From: a virus
Length of the DNA stretch: 31,208 bases
Reading direction: 5' to 3' (one strand)
Virus record (IMG/VR): IMGVR_UViG_3300049733_000107
Span: 1 to 31,208 of that record
The notes under the pieces are model-generated. The model was not told the origin of the DNA, did not search any database, and was given only the letters and a program-made list of their open reading frames with translations. How positions within the stretch are numbered: position 1 is the stretch's first letter; each line of letters opens with the position of its first letter. Below, in pieces: positions 1-31,208 of this stretch. Position numbers and translations under genes: made by a program.

Positions 1-179
1 GGCAACCTCGCGACGGCGCAGGTTTCGGACCGGGGTCATTCGACCGATGGCACGGGGTGTGACGCCGGGGTCCGGCGGCGGTTCACGAGGGATCGCGATC
101 CCGTCTCGCCGGGGTCCGCCAGGGATGCGCGCTGGGATCCGTGGGGTTTTGTCGTGGATGTCGTCTCGGTGAGGGAAGC
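1..179. other. Non-coding region upstream of terS, candidate packaging site
   Basis: No convincing gene is seen before the small terminase gene. The stretch contains a 12-bp direct repeat CGCCGGGGTCCG at 63-74 and 107-118, a related CCGGGGTC at 30-36, and between the two repeats a perfect 14-bp palindrome GGGATCGCGATCCC at 89-102. Terminase small subunits often bind repeats next to their own gene, so this could be a pac/cos-type site or a late operator. That role is inferred from position only. Confidence 0.35.
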
Positions 180-671
180 ATGCGAGGACCGAAACCCATG
201 CCGACGGCGATCCGGATGCAGCGCGGCAATCCCGGCCGCCGGCCGATCAACACGCGGGAACCGACGCCGGATCCGCTCGATCTCGAGGCGCCGGCCTCCC
301 TGTCGCCGGCGGCGGCCGTCGAATGGGCGCGCCTGGCGCCGATGCTGGCGGCGCGTGGCCACGTGACCGCCGCGGACCGGGCGGCCTTCATCGGGTATTG
401 CGTCAAGTTCGCGCAGTGGGACGCGCTCGAGGCGGCGGCGCGCCAGGCCCCGTTTGTCGTGACCGCACCCTCGGGCTATCCCATCCCGAATCCGGCGATC
501 GGCATGGCGAACAAGGTGTTTACGCTGCTGTTGAAAGCGGCCGCGGAGCTCGGGTTGACACCGTCCTCCCGCTCCCGTGTCCAGGCCGTCAAGGAACCGG
601 ATGCCGCAAGCCCGCTCGCCAAACTCCGCGCCAAAGCGGCCGCCGTCCAGGCGCTCCGCCGCGTCAAGTAG
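180..671 (+). CDS. terS: Phage terminase small subunit, P27 family
   Basis: Small subunit of the DNA-packaging motor; it recognises phage DNA and hands it to the large subunit. The 163-residue protein opens with RGPKPMPTAIRMQRGNPGRRPIN; the basic GNPGRRPIN block (residues 16-24) is typical of P27-family small terminases, and the length fits. A helical segment rich in Ala follows, with a basic tail. I chose the ATG at 180 because it has a gagggaag ribosome site and starts directly at the family motif; an in-frame upstream start at 141 would add 13 unrelated residues. The large terminase follows directly, which supports the call. Confidence 0.88.
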   Translation: MRGPKPMPTAIRMQRGNPGRRPINTREPTPDPLDLEAPASLSPAAAVEWARLAPMLAARGHVTAADRAAFIGYCVKFAQWDALEAAARQAPFVVTAPSGYPIPNPAIGMANKVFTLLLKAAAELGLTPSSRSRVQAVKEPDAASPLAKLRAKAAAVQALRRVK

Positions 672-705
672 CGGACTCGGACCCTGGTCCCGGTTCCGGC
701 ATCGG

Positions 706-2385
706 GTGGACACCTACGCGCGCCGGGTCCTGGGGGATCCGCGGGCTGGCGCGCCGATCGTCGCGGGGCCGCACGTCCGCGCGGCCTGTCAGCGGCATCT
801 GGCCGATCGCGTCCTGGCGGCGCACCGCGGCGGCCATCCGCGCGGCCTGGCGTTTGTCCCAGCGGCCGCGGACGTGGCGATCGGGTTCTACGAGAAGGTC
901 CTGCGCCTCCCGGATACGCGGGACGCTGCCGGCGATCCGAAGCCGTTCCGCCTCGAGCCGGCCTTGGCCTTTATCGTTGGCTCCCTGACCGGCTGGATCG
1001 GTGCCGACGGGTACCGGCGGTACCGCGAGGCGTACATCGAGATGGGCAAGGGCAACGCCAAGACGCCACTCCTGGCGGGCCTCGGCCTCTTCGGCCTGAC
1101 GATGGACGGCGAGACGGCGCCGGAGGTGTACGCCGCGGCCGTGACGCGGGACCAGGCGCGGGTGATGTTCCGGGACGCCGAGCGCATGGTCGACGCCTCG
1201 CCGGCGCTCGCGGAGCTGGCGATTGTCCGCACGGTCAATAACTTGGCCGCTGGCCTCGGGTTCTTCCGGCCGTTCAGCCGCGATCAGGGCGTGAAGTCCG
1301 GTCCGCGGCCGCACATGGCGCTGATCGACGAAGTCCACGAACACACCTCGCCGGAAGTCATTCTGAAGATGAAAGCCGGCTTCAAGTTTCGCCGGCAACC
1401 GCTCGCGGCGTACATCACCAACAGCGGCTTCGATCGCACGTCCATCTGCTGGCAGCTGCGCCAGCATGCGGAGCGCGTCCTGGCCGGCGCGCTCGAGGAC
1501 GATCGCTTTTTCGCCTACGTGTGTGCGCTGGATGACGGAGAGGATCCGCTCGAGGACGAGGCCTGCTGGATCAAGGCCAATCCGCTCCTCGGCGTGACGA
1601 TTACGCCGGAGTACCTCCGCCGCCAGGTCGACAACGCGCGGCATCTGCCCAGCGAACGAAACACGGTCCTTCGCCTCAACTTCTGTGTCTGGACGCACAC
1701 GCATACGCGCGCGATCGATCTCGCCTTGTGGGACGCCTGCGATCCGCGGCCGCCGGATCGCGATCTGGTCGGCCGGCCGTGTTATGGCGGGCTCGACCTC
1801 GGGCAGTCCGACGATTTCACGGCGTGGGCGCGTGTCTGGGAGCTCGCAGACGGCGGCCTGGCGGTGAAGATGCGGTTCTGGATTCCCCAGGCCACGCTGG
1901 CGAAATATCCCGGCCGGCCGTATGGCGACTGGCAACGCGCCGGGCTGCTGACGATCACGGAAGGCAACACGACCGACTATGACGTCGTCGAAACAACGGT
2001 CGCGGCGGACTGCGCCGCGGACGGGATCCGGGAAGTCGCCTACGACAAGCGCTTCGCGGAACAGATGGCGCAACATCTGGCCGGCGCCGGGATCACGATG
2101 GTGAACACGCCGCAGGGCTTCGGCCTGAACGAAGCGATCCGCAAGAAGCTGGAGCTCATTACGACCGGCGCGCTTCGCCACGGCGACGACGCGATCCTCG
2201 GGTGGATGGCGACGAACTACGTCCTCCGCCACGGCACCAAGGGCGAAGTCCGGCCGGACAAGGAACACGCTGGCGATAAGATTGACGGACAAGTGGCGCT
2301 CGACATGGCGATCGATCGGCTCGTCCGCCGGCCTGTGACGAAACCGCCGCACTATCAGATTTTTGTCTTTGGGGGCGGCGCCTGA
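706..2385 (+). CDS. terL: Phage terminase large subunit (Terminase_1 type)
   Basis: ATPase-nuclease that drives DNA into the prohead and cuts it. With a GTG start at 706 the protein has 559 residues. The Walker A-like loop is MGKGNAKT (113-120), with Ala where the usual Gly precedes the Lys. Walker B is ALIDEVHEH (D208, E209). The C-terminal RNase-H-like nuclease begins at GGLDLGQSDDF (D364), and a late acidic residue sits in DGQVALDMAIDR near the end. The frame is open back to a GTG at 577, inside terS, but that extension only repeats terS sequence in another frame; the family's usual N-terminus (YARRV..G..IVAG..VR.AC.RH) begins at the GTG at 706. Start choice is moderately sure; function is very sure. 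Confidence 0.93.
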   Translation: MDTYARRVLGDPRAGAPIVAGPHVRAACQRHLADRVLAAHRGGHPRGLAFVPAAADVAIGFYEKVLRLPDTRDAAGDPKPFRLEPALAFIVGSLTGWIGADGYRRYREAYIEMGKGNAKTPLLAGLGLFGLTMDGETAPEVYAAAVTRDQARVMFRDAERMVDASPALAELAIVRTVNNLAAGLGFFRPFSRDQGVKSGPRPHMALIDEVHEHTSPEVILKMKAGFKFRRQPLAAYITNSGFDRTSICWQLRQHAERVLAGALEDDRFFAYVCALDDGEDPLEDEACWIKANPLLGVTITPEYLRRQVDNARHLPSERNTVLRLNFCVWTHTHTRAIDLALWDACDPRPPDRDLVGRPCYGGLDLGQSDDFTAWARVWELADGGLAVKMRFWIPQATLAKYPGRPYGDWQRAGLLTITEGNTTDYDVVETTVAADCAADGIREVAYDKRFAEQMAQHLAGAGITMVNTPQGFGLNEAIRKKLELITTGALRHGDDAILGWMATNYVLRHGTKGEVRPDKEHAGDKIDGQVALDMAIDRLVRRPVTKPPHYQIFVFGGGA

Positions 2386-2591
2386 TGACGCGGCCGCGCG
2401 GCCGGCCCCCGCTCGATCCCACGGGGCATCCCTCCGCCGCCGTGCATCTGAAACTCGTCACGATGGATTTCGATCGCGCGGCGTATCTGGCGCGCGTCCG
2501 CCGGACGAGTATCCAGGCCGTGATCCGCGCCGGCCTGGCGCGGCTGCTGCACGACGAATTCAGAAACCTAAAATCGACCGCGCGCGGCTGA
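2385..2591 (+). CDS. Small ribbon-helix-helix-like protein
   Basis: A 68-residue basic protein whose ATG overlaps the terL stop by one base (TGATG). After a basic, Pro-rich start (RGRPPLD) comes VHLKLVTMDFDRAAYLARVRR, then TSIQAVIRAGLARLL: a short strand followed by two helices, as in CopG/Arc-type ribbon-helix-helix DNA-binding proteins. It may bind DNA, either as a late regulator or in packaging; placement between terminase and protease genes does not decide. The family assignment is from pattern only. Confidence 0.6.
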   Translation: MTRPRGRPPLDPTGHPSAAVHLKLVTMDFDRAAYLARVRRTSIQAVIRAGLARLLHDEFRNLKSTARG

Positions 2592-2610
2592 GGGTGCAAG
2601 ACTGCGCCGC

Positions 2611-4482
2611 ATGTGGCGCGCCGCCTCGGTCCTCGAGCTGAAATCGTTCGATGACGAACAGCGCATCATCGAAGGGATCGCCACGACGCCGACGCGGGAC
2701 CACGCCGGCCATCACGTCGATCCGCTCGGCGCGGAATTCCGCCTGCCGCTGCCGCTGCTCTGGCAACACGATCAGAAACAACCGATCGGGGAAGTGATCG
2801 CGGCGTCGGTCACCGACGCCGGGATTGCCATCCGCGCGAAACTCGCCCGGATTGACGAACCGGGACGACTGCGCGATCGGCTCGAGGAGGCCTGGCAGTC
2901 CATCAAGGCCGGGATTGTCCGCGGCCTGTCGATCGGGTTCCTGCCGATTGATGCGACACCGATCAAGACCGCGAGCGGCTGGGACCTGAAGATCCGGAAA
3001 TGGCACTGGGGCGAATTGTCGGCGGTGACAATTCCCCAGAATGCCGAGACGACGATTACCGTCGTGAAAGCGGCCGCGATGGGCCATCACTCGCCCGGCG
3101 TTTCGGGCGCACGCAAGGACGTCCCGATGACCATCACGGAACAAGTCACGCAGTGGAGCACGACCCGGGCGCCGAAAGCGGCGCGCCTGGCGGAGCTGAT
3201 GAGCAAGTCCGCCGACAAGGGCGAGACGCTGAACGACGCGGAGGCGCAGGAATTCGACGGCCTCGAGCTCGAGATCAAGAGCATTGACGCGCAGATCACG
3301 CGCCTCCGCGCGGCCGAAGCGCTGCAAGCGGCGCCGACGCCGATCACGCCGGTAACGTCGATGGCGCAGGCGAGTGCGCAACGCGCCGGGACGCCGGTAA
3401 TCACGGTGAAAGCGACCGTCCCGCCGGGGACTGCGTTCGTGCGCTACACGTGCGCGATGCTCGCCTGCAAGGGCAACATGTTCGAGGCGAGCGAATACGC
3501 GGCGCGGCGCTGGGCCGATTCGACGCCCGAAGTCGCGCTGCAGCTCAAGGCGGCCGTCGCGCCGGGCACCGTGACCGATGCCACGTGGGCCGGGCCGCTC
3601 GTCAATCCGTCGATCGCCGCGGACTTCATCGAACTGTTGCGGCCGGCGACGATCCTCGGCAAAATCCCGGGGCTCCGCAACGTCCCGTTCAACACGAAAG
3701 TGCCGTCCCAGACGGCCGGCGGCACGTATGGATGGGTGGGCGAGGCGAAGCCGAAGCCGGTGACCAAGCTCGCCTTCAGCGCGGAAACGCTCGGCATCAC
3801 GAAGGCCGCCGGGATCATCATCCTGACGGAGGAGCTCGTCCGCCTGTCGAATCCCTCCGCGGAAGCCCTGGCGCGGAACGACATGATTGCCGGGATCGCG
3901 CGGTTCCTGGATTCGCAGTTCATCGATCCGGCGATCGCGGCCGTGACCGGCGTCAATCCCGCCTCGATCACCAATGGCGCGCCGACGGCGGCCGCCACGA
4001 CGAATCCGCTGGCGGACGTGATGACGCTGCTCAATTACTTCGCCACGAACAACGTCCCGATCGACGGCGTCACGCTGATCATGTCGCAAGCGAACGCGCT
4101 GGCGCTGTCGTTCAAGAACAACAGCGACGGCAGCCCGGTGTTTCCCGGCGTCGGCGTCAACGGCGGATCGTTCAAAGGGATCAACATCGTCACCAGCCAG
4201 GCGGCCGGGACGAACGTGATCGGCGTGCAGCCGTCCTTGATCCTCTACGCGGACGATGGCGGCGTGACGATCGACATGTCGCGGGAAGCGTCGGTGCAGA
4301 TGGATTCGGCGCCGGCGAGTCCACCCGATGCGACGACCGTGCTCGTGTCGCTGTGGCAGAACAACCTGGTCGGCCTCCGCGCGGAACGGTTCGTCAATTG
4401 GAAGCGCGTCGGACCCTCGGTCATGTATCTGACGGCGGCGGCCTATCCGGCGCCGGCGGAACTGCCACCGGTCACGCCGTAA
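2611..4482 (+). CDS. Fused prohead protease and HK97-type major capsid protein
   Basis: One 623-residue reading frame joins two proteins that most HK97-like phages encode separately. Residues 1 to about 160 are an S78-type prohead protease, with candidate catalytic His53 (LLWQHDQ) and Ser107 (GLSIGF). Residues 173 to about 240 form a charged, coiled-coil delta (scaffold) segment. From about 270 the HK97-fold capsid protein follows, recognisable by GPLVNPSIAADFIELLRP, GWVGEAKPKPVTKLAF and ILTEELVRLS. The protease would mature the head by removing the delta segment. An in-frame ATG at 3127 with AAGGA seven bases upstream could also give a separate 451-residue capsid precursor. No stop or frameshift separates the parts. 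Confidence 0.9.
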   Translation: MWRAASVLELKSFDDEQRIIEGIATTPTRDHAGHHVDPLGAEFRLPLPLLWQHDQKQPIGEVIAASVTDAGIAIRAKLARIDEPGRLRDRLEEAWQSIKAGIVRGLSIGFLPIDATPIKTASGWDLKIRKWHWGELSAVTIPQNAETTITVVKAAAMGHHSPGVSGARKDVPMTITEQVTQWSTTRAPKAARLAELMSKSADKGETLNDAEAQEFDGLELEIKSIDAQITRLRAAEALQAAPTPITPVTSMAQASAQRAGTPVITVKATVPPGTAFVRYTCAMLACKGNMFEASEYAARRWADSTPEVALQLKAAVAPGTVTDATWAGPLVNPSIAADFIELLRPATILGKIPGLRNVPFNTKVPSQTAGGTYGWVGEAKPKPVTKLAFSAETLGITKAAGIIILTEELVRLSNPSAEALARNDMIAGIARFLDSQFIDPAIAAVTGVNPASITNGAPTAAATTNPLADVMTLLNYFATNNVPIDGVTLIMSQANALALSFKNNSDGSPVFPGVGVNGGSFKGINIVTSQAAGTNVIGVQPSLILYADDGGVTIDMSREASVQMDSAPASPPDATTVLVSLWQNNLVGLRAERFVNWKRVGPSVMYLTAAAYPAPAELPPVTP

Positions 4483-4487
4483 CGGCC

Positions 4488-5870
4488 GTGCAGGTGTTCG
4501 GCTGGACGATCACGCGGACCAAAGCCGCCCCGACGCTGGCGCCCATCGTGCGTGCCCGCGGCGGCGGCGGCTGGTGGCCGCTGATCATCCGCGAACCGTC
4601 CACGGGCGCGTGGCAGCGGAACGAGGAGATCCGGCCGGAGCTCGCGTTGGCCTACGCGCCCGTCTTTGCCTGTACCACGCTGATCGCCTCCGACATCGGC
4701 AAACTGCGCCTGCGCCTGGTGCAGCAGGACGAGGATGGCATCTGGCACGAAACGACGAATCCCGCCTGGTCGCCGGTCCTGCGGAAACCAAATCACTATC
4801 AAACGACGCAGAAGTTTCTCGAACAGTGGATCACGTCGAAGCTGATTCACGGCAACGCCTACGCGCTGAAACAGCGGGACGAGCGCGGCGTCGTCCGCGC
4901 GCTCTATCTGCTGGATCCGACGCGCGTGACGCCGCTGGTGGCGCCGGATGGCGCCGTGTTCTATCGCCTCGATCGGGATGATCTGTCCGGCGTGACGGAG
5001 GGCGATCCGCGGCCGGCCGTGCCGGCGAGCGAGATCATTCATGACTTGATGGTGGCGCTCTTTCATCCGCTCTGCGGCGTGTCCCCGATCTTTGCGTGCG
5101 GCCTGGCCGCGAGTCAGGGCCTGGCGATTCAACGGACGTCCAGTTCGTTTTTCAGCAACGGATCCACACCCGGCGGGATCGTGCTCGTCCCGGGCGATAT
5201 CAGTATCGAGACGGCGCAGCAGCTCAAGACGTACTGGGACACGAACTACAGCGGCGTCAACGTCGGCAAGGTCGCCGTCCTCACGAACGGGATGACCTAT
5301 CAGGCGACGAGCGTGAACGCGACGGACGCGCAATTGATCGAACAGTTGAAATGGTCCGGCGAAACCGTCTGCACGTGCTACCACGTCCCGCCGTCGATGG
5401 TGAACATTGGGCCGCTGCCGCCGTACGCGAACAGTGAACCGCTCGTCCAGCAGTACTACTCGCAATGCTTGCAGGCGCTGATCGTCGCGCTCGAGACGAG
5501 TCTCGACGAAGGCCTCGAGCTTCCGCGGCCGTACGGGACGGAGCTCGATATCAGCGATCTCATCTGGATGGACACGGACACGCGCACGAAAGCCGCGGGC
5601 GATGCGATCGGCGCCGGCGCCATGTCGCCGGATGAGGCGCGCAAGACCTACTTCGGCCTCGGGCCGGTCCCGGGCGGTGACACGCCGTACATGCAGCAGC
5701 AGTACTTCAGCCTGGCGGCGCTGGCGGAACGGGACGCGGAGCAACCCTTCGCCAAACCGGCGCCGGCCGCGCCGCCGACGCCGGCGACGCCTGAGGACGA
5801 CGACGAGGATCTCAACGTGGCCGCCTTCGCCGTGACGTTGTATCGGAAGAGCCTGGAGTTCTATGCCTGA
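4488..5870 (+). CDS. Phage portal protein, HK97 family
   Basis: Forms the twelve-fold ring at the head vertex through which DNA passes. The 460-residue length is usual. Recognisable stretches are AYAPVFACTTLIASDIGKL near the N-terminus, LIHGNAYALKQRDERGVVRALYLLDP, GVSPIFACG, SSFFSNGSTPGGIV, and the late CTCYHVPPSMVNIG and MSPDEARKTYFGLGPVPGGD segments. Start is the GTG at 4488, five bases after the capsid stop; the frame is open further upstream only because it shadows the capsid gene. In most HK97-like phages the order is portal, protease, capsid; here the portal comes after the capsid. Confidence 0.93.
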   Translation: MQVFGWTITRTKAAPTLAPIVRARGGGGWWPLIIREPSTGAWQRNEEIRPELALAYAPVFACTTLIASDIGKLRLRLVQQDEDGIWHETTNPAWSPVLRKPNHYQTTQKFLEQWITSKLIHGNAYALKQRDERGVVRALYLLDPTRVTPLVAPDGAVFYRLDRDDLSGVTEGDPRPAVPASEIIHDLMVALFHPLCGVSPIFACGLAASQGLAIQRTSSSFFSNGSTPGGIVLVPGDISIETAQQLKTYWDTNYSGVNVGKVAVLTNGMTYQATSVNATDAQLIEQLKWSGETVCTCYHVPPSMVNIGPLPPYANSEPLVQQYYSQCLQALIVALETSLDEGLELPRPYGTELDISDLIWMDTDTRTKAAGDAIGAGAMSPDEARKTYFGLGPVPGGDTPYMQQQYFSLAALAERDAEQPFAKPAPAAPPTPATPEDDDEDLNVAAFAVTLYRKSLEFYA

Positions 5871-6366
5871 TTACGATGCGCTGGCCGACATCGTGATCAT
5901 GACGATCAAGCGCGCACAGGCGCCGCTGCTCGATCGGATTACCCTGCTCGAGGCCAACCTTGCCCTGGTCGAGTCGTACGCTTCCGTGGGTGAGCTCGCC
6001 GGCCTCCGCGAACGGATCGCCAGGCTCGAGACACGCGCCCCCGTCCCTGGGCCGCCCGGCGCCGACGGCAAGGACGGCGCCGACGGCCTGGGGATTGACG
6101 ATCTCCGGCTCGAGCAACGCGACGAACGCACGATGGCGCTCGCCTACGTCCGCGGCAGTGTCGTCAAAGACCTGGGCGTCGTGACCTGGCCGATCGCGCT
6201 CTATCGCGGCGTCCATGTCGAAGGGAAGGCTTACGACGCCGGCGACACGGTCACCTGGGCAGGCTCGGTCTGGTACTGTAAAACGACGACGACGGCCAGA
6301 CCCGGGGAAGGGCATCCGGCGTGGATGCTGATGGTCAAACGCGGCCGCGACGGGAAAGGCGCGTAA
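5863..6366 (+). CDS. Coiled-coil and collagen-like structural protein
   Basis: A 167-residue protein overlapping the portal gene by 8 bases. Residues 10-58 are predicted helical with heptad spacing (LLDRITLLEANLALVESYASVGELAGLRERIARLE). A short collagen-like run of Gly-X-Y triplets follows (GPPGADGKDGADG). The C-terminal part has YRGVHVEGKAYDAGDTVTWAGSVWYCK, which resembles the small carbohydrate-binding modules (CBM5/12-like) seen in phage fibres and decoration proteins. A trimeric head decoration or fibre-like protein is the likely role; its position next to the portal favours the virion. No exact family is recognised. Confidence 0.7.
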   Translation: MPDYDALADIVIMTIKRAQAPLLDRITLLEANLALVESYASVGELAGLRERIARLETRAPVPGPPGADGKDGADGLGIDDLRLEQRDERTMALAYVRGSVVKDLGVVTWPIALYRGVHVEGKAYDAGDTVTWAGSVWYCKTTTTARPGEGHPAWMLMVKRGRDGKGA

Positions 6367-6369
6367 GGG

Positions 6370-6666
6370 ATGGCGGACCTGGTGACGCTCGCGGACGCCA
6401 AGACGCATTTGCGGATCACGACGTCGAGTCACGACGCCGACATCACGGAGAAGCTCGCGGATGCCTCGGCCATCATCCTGGACTATCTCCGCGAACCGGC
6501 GGACACGTGGGATCCGACGACGGTCCCGAAGCCGGTCAAGTCGGCCGTGTTCCTGATGCTGACGCATCTGTACGAACATCGCGGCGATGACCCGGAGACG
6601 GACGAGGCGCTCTGGAGCGCGATCGGGCGGCTGTTGGCGCGGCTGCGGGATCCGGCGTACGCCTGA
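6370..6666 (+). CDS. Head-tail connector protein, gp6-like
   Basis: Adaptor that docks under the portal. The 98 residues begin MADLVTLADAKTHLRITTSSHDADITEKLADASAIILDYL, the standard start of HK97 gp6-like connectors (LxxAKxHLRI..D.DDxxI....AA...I..YL). The second half is helical (VKSAVFLMLTHLYEHRGD). It sits three bases after the upstream gene and overlaps the next by one base, in the usual connector position between portal and head-closure genes. Confidence 0.85.
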   Translation: MADLVTLADAKTHLRITTSSHDADITEKLADASAIILDYLREPADTWDPTTVPKPVKSAVFLMLTHLYEHRGDDPETDEALWSAIGRLLARLRDPAYA

Positions 6667-7067
6667 TGCCAGTCCCCCGCGGGCAGCAACGGCACCTGGT
6701 GAGCCTGGCGGGGCCGTCCGCGTCCCCGATGCCGGATGGCGAAGGCGGCTATACAACGCCGATCGCCGTCCTGGTCCCGGCGGCCTGGCACTGCTCGATC
6801 GCGCGCGCGTCCGCCCGCGAGCTCGAGCGGATCGCGGCGGGCACGGTCGTGGCCTCGGCGACGCATATCCTCGAGGGGGACCATCATCCGGGGATCACGC
6901 GGGAAACCGTGATCGGGTTCGAAGGGCGGACCTTCCACGTCAACGACGTGATCGATCCGCTCGAGCGGCATATCCATACGATCGCCATTTGCCAGGAGCT
7001 GATCCTGGCGCGGCCGATGGGCTTTCAACCGGGCGCCTTTCAACCGTCAGGCTTCCAGGGAGGCTAG
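6666..7067 (+). CDS. Head-tail adaptor / head closure protein, gp16-like
   Basis: 133 residues with an all-beta look. The start PRGQQRHLVSLAGPSASPMPDGEGGYT matches head-tail adaptors of the SPP1 gp16/HK97 gp7 type (R.RV.......DG.GG....), followed by WHCSIARASARELERIAAGTVVASATHILEGDHHPGIT and a strand GRTFHVNDVIDPLERHIHTIAICQEL. It would seal the connector and bind the tail. The start overlaps the stop of the connector gene (TGATG). A short repeated GFQPGAFQPSGFQ tail is unusual for the family. Confidence 0.8.
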   Translation: MPVPRGQQRHLVSLAGPSASPMPDGEGGYTTPIAVLVPAAWHCSIARASARELERIAAGTVVASATHILEGDHHPGITRETVIGFEGRTFHVNDVIDPLERHIHTIAICQELILARPMGFQPGAFQPSGFQGG

Positions 7068-7077
7068 CGGGGAGTTT

Positions 7078-8496
7078 ATGGCCGGCGTCATTCATCACGT
7101 GTTCACGAATCCCGTGCCGGACGATCCGACGTTCCCGGGCGTGCGGCCGTCCCATTGGAACGACGCGCTGCGCCTCGAGGCGGGATCGCACGGGGCGATC
7201 CTGTTTCGCGATGTGACGGATCCGACCTACGGGAGCGCGTATCTCACGCCGGCGGCCGGCCTCCCCTACTGGACGGGTCCCGACGTGCCGCCGACGGTGC
7301 TGACGATCGGGAGCGGCCTCGCCGTCACGGAGGGCGCGCTGACGGTTACGCCGGCGGCGCCGCTGGCGCATGCGACGACACATGCGCCAGGTGGGAATGA
7401 TGCATTGGTCGTCGATGCCGCCGCGGCGATTGGCTCATTGCGCACGCTCGGTATCGGCGCGACACAAGCCGCTGCTGGGGATGACGCGCGACTGTCGAAC
7501 GCACGCACGCCGATCGCGCACGGGGCCACGCATCAGGCGGGCGCGAGCGATCCGCTCCCGGCGGATTTGGTGGTGAATAACAGCTTGAGTATTGGCGCGA
7601 ACCCGTCGCTGATCGGTGCGATACGGCTACCGGATAACAGCTCCGTTGGTTGGATCAATGCCGACGGGACCGCGCATCGCCGTGGGATCTGGGGTTTTGG
7701 CGACTCGTTGTATATCGGCGTGGATCATCCGTACGCGATTCAATGTTCGACCTTGCCGAAAGACAATGCGCAGTTTTGGGGCTTGAACGCCAACCGGTGG
7801 TTGACAGGCTATTTCGGCGCGGTCGATTGCGCACAATCCGTCAGCATCGGCACGACCCCGGCGCAGAGCGGCGCGCTACGGTTGGCGAACGGTGCGGTGA
7901 TCGTCTTTCGCAACGCGACGAACGACGGCGACATCAACGCGCTTCGCGTCAGCACGGCGGCCGATATACTGGCGTTTCCCAACGAACTAGTGATCGGGCA
8001 AGGCGCGCCGGTCGCGACATTCGCCACGCACATTGTGGCGAAGCCCGATCGCGGATGGCAGCTTGGCAATCTGTCCTCGCGGTTCAATAACGCGTATTTC
8101 GGTGAGTCTGTCACTATCGGTGACAACCCCGCGCTGAGCGGCGCGGTGCGGTTGCCGAATAGCTCCGCGATCGCGTGGCGCAACACGGCGAACACGGCGG
8201 ATCTCCAAGCGCTGTATCTCGACAACAACAATGCGCTGATCGTGGGCACGGGCCTACCCTATCAGGTGCAAGCCTGCTCGATCTTGCCGATCCCTGATGC
8301 GACATCCGCTCTTGGCGGCGCCGCGTTCCGGTTCACGTACGGGTTCTTCTCCGAGTACCTCTCCATGACGCCGACCACGACGCCCGGGAATCAAGCCGGC
8401 CAGGCGGTGATCGTTTGTGTGAACGCGGCCGGCAAGCTGCAACTGGCGGCGAGATTTCCGACGGGCGCGCTGGTCCCGTTTGCCACGGAGCCATAG
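7078..8496 (+). CDS. Repeat-containing fibre-like structural protein
   Basis: 472 residues, ribosome site ggggag before ATG. The N-terminus (IHHVFTNPVPDDPTFPGVRPSHWNDAL) is of a kind seen at the virion end of phage fibres. Next come two H-x-x-T-H motifs (HATTHAPGGNDAL, HGATHQAGASDPL), common in fibre shafts. Three copies of a repeat follow, each opening SIG..P..SGA.RL.N and spaced about 255-270 bases (from about 7588, 7843 and 8113). The C-terminus is short (GKLQLAARFPTGALVPF). G+C in the repeats is visibly lower than in the neighbours. Its place among connector genes is unusual. It may be a head fibre or receptor-binding protein. Confidence 0.7.
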   Translation: MAGVIHHVFTNPVPDDPTFPGVRPSHWNDALRLEAGSHGAILFRDVTDPTYGSAYLTPAAGLPYWTGPDVPPTVLTIGSGLAVTEGALTVTPAAPLAHATTHAPGGNDALVVDAAAAIGSLRTLGIGATQAAAGDDARLSNARTPIAHGATHQAGASDPLPADLVVNNSLSIGANPSLIGAIRLPDNSSVGWINADGTAHRRGIWGFGDSLYIGVDHPYAIQCSTLPKDNAQFWGLNANRWLTGYFGAVDCAQSVSIGTTPAQSGALRLANGAVIVFRNATNDGDINALRVSTAADILAFPNELVIGQGAPVATFATHIVAKPDRGWQLGNLSSRFNNAYFGESVTIGDNPALSGAVRLPNSSAIAWRNTANTADLQALYLDNNNALIVGTGLPYQVQACSILPIPDATSALGGAAFRFTYGFFSEYLSMTPTTTPGNQAGQAVIVCVNAAGKLQLAARFPTGALVPFATEP

Positions 8497-8694
8497 ATGA
8501 CCAGCGATCCCTTTGCCCCCGATGCCCTCGCGGCGGAGATCGCGCGGCGGACGGATGCCGTGCTGCGGCGCGAGCTCGCGAACCTCTTGCTGCTGGTGGC
8601 GCGCCTCGAGTCGGAGGCCGCCGTCTACCGGGACGCGCTCGAGGCCGCGCGCGCGGCCGCCGGCGACACCGCCGCGGCGCGGGAGGATCCCTAG
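8497..8694 (+). CDS. Small helical hypothetical protein
   Basis: 65 residues beginning directly after the stop of the fibre-like gene (TAG then ATG) and ending directly before the next gene. Sequence such as LAAEIARRTDAVLRRELANLLLLVARLESEAAVYRDAL is almost entirely helical with a coiled-coil pattern, and the end is Ala-rich. No family is recognised. The tight packing on both sides argues that it is a real gene. Confidence 0.6.
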   Translation: MTSDPFAPDALAAEIARRTDAVLRRELANLLLLVARLESEAAVYRDALEAARAAAGDTAAAREDP

Positions 8695-9156
8695 ATGCCA
8701 CGGCCCGGCCGCAACCCGGCGCGCGTCCACTGGCAATGGGAGGGCCTCGACGACCTGAAAGAGGCGCTGCGCAAACTGCCGCGCGAGCTCGTCACGGCCG
8801 GGCAGGAGATCGTCTCGGACGAAGCGCACCAAGCCGTGTTTCGCATCGAACTGAATTACGGCGCGCACGTCCACACGGGCTATCTGAAGGGATCCGTCTG
8901 GGTGCGGGAAGGTCAGATCCTCGCGGGCGCCGGCGCCTACGCGCGGATCGTCGCCTCGGCGCCGCATGCGCATTTGTTTGAATTCGGGACCGCGGCGCGC
9001 CAGTGGCAATCGGGGAAGAAAACGGGGACCATGCCGCCGGCGCCGCCGGCGCACCAATTCGTCCCGGAAGTGATCCAGGCGCGGACGCAGATGTTCCGGC
9101 GCCTGGCGGAGCTGCTCGCGCGCAACGGCCTCGAGGTGAGCGGCCATGCCGGTTGA
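8695..9156 (+). CDS. HK97 gp10-family tail completion protein
   Basis: 153 residues matching HK97 gp10-like proteins, which act at the head-tail joint or tail terminus. Key features are the helical start WEGLDDLKEALRKLPRELVTAGQEIVSDEA, then HVHTGYLKGSVWV (the family's TG.L..S/.. segment), and AYARIVASAPHAHLFEFGTAARQW, the hallmark YA.iVE.GT-type stretch. The end overlaps the next gene by 11 bases. Confidence 0.87.
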   Translation: MPRPGRNPARVHWQWEGLDDLKEALRKLPRELVTAGQEIVSDEAHQAVFRIELNYGAHVHTGYLKGSVWVREGQILAGAGAYARIVASAPHAHLFEFGTAARQWQSGKKTGTMPPAPPAHQFVPEVIQARTQMFRRLAELLARNGLEVSGHAG

Positions 9157-9607
9157 CAGTGGCGAGATCGATAACGCGGTCCTGGCGCGGCTGAACGCCG
9201 ACGCCACCCTCCGCGCGCTGATGCCCGGCGGCGCGTATTTCGATCTCGCGCCGGCGAACGGGACCCAGTACATCCTCGCCTCGATCACGCAAGCGGACGA
9301 CGCGCGGAGCTTCGGCAGCCGCGCGTATGAGGCGCCGCTGTATCTGGTCAAGGCCGTCGTGTTGTCCACGGTCCCGGATGCGCTGGTCAAGATTCGCCAG
9401 GCGGCCGCGCGGATCGATCTCCTGCTCGATCCGCAACCGGGCGATCCGCCGGTGACGCTGACGGTCCCGGGCTACGGCCTGATGACGAGTCAACGGGACA
9501 TTCACTTGGCGCGCGTCCGCCACACCGAGCGGGACGTCGTCGATCCGAACATCCGGTTCTTTCATCGGGGCGCACATTACCGCGTGTGGATGAGCACGCT
9601 ACCGTAA
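9146..9607 (+). CDS. Tail terminator-like protein (DUF3168-like)
   Basis: 153 residues, mixed alpha/beta. The start DSGEIDNAVLARLNADATLRALMPGGAYFDLAPANGTQYILASI fits the DUF3168/HK97 gp11-type tail terminator layout (helix with LxxDxxLxxLl....f...a....yivi). Later, AARIDLLLDPQPGDPPVTL and the closing RFFHRGAHYRVWM are also consistent. Tail terminators cap the tube and join it to the head. Position between the gp10-like and tail-tube genes agrees. Confidence 0.72.
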   Translation: MPVDSGEIDNAVLARLNADATLRALMPGGAYFDLAPANGTQYILASITQADDARSFGSRAYEAPLYLVKAVVLSTVPDALVKIRQAAARIDLLLDPQPGDPPVTLTVPGYGLMTSQRDIHLARVRHTERDVVDPNIRFFHRGAHYRVWMSTLP

Positions 9608-9623
9608 GAGGGAGGGGCGCACT

Positions 9624-10031
9624 ATGGCGCGGAGGCATGGCAGTACGGGGCAAGTGAAGATGGATCCCGCGGGCGGATCGACGGTCGTGACCGTGGCCGA
9701 TCTCAACGCGTGGACGCTCGACCAGGCCCGGGATCAGGTCGATGTGACCGCGTTCGGGGATACCAACAAGCAATACGTCCTCGGCCTGCCCGACGTGAAG
9801 GGGACCTACGGCGGGTGGTGGTCGTCGGGCTCGAGTCCGGCGCTCTTTGCCGTGGCGCAAGGGAATACGCCGGCCACGCTCAACCTGATCCCGTCCACGG
9901 TCGATCCGACGTTCTTTTTCGAGGGGCTGGCGTACCTGGACGCGTCGATCGATGTGGCCTCGGATGGCGCCGTCTCGATCAGCGGCAACCTGGTCGCGGC
10001 CGGTCCGTGGACGCTCGAGGGGCCGCCGTAA
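9624..10031 (+). CDS. Major tail tube protein
   Basis: 135 residues with a strong ggagggg ribosome site. The N-terminal RHGSTGQVKMDP, then VADLNAWTLDQARDQVDVTAFGDTNKQYVLGLPDVKGTYGGWW, is the typical tail-tube pattern (strand, DVT.fgD...y..Gl.d..g...g). It would polymerise into the inner tail tube around the tape measure. The next structural genes (chaperones, tape measure) support this. Short for the family but complete. Confidence 0.82.
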   Translation: MARRHGSTGQVKMDPAGGSTVVTVADLNAWTLDQARDQVDVTAFGDTNKQYVLGLPDVKGTYGGWWSSGSSPALFAVAQGNTPATLNLIPSTVDPTFFFEGLAYLDASIDVASDGAVSISGNLVAAGPWTLEGPP

Positions 10032-10052
10032 CCCTGACGGCGCGCGGCGCGG

Positions 10053-10325
10053 ATGCTGACCAGCGAGGTCGGGCGGATTGACTGGGGCTACTTCGCGGCC
10101 GCCGCGCTGATGCACTGCCGCGTGTCGAAACCCGGGATCGATGGGCGGTTCACCCTCCGCGCGATCGTGGTGAATCACGACGCGTTCAAACTGTGTCAGC
10201 GGCCGCTGGTGTTTATCCTGCGGACGCGGCGCGCGGAATGGCGCTGGCGCCTCGATCGGATGGACTTCGATCGCGCGTCCGGGGTCCTGGTCGCGGACAT
10301 GACGGCGCTCCCGGACGCGCGCTGA
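10053..10325 (+). CDS. Hypothetical protein between tail tube and tail chaperone
   Basis: 90 residues (MLTSEVGRIDWGYFAAAALMHC...). The middle looks like beta strands (GRFTLRAIVVNHDAFKL, RPLVFILRTRRAEWRWRLDRMDF). There is no clear ribosome site. The second half (WRWRLDRMDFDRASGVLVADM) reads like a genuine folded protein. No family is recognised. From its place, a minor tail protein or assembly factor is possible. Confidence 0.6.
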   Translation: MLTSEVGRIDWGYFAAAALMHCRVSKPGIDGRFTLRAIVVNHDAFKLCQRPLVFILRTRRAEWRWRLDRMDFDRASGVLVADMTALPDAR

Positions 10326-10347
10326 TGCAGGAACGGAGGACGATTCC

Positions 10348-10749
10348 ATGCGGGGACGGTTCATCCGGCCGGAGACGGCCCGGCTCGAGCTCACGGGCGG
10401 CGATTTCCTGATCGTCAAGCGCCGCTTGACGGCGGGCGAACAACGGGAAGCGTACGCGCGCCTGTATGTGGCCGGCGCCGATGGCGTGTTTCACGTCAAC
10501 CCGATCGAGCTCGGGCGGACGACGATGATCGCCTACCTCGTTGACTGGAGCTTCACGGACGACGACGGGATCCCGATCGTGATCCGCGGCCTCAGCGCCG
10601 GCGAGCTCGGCGCGGTCCTGGACGGCCTCGATCCGGAATCCTTCGCGGAGATCCGCCTGGCCATCGAGGCGCATGAAGCGGCGATAACGCGGGAACGGGA
10701 GGCGGAAAAAAAAACCCGCGACGTCGAGACGCGCTCGAGTGTGATTTGA
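10348..10749 (+). CDS. Tail assembly chaperone, zero-frame product (gpG-like)
   Basis: 133 residues with ribosome site ggagg. Located between tail tube and tape measure genes, where lambda-like phages encode G and GT. The core (DFLIVKRRLTAGEQREAYARLYV, LVDWSFTDDDGIPIVIRGLSAGELGAVLDGLDPESFAEI) matches tail chaperones. Near its end is a run of nine A (10706-10714), read GAA AAA AAA ACC, which contains an in-phase A_AAA_AAA slippery heptamer. Ribosomes that stay in frame stop at 10749; those that slip make the longer product listed separately. Confidence 0.82.
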   Translation: MRGRFIRPETARLELTGGDFLIVKRRLTAGEQREAYARLYVAGADGVFHVNPIELGRTTMIAYLVDWSFTDDDGIPIVIRGLSAGELGAVLDGLDPESFAEIRLAIEAHEAAITREREAEKKTRDVETRSSVI

Positions 10750-10850
10750 GGATCGCCATCCGGACGGGCTGGACGCTCGAAGCCGTCCGCGCGCTCACGG
10801 AGGACGAGTACGCCATGCTGGTCCACCTCCTCACGACCGCCGACAGGTAA
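10348..10850 (+). CDS. Tail assembly chaperone, -1 frameshift product (gpGT-like)
   Basis: A -1 slip at A_AAA_AAA (10707-10713) leads into a frame that stays open to TAA at 10848-10850 and adds 45 residues, giving about 167 in all. The added part, with ECDLRIAIRTGWTLEAVRALTEDEYAMLVHLLT, resembles the T domain of other phages (a helix, GWT.E.v..L..DE....). That part has no start codon of its own with a ribosome site and would otherwise go untranslated. It stops six bases before the tape measure ATG. In lambda the T part recruits tape measure. Frameshifting is inferred from sequence. Confidence 0.78.
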
Positions 10851-10856
10851 TCCGCC

Positions 10857-12491
10857 ATGCCGCTAGCCGGAACCCTTCAAGCCGATTTCTCGCCGTTCTT
10901 CGAGGCCGTCCAGAAGGCGGAGATCGAGCTCAAGTCCTTTGAGACGGGCGCCGTCAAAGTCGAAAGCGCGCTCTCGCGCATGGTGGACAGTTTCAGCGGC
11001 CGCCGGTTGATCCAGGACGCCACGCTGATGATCGAAGCCGTCGAGCGGATCGGCGGCGTCACGAAACTCACCGACGAAGATATGGCGCGGCTGACGCGGA
11101 CCGTGGAAGGCGCGAAAGCCAAGATGGTGGCGATGGGGGTCGAGGTTCCGGCGGCCTTTGACAACGTCATCACGTCCGCGAAACAGACCGAGACCGCCTT
11201 CAAGGCCATGGACGACGCGCGGCCGCTGGTGAAGGTGGGCGATCACGCGACCGGCGCGATGGGGAAACTCGGGAAGTTGTCCGGCGAGGTCGCGAAAGTC
11301 GATCGGATTCTCGGCCTCGCCGGCGTGTCCGCATCGCAATACGGCGCCGCCCTGGGCGAGCTCGAAGTCTTGGCGAGTGTCGCGGCCGGCGGGATGACGG
11401 TGCTGACGGGCGGCCTCCTGGCCGCCGGCGCGGCGCTCCTGGTGGTCAATACGGACTGGGAGAAACTCGATCGCACGATCGCGGACTCGACGGCGAAGCT
11501 GTTCGGCTGGGGCGATGCGGCGAAAGAGGAAGCCGGCGCCGTCCAGGACTTGCTGGATCGCGCCTCCAAGATCGCCGGCCATTCGATCACGACGATGGCG
11601 GAGGCGCAACGCGTGATGGAAGACCACGCGAACCGCTTCCGCAAAGCGGCAGAGGATGCCTACAAGCGGCAGCTCGAGATCTGGAAGGAACTGGACGCCG
11701 CGGCGAAGGCGCAGGCGGACACGATTCGGACCGCCTTCGATCAGATGTTCGGGACACCGATCCTGGACAAGATGGAGACGACGCAAGCGGCGCTGTCGCG
11801 GTTCAAGACGCTCGGGCTCGAACCGATCAAAGCCGTGTGGCCGGAAATCGTGAGCCAGGCCAAAGAGGCGATGCAAGTGCTCGAGGATCGCGGGCTGAAC
11901 GCGACCGACCGGTTCCGCACGCTGGCCGCGATCGTCAAAGAGTTTTCGGACAAGCTCGCCCAGATCCCGATCGCGTCCACACGGATCCCGGGCGCCGCCG
12001 GCCTGATTACGCCCACCGTCGGCGGCGGCATGGGCTCCCAGGATCAGACCGCGATCGTCAACGCGACGGAGCTCGCGAACTGGTTGGAGCGCGCGACGAA
12101 AGAACAGCAGGAGCTCGACGCGGAAGTCCGGAAATTCTACGAGCTCCAGGGGTCCGTGTTTGACGAGCTGACCGACGGCGCCGCCGGCGCGACGGCCGCG
12201 GTCGATCGCCTCGGCAACGGGATCGCGCGGACGCGCGCGGAGCTCGAGGCGCTGGCGCGGACCATGACGCAGGCGCAATGGCTCAGCGGCAAGCCGGCCG
12301 GGATGAGTGTCACGGAATATCTTGAGACGTCGGGCCCGGCGTTGCAGGCGCTGCGCGCCGCCGGCCGTGGGCCGATGGGGGCGCCCACGGTAATCGTCAA
12401 CGCGCAGAACTCGTTCTTCGATACGCCGACGGGGCAACAGCGGCTGGCCGGCAAAGTGTCCGCCGCGCTGCTGTCGAGTAGCGGACGGTAA
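10857..12491 (+). CDS. Tail tape measure protein
   Basis: 544 residues, rich in Ala, Glu and Lys and mainly helical. The start, LAGTLQADFSPFFEAVQKAEIELKSFETGAVKVESAL, is the common tape measure opening (LQADFS.F..A...AE..L). A hydrophobic stretch at about 160-200 (ASVAAGGMTVLTGGLLAAGAALLVV) is the membrane-like segment seen in many tape measures and thought to help DNA entry. The length suggests a short tail, of the order of 80 nm by the usual 0.15 nm per residue rule. It directly follows the chaperone frameshift product. Confidence 0.85.
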   Translation: MPLAGTLQADFSPFFEAVQKAEIELKSFETGAVKVESALSRMVDSFSGRRLIQDATLMIEAVERIGGVTKLTDEDMARLTRTVEGAKAKMVAMGVEVPAAFDNVITSAKQTETAFKAMDDARPLVKVGDHATGAMGKLGKLSGEVAKVDRILGLAGVSASQYGAALGELEVLASVAAGGMTVLTGGLLAAGAALLVVNTDWEKLDRTIADSTAKLFGWGDAAKEEAGAVQDLLDRASKIAGHSITTMAEAQRVMEDHANRFRKAAEDAYKRQLEIWKELDAAAKAQADTIRTAFDQMFGTPILDKMETTQAALSRFKTLGLEPIKAVWPEIVSQAKEAMQVLEDRGLNATDRFRTLAAIVKEFSDKLAQIPIASTRIPGAAGLITPTVGGGMGSQDQTAIVNATELANWLERATKEQQELDAEVRKFYELQGSVFDELTDGAAGATAAVDRLGNGIARTRAELEALARTMTQAQWLSGKPAGMSVTEYLETSGPALQALRAAGRGPMGAPTVIVNAQNSFFDTPTGQQRLAGKVSAALLSSSGR

Positions 12492-12494
12492 CGC

Positions 12495-15400
12495 ATGCCG
12501 ATCAGCGGATCCGATCCGGCGCTGATGGTGGCGCGCCTGGGCGTGATGCGCCTCGGCGCGACGCGGCTCGCCTACTATCCGCCCGCGTTCGCGTTCTCGA
12601 TCGCCGGCGTCCCGATCACGCAACCCGTGATCCGCGTGGCCGAGCTCCAGATTACGGATTACTTGGACGGGCAACCGAATCTGGCCACGTTCCGCATGGA
12701 CACGATCACGCCGCTCCCAGGCCAGGAGATTCGGATCGGCCTCGGCGGTCTCGGCGCGTCCGAAACCTACTTCGCCGGCAACATCCAGACGGTCAATCAG
12801 GTCTACGAAGCGGACGTGCGCCAACATGTCGCCTGGGACGTGACGGCGATCTCGTACGAATGGCTGATGAACCGGCGCCGCGTGACCAAGCGCTATCTCA
12901 ACGAACGCGCCGGCGCCATCGCAATCGATGTGATCGGCAATTTCACCTCCGGGTTTACGTCGCACCATGTGGATCCGAACCTGGCCGTCATTCCGGAATT
13001 CACCTTTACGCATGCGTTCGTGACCGACGCGCTCGACCAGCTGGCGCGCGCCGCCGGCGGCTATTGGTTCGTTGATACCCAACGGGACCTGCACTTTTTT
13101 ACGGAGGCGGCCGATCAGGTCCATCCGATCACGGACGCGGACGATCACTCGGCAGCGGACCTGGCGAAGGCGGAGGATCTCGAACCGGTGCGGACGCGCG
13201 TCCTGGTGGAAGGCGGCGGATCGGACACGACGATCCCGATCGATCCCGGCGCCACGACGATCCCGCTCGAGGACGTCGCGCTGTTCGCGGCCGGCGGCGG
13301 GACGGCCGTGCAGGATACGCAACGCTTCACGTATACCGGGACCATTGCGGCGGACGTCGCGGCGAGTAACGTCGGTGGCGCGCCAGGGCCGGCGGCGCCC
13401 ACGGCCGCATTGACGACCGGGATCGGGGACGTGATCGGGACCGTCCGCTACCGCGTGAGTCTCCGCCGCGGCTCGAGTGAAACCGTGCCTGGCGATCCCT
13501 CGGGTCCGGTGACGGGGATCGCTGTGACGCCGCCGACGGCGCCGACGGCGCTCCTGGCGCTGACGGGCGGCCCGCTCGCCGGCGAGTACAGCTACGGCTG
13601 CACGTTCGTGACGTCCCGCGGCGAAACGACGATGAGCGGCCTGTCCGTGATTACGACGACCGCCGTGGCCGCGCCAGGCACCATCAGTGTGGCGCCGCAC
13701 GCCGGCGCCGTCGGGCGCCTGGTGGGGACGTTCCTGTATGCGCTGACGTTCGTCACGGCGCGCGGCGAAACGGCGCCGGGGGCGGACTCCGCCGCCGTGA
13801 CGGCCACGGCCCACGCGGCGCCGCCGGCGGTGACGATTGCGGCCACGGGATCAATCGGGCCGCTGGTGGGGACCTACCGGTACAAGATTACGGGCGTGAC
13901 GGCGCTCGGCGAAACGCTCCCCAGTCTCGAGGCGTCGCGGACCGCGGCGGCCGTGGCGGCGCCCACCTATTCCGTCCTGACACTGGCGGAAGTCTCGACC
14001 ACGATCGGCCGGCTGATCGGCGCGTACACGTACCGCGTGTCGTTCGTCACGGTCTACGGCGAAACGCTCACCGGGAATGCAACGACGATCACGCCGGCGG
14101 CGCACACGGGCCCGGGCGGCTGGTCCTGGACGGCCAGCGGCACCGGCGTGGGCCCCATCGCGGGCGTCTCCTACGCCTACAAGGTGTCGTTTGTCTCGGA
14201 GCTCGGGGAAAGCCTCAGTACGGCGTCCACGTCTGCGACCATTACCGGCGTGACGGCGACGGCGCCGAGCGTCACGGTGAATAGCGGGACGGGGGAGAAC
14301 GGCTACGCCGTGACGTGGGTCCATCCGGAATGGGGCGAATCCGAGATCAGCGGCCGCACAGTCATCAGTGGCACGAACAATACCGTCTTTGTGACGAACC
14401 TCCCGGCCGGCTGTGGCTGGAACGTCTACGCGACGGGCACCGTCCCGGCCGGCAACGGGGCGACGGCCGTGCTGTACCGGGTGGCCGAGAGGGCCGTCGG
14501 CGCCGCGAGCTTCACGCACACAACCCAGACGGGACCACAAGCCAGCGTCCGTGCCACGCTCGGCCGCGCGGTCGTGGTGTCCGGGATCCCGGCGGGCCCG
14601 ACCGGGACGACGGCGCGCCGCGTCTACCGGACGCGCGCGAATGCGCCCGCGTCGTTTCTCCTGGTCGGACAGATTGACGGGAACGCCGCCGGCGCCTCGT
14701 TCACGGATACAGTTCCGGATGCGGCGCTCACCACCTTCGCGCCGACGTCCAACCTGAACGGCAAACAGATCACGATCACGATCCCGACCGGGCCGGCGAC
14801 GACGATCGCGCGGCGCCTCTACCGCTCGCGCGTCGGCAACAGCGGCCTGTACCTCCACACGCAGATTGACGGGAACGGATCGGCCACGGTGACGGACAAT
14901 CAGCCGGACGAAGCGTTGACCGTTCTGCCGCCGACCGTCGCCACGGCTGGCGGCGAAGAACAGCAAGTCAACCTCCTGGCCGGACCGACGGGAACGATCG
15001 CGCGGCGCCTCTATCGGACGACCGCCGGCGGATCCGAATTTCGACTGCTGGCGGAGATCCCGAATAACACGGCGCCGACCTACCTCGACGCGAAGGCCGA
15101 TAGTGAACTCGGCGCGACGACCGAACCGGTGACGAGTACCGCCGGCGGCCAGGCGATCGACGTGATCGCGATCCCGGTGGCGCCGGCCGGCGTGACGGCG
15201 CGGCGCCTCTATCGCCGGCGTTCGGGGACGCCCACCTATCGCCTGGTGGCGCCGATCGAGGACGGGGCGAGTACCTATCTCGACGATCGGCCGGATGATG
15301 CGTTAGGCGAACCGCCGCCGATCGCCAGTACCGCCGGCGGCCAGTCCGTCCAGGTGACGCTGCCGATCGGCCCCACGGGGACGACGGCGCGCCGGTTCTA

Positions 15401-16358
15401 TCGGTCCCGGAGCGGCGGCGGCGCGCTCGGCTACGCCGGCGCGATCAGCGGCAATGTCACGCCGGCGATTGTGGACGATCGGCCGGATGATGCGCTCGGC
15501 GAACCGCCGCCGCTGGTGAACACGGCCGGCGGATCCATGGTGGCGCTGTCCAATCTCCCGATCGGCCCGACCGGGACCACGGCGCGCCGCATCTATCGCA
15601 CGAAGGGCGGCGGCGCGGACTACTTCTACCTGCGGCAGATTACCGATAACACGACGCTCAGCTACACGGACGATGCGTCCGACGACGATCTCCACGACCT
15701 GGCACCGACGGCCAGCACGATCGGCGCGCTGGCCGGTGACACGTCGCTCCGCCTCGAGTCCACGACGGGCTTTCCCGCGGGCGGCTGGGTCCGCGCGGAT
15801 TCGCAAGTCCTCCGCTATACCGGCGTGTCCGGCGCGTTTCTGACGGGGATGCCCGCGAGCGGCCTCGGCGCCATCACGGCGGCGATCGCGGCCGGCTCCG
15901 CAGTCCTCGTCGAACCGCACTTGATCGGGGTCGTCGGCGTGTCCGTGTCGATGCCGGCCGGGACGACGATCCATCTGCTCGTGACGCGGGACGACGCCGC
16001 GGCGCAAGCGGTGATGGCGGCGCGCGTCGGCGGCGACGGCATCACCGAAGAGTACGTGACGGATGATCGCTTGTCCGTGGCGGAGGCGATCGAACGCGGC
16101 GATGCAAAACTCCTGGAGCTCAAGGATCCCGTCGTGACGATCCGCTATCGGACGCACGATCGGACAACGCGGAGCGGCCGCGAAGTCACGATCAATGTCG
16201 GCGCGCCGAACAATATCGTCGGGACGTACAAGATCCAGCAAGTGACGTACACGGAGTTTGATCCGTTGATGATCCGCTTTCCGCTCTGTACCGTGACGGC
16301 GAGCTCGCGGCGCGCGTCCTTTGATGCGATCGTCCGGCTGTTGAAGGGATACGTCTGA
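12495..16358 (+). CDS. Baseplate hub-like tail protein with two inserted tandem repeat arrays
   Basis: 1287 residues. The N-terminal part (to about 290) looks like a tail hub (gp27/gene D-like): PVIRVAELQITDYLDGQPNLATFRMD, YFAGNIQTVNQVYE, and later AAGGYWFVDTQRDLHFF. The C-terminal 200 residues return to hub-like sequence (SVAEAIERGDAKLLELKDPVVTIRYRTHD, VGTYKIQQVTYTEFDPL). Between them lie two repeat families: about seven copies of a 48-50 residue unit with YxY.v.FVT..GET (about 318-610), then six copies of a 62-65 residue unit with GPTGTTARR.YR (about 700-1080). These look like fibronectin- or immunoglobulin-type beta modules. They would project from the hub and may bind the cell surface. 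Confidence 0.75.
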   Translation: MPISGSDPALMVARLGVMRLGATRLAYYPPAFAFSIAGVPITQPVIRVAELQITDYLDGQPNLATFRMDTITPLPGQEIRIGLGGLGASETYFAGNIQTVNQVYEADVRQHVAWDVTAISYEWLMNRRRVTKRYLNERAGAIAIDVIGNFTSGFTSHHVDPNLAVIPEFTFTHAFVTDALDQLARAAGGYWFVDTQRDLHFFTEAADQVHPITDADDHSAADLAKAEDLEPVRTRVLVEGGGSDTTIPIDPGATTIPLEDVALFAAGGGTAVQDTQRFTYTGTIAADVAASNVGGAPGPAAPTAALTTGIGDVIGTVRYRVSLRRGSSETVPGDPSGPVTGIAVTPPTAPTALLALTGGPLAGEYSYGCTFVTSRGETTMSGLSVITTTAVAAPGTISVAPHAGAVGRLVGTFLYALTFVTARGETAPGADSAAVTATAHAAPPAVTIAATGSIGPLVGTYRYKITGVTALGETLPSLEASRTAAAVAAPTYSVLTLAEVSTTIGRLIGAYTYRVSFVTVYGETLTGNATTITPAAHTGPGGWSWTASGTGVGPIAGVSYAYKVSFVSELGESLSTASTSATITGVTATAPSVTVNSGTGENGYAVTWVHPEWGESEISGRTVISGTNNTVFVTNLPAGCGWNVYATGTVPAGNGATAVLYRVAERAVGAASFTHTTQTGPQASVRATLGRAVVVSGIPAGPTGTTARRVYRTRANAPASFLLVGQIDGNAAGASFTDTVPDAALTTFAPTSNLNGKQITITIPTGPATTIARRLYRSRVGNSGLYLHTQIDGNGSATVTDNQPDEALTVLPPTVATAGGEEQQVNLLAGPTGTIARRLYRTTAGGSEFRLLAEIPNNTAPTYLDAKADSELGATTEPVTSTAGGQAIDVIAIPVAPAGVTARRLYRRRSGTPTYRLVAPIEDGASTYLDDRPDDALGEPPPIASTAGGQSVQVTLPIGPTGTTARRFYRSRSGGGALGYAGAISGNVTPAIVDDRPDDALGEPPPLVNTAGGSMVALSNLPIGPTGTTARRIYRTKGGGADYFYLRQITDNTTLSYTDDASDDDLHDLAPTASTIGALAGDTSLRLESTTGFPAGGWVRADSQVLRYTGVSGAFLTGMPASGLGAITAAIAAGSAVLVEPHLIGVVGVSVSMPAGTTIHLLVTRDDAAAQAVMAARVGGDGITEEYVTDDRLSVAEAIERGDAKLLELKDPVVTIRYRTHDRTTRSGREVTINVGAPNNIVGTYKIQQVTYTEFDPLMIRFPLCTVTASSRRASFDAIVRLLKGYV

Positions 16359-17416
16359 TGCCCACCCAGATTTCCCGCGTCTGGTACACCACGCTGATCG
16401 ATGACGACGGGTCCGGCACGACGGGGACGCCGTGGGCGAAGGCCAGCGTCGATGCCATGTATGGCGACATCAACGCGATCTTCGCGGGCAGCGTCACGTT
16501 CGGCGGCACCGTCAACAGCGAAGTCATCGGCACCCACCGATTCTCCGGGGCGAGTCCAGGTGGAAACACCCTCCGTATTTTCAACACGCAAGCGGCCTCG
16601 ACGAATTGGGCCGCCGTACAAATCGGCAACGACGTCGCCGAGGATCGGAGTGGCCTCTATTGTTTCTCGACCCAGTACGCGACATCAGGGGCACAAAAAG
16701 CCGACGGCGCGTTGCTCGCGGCCAACGGGTCTGGCGGACTCGTCCTGTCGGCGACGTCTGGCGCCGCGACGGTGGAACTGTGGACGAATGGATCGCGGCG
16801 GCAACAATGGAATCCCGATGGCTCGATCGAATACACGGCGGCCGCGCCGTCCGCGTGGACGTTCAACGGGATCGATGCGGCTGGCGGGCAGCTCCGGATC
16901 CAGAAGAACGGCACGAACCTGCTCAACCTTGGGCCCGGATCGATCATCGGCTTCGGCGGCGCCAACGACGCCAACGTCTACGCTGGCGCCGGCGCGCTGA
17001 TGCTCGAGTCCGCGGTCAGCGTCCGCTCGACGACGGTCTATGCGGCGACCACGAGCGATCCCGCGAACGTCAACATTCAATCCAACTATTCGCTCACGCG
17101 ATCCACGTCCTCCCTCCGCTACAAACGGGACGTGCAGCCCCTCGAGGCGTGGCGCTGGCTGCTCGCGCTCAGCCCGATCACGTTCCGGGATCGCGCGCGG
17201 CCTGGCCGGCGCTACGGCGGTCTGGCGGCGGAAGATGTCGCGGCGCACGGCCCGCGCGGTGAGGACGGGCGGCCGCAATACGCGGGCCTGGACGCCGACG
17301 GCCGGCCGGATGACGTGGCCTATACCCAGCTGGTCGCGCCGCTCGTGGCGGCCGTCCAGGAGCTCCATGCTCGTCTTGCCAGTCTCGAACGAAAGGACGA
17401 TCCCATATGCCTCTGA
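16358..17416 (+). CDS. Tail fibre with C-terminal S74 intramolecular chaperone
   Basis: 352 residues, start overlapping the hub stop by one base. Residues 1-240 have the Gly/Ala/Ser/Asn-rich beta pattern of a fibre (short strands, VTFGGTVNSEVIGTHRFSG, LRIFNTQ). Residues 251-352 are a peptidase S74 chaperone: STSSLRYKRDVQPLE, then LLALSPITFR, YGGLAAEDVA, and a final helix LVAPLVAAVQELHARLASLE. The Ser-Lys dyad is most likely Ser251 and Lys256, matching the S-x4-K spacing of the family; cleavage before Ser251 would release the chaperone after trimer folding. A receptor-binding role is likely. Confidence 0.88.
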   Translation: MPTQISRVWYTTLIDDDGSGTTGTPWAKASVDAMYGDINAIFAGSVTFGGTVNSEVIGTHRFSGASPGGNTLRIFNTQAASTNWAAVQIGNDVAEDRSGLYCFSTQYATSGAQKADGALLAANGSGGLVLSATSGAATVELWTNGSRRQQWNPDGSIEYTAAAPSAWTFNGIDAAGGQLRIQKNGTNLLNLGPGSIIGFGGANDANVYAGAGALMLESAVSVRSTTVYAATTSDPANVNIQSNYSLTRSTSSLRYKRDVQPLEAWRWLLALSPITFRDRARPGRRYGGLAAEDVAAHGPRGEDGRPQYAGLDADGRPDDVAYTQLVAPLVAAVQELHARLASLERKDDPICL

Positions 17417-17748
17417 CGCAAGGGTATGTACAGAACGTGCTCGGCAGCGATCCCGTGTTCGTGTCGCGCTGCAAGGTGCAGATGCTCGACGTGGCGGATA
17501 ACGTGCTGAGCGAAGGCGCGGCCGTCCCGTTCCACACGGCGCGCGCGGCCTACGCGCGATCCGTGCTCAATTCGCCCGATGGCGTGGCGCGCGTCGCGGC
17601 GCAATATCTGGCGCGCTCCACGAATGTCACGGCCGCCGGGATCGACATGACCGATCAGGGACCGATCGCCACCATCGACGATCCCGGCCTGCTGTCGCAA
17701 GTCACCTCGTCCTGGAACGTCCTCGCCGGGATCGACGAAAGCGTATGA
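17407..17748 (+). CDS. Conserved phage protein of unknown function downstream of the fibre gene
   Basis: 113 residues overlapping the fibre gene by 10 bases. The sequence (LTQGYVQNVLGSDPVFVSRCKVQMLDVADNVL, then AARAAYARSVLNSPDGVARVAAQYLA, ending VTSSWNVLAGIDE) follows a pattern I recognise from other tailed-phage genomes at the end of the tail module, where it remains uncharacterised. It is probably a small virion or assembly protein. The last bases overlap the next gene as ATGA. Confidence 0.7.
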   Translation: MPLTQGYVQNVLGSDPVFVSRCKVQMLDVADNVLSEGAAVPFHTARAAYARSVLNSPDGVARVAAQYLARSTNVTAAGIDMTDQGPIATIDDPGLLSQVTSSWNVLAGIDESV

Positions 17749-18083
17749 GGATCACATTGACGGATGCGCACGCGGCCGAGCTCCGCGCGGCCGTCCGCCT
17801 CGAGGTTCGCGCGCGCCAGGTGCATGATCTGGCGGTCCTCCGCGCGCGGCTCCCACTGCTCGAAGCCACGGCGGCGAAGAACGCGTTGATTGACGCGCTG
17901 GCAGTCGTCTACGGCTTCGATCCCGATCGGCCGTTTCAGTACGATCCGATTGCCGGCGAGCTCACACAGGACGACGGAGGGACCGACGATGCTGCTGATC
18001 GCGATGGGCCTAGCGTGCGTGGCGATCGTGGTGGCCGTGTGGCCACGTGGCCACCGGCCACGGCGGGATCCGATCGTGGATGA
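17745..18083 (+). CDS. Hypothetical protein, helical
   Basis: 112 residues, start in an ATGA overlap with the upstream stop. The first 75 residues are helical and well behaved (ITLTDAHAAELRAAVRLEVRARQVHDLAVL...), followed by VVYGFDPDRPFQYDPIAGEL, a motif of a kind seen in small phage proteins near the tail module. The last 35 residues are acidic then basic and overlap the next gene in another frame, so the tail of the protein may be poorly conserved. Function unknown. Confidence 0.6.
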   Translation: MRITLTDAHAAELRAAVRLEVRARQVHDLAVLRARLPLLEATAAKNALIDALAVVYGFDPDRPFQYDPIAGELTQDDGGTDDAADRDGPSVRGDRGGRVATWPPATAGSDRG

Positions 18084-18153
18084 CTTGATCGCGGCGAATC
18101 GCGCGAAATACCGCCCGGGGATGGATCGCGTGGACTGGTCGCGCGTCCGCTGA
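17989..18153 (+). CDS. Small membrane protein, possible lysis protein
   Basis: 54 residues, start ATG with a cggaggg ribosome site eight bases upstream. An N-terminal hydrophobic helix (LLIAMGLACVAIVVAVWP) is followed by a basic stretch RGHRPRRDP and a soluble tail DDLIAANRAKYRPGMDRVDW. This is the layout of a type I or signal-anchor membrane protein. It overlaps the upstream gene by 95 bases in another frame. Its place after the tail genes makes a spanin-like or holin-associated role possible, but no family is recognised. Confidence 0.6.
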   Translation: MLLIAMGLACVAIVVAVWPRGHRPRRDPIVDDLIAANRAKYRPGMDRVDWSRVR

Positions 18154-18154
18154 G

Positions 18155-18340
18155 TTATTCCGGCGGGCCGGTGGTGCGATCCAGCACGTCAACGATCCGC
18201 TGGGTCAGCTCGAGCAGGATGGCGCTCTGCTTCCGCTGCAGGTCGGCGACGTCCGTCAGGATGGTGCGGATCTCGGTGAGGCCGCGATCGTGGTCGAGTA
18301 GCCACTGCTCGTGAGCCTCGAGGCGTTCATCGGGGGTCAT
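18155..18340 (-). CDS. Small coiled-coil hypothetical protein
   Basis: 61 residues on the minus strand, between two plus-strand small membrane-protein genes. MTPDERLEAHEQWLLDHDRGLTEIRTILTDVADLQRKQSAILLELTQRIVDVL is a clean helical, coiled-coil sequence of a kind often seen in small phage proteins. No ribosome site is visible before the ATG; on the opposite strand the GGAGG of the next gene lies right at this point. If real, it is expressed independently of the late operon, perhaps from the prophage. Confidence 0.5.
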   Translation of the reverse strand: MTPDERLEAHEQWLLDHDRGLTEIRTILTDVADLQRKQSAILLELTQRIVDVLDRTTGPPE

Positions 18341-18351
18341 GGAGGCATTCT

Positions 18352-18486
18352 ATGTTGACCATCTCGTTATTGCTGATCGTGGCGGCCTTTGTCGTGACCT
18401 TGGTGCACGCGATCGGCAAGGCGCCGCTCTGGCCGGCGGTGTTGCTGCTGGTGGTCGCGCTCCTGCTGCGGACCGTGGCGCCCTGA
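18352..18486 (+). CDS. Small two-helix membrane protein, holin candidate
   Basis: A 44-residue protein. GGAGG at 18341-18345 stands six bases before the ATG. Two hydrophobic helices, TISLLLIVAAFVVTLVHA and WPAVLLLVVALLLRTVA, are joined by a short IGKAPL turn; there is almost no soluble part. Small phage proteins with two membrane helices at the end of the late module are commonly holins, so this is the best holin candidate in the window. There is no endolysin beside it, so the call stays tentative. Confidence 0.6.
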   Translation: MLTISLLLIVAAFVVTLVHAIGKAPLWPAVLLLVVALLLRTVAP

Positions 18487-18489
18487 CGG

Positions 18490-18744
18490 TTACGCCGATC
18501 GCTGCTGCACGGCGTAGACGTCCCGGCCGCAGAACTTACAGACGAACGCCTTCAGCTTGATCCGTTCGGCGCAATGCGGACACGTGCGGCGCCGGCTGAC
18601 GCTGCTCACGAAGAACATCAGAAACGCCAACGGACCCAGCAACACGCCGCCGATGATTCCGGCCCGTTTGGAGAAGCCGCGCGCGTCCGCCGCGACATAG
18701 CCGATCAGGGCGCCCAGGAGTGTCGACACGACCAAAAACCACAT
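18490..18744 (-). CDS. Membrane protein with C-terminal zinc ribbon
   Basis: 84 residues starting at the ATG whose complement is at 18742-18744. Two hydrophobic stretches (MWFLVVSTLLGALIGYVAA and IIGGVLLGPLAFLMFFVSS) are followed by a zinc ribbon with CPHC and CKFC pairs. The frame is open further upstream, but that part runs through the att core and is not coding. Reading opposite to the late genes and next to attP is typical of genes expressed from the prophage, such as superinfection exclusion or host-altering membrane proteins. Function is not known. Confidence 0.65.
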   Translation of the reverse strand: MWFLVVSTLLGALIGYVAADARGFSKRAGIIGGVLLGPLAFLMFFVSSVSRRRTCPHCAERIKLKAFVCKFCGRDVYAVQQRSA

Positions 18745-18848
18745 GATCTCAACCGTTCCTTTTTTTACTGACCTCTGAGTTTCATCATCACGCAATCGCG
18801 CCCAAAGACGTGTTGATTTGGATCGGATCGGCCGAGCAAACCGGCAAA

Positions 18849-19103
18849 GTGTATGGGACGGGTGTATGGGACAAACGGCTAACGCTTGCAGTGACAACCA
18901 CTTAGCTCTGGCGATCGCCGGCCTCCGGAGCCAAAGGCCGCAGGTTCGAATCCTGCCGGGCGCGCCACGTTTTCCTAAGGAATTCGCGAAAATCGGCCGG
19001 TTTCGCCGCATTTGTCCCATGCAGACACTGTCTAGCAACGTCTCAAATTCGCTAGGAATTTGTAGGGGTGCTTAAAAAGTGCATGGGACAAGTGCATGGG
19101 ACG
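18849..19103. other. attP region with arm-type integrase sites
   Basis: Five copies of a 12-bp motif, GTGYATGGGACR, surround the tRNA-like core. Two lie on the left in direct order (18849-18860 and 18862-18873) and two on the right in the same direction (19079-19090 and 19092-19103); both pairs are spaced by exactly 13 bases. A fifth copy is inverted at about 19013-19024. Paired repeats on both sides of a core are the layout of arm-type sites for tyrosine integrases (known from lambda, L5 and others). The integrase gene lies about 660 bases to the right, read toward this site. Confidence 0.8.
18923..18967 (+). other. att core: 3' half of a tRNA-Arg(CCG) gene
   Basis: The 45 bases run from the anticodon loop CTCCGGA through a variable loop, a perfect T arm (GCAGG TTCGAAT CCTGC), the 3' acceptor strand CGGGCGC, a discriminator base and an encoded CCA. 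Anticodon CCG indicates tRNA-Arg. The 5' acceptor strand is missing and the anticodon stem pairs only in part, so it is not a working tRNA. A phage carrying the 3' end of a tRNA restores the host gene when it integrates. A TTAGCTC like a D-arm start at 18902-18908 may be a relic or chance. Confidence 0.85.
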
Positions 19104-19113
19104 GACAGTCCAC

Positions 19114-19512
19114 TTACTCGTCTTCGATGACGGTGATGCCGTCGCGCATCATGAGCTCGCGCGCGACCTCCAGGATCGTCTGGCGGTTCTCAGGCGTATC
19201 GAGATAGCCGTTCGCCTCGAGCAACTCTTTGACGACGAGGTGCATCGTGCCCGCGCCGTCGTCATAGACGCCGGGCGCGATCCGGACCCATTTCTCCGCC
19301 GGCGGCAACGCCGCCAACCAGCGGGCGGCCTCGGTGAGCGGGACGGCAAATTCTTCAACCCGCACGATGTTCGCCTTCGCCACGATGCGCGCGGCCTCCG
19401 CCTGCGTATAGCGGCCGGCGTGCTGCAGCGTCGGCGTGTAGCCCCAGCCGCCAGGCTTCCACCAGCCGCGGTGCTCGATCGACCAGATCACATGCAGCAC
19501 GTCGTCATTCAT
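19114..19512 (-). CDS. Hypothetical protein, paralogue of the 29761 gene
   Basis: 132 residues, with CGGAGAG upstream of the ATG on the minus strand. The N-terminal half (VIWSIEHRGWWKPGGWGYTPTLQHAGRYTQAEAARIVAKANI) looks like a separate small domain for which I have no name. The C-terminal 55 residues (GVYDDGAGTMHLVVKELLEANGYLDTPENRQTIL...) closely match the whole of the small protein encoded at 29761-29961. It is the last gene of the integrase transcript, ending just before attP. Function unknown. Confidence 0.65.
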   Translation of the reverse strand: MNDDVLHVIWSIEHRGWWKPGGWGYTPTLQHAGRYTQAEAARIVAKANIVRVEEFAVPLTEAARWLAALPPAEKWVRIAPGVYDDGAGTMHLVVKELLEANGYLDTPENRQTILEVARELMMRDGITVIEDE

Positions 19513-19526
19513 GTGGATCTCTCCGT

Positions 19527-19763
19527 TCAGAACCGCAGGCCGGCGCGGTACGCGGCGATGTGGGCGCGCATGACCTCCTGCACGCCACGCAGGCGGCCGT
19601 CGACATCGACGTCACCCGGCTCCGTCAGCGCGGCGATGATGCGCGCTTGCTCATATGACAGCGCGGCGAGCACAGCGTGCGGGTTCGCCCGCGGGTGCGT
19701 CGCGGTCAGCCAGGCCACCAGCGCTTCGTGCAGGGCGTACGCTTCATGTCCAATGGGCGCCAT
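19527..19763 (-). CDS. Hypothetical protein downstream of integrase
   Basis: 78 residues, ATG immediately after the integrase stop (TAGATG), so probably translated by coupling. Sequence is helical (HEALVAWLTATHPRANPHAVLAALSYEQARIIAALTEPGDVDVDGRLRGVQEVM). It is not basic enough to suggest an excisionase and no helix-turn-helix is evident. No family is recognised. Confidence 0.6.
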   Translation of the reverse strand: MAPIGHEAYALHEALVAWLTATHPRANPHAVLAALSYEQARIIAALTEPGDVDVDGRLRGVQEVMRAHIAAYRAGLRF

Positions 19764-21026
19764 CTATGTCTTCCCGCCGCGGACCAGCCTGGGGGCCATG
19801 GGGGACGCGGCTGGCGGTGGCGTCGGTTTGCCCCAGTGTTCGGACAACTTCGCGACGGCGGCGCTCAGCAGCGCGGACTGGGCGCCGAGCGTGTAGCGCT
19901 GCGTGATCGCCGTGCTGTGCGCCGAATGCTGCAGCAGCGCGCCGACGGTGTGCAGATCGCCCGTGAGCCGCAGTGCTTCCGTGCCGAAGCTGTGGCGGCA
20001 ATCGTAGGGCCGGCAGTCCGGCGGGATCGCGCCCAGGAACGTCTGGCGCTCCTTTTGGGTTTTACACGCCTTCGCCACGCGCGCGATCGCTTTCTGCCAG
20101 GTCTTCCGCATCGCCGAATTGGAGAAGTCGCCCCAGAGATTCGCCGCGGCGAAGTCCCGCAAGGCGTCGACGGCCGGCGGTAGGAGCGGGAGCCACACCT
20201 TGGCGGTGCCTCTCCCTTTGCGGCGCGCGGCGGCGTAAAGGTGCGGCCCGGGCGGGTGCATGTTCGTGCGCAGCCCCAGCAGATCGACCGTGTGCGGCGT
20301 CAGCGCTTTCACCTGCGTATGCGGCAAGCCGGTATAGACCATGACGCGCAAGCGGATTTTCGTATGGTTGATCGGCGGCCGCGGCTGGCCACGCTCCGCG
20401 CGGCCGTGATTGGGGATCGCGTCGATGATGCGCTCGACGAGATCGATCGGGATGCCGCGCGCCTCGGCCGTCGGTTGCGCCAGCTTCGCGATCTTCTCCG
20501 CCGGGTTGTAGGCGTCCTCATCGTCGTCGAGCACGCGGTAGAGCGTGCGCAACACGCGCACCCGATGGTTGATCGTGTTCGCGGCATAGCCGGCCTCTTG
20601 CCAGCGGGCACACTGCACACGCACATCTTCACGCGTGAGATCGGACCGCAGCACGTCGCCGAGCGTGCCGCGTTTCGGCGTGGTCGGATCGACCGGCGCG
20701 TCCAGCCACGGTTTCAGGTGATTCTCGAAATCGTCACGCCGCGGACTCTGCGGCATCGTCGCCAGGAAGCGCGGCACATCCGCACGCAGTGTGTCCCCGG
20801 TCGCTCGCTGCGGCTGACCCTCGCGGAGCTCGGCGCGGCGACGATCGCGCCACGCCTGCGCCTCCCGCACAATCTCTTTCAGGTCGCGATCGCCTTGCTG
20901 CCAGCGCGCTTCATCGCTGCGCTTCGTGCGGCCTGAGCCGACCTGCACCGTCGCGCGGATGCCGCTGCCGTCCAGATACACGCCTTCGGCCAGGCGCTGC
21001 CACTGCTCCTCACGCTTGTGGGCCAT
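19764..21026 (-). CDS. int: Tyrosine-type integrase
   Basis: 420 residues, AGGAG nine bases before the ATG. The N-terminal part probably binds the arm sites; a core-binding helical domain (residues about 90-185: LTREDVRVQCARWQEAGYAANTINHRVRVLRTLYRVL) comes before the catalytic domain. In it, the box usually holding the first Arg reads YTGLPHTQVKAL (T232-GLPHTQ), with Pro-His in place of Arg. Later residues are present: RKGRGTAKVWLPL supplies a Lys, YDCRHSFGTEAL gives R344 and H345 (Tyr in place of the first His), LLQHS gives H367, and QRYTLG gives the nucleophile Y378. Acts on the adjacent attP and a host tRNA-Arg gene. Confidence 0.9.
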   Translation of the reverse strand: MAHKREEQWQRLAEGVYLDGSGIRATVQVGSGRTKRSDEARWQQGDRDLKEIVREAQAWRDRRRAELREGQPQRATGDTLRADVPRFLATMPQSPRRDDFENHLKPWLDAPVDPTTPKRGTLGDVLRSDLTREDVRVQCARWQEAGYAANTINHRVRVLRTLYRVLDDDEDAYNPAEKIAKLAQPTAEARGIPIDLVERIIDAIPNHGRAERGQPRPPINHTKIRLRVMVYTGLPHTQVKALTPHTVDLLGLRTNMHPPGPHLYAAARRKGRGTAKVWLPLLPPAVDALRDFAAANLWGDFSNSAMRKTWQKAIARVAKACKTQKERQTFLGAIPPDCRPYDCRHSFGTEALRLTGDLHTVGALLQHSAHSTAITQRYTLGAQSALLSAAVAKLSEHWGKPTPPPAASPMAPRLVRGGKT

Positions 21027-21317
21027 CCGTCTGCACTCCTGTTTAATGCTATTCAGTATTACAGCACTGATAGACTGGCAGAGCTAGTCCGACGCAGCCG
21101 TCTGTCAAAAGTACGCGTTTTGGCCCTGGTACTTGTACCTGCCGGATCGGACGCGAAGGGACAGGGCCGCCCGCCACGGGACACGGCCAGACTTCGGCGG
21201 ACTATTCGGGAATTTGCCAGAAACGGCTGAGCCCGGTAGGGATCGGGCGTCTTCCTCTTCGTTCAGTCTTTCCAGGGACGGGGAATGCGGGGCCCCGTCC
21301 CGCTGAGGGGAGTCGCC
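21027..21317. promoter_or_regulatory. Integrase upstream region
   Basis: A gene-free stretch. The first 70 bases, nearest the integrase, are A/T-rich compared with the rest and contain a dyad CAGT-N8-ACTG (on the plus strand CAGTATTACAGCACTG, about 21054-21069), a plausible operator in the integrase promoter. A 9-bp perfect hairpin lies at 21275-21301. Short open frames here have poor composition and are not called. Confidence 0.4.
21275..21301. terminator. GC-rich hairpin
   Basis: GGGACGGGG (21275-21283) pairs perfectly with CCCCGTCCC (21293-21301) around a 9-base loop. No T run follows on either strand, so it is not a clear intrinsic terminator. It lies 17 bases before the ATG of the following small gene and may instead affect its translation. 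Confidence 0.3.
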
Positions 21318-21653
21318 ATGCTTGCCATCCTGGCCCACCTGCACACCTGGCCGACGTCGCTGCTCGTCGCGACCGTCGGCGCCTTCCTGCATGCGCTCGC
21401 CACCGTCAGCGGCGATCCGCCGCCGGCGCTGCCGCCGGACGTCGACCGCGCAACCGTCCTCGCCTGCCTCGAGGCCGCGTGGCCTAGGTGCCCGGCTTCC
21501 GTCCGCGCCGCGCAGCTGGCGGTGTGGCGGGAAGTGACGCGGCAGCTGCGCGCAGCTCGCGCAGCCACGCGGTCAGCAGCCGCGCTTGCTGCTGCCGCAA
21601 GGGCGCCGGCAACGCGCGGCCGATCCGCAGCCAATCGCGATCATCGTCGCTAA
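21318..21653 (+). CDS. Doubtful small protein convergent with the repressor
   Basis: 111 residues from an ATG with a good AGGGGAG ribosome site. The first 55 residues (MLAILAHLHTWPTSLLVATVGAFLHALATVSGD..., then DRATVLACLEAAWPRC) look like a possible small membrane-associated protein, with a hydrophobic helix at about 10-32. The last 55 residues overlap the repressor gene on the other strand and are Ala/Arg-rich, as expected of an antisense frame. Either the gene is real with a poorly constrained tail, or only the repressor is real. Confidence 0.4.
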   Translation: MLAILAHLHTWPTSLLVATVGAFLHALATVSGDPPPALPPDVDRATVLACLEAAWPRCPASVRAAQLAVWREVTRQLRAARAATRSAAALAAAARAPATRGRSAANRDHRR

Positions 21654-21972
21654 GGACGTCCTCGCGGACGCGGGACGGCTGGCCGGGGCCGCGGAGCTCG
21701 TCGAACGGCGTGCTGACGCCGGCCAGCAGATCCTGCGTGGTGCAGGCGGCGCCCTTCGCCAGTTTCACGATGGTGCGGGGGGAGGGGACCTTGCTGCCGC
21801 GCTCGAGGATGCTGATCGGCGTGGCGCGCTTGTAGCCGATGGCACGGGCCAGCGCCTCCTGCGACAGGCCGGCGCGCAAGCGGCACCGTCGCAGGTTCTC
21901 TCCGAACGTCACGCCTCTATTGTCGCCTCGGTTGCGGTGGTTGGAACGACTGCGCCGTGAATTGTTTCGCAT
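21484..21972 (-). CDS. XRE-family transcriptional repressor (cI-like)
   Basis: About 162 residues from the ATG at 21972 (the frame is open to 22026). A helix-turn-helix of the XRE/HTH_3 type lies at residues about 20-82: FGENLRRCRLRAGLSQEALARAIGYKRATPISILERG and PSPRTIVKLAKGAACTTQDLLAG. The C-terminal part is helical, ending in a basic tail; there is no LexA-type autocleavage peptidase. The basic, Asn/Arg-rich N-terminus may be untranslated, as a GTG start just before FGENL is also possible. It faces the early genes with a shared intergenic region, the usual arrangement of a lysogeny repressor. Confidence 0.82.
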   Translation of the reverse strand: MRNNSRRSRSNHRNRGDNRGVTFGENLRRCRLRAGLSQEALARAIGYKRATPISILERGSKVPSPRTIVKLAKGAACTTQDLLAGVSTPFDELRGPGQPSRVREDVLSDDDRDWLRIGRALPAPLRQQQARLLTAWLRELRAAAASLPATPPAARRGRKPGT

Positions 21973-21982
21973 TGCACCAGAC

Positions 21983-22040
21983 TGTATAGCATGTTCTAGA
22001 AATAAACAGCATTGAACATTTAACATCCTCAGGTTGACAA
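21983..22040. promoter_or_regulatory. Divergent repressor/early promoter region with a dyad
   Basis: On the minus strand a TATACA (complement at 21983-21988) stands ten bases before the repressor ATG, which would leave almost no leader. On the plus strand a perfect TTGACA at 22034-22039 could be the -35 box of the early promoter, though no good -10 follows. Between them, ATGTTC (21991-21996) and GAACAT (22014-22019) form an inverted repeat with 17 bases between, a candidate operator. The region is A/T-rich compared with the rest of the genome. Confidence 0.45.
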
Positions 22041-22115
22041 CACGGCCCGCACTTGCTACTCATTCCGCTCCACCTTGATACCGATCAAGGTGTTCATTTG
22101 CACGGAGGGTGACTC

Positions 22116-22391
22116 GTGGCTTCTCCGGAACTCATCACCGACCTGGCGTCCTTGCCCATGGTGCTGCTCGTCGACGACATTCTCGGGATTTACCGCATGG
22201 GGCGCGGGACCTTGCGGCGCGATCTCGCGCTTGGCACGTTCCGGCCGCGGCCGTTTGCGAAGCGGCCGTATCGGTGGCGGCGGGCGGACGTCGAACGCCA
22301 CTTCGAGCGCCTGGGCGCGACACCGATCACCACCACCACCACCACCACCACCGGCCCGCGCCGCCGCCGCCGCACCACCCGGGCACGCTGA
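22116..22391 (+). CDS. AlpA/excisionase-like helix-turn-helix protein with poly-Thr tail
   Basis: 91 residues, GTG start with GGAGGG upstream. Residues 15-66 (MVLLVDDILGIYRMGRGTLRRDLALGTFRPRPFAKRPYRWRRADVERHFERL) have the winged helix pattern of AlpA/MerR-like excisionases: a helix, a short turn, a basic recognition helix, then the RW.R.DV.RH segment. The last 20 residues are eight Thr encoded by a (CAC)n tract, then GPRRRRRTTRAR. As first gene of the early operon it may act as a Cro-like or Xis-like regulator. Which of the two cannot be told. Confidence 0.7.
   Translation: MASPELITDLASLPMVLLVDDILGIYRMGRGTLRRDLALGTFRPRPFAKRPYRWRRADVERHFERLGATPITTTTTTTTGPRRRRRTTRAR
22328..22351 (+). repeat. 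(CAC)8 microsatellite
   Basis: Eight uninterrupted CAC units inside the HTH gene, read there as ACC (Thr). Changes in copy number would lengthen or shorten the linker without a frameshift. In the two other frames it reads His or Pro runs, which makes overlapping open frames look protein-like. Confidence 0.9.
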
Positions 22392-22642
22392 TGTCCTGGC
22401 GCGAGCGTCGCCACCGCCGCGCGCAGCAGGCGGCGCACGACCGCGCCGGCGCGCTGCTCGGCCTGTCGCTCGTCGATGCGGTGTGGTCGAACAGCGCCGG
22501 CGCCTGGTTTCACCTGGCCTGCCGCGCGCATGCGCCGGCGCCGGCGATCGACCTCGCGTGCGATCCGCTCACCACCGATCCGCGCGTGCCGCTGATCTGC
22601 GCGCATTGCGGCGCGCGGCTCGTCGATCCGCCCCAGGACTAA
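22391..22642 (+). CDS. Small hypothetical protein with CxxC motif
   Basis: 83 residues, start overlapping the stop of the HTH gene (TGATG). Basic helical start (WRERRHRRAQQAAHDRAGALLGLSLVDAVW), then WFHLACRAH and, near the end, LICAHCGARLVDPP. The Cys/His pairs (HLAC...H and CAHC) could form one zinc site. No family is recognised. Early-operon place suggests a regulatory or accessory role. Confidence 0.65.
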   Translation: MSWRERRHRRAQQAAHDRAGALLGLSLVDAVWSNSAGAWFHLACRAHAPAPAIDLACDPLTTDPRVPLICAHCGARLVDPPQD

Positions 22643-22675
22643 CGCCTCGATTCCGCGAAGGAGCCTTGACGCCTC

Positions 22676-23779
22676 ATGTCGACGACGGCGATCGCGACCC
22701 CATCCAAGACCCCGACGCCGGCGCCCGTCTCCACGGTGCGCAGCCTGCTGATGGACAAACAAGGCGAAATTGCCGCCGCGCTGCCGCGGCACATTCCGCC
22801 GGCCTACTTCCTGCGCGTCGTGCTGACCGCCGTGCAGAAGAACCCGCAGCTCGCGCAGTGCTCGTCGATCTCGTTTCTCGGCGCGGTGCTGCAGTGCGCG
22901 CAGCTCGGCCTGGTGCCCGATGGCTTCCTCGGCCAGGCGTATCTCATCCCGTACGACAACCGGCAGAAGGGCCTCAAGGAAGTCCAGTTCCAGGCCGGCT
23001 ATCGCGGCCTGATCACGCTGGCGCGGCGCTCTGGCGACGTCACCAACATCGGCGCCGAGGTGGTGTACGCGAAGGACGCCTTCAGCTTTACGCGCGGCAT
23101 CAATCCCACGATCGCCCATACGCCGTTTGCCGTCGACGACCAGGACGCCGGGCCGCTGACGCACGTCTATGCGTGGTTCAAGCTGCGCGACGGCGGCTAC
23201 GACCTCGCGGTGCTGACGCGGCGCGACGTCCACAAGATCCGCGATCGGTCGCAGGCGTACCGGCAAGGGGTGAAGAGCGGCCGGCAGGACTCGCCCTGGT
23301 TCACCGACGAAGCGTGGATGTGGAAGAAAACGGCGCTCAAGCAACTGTTGAAGCTGGCGCCGATGTCCGTCGAGATCCAGCGCGCCGCGGTGCTCGATGA
23401 CGTCGCCGAGGTGGGCTTACCGCAGGACCTCGCGGTGCTGGCCGATCCGACGGCCGAAGCGACGGCACTGCTCGAGGGGGACACCGACGATCCGCGTGAG
23501 ACCGATCTCGAGATGCCGACGCGCACGATCGATCCGCCGCCGGCGGCCGCGATCCCGACGACGACCACGACGACCACTCTCGCGATCGTCGATCGCATCC
23601 TCGAGACGGGCCAGGGGACGAACGCGTGGAGCGCGACGACGCAGGGCGGGCTGAAGCTGTGGACGCGGGATGCGGGCCTCGGTCAGCAGTTGATCGCGGC
23701 GAAAGGCGCGCTGCGGCAATTCACCGCCGAGCCCGCCGACGCACAGGGCCGCCGCAAGCTGATCGCGATCGCGGAGTAA
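22676..23779 (+). CDS. recT: RecT-family single-strand annealing protein
   Basis: 367 residues. RecT proteins coat and anneal single-stranded DNA in phage recombination. Diagnostic stretches are LPRHIPPAYFLRVVLTAVQKNPQLAQCSSISFLGAVLQCAQLGLVPDG, GQAYLIPYDNR, EVQFQAGYRGLITLARRSGDV, and TRRDVHKIRDRSQAY with SPWFTDEAWMWKKTALKQLLKLAP. The start has 'aaggag' upstream of the ATG. The C-terminal 100 residues are an acidic linker with seven Thr in a row and a small end domain (AIVDRILETGQG...LWTRDAGLGQQL), which is longer than in the classical RecT. A matching nuclease lies about 970 bases downstream. Confidence 0.95.
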   Translation: MSTTAIATPSKTPTPAPVSTVRSLLMDKQGEIAAALPRHIPPAYFLRVVLTAVQKNPQLAQCSSISFLGAVLQCAQLGLVPDGFLGQAYLIPYDNRQKGLKEVQFQAGYRGLITLARRSGDVTNIGAEVVYAKDAFSFTRGINPTIAHTPFAVDDQDAGPLTHVYAWFKLRDGGYDLAVLTRRDVHKIRDRSQAYRQGVKSGRQDSPWFTDEAWMWKKTALKQLLKLAPMSVEIQRAAVLDDVAEVGLPQDLAVLADPTAEATALLEGDTDDPRETDLEMPTRTIDPPPAAAIPTTTTTTTLAIVDRILETGQGTNAWSATTQGGLKLWTRDAGLGQQLIAAKGALRQFTAEPADAQGRRKLIAIAE

Positions 23780-23786
23780 CCCTGAG

Positions 23787-23906
23787 ATGTCCGCCGCTGA
23801 TCGGTCAGAGGTGCAACCACGGACGCCGTACTACCAGGAAGCAGCACGTCTGCGACTCCCATCATCGGGACATCACGGCACACATTCTGAGACGGATCGG
23901 GACTGA
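23787..23906 (+). CDS. Possible 39-residue protein
   Basis: ATG at 23787, soon after the RecT stop, with the stop overlapping the ATG of the methyltransferase gene (TGATG). GGAG lies 11 bases upstream, which is a weak ribosome site. Sequence begins MSAADRSEVQPRTPYYQEAARLRL and ends in a His/Gly/Ser-rich stretch. The coupling to the next gene is the best argument. It has no recognised family and may only be a translational link. Confidence 0.3.
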   Translation: MSAADRSEVQPRTPYYQEAARLRLPSSGHHGTHSETDRD

Positions 23907-24688
23907 TGAACGGCTGTGGACGGACGAGTACGAGAACCAAGGCAAGTAAATGGAAGCCGTTGACGCCTCGCGTGCAAGGACTCGTGGACCGTCGGTCTAG
24001 AGGTGAACGGTTGACGGCCGGCGAAACGATGGAGGTCGCGAAAGCCGGCGTCACGATCGCGGCGCGCGGCGGCGCAAAGATTTGGTCGATGCGAGAGGCA
24101 TGGATGCCGAGTCGGTGTACCTGCAGAACGGACGGCCGCGCGAGCTGCATGCGGCACAAGGGACAGGAAGGCCTGAATCATCAGATGACCGAGGGCGGCG
24201 ATCCTGACGGCTTCGCGGTATTCGGGCAGTTCCCGCACGGCTTCTTGAACGACGTCCTGCGGATGCAATTGCTCGGCGACGTCCAGCGGCACGAGGTCCT
24301 GCACATCTGCTCCGGCACGCTGGGTCCTCGTGAACGGTGGACCGTGGACATGCGGCCGGCGGCGCTGCCGTCCGTCGTCGCCCGCGGCGAGGCGTTGCCG
24401 TTTCTGGAGGCCTCGTTCAAGGCGGCCTGTATCGACCCGCCCTACACCGAAGAGTACGCGCGGAACCTGTATCGCTCGGAGTTTCCGAGGCCGTCACATC
24501 TACTGAAGGAGGCGGCTCGCGTCGTGGTGCCTGGCGGGCGCATCGGTCTGCTGCACATCGCGGTGCCAATCACGCCGCCCGATTGTGAGTTCGTCACGTC
24601 GTTCGGTGTCGTGCCTGGTCCGGGCTTTCGTATTCGTGCGTTCACGGTGTACCAGCGCCGGCAGGCTTCGTTGCTGGAGGCCATCTAG
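23906..24688 (+). CDS. SAM-dependent methyltransferase with DPPY motif
   Basis: 260 residues. The Rossmann core is in the second half: the SAM-binding loop HICSGTLG (133-140), then TVDMRPAALPSVVARGEALPFLEASFKAACI, the catalytic DPPY (177-180), EEYARNLYRSEFPRPSHLLKEAARVVVPGGRIGLLHIAVP, and a closing FRIRAFTVYQRR. This matches a type of methyltransferase seen in phages and high-G+C bacteria; DPPY points to an exocyclic amino group in DNA as substrate. The first 90 residues hold several Cys (CTCRTDGRASCMRHKG) and may be a separate segment; starts at 24029 or 24185 are possible. G+C is lower than in the neighbours. Confidence 0.75.
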   Translation: MNGCGRTSTRTKASKWKPLTPRVQGLVDRRSRGERLTAGETMEVAKAGVTIAARGGAKIWSMREAWMPSRCTCRTDGRASCMRHKGQEGLNHQMTEGGDPDGFAVFGQFPHGFLNDVLRMQLLGDVQRHEVLHICSGTLGPRERWTVDMRPAALPSVVARGEALPFLEASFKAACIDPPYTEEYARNLYRSEFPRPSHLLKEAARVVVPGGRIGLLHIAVPITPPDCEFVTSFGVVPGPGFRIRAFTVYQRRQASLLEAI

Positions 24689-24750
24689 TGAACCAGTCCG
24701 CAGACGTCCGTCGTCACATGCGCGCCCTGATTCGAGGAGTAACCGCGTGA
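24688..24750 (+). CDS. 20-residue open frame linking methyltransferase and nuclease genes
   Basis: GTG at 24688 with a perfect GGAGG at 24676-24680 (seven bases before). The GTG overlaps the preceding TAG by one base, and the TGA stop overlaps the GTG start of the nuclease by three. It would encode a basic peptide, MNQSADVRRHMRALIRGVTA. It probably serves to couple translation to the nuclease, but a functional peptide cannot be ruled out. Confidence 0.4.
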   Translation: MNQSADVRRHMRALIRGVTA

Positions 24751-25433
24751 TCGCGTGGACTGCCAATCCCTCGTGGCTCTCCGGCGTGGCGTATGACGCC
24801 GCGGCCCGGCAGCATCGTATCGACACGCGCCGCGCGCCGAGCGTGACGCAAGTCATCGACGCGCGCTATCCCGATCGCTTCGCCCGCGTCGATCGCGCGG
24901 TGCTCGCCCGGAAAGCGCGGCTCGGGACCGCGGTGCATCTGGCGGCGCAGTACGACGCCGAGGGTACGCTCGACGAGTCCTCCGTCAGCGCCGCCGTGAG
25001 TCCCCGGCTGGCCGCCTGGCGCTGGTTCCGCCAGTCGCGCCGCGTGCAGCCGCTCCTGTGTGAAGCCGTCATCTGTTCGCGCGACCTGGCGCTCGATCCC
25101 CTGGACCGGCGCCCGTATTGCGGCCGGCTGGACTTCCTCTGCCTCGTCGACCGCCGGCAGCTCGTGCTGCTCGATCTGAAAACGGGCTCCCCCGCCTTCG
25201 CGCGCCTGCAAACGATCGGCTATCTCGACGCGCTCTATCAGCAGTACCCGCACCTGATCCGGGAGGACGTCCAGCGCTGGGCCGTGCAGCTGCAGGATGG
25301 CCGCTACCGGGTCGAAACCTTTCGCGACGATGCGCTGGACGCGCGGGACTATCGCGCGGCCCTGGCGCACGCCTACGCCCTGTCGACATGGAGGGACGAT
25401 GACGCCTGCGCACCTGTTCGATCTGCCCGCTGA
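24747..25433 (+). CDS. PD-(D/E)XK exonuclease (RecE/Cas4-like partner of RecT)
   Basis: 228 residues, GTG start with GAGGAG seven bases upstream. The nuclease core shows H64 in RLGTAVHLAA, D129 in YCGRLDFLCLV, and D143-L-K145 in LVLLDLKTGS, followed by the helix ARLQTIGYLDALYQQYP with a conserved Gln-Thr. This is the PD-(D/E)XK layout of RecB/Cas4/RecE-type exonucleases. Together with RecT it would make the two-part recombination system: the nuclease trims double-strand ends, RecT anneals the single strand. The end overlaps the next gene by 35 bases. Confidence 0.85.
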   Translation: MIAWTANPSWLSGVAYDAAARQHRIDTRRAPSVTQVIDARYPDRFARVDRAVLARKARLGTAVHLAAQYDAEGTLDESSVSAAVSPRLAAWRWFRQSRRVQPLLCEAVICSRDLALDPLDRRPYCGRLDFLCLVDRRQLVLLDLKTGSPAFARLQTIGYLDALYQQYPHLIREDVQRWAVQLQDGRYRVETFRDDALDARDYRAALAHAYALSTWRDDDACAPVRSAR

Positions 25434-26496
25434 ACTGCCGGACGATCCGAGTCCGCCGCCGGCTCTGTTCGAGGTGCCGGACGACGGTAGTCCCATCGTC
25501 GGGACGACCACGGGTGACGTCCCGCCGGCGGAGCCAGTACCAGTCCTGCCGGACGCCGCGATCGCGTTGACCGGGCAGGTCTTACCGCCGATCGGGGAAC
25601 TGACGATCCAGCCGGACCTGGAGTCCTACCTGGCGGCGCTCGAGCAGGCCGTCGCGCCGTATGAGGCGGCGGCGCGCCAGTTTGCGCGCGAGATGGAGAC
25701 GGCGCCCGTCGACACGCCGGAGCAGGTGGCGGCGATCGGCCGGATGTCCCTCGTCGCGCGCGATCGCGAACGCGCGCTCGAGGAGCTGTTCGAACCGTGC
25801 ATCCGCAAGCCGCGGTTGTATCTCGATCGCGTCTATGCCGTGCGCCGGCGGGTTGTCGACTGGTGGAAGATCGGCGGCCAGACCGCGGCCGCGCGGCATG
25901 CCAGGCGCCGCCGCGAGCTCGAGGAGCTCGATCGCCGCGTCGCGAGAGACGCGGCCGCCGCGGATGCGAAGCGCCGCCAGGAGGCCGAGGCCCAGGCCGC
26001 GGCCGAACGGCAGCGGCTGGCCGAGGCGGCCACGCGCGCCGCGACCGCTGGCGATACCGCTGCCGCCTCGCACTTCATCGACCAGGCGCGCGCCGTGCAG
26101 CCGGCGCTCGTCCCCGATACGCCAGTCCTGGCCGTGCAGACGGCGCAGGCGACTGTCAAAGGCGTCACGGTTGCGGACGTGCGGAAAGGCGACATCACCG
26201 ACCTGGTTGAAGCGCTGCTCGCCTACGCGCGGCCGCACATCATGCTCGAGATCGCGGCCGCCATCGAAGCCGGCGAGCTGACCGCGGCCGCCATGCAGAC
26301 GCCGACGACGATCATGGTGGCGACCCGCCTCCGCGCCCTCGCCAGCGAGCTGCCGCAGATCCCGTCGTCGATGTTCCAGGCGAACGCCAAGGCGATCAAA
26401 GCGCGCGCCACCGATGAAGGGCCGTCGCTGCAGTGGCCTGGCTTCCGGTTCTGGATCGAGGCGTCCCCGCGGCGGACCAGCGGAGGCGCGGCGTGA
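25399..26496 (+). CDS. Coiled-coil protein of the recombination operon
   Basis: 365 residues, ATG with GGAGGG upstream. The N-terminal 80 residues are acidic and Pro-rich. Residues about 80-245 form a long helical region rich in Glu, Arg and Ala (LAALEQAVAPYEAAARQFAREME, ARRRRELEELDRRVARDAAAADAKRRQEAEAQAAAERQ). The C-terminal part is a compact domain (VADVRKGDITDLVEALLAYARPH, then LASELPQIPSSMFQANAKAIKARA and WPGFRFWIEASPR). Operon position between the nuclease and the replication gene suggests a role in DNA processing. No family is recognised. Confidence 0.65.
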   Translation: MTPAHLFDLPAELPDDPSPPPALFEVPDDGSPIVGTTTGDVPPAEPVPVLPDAAIALTGQVLPPIGELTIQPDLESYLAALEQAVAPYEAAARQFAREMETAPVDTPEQVAAIGRMSLVARDRERALEELFEPCIRKPRLYLDRVYAVRRRVVDWWKIGGQTAAARHARRRRELEELDRRVARDAAAADAKRRQEAEAQAAAERQRLAEAATRAATAGDTAAASHFIDQARAVQPALVPDTPVLAVQTAQATVKGVTVADVRKGDITDLVEALLAYARPHIMLEIAAAIEAGELTAAAMQTPTTIMVATRLRALASELPQIPSSMFQANAKAIKARATDEGPSLQWPGFRFWIEASPRRTSGGAA

Positions 26497-27371
26497 TCTA
26501 CCTGCTCGAGGAGATCGACGCCGATCCGAAGATCCTCGAGGCCGGCCGGCTGGCGAAAGCGAAGGGCGGCCGGTACTACATTCTTGGGGTCTTTGTGGCG
26601 GCAATCGGTTACTGCCGGCGCTACAAGACCGACGGCCATCTGCCGCGATCATTTTTTTTAGACAAAGACAAAGCCGGATCGGTGGCGCCGTCGCTGCGTG
26701 CGGGCTTGATCCAAAAAACGAAGACCGGCGACTACGTTATTCCGAGTTACCTCCGTTACAACCGGTCCGCGGCCCAAGTCCAGCAGACACTACAACTTCA
26801 GCGAGAACGGATGGCGAAATTACGCCGTCACAACCAGGGCGCCGCCGGGCGTGACACGAGCGGCGGTGACGCTGATGTGCGCGCGCACCCGACGGCTGGT
26901 GACGCTGATGTGCGTAATGGTGACGCCAATGTGCGCGTACCCACGATCCACGATCCACGATCCACGAAGAACAGAGGTACTCCAGCCAACCAGCACGATC
27001 TCCCGGTACTGAGTACGTCTTCCGATCGTGCTGCTTCCAAGAGAGAACAGCGGACGCGGACGTCCGCGCATTCTCCCCCTGTGGAAAACCTGACGAAGGA
27101 AGGAAAGAACCGCCTGGCGAAAGTGCCGGCGGCGGATGGGAACTTTGCCGTGCTGGTGTGCCTGACGCACGACGTTTTAGACGAGCTCGGCAGCGGCACG
27201 CCGCGACCGAGCGATCCCGATCTGCTCGAGGCGGTGAAGCTGGCGGCCGCGAAGTGGCACATCGCCTACGACCAGGGCGACACGTTGACACGTGCGGTGA
27301 CGGCAGCGGTGAAACAACGGCTCGGTGGGAAGTCTGCGCCCCTGCCGGCGTTGGCGCGGGGCCGGTGTTGA
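26493..27371 (+). CDS. Phage replication initiation protein (Rep/DnaD-like)
   Basis: 292 residues, GTG start with GGAGG upstream, overlapping the previous stop by four bases. The N-terminal domain (YLLEEIDADPKILEAGRLAKAKGGRYYILGVFVAAIGYCRRYKTDGHLP, then SLRAGLIQKTKTGDYVIPSYLRYN) resembles the winged helix DNA-binding part of phage initiators. A low-complexity linker (about 120-215) is encoded by DNA repeats. The C-terminal domain (EAVKLAAAKWHIAYDQGDTLTRAVTAAVKQRL) is helical. It would bind an origin inside its own gene, as lambda O does. No helicase gene is present in the window. Confidence 0.7.
   Translation: MIYLLEEIDADPKILEAGRLAKAKGGRYYILGVFVAAIGYCRRYKTDGHLPRSFFLDKDKAGSVAPSLRAGLIQKTKTGDYVIPSYLRYNRSAAQVQQTLQLQRERMAKLRRHNQGAAGRDTSGGDADVRAHPTAGDADVRNGDANVRVPTIHDPRSTKNRGTPANQHDLPVLSTSSDRAASKREQRTRTSAHSPPVENLTKEGKNRLAKVPAADGNFAVLVCLTHDVLDELGSGTPRPSDPDLLEAVKLAAAKWHIAYDQGDTLTRAVTAAVKQRLGGKSAPLPALARGRC
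26865..26968 (+). repeat. Candidate origin repeats inside the replication gene
   Basis: Three copies of GGTGACGCTGATGTGCG (26865-26881, 26898-26914, and 26919-26935 with GCCAAT in place of GCTGAT) are followed by nearly four tandem CCACGAT units (26941-26968). They lie in the part coding for the protein's linker. Clustered repeats in the middle of a phage initiator gene are the standard appearance of an origin. That function is inferred. Confidence 0.6.
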
Positions 27372-27387
27372 CGAATGGCGGAATCGT

Positions 27388-27987
27388 ATGAGTGAACATG
27401 AGTATCTGATTCGCACTAAGCAACGGTGCTCCATCTGTGGGCCACTCCAACCGTTGCTGTTCTTTTCAACCTTTGGTAAGGCCGCGACAGATTCTGCAGT
27501 AGACGCATCTACTGCAGCACGGAAACGTCGGGCATCGATCTGCTTCGGTTGCCAACAAAACCGCCGTGATCAAGAGAAACAAACGAATCGACTACGCACC
27601 AAGATGCGGGATAACCGCCGACGTCATGCCAGTCGTCTGAAGATTTCGGTCGACCTATTGGAAGAACAGTATGGCTGGAACCTCGACCGAATGGAGCACG
27701 ACGCGGAACACGCCTACAGGAACGGTTGTCCGTACTGCACAAAACCATTTCGAGAGATGGAACACGGCTATTCGGATCTGACCGTCGACGTTGTCAATCC
27801 AGGCGAGCCGCCGCATTGGGCGACAAACATCAGATTCGTCTGTATGACGTGTAATCGCGAAAAGGCGATGACACCGTCAACACTCTGGGCTGAAAAGCTC
27901 GCGTGCTGGGACAGGTGGCAACGACGGCAAGAGGAACTCAGCAGGATTCCGCCGCCGCCTGCCTATTTTCAGTCGAAGCTATTTTGA
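27388..27987 (+). CDS. HNH-type zinc-binding endonuclease-like protein
   Basis: 199 residues with four Cys pairs: CSIC (14-17), CFGC (about 53), CPYC (about 114) and CMTC (about 153). The last part, LTVDVVNPGEPPHWATNIRFVCMTCNREKAM, follows the HNH outline, with NIRFVCMTCN as the second half; but the first His of the DH motif is replaced (VDVV). G+C content is plainly lower than in the flanking genes and the reading frame uses more A/T-ending codons, which suggests recent transfer. It may be a homing-type nuclease or a diverged variant with a different active site. Confidence 0.7.
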   Translation: MSEHEYLIRTKQRCSICGPLQPLLFFSTFGKAATDSAVDASTAARKRRASICFGCQQNRRDQEKQTNRLRTKMRDNRRRHASRLKISVDLLEEQYGWNLDRMEHDAEHAYRNGCPYCTKPFREMEHGYSDLTVDVVNPGEPPHWATNIRFVCMTCNREKAMTPSTLWAEKLACWDRWQRRQEELSRIPPPPAYFQSKLF

Positions 27988-28061
27988 AACGGACGGGAAT
28001 GGCGATCCGTCGCGTCCAGCGGCGCGCGTTTGTCACGATCCCGTGGATCCAGGGGCAACCG

Positions 28062-28217
28062 ATGAAACGGGAGCAGACGATGACGGACGCGATCAACGAG
28101 GTGATCGCGGCGCTCGAGCAGGACGCGAAAGACGAGGTGCCGGTGACGGTCGAGGCGATGACGACCGACGAGTACGGCGTGCACCTATTGCTCGCCGTGT
28201 GGATGTGGAAGGACTGA
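28062..28217 (+). CDS. Small hypothetical protein
   Basis: 51 residues from the ATG at 28062; a second ATG at 28080 with GGGAG seven bases upstream is as likely (45 residues), and one at 27999 would give 72. Sequence: TDAINEVIAALEQDAKDEVPVTVEAMTTDEYGVHLLLAVWMWKD. A compact, acidic alpha/beta-looking protein. The stop is followed directly by the next start. Function unknown. Confidence 0.55.
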   Translation: MKREQTMTDAINEVIAALEQDAKDEVPVTVEAMTTDEYGVHLLLAVWMWKD

Positions 28218-28451
28218 ATGTCGGCCCTGGCCTCCGTGTCGACGGCGATCCTGGTGGCGCTGCTGCCGCAAGCCATTGCCGGCGTCTGTCAGGCGCGGGC
28301 CGACGACCCGGACCTCTCGGATCACTGGTGCGCCGTGCTGATGGAAGTGCTGGCCGAGCTGCAGCGGCGCCAGGGGACGGACGCAGCCGCGCGGCAGGCG
28401 TTGGCGCAGTTCATTCTCACGTGGCATCAAGTCGCAGCGACGGTGCATTGA
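28218..28451 (+). CDS. Small helical hypothetical protein
   Basis: 77 residues starting directly after the upstream stop. The N-terminal part is hydrophobic (LASVSTAILVALLPQAIAGVC), then acidic and helical (DDPDLSDHWCAVLMEVLAELQRRQGTDAAARQALAQFILTWHQVA). It may have a signal or membrane segment, but the rest reads as a soluble helix bundle. No family is recognised. Confidence 0.55.
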   Translation: MSALASVSTAILVALLPQAIAGVCQARADDPDLSDHWCAVLMEVLAELQRRQGTDAAARQALAQFILTWHQVAATVH

Positions 28452-28456
28452 CGATC

Positions 28457-28744
28457 ATGCACACCAACAGCTGGGACAAGATCCGGCAGAAGGGCGGCCC
28501 GAAGGTCTATAAGACCGGGCCGCGGCTGACGGGCCGCGCGCGGCTCGAGCGCCGCCTCGTGGCGCTGCTGCTGGACTTCGCCCGGTTCGTGCGGGCGGAG
28601 GGTAGCCGGGAGGCACGGCTGCGCGGGGCGCCGGTGTCGCCGGCGCGGCAGCGCGATCATGCCTGGGCGACGGAGTGGATCGCGGTGCTGCAGCAGACGC
28701 AGCGCCGCCTGACGGCGGAGGCTGCGGAGGATGGCCATGAGTAG
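28457..28744 (+). CDS. Basic hypothetical protein
   Basis: 95 residues, start six bases after the previous stop. The sequence is strongly basic (KIRQKGGPKVYKTGPRLTGRARLERRLVALLLDFARFVRAEGS, then RQRDHAWATEWIAVLQQTQRRLTAEAAED). The middle is a helical segment that could bind nucleic acid. It overlaps the next gene by eight bases. No family is recognised. Confidence 0.5.
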   Translation: MHTNSWDKIRQKGGPKVYKTGPRLTGRARLERRLVALLLDFARFVRAEGSREARLRGAPVSPARQRDHAWATEWIAVLQQTQRRLTAEAAEDGHE

Positions 28745-28985
28745 CGGCTACGACGCCAACCAGCGCGCGGCCGTGCGCCTGACGTGTGCCCGGTGCGGGC
28801 GCCGGTTCGATCGCACGCATCCGCCACCAGTGGCGATCGCCGGGCGCGGAGGCGCCGATGAGCAAGCCACGCCACTTCGCACGCTGTCGCTACTGCGGGT
28901 GCACCGACGACAAGCCCTGCCCGACCGGCTGCGGCTGGGCCGACGACACGCAGGCCTTCTGCACGGCTTGCCAGCCTGTGCATGA
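28737..28985 (+). CDS. Small zinc-finger-like hypothetical protein
   Basis: 82 residues from the ATG at 28737 (GGAGG six bases upstream). Residues 13-30 hold VRLTCARCGRRFDRTHPP, a single CxxC knuckle. After about residue 40 the frame runs for 128 bases beneath the next gene, and that part (LRTLSLLRVHRRQALPDRLRLGRRHAG) looks like an antiphase shadow. The first half is believable; the gene may have lost its own stop. Confidence 0.4.
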   Translation: MSSGYDANQRAAVRLTCARCGRRFDRTHPPPVAIAGRGGADEQATPLRTLSLLRVHRRQALPDRLRLGRRHAGLLHGLPACA

Positions 28986-29184
28986 GGCGTGGCAGCGGCT
29001 CGCACGGCGCCGCAAACCCAACATGGTGCGCGCGTTCTTCCGCGGCTTCGTCGAGGGCGCCGGCGACGTCGATCGCCAGCAGGGTGAGGCTGGCCCTTAC
29101 GGCACCAAAGAGGTGCAGGTCTACTGGCAGGCCGGCTTCGCGGCCGGTCGTCGCTCACTCGTGCAGCGAGCCACGCGGCCATGA
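28858..29184 (+). CDS. Conserved phage zinc-binding protein (CxxCGCTD type)
   Basis: 108 residues, ATG with GGAGG upstream. The N-terminus has HFARCRYCGCTDDKPCPTGCGWADDTQAFCTACQ, a pattern common in small phage proteins, with six or seven Cys for one or two zinc ions. The C-terminal half (VRAFFRGFVEGAGDVDRQQGEAG, EVQVYWQAGFAAGRRS) is separate and helical; it resembles phage proteins with a repeated YW.AGF.AGRR. Function unknown. Confidence 0.65.
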   Translation: MSKPRHFARCRYCGCTDDKPCPTGCGWADDTQAFCTACQPVHEAWQRLARRRKPNMVRAFFRGFVEGAGDVDRQQGEAGPYGTKEVQVYWQAGFAAGRRSLVQRATRP

Positions 29185-29528
29185 GGCACGCGCCGTGGCC
29201 AGTGGCGCCCGTCCACTGGGGCTGGGACTTTGGCTCAGCGCCGTCACGTTCCGTCGTCGAGTTCCGTGACGGCCAGGTGCGAGCAGGCGCGCGCACGCGC
29301 GCGCAGACGTCGGAGGACATCGTGCCGAAACTCGCCATCGAAATCATCGACACGAACCACCACCGGGCGTTGAAGGCCGCGGCGCGGTCGATGCACCTGA
29401 CGTCGATGGTCGAACGCCACGGCCAGTCGAGCGTGCGCATCGTGCATGTCCAGGACGCCCACGAGGCGTATCTGCTGGGCGTCGAAACCATCAAACGGTG
29501 GCGGGCGTTCATCGGGCGGACGTCGTAG
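29181..29528 (+). CDS. Hypothetical protein
   Basis: 115 residues, ATGA overlap with the previous gene. The first 48 residues are Pro/Arg-rich; from about 50 (PKLAIEIIDTNHHRALKAAARSMHLTSMVERHGQSSVRIVHVQDAHEAYLLGVETIKRWRAF) it looks like an alpha/beta domain. A downstream start near the codon for that section is possible. No family is recognised. Confidence 0.5.
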   Translation: MRHAPWPVAPVHWGWDFGSAPSRSVVEFRDGQVRAGARTRAQTSEDIVPKLAIEIIDTNHHRALKAAARSMHLTSMVERHGQSSVRIVHVQDAHEAYLLGVETIKRWRAFIGRTS

Positions 29529-29543
29529 CCAGAGAGGGCAGCG

Positions 29544-29774
29544 ATGGCGCAGACCATACACGGCGCGGTGTCGATCACCACGATCGGGCCGGGGTTCACC
29601 ACCGACCCCGGCGACCCGAAGACGGGCAAACCCTATCTGCAGCTCGACTTCGCAGATGGCGTACAGGTGTGCATCACGGCGACCCTGGCCGACCTGATCG
29701 GCGGCGCTGGGCGCGGAGCGGCGGCCCGCTACCGCGATCTGCTGGCGGCGGGGAGGATCGATGGCACGCACTGA
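29544..29774 (+). CDS. Small hypothetical protein
   Basis: 76 residues, GAGGG before the ATG. The sequence is strand-rich (IHGAVSITTIGPGFTTDPGDPKTGKPYLQLDFADGVQVCITATLADLIGG), followed by a helix RGAAARYRDLLAAG. It ends 14 bases inside the next gene. Role unknown. Confidence 0.55.
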   Translation: MAQTIHGAVSITTIGPGFTTDPGDPKTGKPYLQLDFADGVQVCITATLADLIGGAGRGAAARYRDLLAAGRIDGTH

Positions 29775-29961
29775 CAGCTGGCACTGTCTGGCTGCCGGCG
29801 TCTATGCCGACGACACCGGGGCGCTCCATCTCGTCGTGGAAGACATGCTCGCGGCGTCCGGCTATCCCGATACGCCGGAGAATCGCGCAACGCTGATCGA
29901 CGCCGCGCGCGCCGTCTTTGGCGGGGAGGGCATTCCCGTCTATGAGGTCGACGATGCCTAA
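29761..29961 (+). CDS. Small hypothetical protein, paralogue of the 19114-19512 gene
   Basis: 66 residues: SWHCLAAGVYADDTGALHLVVEDMLAASGYPDTPENRATLIDAARAVFGGEGIPVYEVDD. It matches the C-terminal half of the minus-strand protein at 19114-19512, with shared GVY.D..G..HLVV...L.A.GY.DTPENR.T. Two copies on opposite strands of one phage genome point to duplication or to one being swapped in from a relative. Function unknown. Confidence 0.6.
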   Translation: MARTDSWHCLAAGVYADDTGALHLVVEDMLAASGYPDTPENRATLIDAARAVFGGEGIPVYEVDDA

Positions 29962-30196
29962 CGCTCACGTCTCGCAGGAGTTCATCGACTGGCAGCGCCA
30001 GTTCGTCGAGCGCGTGATCCTGGCGATGCAACGGGTCTGTGCGGCCTGTCGGGATCCGTATCGCCTGCAGAGGACCACACATGAAAACGTTCCGATCGTT
30101 CACGGGTTCACGGTTGATCGAGCAACGCCGGCGCGCGCTGGCGCATCATTGCCGGCTGGCGATCGAAACGTTCCATCCGCGGTTTCGGTGGATTGA
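29954..30196 (+). CDS. Small hypothetical protein
   Basis: 80 residues, overlapping the previous gene by eight bases. The first part, VSQEFIDWQRQFVERVILAMQRVCAACRDPYRLQRT, is a reasonable helix with a CxxC. From about residue 43 it overlaps the next gene in another frame and becomes Ala/Arg-rich. The start region is believable; the true end is uncertain. Confidence 0.4.
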   Translation: MPNAHVSQEFIDWQRQFVERVILAMQRVCAACRDPYRLQRTTHENVPIVHGFTVDRATPARAGASLPAGDRNVPSAVSVD

Positions 30197-30242
30197 TGGG
30201 CCGTTCTCGATCCTGCTGACGGTCAATAGCGGCTATGAGTGA
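30081..30242 (+). CDS. Small basic hypothetical protein
   Basis: 53 residues from an ATG preceded by AGAGG. Sequence KTFRSFTGSRLIEQRRRALAHHCRLAIETFHPRFRWIDGPFSILLTVNSGYE: a basic helix followed by strands. The upstream in-frame start at 30039 adds unrelated residues. Overlaps the previous gene by 116 bases in another frame. Confidence 0.5.
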   Translation: MKTFRSFTGSRLIEQRRRALAHHCRLAIETFHPRFRWIDGPFSILLTVNSGYE

Positions 30243-30266
30243 CTCGAGGCGAATTTCGGCGGGCCC

Positions 30267-30530
30267 GTGTGGCACGCGAGTGTAAGCGGAGTCGAGGACG
30301 ACGCCGCGCGCCGGCTGAAGGCGATCGCCGTCCTCCACGGAATCGGGGACGCCGCGCGCGGCGAATGGTGGGAACAGGGCGAAATCGCCATGCATCTACG
30401 CCGGCGCCTGTCAGCGGCGGAGGATCCGCTAGTCGGTCCGGTTGTGGACGTCCGCGGGACGGCGGAAAGCGCGCGCCGGCTCAACCTCATGAGTCCATAT
30501 ATCCCGGCGGCGTATCTGCAAGAGGTCTGA
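30267..30530 (+). CDS. Conserved hypothetical protein (WHASV type)
   Basis: 87 residues, GTG start. It opens WHASVSGVEDDAARRLKAIAVLHGIGDAARGEWWEQGEIAMHLRRRLSAAEDPLVGPVVDVRGTAESARR, a pattern I recognise from uncharacterised proteins of high-G+C bacteria and their phages (W.ASV...GDP..GEW......HLRRRLS..E..VG.V.DIRGT.E). It ends close to the HNH gene. The role is unknown. Confidence 0.65.
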   Translation: MWHASVSGVEDDAARRLKAIAVLHGIGDAARGEWWEQGEIAMHLRRRLSAAEDPLVGPVVDVRGTAESARRLNLMSPYIPAAYLQEV

Positions 30531-30533
30531 TCG

Positions 30534-30872
30534 GTGCCAACGGCCAATCCGCGGCCATGTGCGGAGCCACGATGCGGCGCGCTGGTGACGGGGACCGAGG
30601 GGCGGTGTCCCCGGCACGCACGCGAACAGGAACGGCGGCGGCCGTTCCGGGACGTCCGCCGGTTGTACTACACGGTCCGCTGGCGCCGGCTGCGCCTGGA
30701 GGTGATTGCGGCGGCGGCGCACATCTGCCAGGCGTGCGGCTGCGTGGCGCTGGCGCTGGAGGTCGATCACGTGCAGCCGCACAAAGGGGACGTCCGGCGA
30801 TTCTGGGATCGCAGTAACCTGCAGGCGCTGTGTCCGTCCTGTCATACGGCCAAGACGGCGCGCGGCGAATAG
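30534..30872 (+). CDS. HNH endonuclease
   Basis: 112 residues. HNH core: a zinc pair C65/C68 (ICQAC), the catalytic D78-H79 in ALEVDHVQPHKGD, SNLQALCPSCHTAK with the Asn, the second zinc pair C100/C103 and a nearby His. The N-terminal 40 residues have another CxxxxC..H pattern (CAEPRCGALV...CPRH). Small HNH proteins of this type commonly stand just before terS and, in HK97 and related phages, take part in packaging. Joining the ends of the window gives that order here. Confidence 0.88.
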   Translation: MPTANPRPCAEPRCGALVTGTEGRCPRHAREQERRRPFRDVRRLYYTVRWRRLRLEVIAAAAHICQACGCVALALEVDHVQPHKGDVRRFWDRSNLQALCPSCHTAKTARGE

Positions 30873-30875
30873 CGG

Positions 30876-31088
30876 ATGACGGAGCAGGGGTGGCGTGCAA
30901 TCGTGGAGCGTGCGGCCATCGATGATCGCATGCGCGATCTCTTGGTCAAGCTATTGACCGAACAGGATGCGGCAAAGAGCGCGCTTCGCCGCAAGGGGTA
31001 CGGCTGTACTGGGATGGGCTGGCTGGAGACGGTACGCGAAGTACCGCCGACGTCAGGGGATGACGAGCGAGGCCCTAGGCGGCCGTAG
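30876..31088 (+). CDS. Small conserved phage protein
   Basis: 70 residues, three bases after the HNH gene. WRAIVERAAIDDRMRDLLVKLLTEQDAAKSALRRKGYGCTGMGWLETVREVPP is a helix pair followed by the short motif AK.ALR.KGYG.TG...LETV.EVP, which I know from other phage proteins near packaging genes but cannot name. It is the last gene before the end of the window. Confidence 0.65.
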   Translation: MTEQGWRAIVERAAIDDRMRDLLVKLLTEQDAAKSALRRKGYGCTGMGWLETVREVPPTSGDDERGPRRP

Positions 31089-31208
31089 GAACGACGATTC
31101 GATCGCGGACGGACTCCGGACCGATCGATCGATCGATCGTCGAGTGGCGGGGCGCGTGCGGGCCGGACGGGGGCATCGTCGATGTTTGCGCGGCGGGGTG
31201 CCGCAAAC
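31089..31208. other. Non-coding tail with GATC-repeat palindrome
   Basis: No gene seen. It contains an 18-bp perfect palindrome made of CGATCGATC repeats at 31122-31139. If the genome is circular, this and bases 1-179 form a roughly 300-base non-coding region upstream of terS, where packaging sites are usually found. Confidence 0.4.

Follow-up and report, generated by a model that had tools for sequence, protein, structure and literature searches.

A probable lambda G/GT-type -1 frameshift on A_AAA_AAA in the tail assembly chaperone gene of a family of uncultivated phages

A putative tail assembly chaperone gene that is followed by a short open stretch in the -1 frame raises the question of whether the two are expressed as one fusion protein and, if so, whether the change of frame occurs during translation or already during transcription. 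We examined such a locus in the 31,208-base record of an uncultivated virus (referred to here as the window, that is, the whole stretch of DNA analysed) and in its relatives. Taken together, the data make it very probable that we are dealing with a lambda G/GT-type tail assembly chaperone gene, in which a -1 frameshift on the slippery heptamer A_AAA_AAA adds a T domain.

The G/T locus and its neighbours

All features of the locus lie on the plus strand. The frame encoding the short product, G (10348 to 10749, 133 aa; identified from the ORF, its relatives, an AlphaFold model and BFVD matches), contains a run of nine A (10706 to 10714) in which the first-pass annotation had seen an in-phase slippery heptamer, and the frame-0 codons across the run, GAA AAA AAA ACC, bear this out, placing A_AAA_AAA at 10707 to 10713. 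After a backward slip of one base the junction peptide reads E-K-K-N-P, and the -1 frame (T, 10713 to 10850) runs on for 45 codons, NPRRRDALECDLRIAIRTGWTLEAVRALTEDEYAMLVHLLTTADR, closing with the TAA at 10848-10850. As had been annotated, six bases separate this stop from the next ATG (10857). The nearest upstream stop in the -1 frame lies just 5' of 10674 and the G stop begins at 10747, so that both frames are open from 10674 to 10746, a shift window of about 24 codons ahead of the G stop. The accompanying claim that the downstream part lacks a good start codon is nearly true and needs qualifying on two counts, namely a -1-frame TTG (10746-10748) that overlaps the TGA of G (10747-10749) and an ATG located 11 codons from the end of T.

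In the mechanism that we propose, most ribosomes would end G at the TGA at 10747-10749, and a minority would slip back by one base on A_AAA_AAA, where the tRNA-Lys in the P and A sites would re-pair with AAA. The slipped ribosomes would then add the 45-residue T domain, giving a GT fusion of 167 aa, at an efficiency that we infer to leave GT the rarer product. By analogy with lambda, many copies of G may coat the tape measure protein and the few copies of GT may recruit the major tail protein.

The gene order agrees with this assignment, the G and T frames being situated between the genes for the major tail protein and the tape measure protein, with one 90-aa ORF before G. The major tail protein gene (9624 to 10031) is recognized by phrog_10528 (major tail protein, E 5e-10). 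The 544-aa ORF that starts six bases past the T stop (10857 to 12491) has no family match of its own and is assigned as the tape measure gene from its position and from the corresponding ORFs of the relatives; in 69 of the 71 relatives tested, a long ORF begins at a distance of at most 60 nt from the T stop, and six of the ten ORFs scanned from this position match tape-measure PHROGs at E ≤ 0.01.

Structure prediction bears on the identity of G. The AlphaFold model of G has a mean pLDDT of 90.5 (76-row alignment). Its BFVD matches include two Bacillus phage proteins that are predicted tail assembly chaperones, with E values of 4e-6 and 6.7e-6 and a query-based TM of 0.62-0.65; an uncharacterised phage protein (E 1.3e-9) ranks above both. 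The top PDB row for the model (VIA) was the HK97 tail assembly chaperone 2OB9, with a modest Z of 4.8; Foldseek returned nothing from the PDB at E ≤ 0.001, and the G profile found no match among the sequences of solved structures. By sequence, neither G nor T of the window matched a named family at E ≤ 0.001, G had no match in Pfam or PHROG, and tblastn searches against phages with the tape measure protein and with G of two relatives (L110 and L053) gave no match, the best one for G of the window being only an E of 0.4 at 28.7% identity (Bacillus phage 276BB001). Among 15 relatives, however, three have a G matching the tail assembly chaperone family phrog_344 (best E 0.00028), and 11 match phrog_9046, a family of no assigned function. 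On the BFVD matches, with 2OB9 and phrog_344 in a supporting role, the predicted fold of G is that of a tail assembly chaperone. For the T domain, no known T was matched significantly by sequence. Weak matches were obtained in two of the 15 members to phrog_1442 (E 0.022) and in one to phrog_9001 (E 0.055), both families being tail assembly chaperones.

Other parts of the window were annotated alongside. Two overlapping ORFs, 4482-5870 and 5863-6366, match the portal profile phrog_2271 over positions 23-416 and 769-858 of 859, respectively, and share the overlap ATGCCTGA; the second is probably a separate gene for the C-terminal part of the portal that is fused in other phages. The ORF at 2611-4482 matches families of both the head maturation protease (phrog_617, E 5e-127) and the major head protein (phrog_80, E 2e-29) and, by these matches, is a predicted fused protease-capsid gene. 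Past the tape measure gene, a 1287-aa ORF (12495-16358) matches phrog_511 (internal virion protein), followed by a 352-aa ORF (16358-17416) matching tail fibre families, and six ORFs scanned in the right-hand part of the window had no PHROG match.

Conservation of the heptamer and entry into the -1 frame

Relatives were collected along two independent lines, starting from the G part or from the T part. The G-part search with profile A1 found 284 relatives, of which the best 80 were fetched, and further searches contributed the best 80 of 240 with the G part, the best 80 of 142 with the T part and all 68 of another search with the T part. Duplicates in the three locus sets were dropped on the basis of 180, 150 or 110 identical nt. 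The G-part queries gave 123 non-redundant loci, or 122 once L149, whose contig ends before T, had been set aside; L073 and L122 were counted, though their contigs stop after no more than 10 and 17 codons of T, respectively. Two scans of a genome collection found no relatives there, and the family is a sizeable one of uncultivated, GC-rich soil phages.

Among the matches listed, all 122 G-query loci have a T domain in the -1 frame and an in-phase heptamer, which is A_AAA_AAA in 112, A_AAA_AAC in eight, A_AAA_AAG in one and C_CCT_TTT in one. A T domain retained in relatives devoid of a slippery site would have spoken against frameshifting. The T-part search, which ignored G (many of its contigs are also in the G-part set), showed the opposite, since among the matches listed every one of 123 non-redundant loci carries an in-phase A_AAA_AA(A/C/G) behind a G-like frame of at least 70 codons. 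The union comprises 195 non-redundant junctions including the window, and among the matches listed the heptamer is in phase in 195/195 and of the A type in 194 (167 A_AAA_AAA, 23 A_AAA_AAC, four A_AAA_AAG and one C_CCT_TTT), no junction being without a slippery heptamer. As a background, A_AAA_AAN occurs in phase only four times in 43,241 other codons, taken from these genes and their neighbours in 78 representatives.

These counts bear on the idea that the heptamer is no more than a chance lysine pair in the lysine-rich linker of a decayed or mis-sequenced gene. The linker does carry many charges (EREAEKK), and pairs of lysines are often seen here; yet the lysine codons upstream in G are divided between 142 AAA and 202 AAG, and the heptamer is nevertheless kept in 195/195. 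A sequencing error was considered with the window's own contig in mind. The nine-A run recurs in two other contigs (3300049732_000011 and 3300045932_000044), which match the window at 100% identity along 4.2-7.4 kb, and is therefore not the error of a single assembly, although the samples are perhaps not independent. Heptamer conservation and the identical contigs together lead us to reject chance or error, to which we assign next to no probability, a reading that also conflicts with the -1 frame evolving as coding sequence (see below). As a separate observation, these two contigs are near-clonal to the window, yet the other fetched relatives are less than 60% identical to it in G, so that the collection holds no close cousins.

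The point at which coding enters the -1 frame can be seen from the substitution pattern. Counted by frame-0 codon position over 32 independent pairs of relatives, where frame-0 position 2 corresponds to the third position of frame -1, the substitutions 5' of the heptamer (150/130/341) favour the third position of frame 0. From the heptamer up to the G stop it is the third position of frame -1 that takes most of them (48/142/87), and past the G stop this preference is stronger still (37/133/39). The -1 frame thus evolves as coding sequence, and the switch at the heptamer indicates that selection sees this frame from there on, ahead of the G stop. This is the pattern expected of slippage; a restart at the stop would not fit it.

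Such a restart would make T a separate small protein, produced when ribosomes that have terminated G reinitiate at the TTGA of 10746-10749, without any fusion. The overlap of the TTG with the G stop in the window would provide for it, and in 51 of 122 relatives, too, a start codon of the -1 frame overlaps the stop of G. However, an NTGA with N other than C is found at 51 of the 67 TGA stops, and about three in four would be expected by chance, so that the overlap is best regarded as incidental. The position of the G stop moreover varies between 25 and 157 nt past the start of the heptamer, the -1-frame periodicity is already present before that stop, and a universal heptamer would be without reason under stop-restart. 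Initiation within the -1 frame, the other observation that would have told against the frameshift, therefore finds no support in these data, and we consider restart at the TTG very unlikely.

Ribosomal and transcriptional slippage

A fusion of G and T could also be obtained if RNA polymerase added one A (or dropped two) in the nine-A run, so that some mRNAs encode GT in a single frame and ribosomes read them normally. Genes of this kind are marked by mRNA that is heterogeneous in the A run and by a run length of about nine. Nine-A runs make RNA polymerase slip in bacteria, as reported in a passage of PMC5009743, and among the matches listed exactly nine A are present in 123 of the 195 junctions and eight in 44. 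The product would be the identical fusion peptide, E-K-K-N-P; mass spectrometry across the junction would consequently prove the fusion and not its mechanism. The remaining junctions listed, on the other hand, have a run of seven A (16), a run of six (11) or no A run (one), the short runs being mostly A_AAA_AAC, and T is still in the -1 frame in all of these, including the C_CCT_TTT junction. In a quick tree of 130 representatives, for which support was not inspected, there are at least 16 changes of run-length class and at least 19 of heptamer type, and the heptamer is never lost through the changes of run length. The amino acids encoded on either side account for the extra A: the heptamer is preceded by E or Q (GAA/CAA) and mostly followed by N (AAC/AAT).

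T thus stays in the -1 frame even in members with a short run or with C_CCT_TTT, which leaves the ribosome as what the whole family has in common, and the A6-A7 and C_CCT_TTT lineages argue against RNA-polymerase slippage as the general mechanism. As the explanation of GT in place of ribosomal frameshifting it has, in our estimate, a small probability. As a contributor in A8-A9 members, the window included, it deserves some weight. A tentative and rather doubtful extension would be that A8-A9 lineages such as the window use both ribosomal and RNA-polymerase slippage, whereas in their relatives with A6-A7 or C_CCT_TTT only the ribosome slips; the gene family would then drift from one mode of recoding to the other with no change in the protein made. 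Along the same tentative line, the rarity of A_AAA_AAG (4/195 among the matches listed) would fit hosts with a separate tRNA-Lys for AAG. Our preferred reading remains that the ribosome would do most of the slipping.

The C_CCT_TTT junction comes from L094 and L097, which have the same sequence and were fetched again as L101 and L102. They are without an A run, and in L094 the heptamer is in phase at 2378-2384, about three codons past the place of the relatives' K-K pair. Non-A heptamers occur elsewhere 38 times in 43,241 codons (42 in total minus four of the A type), from which the chance of finding one in the relevant 20-codon stretch of L094 is about 2%. All-pyrimidine heptamers with UUY are shift-prone under the E. 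coli rules given in an excerpt of PMC4066793, and C_CCT_TTT may well be functional as a slippery site in this lineage, in which a switch of slippery motif is possible.

Stimulated -1 frameshifts of the dnaX/IS type have an SD-like element 5' of the heptamer and a stem-loop or pseudoknot 3' of it. In the present family, no conserved downstream structure was found across 77 representatives, the mean fold z at +7 being -0.34 ± 0.13 relative to shuffled sequence, with control offsets between -0.45 and +0.40 and the window between -1.5 and +0.1 (loci with too little flank were left out of these profiles). A downstream hairpin as a shared stimulator is thus not supported, the fold z being hardly below that of shuffled sequence. 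A Shine-Dalgarno-like word is present within 18 nt 5' of the heptamer in 69 of 122 loci, as against 0-40 of 122 at other offsets; it is not universal, and the excess is partly due to the codons used there. In the window, a GGGAGG ends four bases before the heptamer, and since the best spacing in dnaX is about ten, no stimulator is claimed. A_AAA_AAA shifts less readily in E. coli than A_AAA_AAG does (as stated in part of PMC5009743), which could suit a low ratio of GT to G, and low-efficiency motifs can serve elements that require only small amounts of fusion protein, according to an excerpt of PMC4066793.

An ORF list alone would miss the 167-aa GT protein, both in the window phage and in its family. 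The family also offers a good natural data set on heptamer turnover (A_AAA_AAA, A_AAA_AAC, A_AAA_AAG and C_CCT_TTT), the frame change never being lost in the loci seen, and would be suited to asking when RNA-polymerase slippage contributes.

Comparison with known frameshift systems

Frameshifting on poly-A heptamers is familiar from transposons of the IS1 and IS3 families, where A_AAA_AAG and A_AAA_AAA make up 72% of heptamers and A_AAA_AAC is among the next commonest, as given in an excerpt of PMC4066793. The phage family described here shares these three heptamers, but the shift in the transposons yields a transposase fusion and the proteins are unrelated.

The HK97 chaperone 2OB9 aligns with the G model over 92 residues (rmsd 4.7, Z 4.8), with only 5% sequence identity. 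Genes 27 and 28 of Bacillus phage 276BB001, the best and insignificant sequence match of window G, carry the annotation of a joined frameshift chaperone and are flanked by the major tail protein and tape measure genes; there, too, an in-phase A_AAA_AAG lies near the end of G, T is in frame -1, and the joined product ends five bases before the tape-measure CDS. On the other hand, its -1 part has no match to the T profile of the window family, its heptamer ends in G, and it belongs to another host group.

In lambda-type G/GT systems, G is made far in excess of GT, both bind the tape measure protein, T binds the major tail protein, and both are absent from the virion; the lambda heptamer is G_GGA_AAG. 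The window differs from lambda in its heptamer, A_AAA_AAA, and in its T, which has only 45 codons and no significant similarity to a named T. It shares with lambda the placing of G/T behind the major tail protein gene and ahead of the tape measure gene, as well as a -1 shift near the end of G on an X_XXY_YYZ heptamer that leads into a C-terminal T domain, in so far as these are set out in the relevant part of PMC5009743. The lambda G/GT arrangement proposed in the first-pass annotation is therefore supported by frame, phase, conservation, the switch of coding to the -1 frame at the heptamer, gene order and chaperone-like fold. The mechanism as such is ordinary and the arrangement already well known; here its poly-A heptamer is very uniformly conserved.

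Follow-up and report, generated by a model that had tools for sequence, protein, structure and literature searches.

Nested domain insertion is known, and the deepest precedent found, as far as our searches reach, is the Si3 insertion of the cyanobacterial RNA polymerase beta' subunit, for which six-level nesting was described in a survey that covered 2.7 million classified domains and whose text makes no mention of phages or viruses (PMC13114784). Si3 resembles the phage insert described here in that copies of a small beta domain are inserted in one another, each serving as both guest and host, so that a large machine carries an elongated insertion; several insertions at one node also occur in Si3, as would be the case in the branched forms among the phage relatives. 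Si3 differs in its building block (the hybrid motif/HABAS domain), in the protein that carries it and in its six levels, versus the seven predicted below the hub in the present case, and the phage hub family, unlike Si3, offers a whole series of depths. No nested domains in phage tails were found in the literature searched, of which coverage was partial. Within the reach of these searches, a phage hub family with seven self-nested levels and a natural series of depths would be new.

The protein in question is encoded on a viral contig, all 31,208 nucleotides of which were analyzed (hereafter, the window). Its reading frame of 1287 aa was confirmed, with hub segments flanking the repeat arrays (Table 1), and it is very probable that between these segments copies of a single beta-sandwich, putatively Fn3/Ig-like, are nested recursively to a depth of seven levels and form an arm from the hub. 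The 31-kb contig further carries terminase, portal, protease-major head fusion, probable tape-measure, fibre-like and integrase genes. The open reading frame (ORF) preceding the hub gene has no Pfam or PHROG match and is probably the tape measure, an assignment made from gene position; in the Thermoanaerobacterium phage THSA-485A, an array-less 433-aa homologue of the hub protein lies directly 3' of the annotated tape-measure gene. With the probable tape measure before it and a fibre gene after it, the hub gene has the position of a gp27/Mu gp44-type hub.

Several other features of the window were recorded. The portal looks split (4571-5870 and 5863-6366): the ORF at 3450-5870 matches portal families up to about the middle (phrog_2271, 23-416 of 859), and the ORF overlapping it at 5863-6366 matches the C-terminal end of the same family (769-858). 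A protease-capsid fusion is encoded at 2611-4482, with matches to head maturation protease and major head protein families. A phage integrase family match on the minus strand (19764-21026; phrog_1, 1e-22) makes a temperate lifestyle probable. A RecT-like annealing protein lies at 22676-23779, and a perfect short tandem repeat (CCACGAT x3.9) at 26941-26967. Two scans of genome contigs for relatives returned nothing in the first case and only two weak, short matches in the second.

Table 1. Coordinates of the hub gene, its nested units and its neighbors in the window.
Feature	Position	Strand	Basis or remark
Probable tape-measure protein	10857..12491	+	Directly 5' of hub ORF; long ORF in the place of annotated tape-measure genes in THSA-485A and vir515
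Hub ORF	12495..16358	+	
Hub N-terminal part	12495..13223 (residues 1-243)	+	Residues 1-283 54% identical to L004; L021 equivalent in gp27/gp44-type hub
N-flank YTG module (..RFTYTG)	13224..13343 (residues 244-283)	+	Array starts just after; hhalign to C-flank module
A1, left half of predicted outermost nested domain, partner B7	13368..13538	+	HMM hit; pairing inferred from balanced strings and covariation
A2, putative partner B6	13539..13688	+	HMM hit
A3, putative partner B5	13689..13832	+	HMM hit
A4, putative partner B4	13833..13982	+	HMM hit
A5, predicted partner B3	13983..14129	+	HMM hit; AF2 range ~1-12..299-310
A6, predicted partner B2	14130..14276	+	HMM hit; AF2 range 40..251
A7, left half of predicted innermost (tip) domain, contiguous with B1	14277..14378	+	Weak HMM hit; AF2 range 95..173
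B1, right half of predicted tip domain	14379..14564	+	No HMM hit, 65-aa gap; conserved in L004, 58%; AF2 range 95..173
B2, predicted partner A6	14565..14756	+	HMM hit; AF2
B3, predicted partner A5	14757..14954	+	HMM hit; AF2
B4, putative partner A4	14955..15146	+	HMM hit
B5, putative partner A3	15147..15335	+	HMM hit
B6, putative partner A2	15336..15527	+	HMM hit
B7, right half of predicted outermost nested domain, partner A1	15528..15719	+	HMM hit
C-flank YTG module, complete (..RYTG..LTGMPASGLGAI..)	15720..15923	+	
Hub C-terminal part	15924..16355	+	Residues 1076-1287 63% identical to L004; L021 equivalent shares the hub fold of the N part
Tail-fibre-like gene	16358..17416	+	Directly 3' of hub ORF; phrog_1980 tail fiber, 7e-8

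Outside the insert, the protein is predicted to be a tail hub of the gp27/Mu gp44 type, based on its homology to a short relative, L021 (40% identity to the N-part of the window hub), which was modelled with AlphaFold2 from a 16-sequence alignment. Over the range 30..752 of this model, about 300 residues from both sides of the array align to many gp27/Mu gp44/MuSo2-type hubs at Z 16-21, which places L021 and, by homology, the window protein among these hubs. The first-pass annotation had called the protein hub-like and had proposed structure prediction of the joined ends; in the L021 model, the N and C parts form one hub and jointly match the known ones at Z about 20. The gp27, Mu gp44 and MuSo2 43-kDa hubs (PDB 1k28, 1wru, 3cdd) thus share the predicted fold outside the insert, but their listed single-hub chains have about 325-365 residues, and the nested insert accounts for the 1287 aa of the window protein. 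The HFTV1 baseplate hub gp44 (9h4p, PMC12494034) has a homologous hub fold (Z 20.8) and extra projecting globular domains; of its 953 residues, the hub alignment covers only 20-345, and the extra part lies outside the hub range and does not correspond to the insertion site in the window. Pfam returned nothing for the window protein, and the whole-protein query recovered no more than a distant hub match among named phage genomes. In another relative, L009, the hub N-terminal part (3886-4500) contains an inserted repeat, AFDPGAFDRGAFATA..SGAFDPTAFATA, which is absent from the window and has a shorter form in L019.

The insert consists of seven A units of ~49 aa (FVT..GET; residues ~292-628) followed by seven B units of ~63 aa (GPTGTTARR.YR; residues ~629-1075), ~785 aa together. 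Profile HMMs trained on the window units, with hits counted at >5 bits, found 222 A and 221 B units in the first set of relatives compared with 1 A and 0 B in shuffled copies. The two repeat families noticed in the first-pass annotation are therefore real, and its motifs and coordinates were correct; its array extent missed the degenerate middle pair A7/B1, overlooked as a result of divergence, which is conserved in L004 (61% and 58%). This relative is 51% identical to the window and likewise has 7+7 units, most of which can be matched position by position. Conservation between the two is 58/55% for the outer pair and 61/58% for the tip pair, versus 29-45% for A2-A6 and 35-44% for B4-B6; B2 and B3 (59% and 55%) lie off this trend. 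With the outer and tip pairs better conserved than most middle units, the pattern, apart from B2 and B3, would be compatible with a base and a functional tip separated by a spacer. Paralogue identity among the window units is 21-49% (mean 0.35 for A, 0.37 for B) and Tandem Repeats Finder detects no DNA-level array at the window repeats, so the arrays are old.

In L037, L055, L076, L038 and others, A and B alternate, and a contiguous AB of ~100 aa is the single repeating unit. A contiguous-AB profile matches solved chains in the PDB, namely 8jov_A over 120-217 (98 residues, almost the whole length; 2e-5) and 9vel_C (3e-5). These two lines of sequence evidence indicate that A followed by B is one ~100-aa beta-sandwich and that the families are its two halves; the description of them as unrelated does not hold, and they vary together. 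The AB-type domain has no Pfam match. Its beta-sandwich fold is shared with SPO1 Gp6.1 (9vel, Z 9.4) and the phicrAss001 tail muzzle (7qok, Z 7.6), and its sequence profile matches 9vel and 8jov, a virion-associated phage protein. In 9vel_B the domain is contiguous (281..401), whereas the window domain appears to be interrupted by an inserted domain of the same type. Matches to phrog_511, “internal virion protein”, reflect the shared AB/B domain and were rejected as an indication of the function of this protein. Between the first and second A of L037 and L055, ~106 residues (one-domain length) have no HMM hits and may be a diverged AB domain.

The arrays occupy one insertion site. The YTG modules that flank them are homologous (hhalign probability 96%, E=1.4e-9, 38 columns, with modules taken from the L021-family alignment), in keeping with the similar strand pattern ending in RYTG or FTYTG that had been noted on both sides. 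L020, L037, L055 and L043 have only one module, split by the array between RYTG and LTGIPASGxG; relative to these, the window has an extra, complete module on the C side of the array. Homologues without arrays occur in THSA-485A and vir515 (0+0 units), and a different short stretch sits at the insertion site in THSA-485A. The split modules and the single site bear out the proposal that the arrays were inserted in a single module.

Two scans of viral contigs yielded 90 independent array clusters (arrays <60% identical), 42 in the first set and 48 new ones in the second; the latter was queried with a different part of the protein using HMMs frozen after the first, and thus constitutes an out-of-sample test. 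Numbers of A and B were strictly balanced in 31 of the 42 clusters and exactly balanced in 39 of the 48, the other 9 being off by one. Across all 90 clusters (r=0.957), the difference was zero in 70, one in 19 and two in 1, with a mean of 0.23 versus 1.93 in shuffled pairings (lowest of 100,000 shuffles, 1.34). The only off-by-two cluster, L038, has an apparent frameshift around 6477, beyond which the two B units that it lacks and the hub C-terminus are encoded in the next frame. Nearly all off-by-one clusters contain a gap of ~56-81 residues at the expected place, which leaves room for one diverged unit; L022, with no B found, does not show this clue. The clearest support for diverged units comes from L061, in which a weak A is detected where its relatives L035 and L047 have a gap. 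Altogether, 20 of the 90 strings need a diverged (HMM-missed) or frame-shifted unit to balance, that of the window being B1.

Most strings take the form A^nB^n, with n about 1-7; L020, for instance, has 6+6 units and L089 has 5+5. The branched strings are few and all balanced: A(AB)6B in L037 and L055, AAAABBBABB in L043 and AAABABBB in L142. Every equal-count string obeys a bracket grammar, for which the chance in random order is about 1e-40 (shared ancestry not corrected for), and matched brackets imply that A_i pairs with B_(n+1-i). The linker from the last A to the first B is often only 4-30 residues, and separate array queries of phages gave no match. The hub tree records at least 15 changes of unit number, based on corrected counts with diverged units assumed. 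Relatives therefore do not share one fixed number of repeats, and the suggestion that such arrays change length easily stands as far as long-term variation goes; the ease of change is unsupported, with 7+7 units also in L004 and no DNA-level repeat. Hypervariability by slippage was rejected as the present state, given the lack of a DNA-level repeat and the positional match of window and L004 units.

The layout that we propose is hub[A1[A2[A3[A4[A5[A6[A7 B1]B2]B3]B4]B5]B6]B7]hub, in which the A-B loop of each domain would accept another copy of the same domain, seven times in the window. The chain would run outward through the A halves, turn at the contiguous tip A7-B1 and come back through the B halves, so that each level would be completed by strands of both passes and both chain ends would lie at the hub. 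If the two ends of the domain are adjacent at the base and its A-B loop is on top, the domain could be guest and host for itself; a copy inserted in that loop would stack a new level on top, and one level gained or lost would mean one A and one B. Self-insertion would account for the locked counts, the short turn linker and the branched strings, the last through several guests per loop. All seven levels may fold as stacked domains. The stack is probably an elongated arm on each hub subunit with its length set by the number of layers, roughly 25 nm assuming ~3.5 nm per level, and it may set the reach to, or present its tip to, the host surface. We consider it likely that the sandwich is self-recursive, that the hub arms follow a bracket grammar to seven levels versus the cited six, and that depth has repeatedly changed to set arm length. 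A nested stack could also be internal to the tail tip, as a plug or packed on the tail tube or fibre, and insertions in hub proteins can indeed lie inside or around the cone. This placement is unlikely on two indirect grounds: a depth that is large and varies among homologous hubs, from about 1 to 7 levels, fits more easily outside than inside a fixed cone, and the HFTV1 hub bears projecting globular domains (PMC12494034).

Equal counts would be expected as well if the halves paired in parallel order (A1-B1, A2-B2 and so on) or between chains of the hub by domain swapping. Covariation separates these orders. Mutual information between A and B was calculated for 78 proteins in which two or more pairs were detected (273 pairs) and compared with random partners within each protein. 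The mean was 0.2266 for nested, 0.2007 for parallel and 0.2000 +/- 0.0024 for random pairing, corresponding to z=11.3 for nested and z=0.3 for parallel partners, and 200 random nested/parallel mixtures never rose above 0.2165. Position effects are retained in the parallel order no less than in the nested one, so the surplus is attributable to the nested partners; a shared-history component could contribute, though parallel pairing shows none. An earlier, smaller run that included single-pair proteins gave 0.267 (nested), 0.256 (parallel) and 0.247 (random), with top-10 APC no better for nested; the larger partner-choice set was decisive.

The inner part of the stack was also modelled. An AlphaFold2 (AF2) model of window residues 497-821 (A5 A6 A7 B1 B2 B3; model residue = window residue - 496), built with 27 equivalent rows picked as A..B blocks, which presupposes the layout but not the contacts, reached pLDDT 89.0 and pTM 0.77. 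Pairing was read from VIA-align alignment ranges. The tip (A7-B1, 95..173) matches fibronectin type III domains weakly, at Z ~4; A6 with B2 (40..251) clearly matches the contiguous domain 9vel_B 281..401 (106 aligned, Z 9.4), which is the best match; and A5 with B3 (~1-12..299-310) matches several single beta-sandwich domains weakly (Z 3-4). As 106 residues align to a 121-residue contiguous stretch, ~100 model residues forming the tip are skipped. The three ranges are nested as the bracket pairing predicts. Foldseek found nothing significant in the PDB for the nested fragment, which is the outcome to be expected when a domain is split, and a library of predicted viral structures returned a long match to A0A6J5PZ96 (E=2.5e-14, TM 0.55 on query); no solved homologue of the nested array was found by sequence search. 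Recursive insertion, wherein an interrupted domain is itself interrupted, is thus indicated by balanced strings, nested covariation and nested alignment ranges. The three innermost pairs are predicted to be nested in the window from the model, and counts and covariation suggest the same for the four outer levels.

Hubs of the gp27/Mu gp44 type are trimers, a point in favor of swapping between chains. Parallel or swapped pairing is nevertheless improbable given the covariation, a turn linker that is often too short for a return from tip to base, and the nested ranges in a single-chain model; completion of A from one chain by B from another in nested register is conceivable. Two independent tandem arrays of unrelated repeats with their own duplications and rods, as the first-pass annotation had it, would suit the distinct consensus sequences and lengths and the uninterrupted arrays of the window but are highly improbable against A and B numbers locked across about 1-7, the alternation in L037, L055, L038 and L076, the contiguous AB that matches solved chains as a single domain, and the nested covariation.

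Tandem domain repeats usually lengthen by end-to-end addition, whereas growth by insertion of copies inside one another is what we propose for this family. Two repeat families that seem unrelated can, when they occur in one protein, be the halves of one domain, which an annotation pipeline would miss. With natural variants at depths of about 1 to 7 levels, as well as branched forms, in one homologous family, long-standing questions about domain insertion become directly testable, including: 1) how, during translation, one half of a domain waits on the ribosome while the hundreds of residues before its partner half are made; 2) whether nesting makes folding more cooperative or the structure stiffer; and 3) how levels are gained and lost. 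For phage biology, the nested stack would provide a predicted, countable arm on the tail tip.
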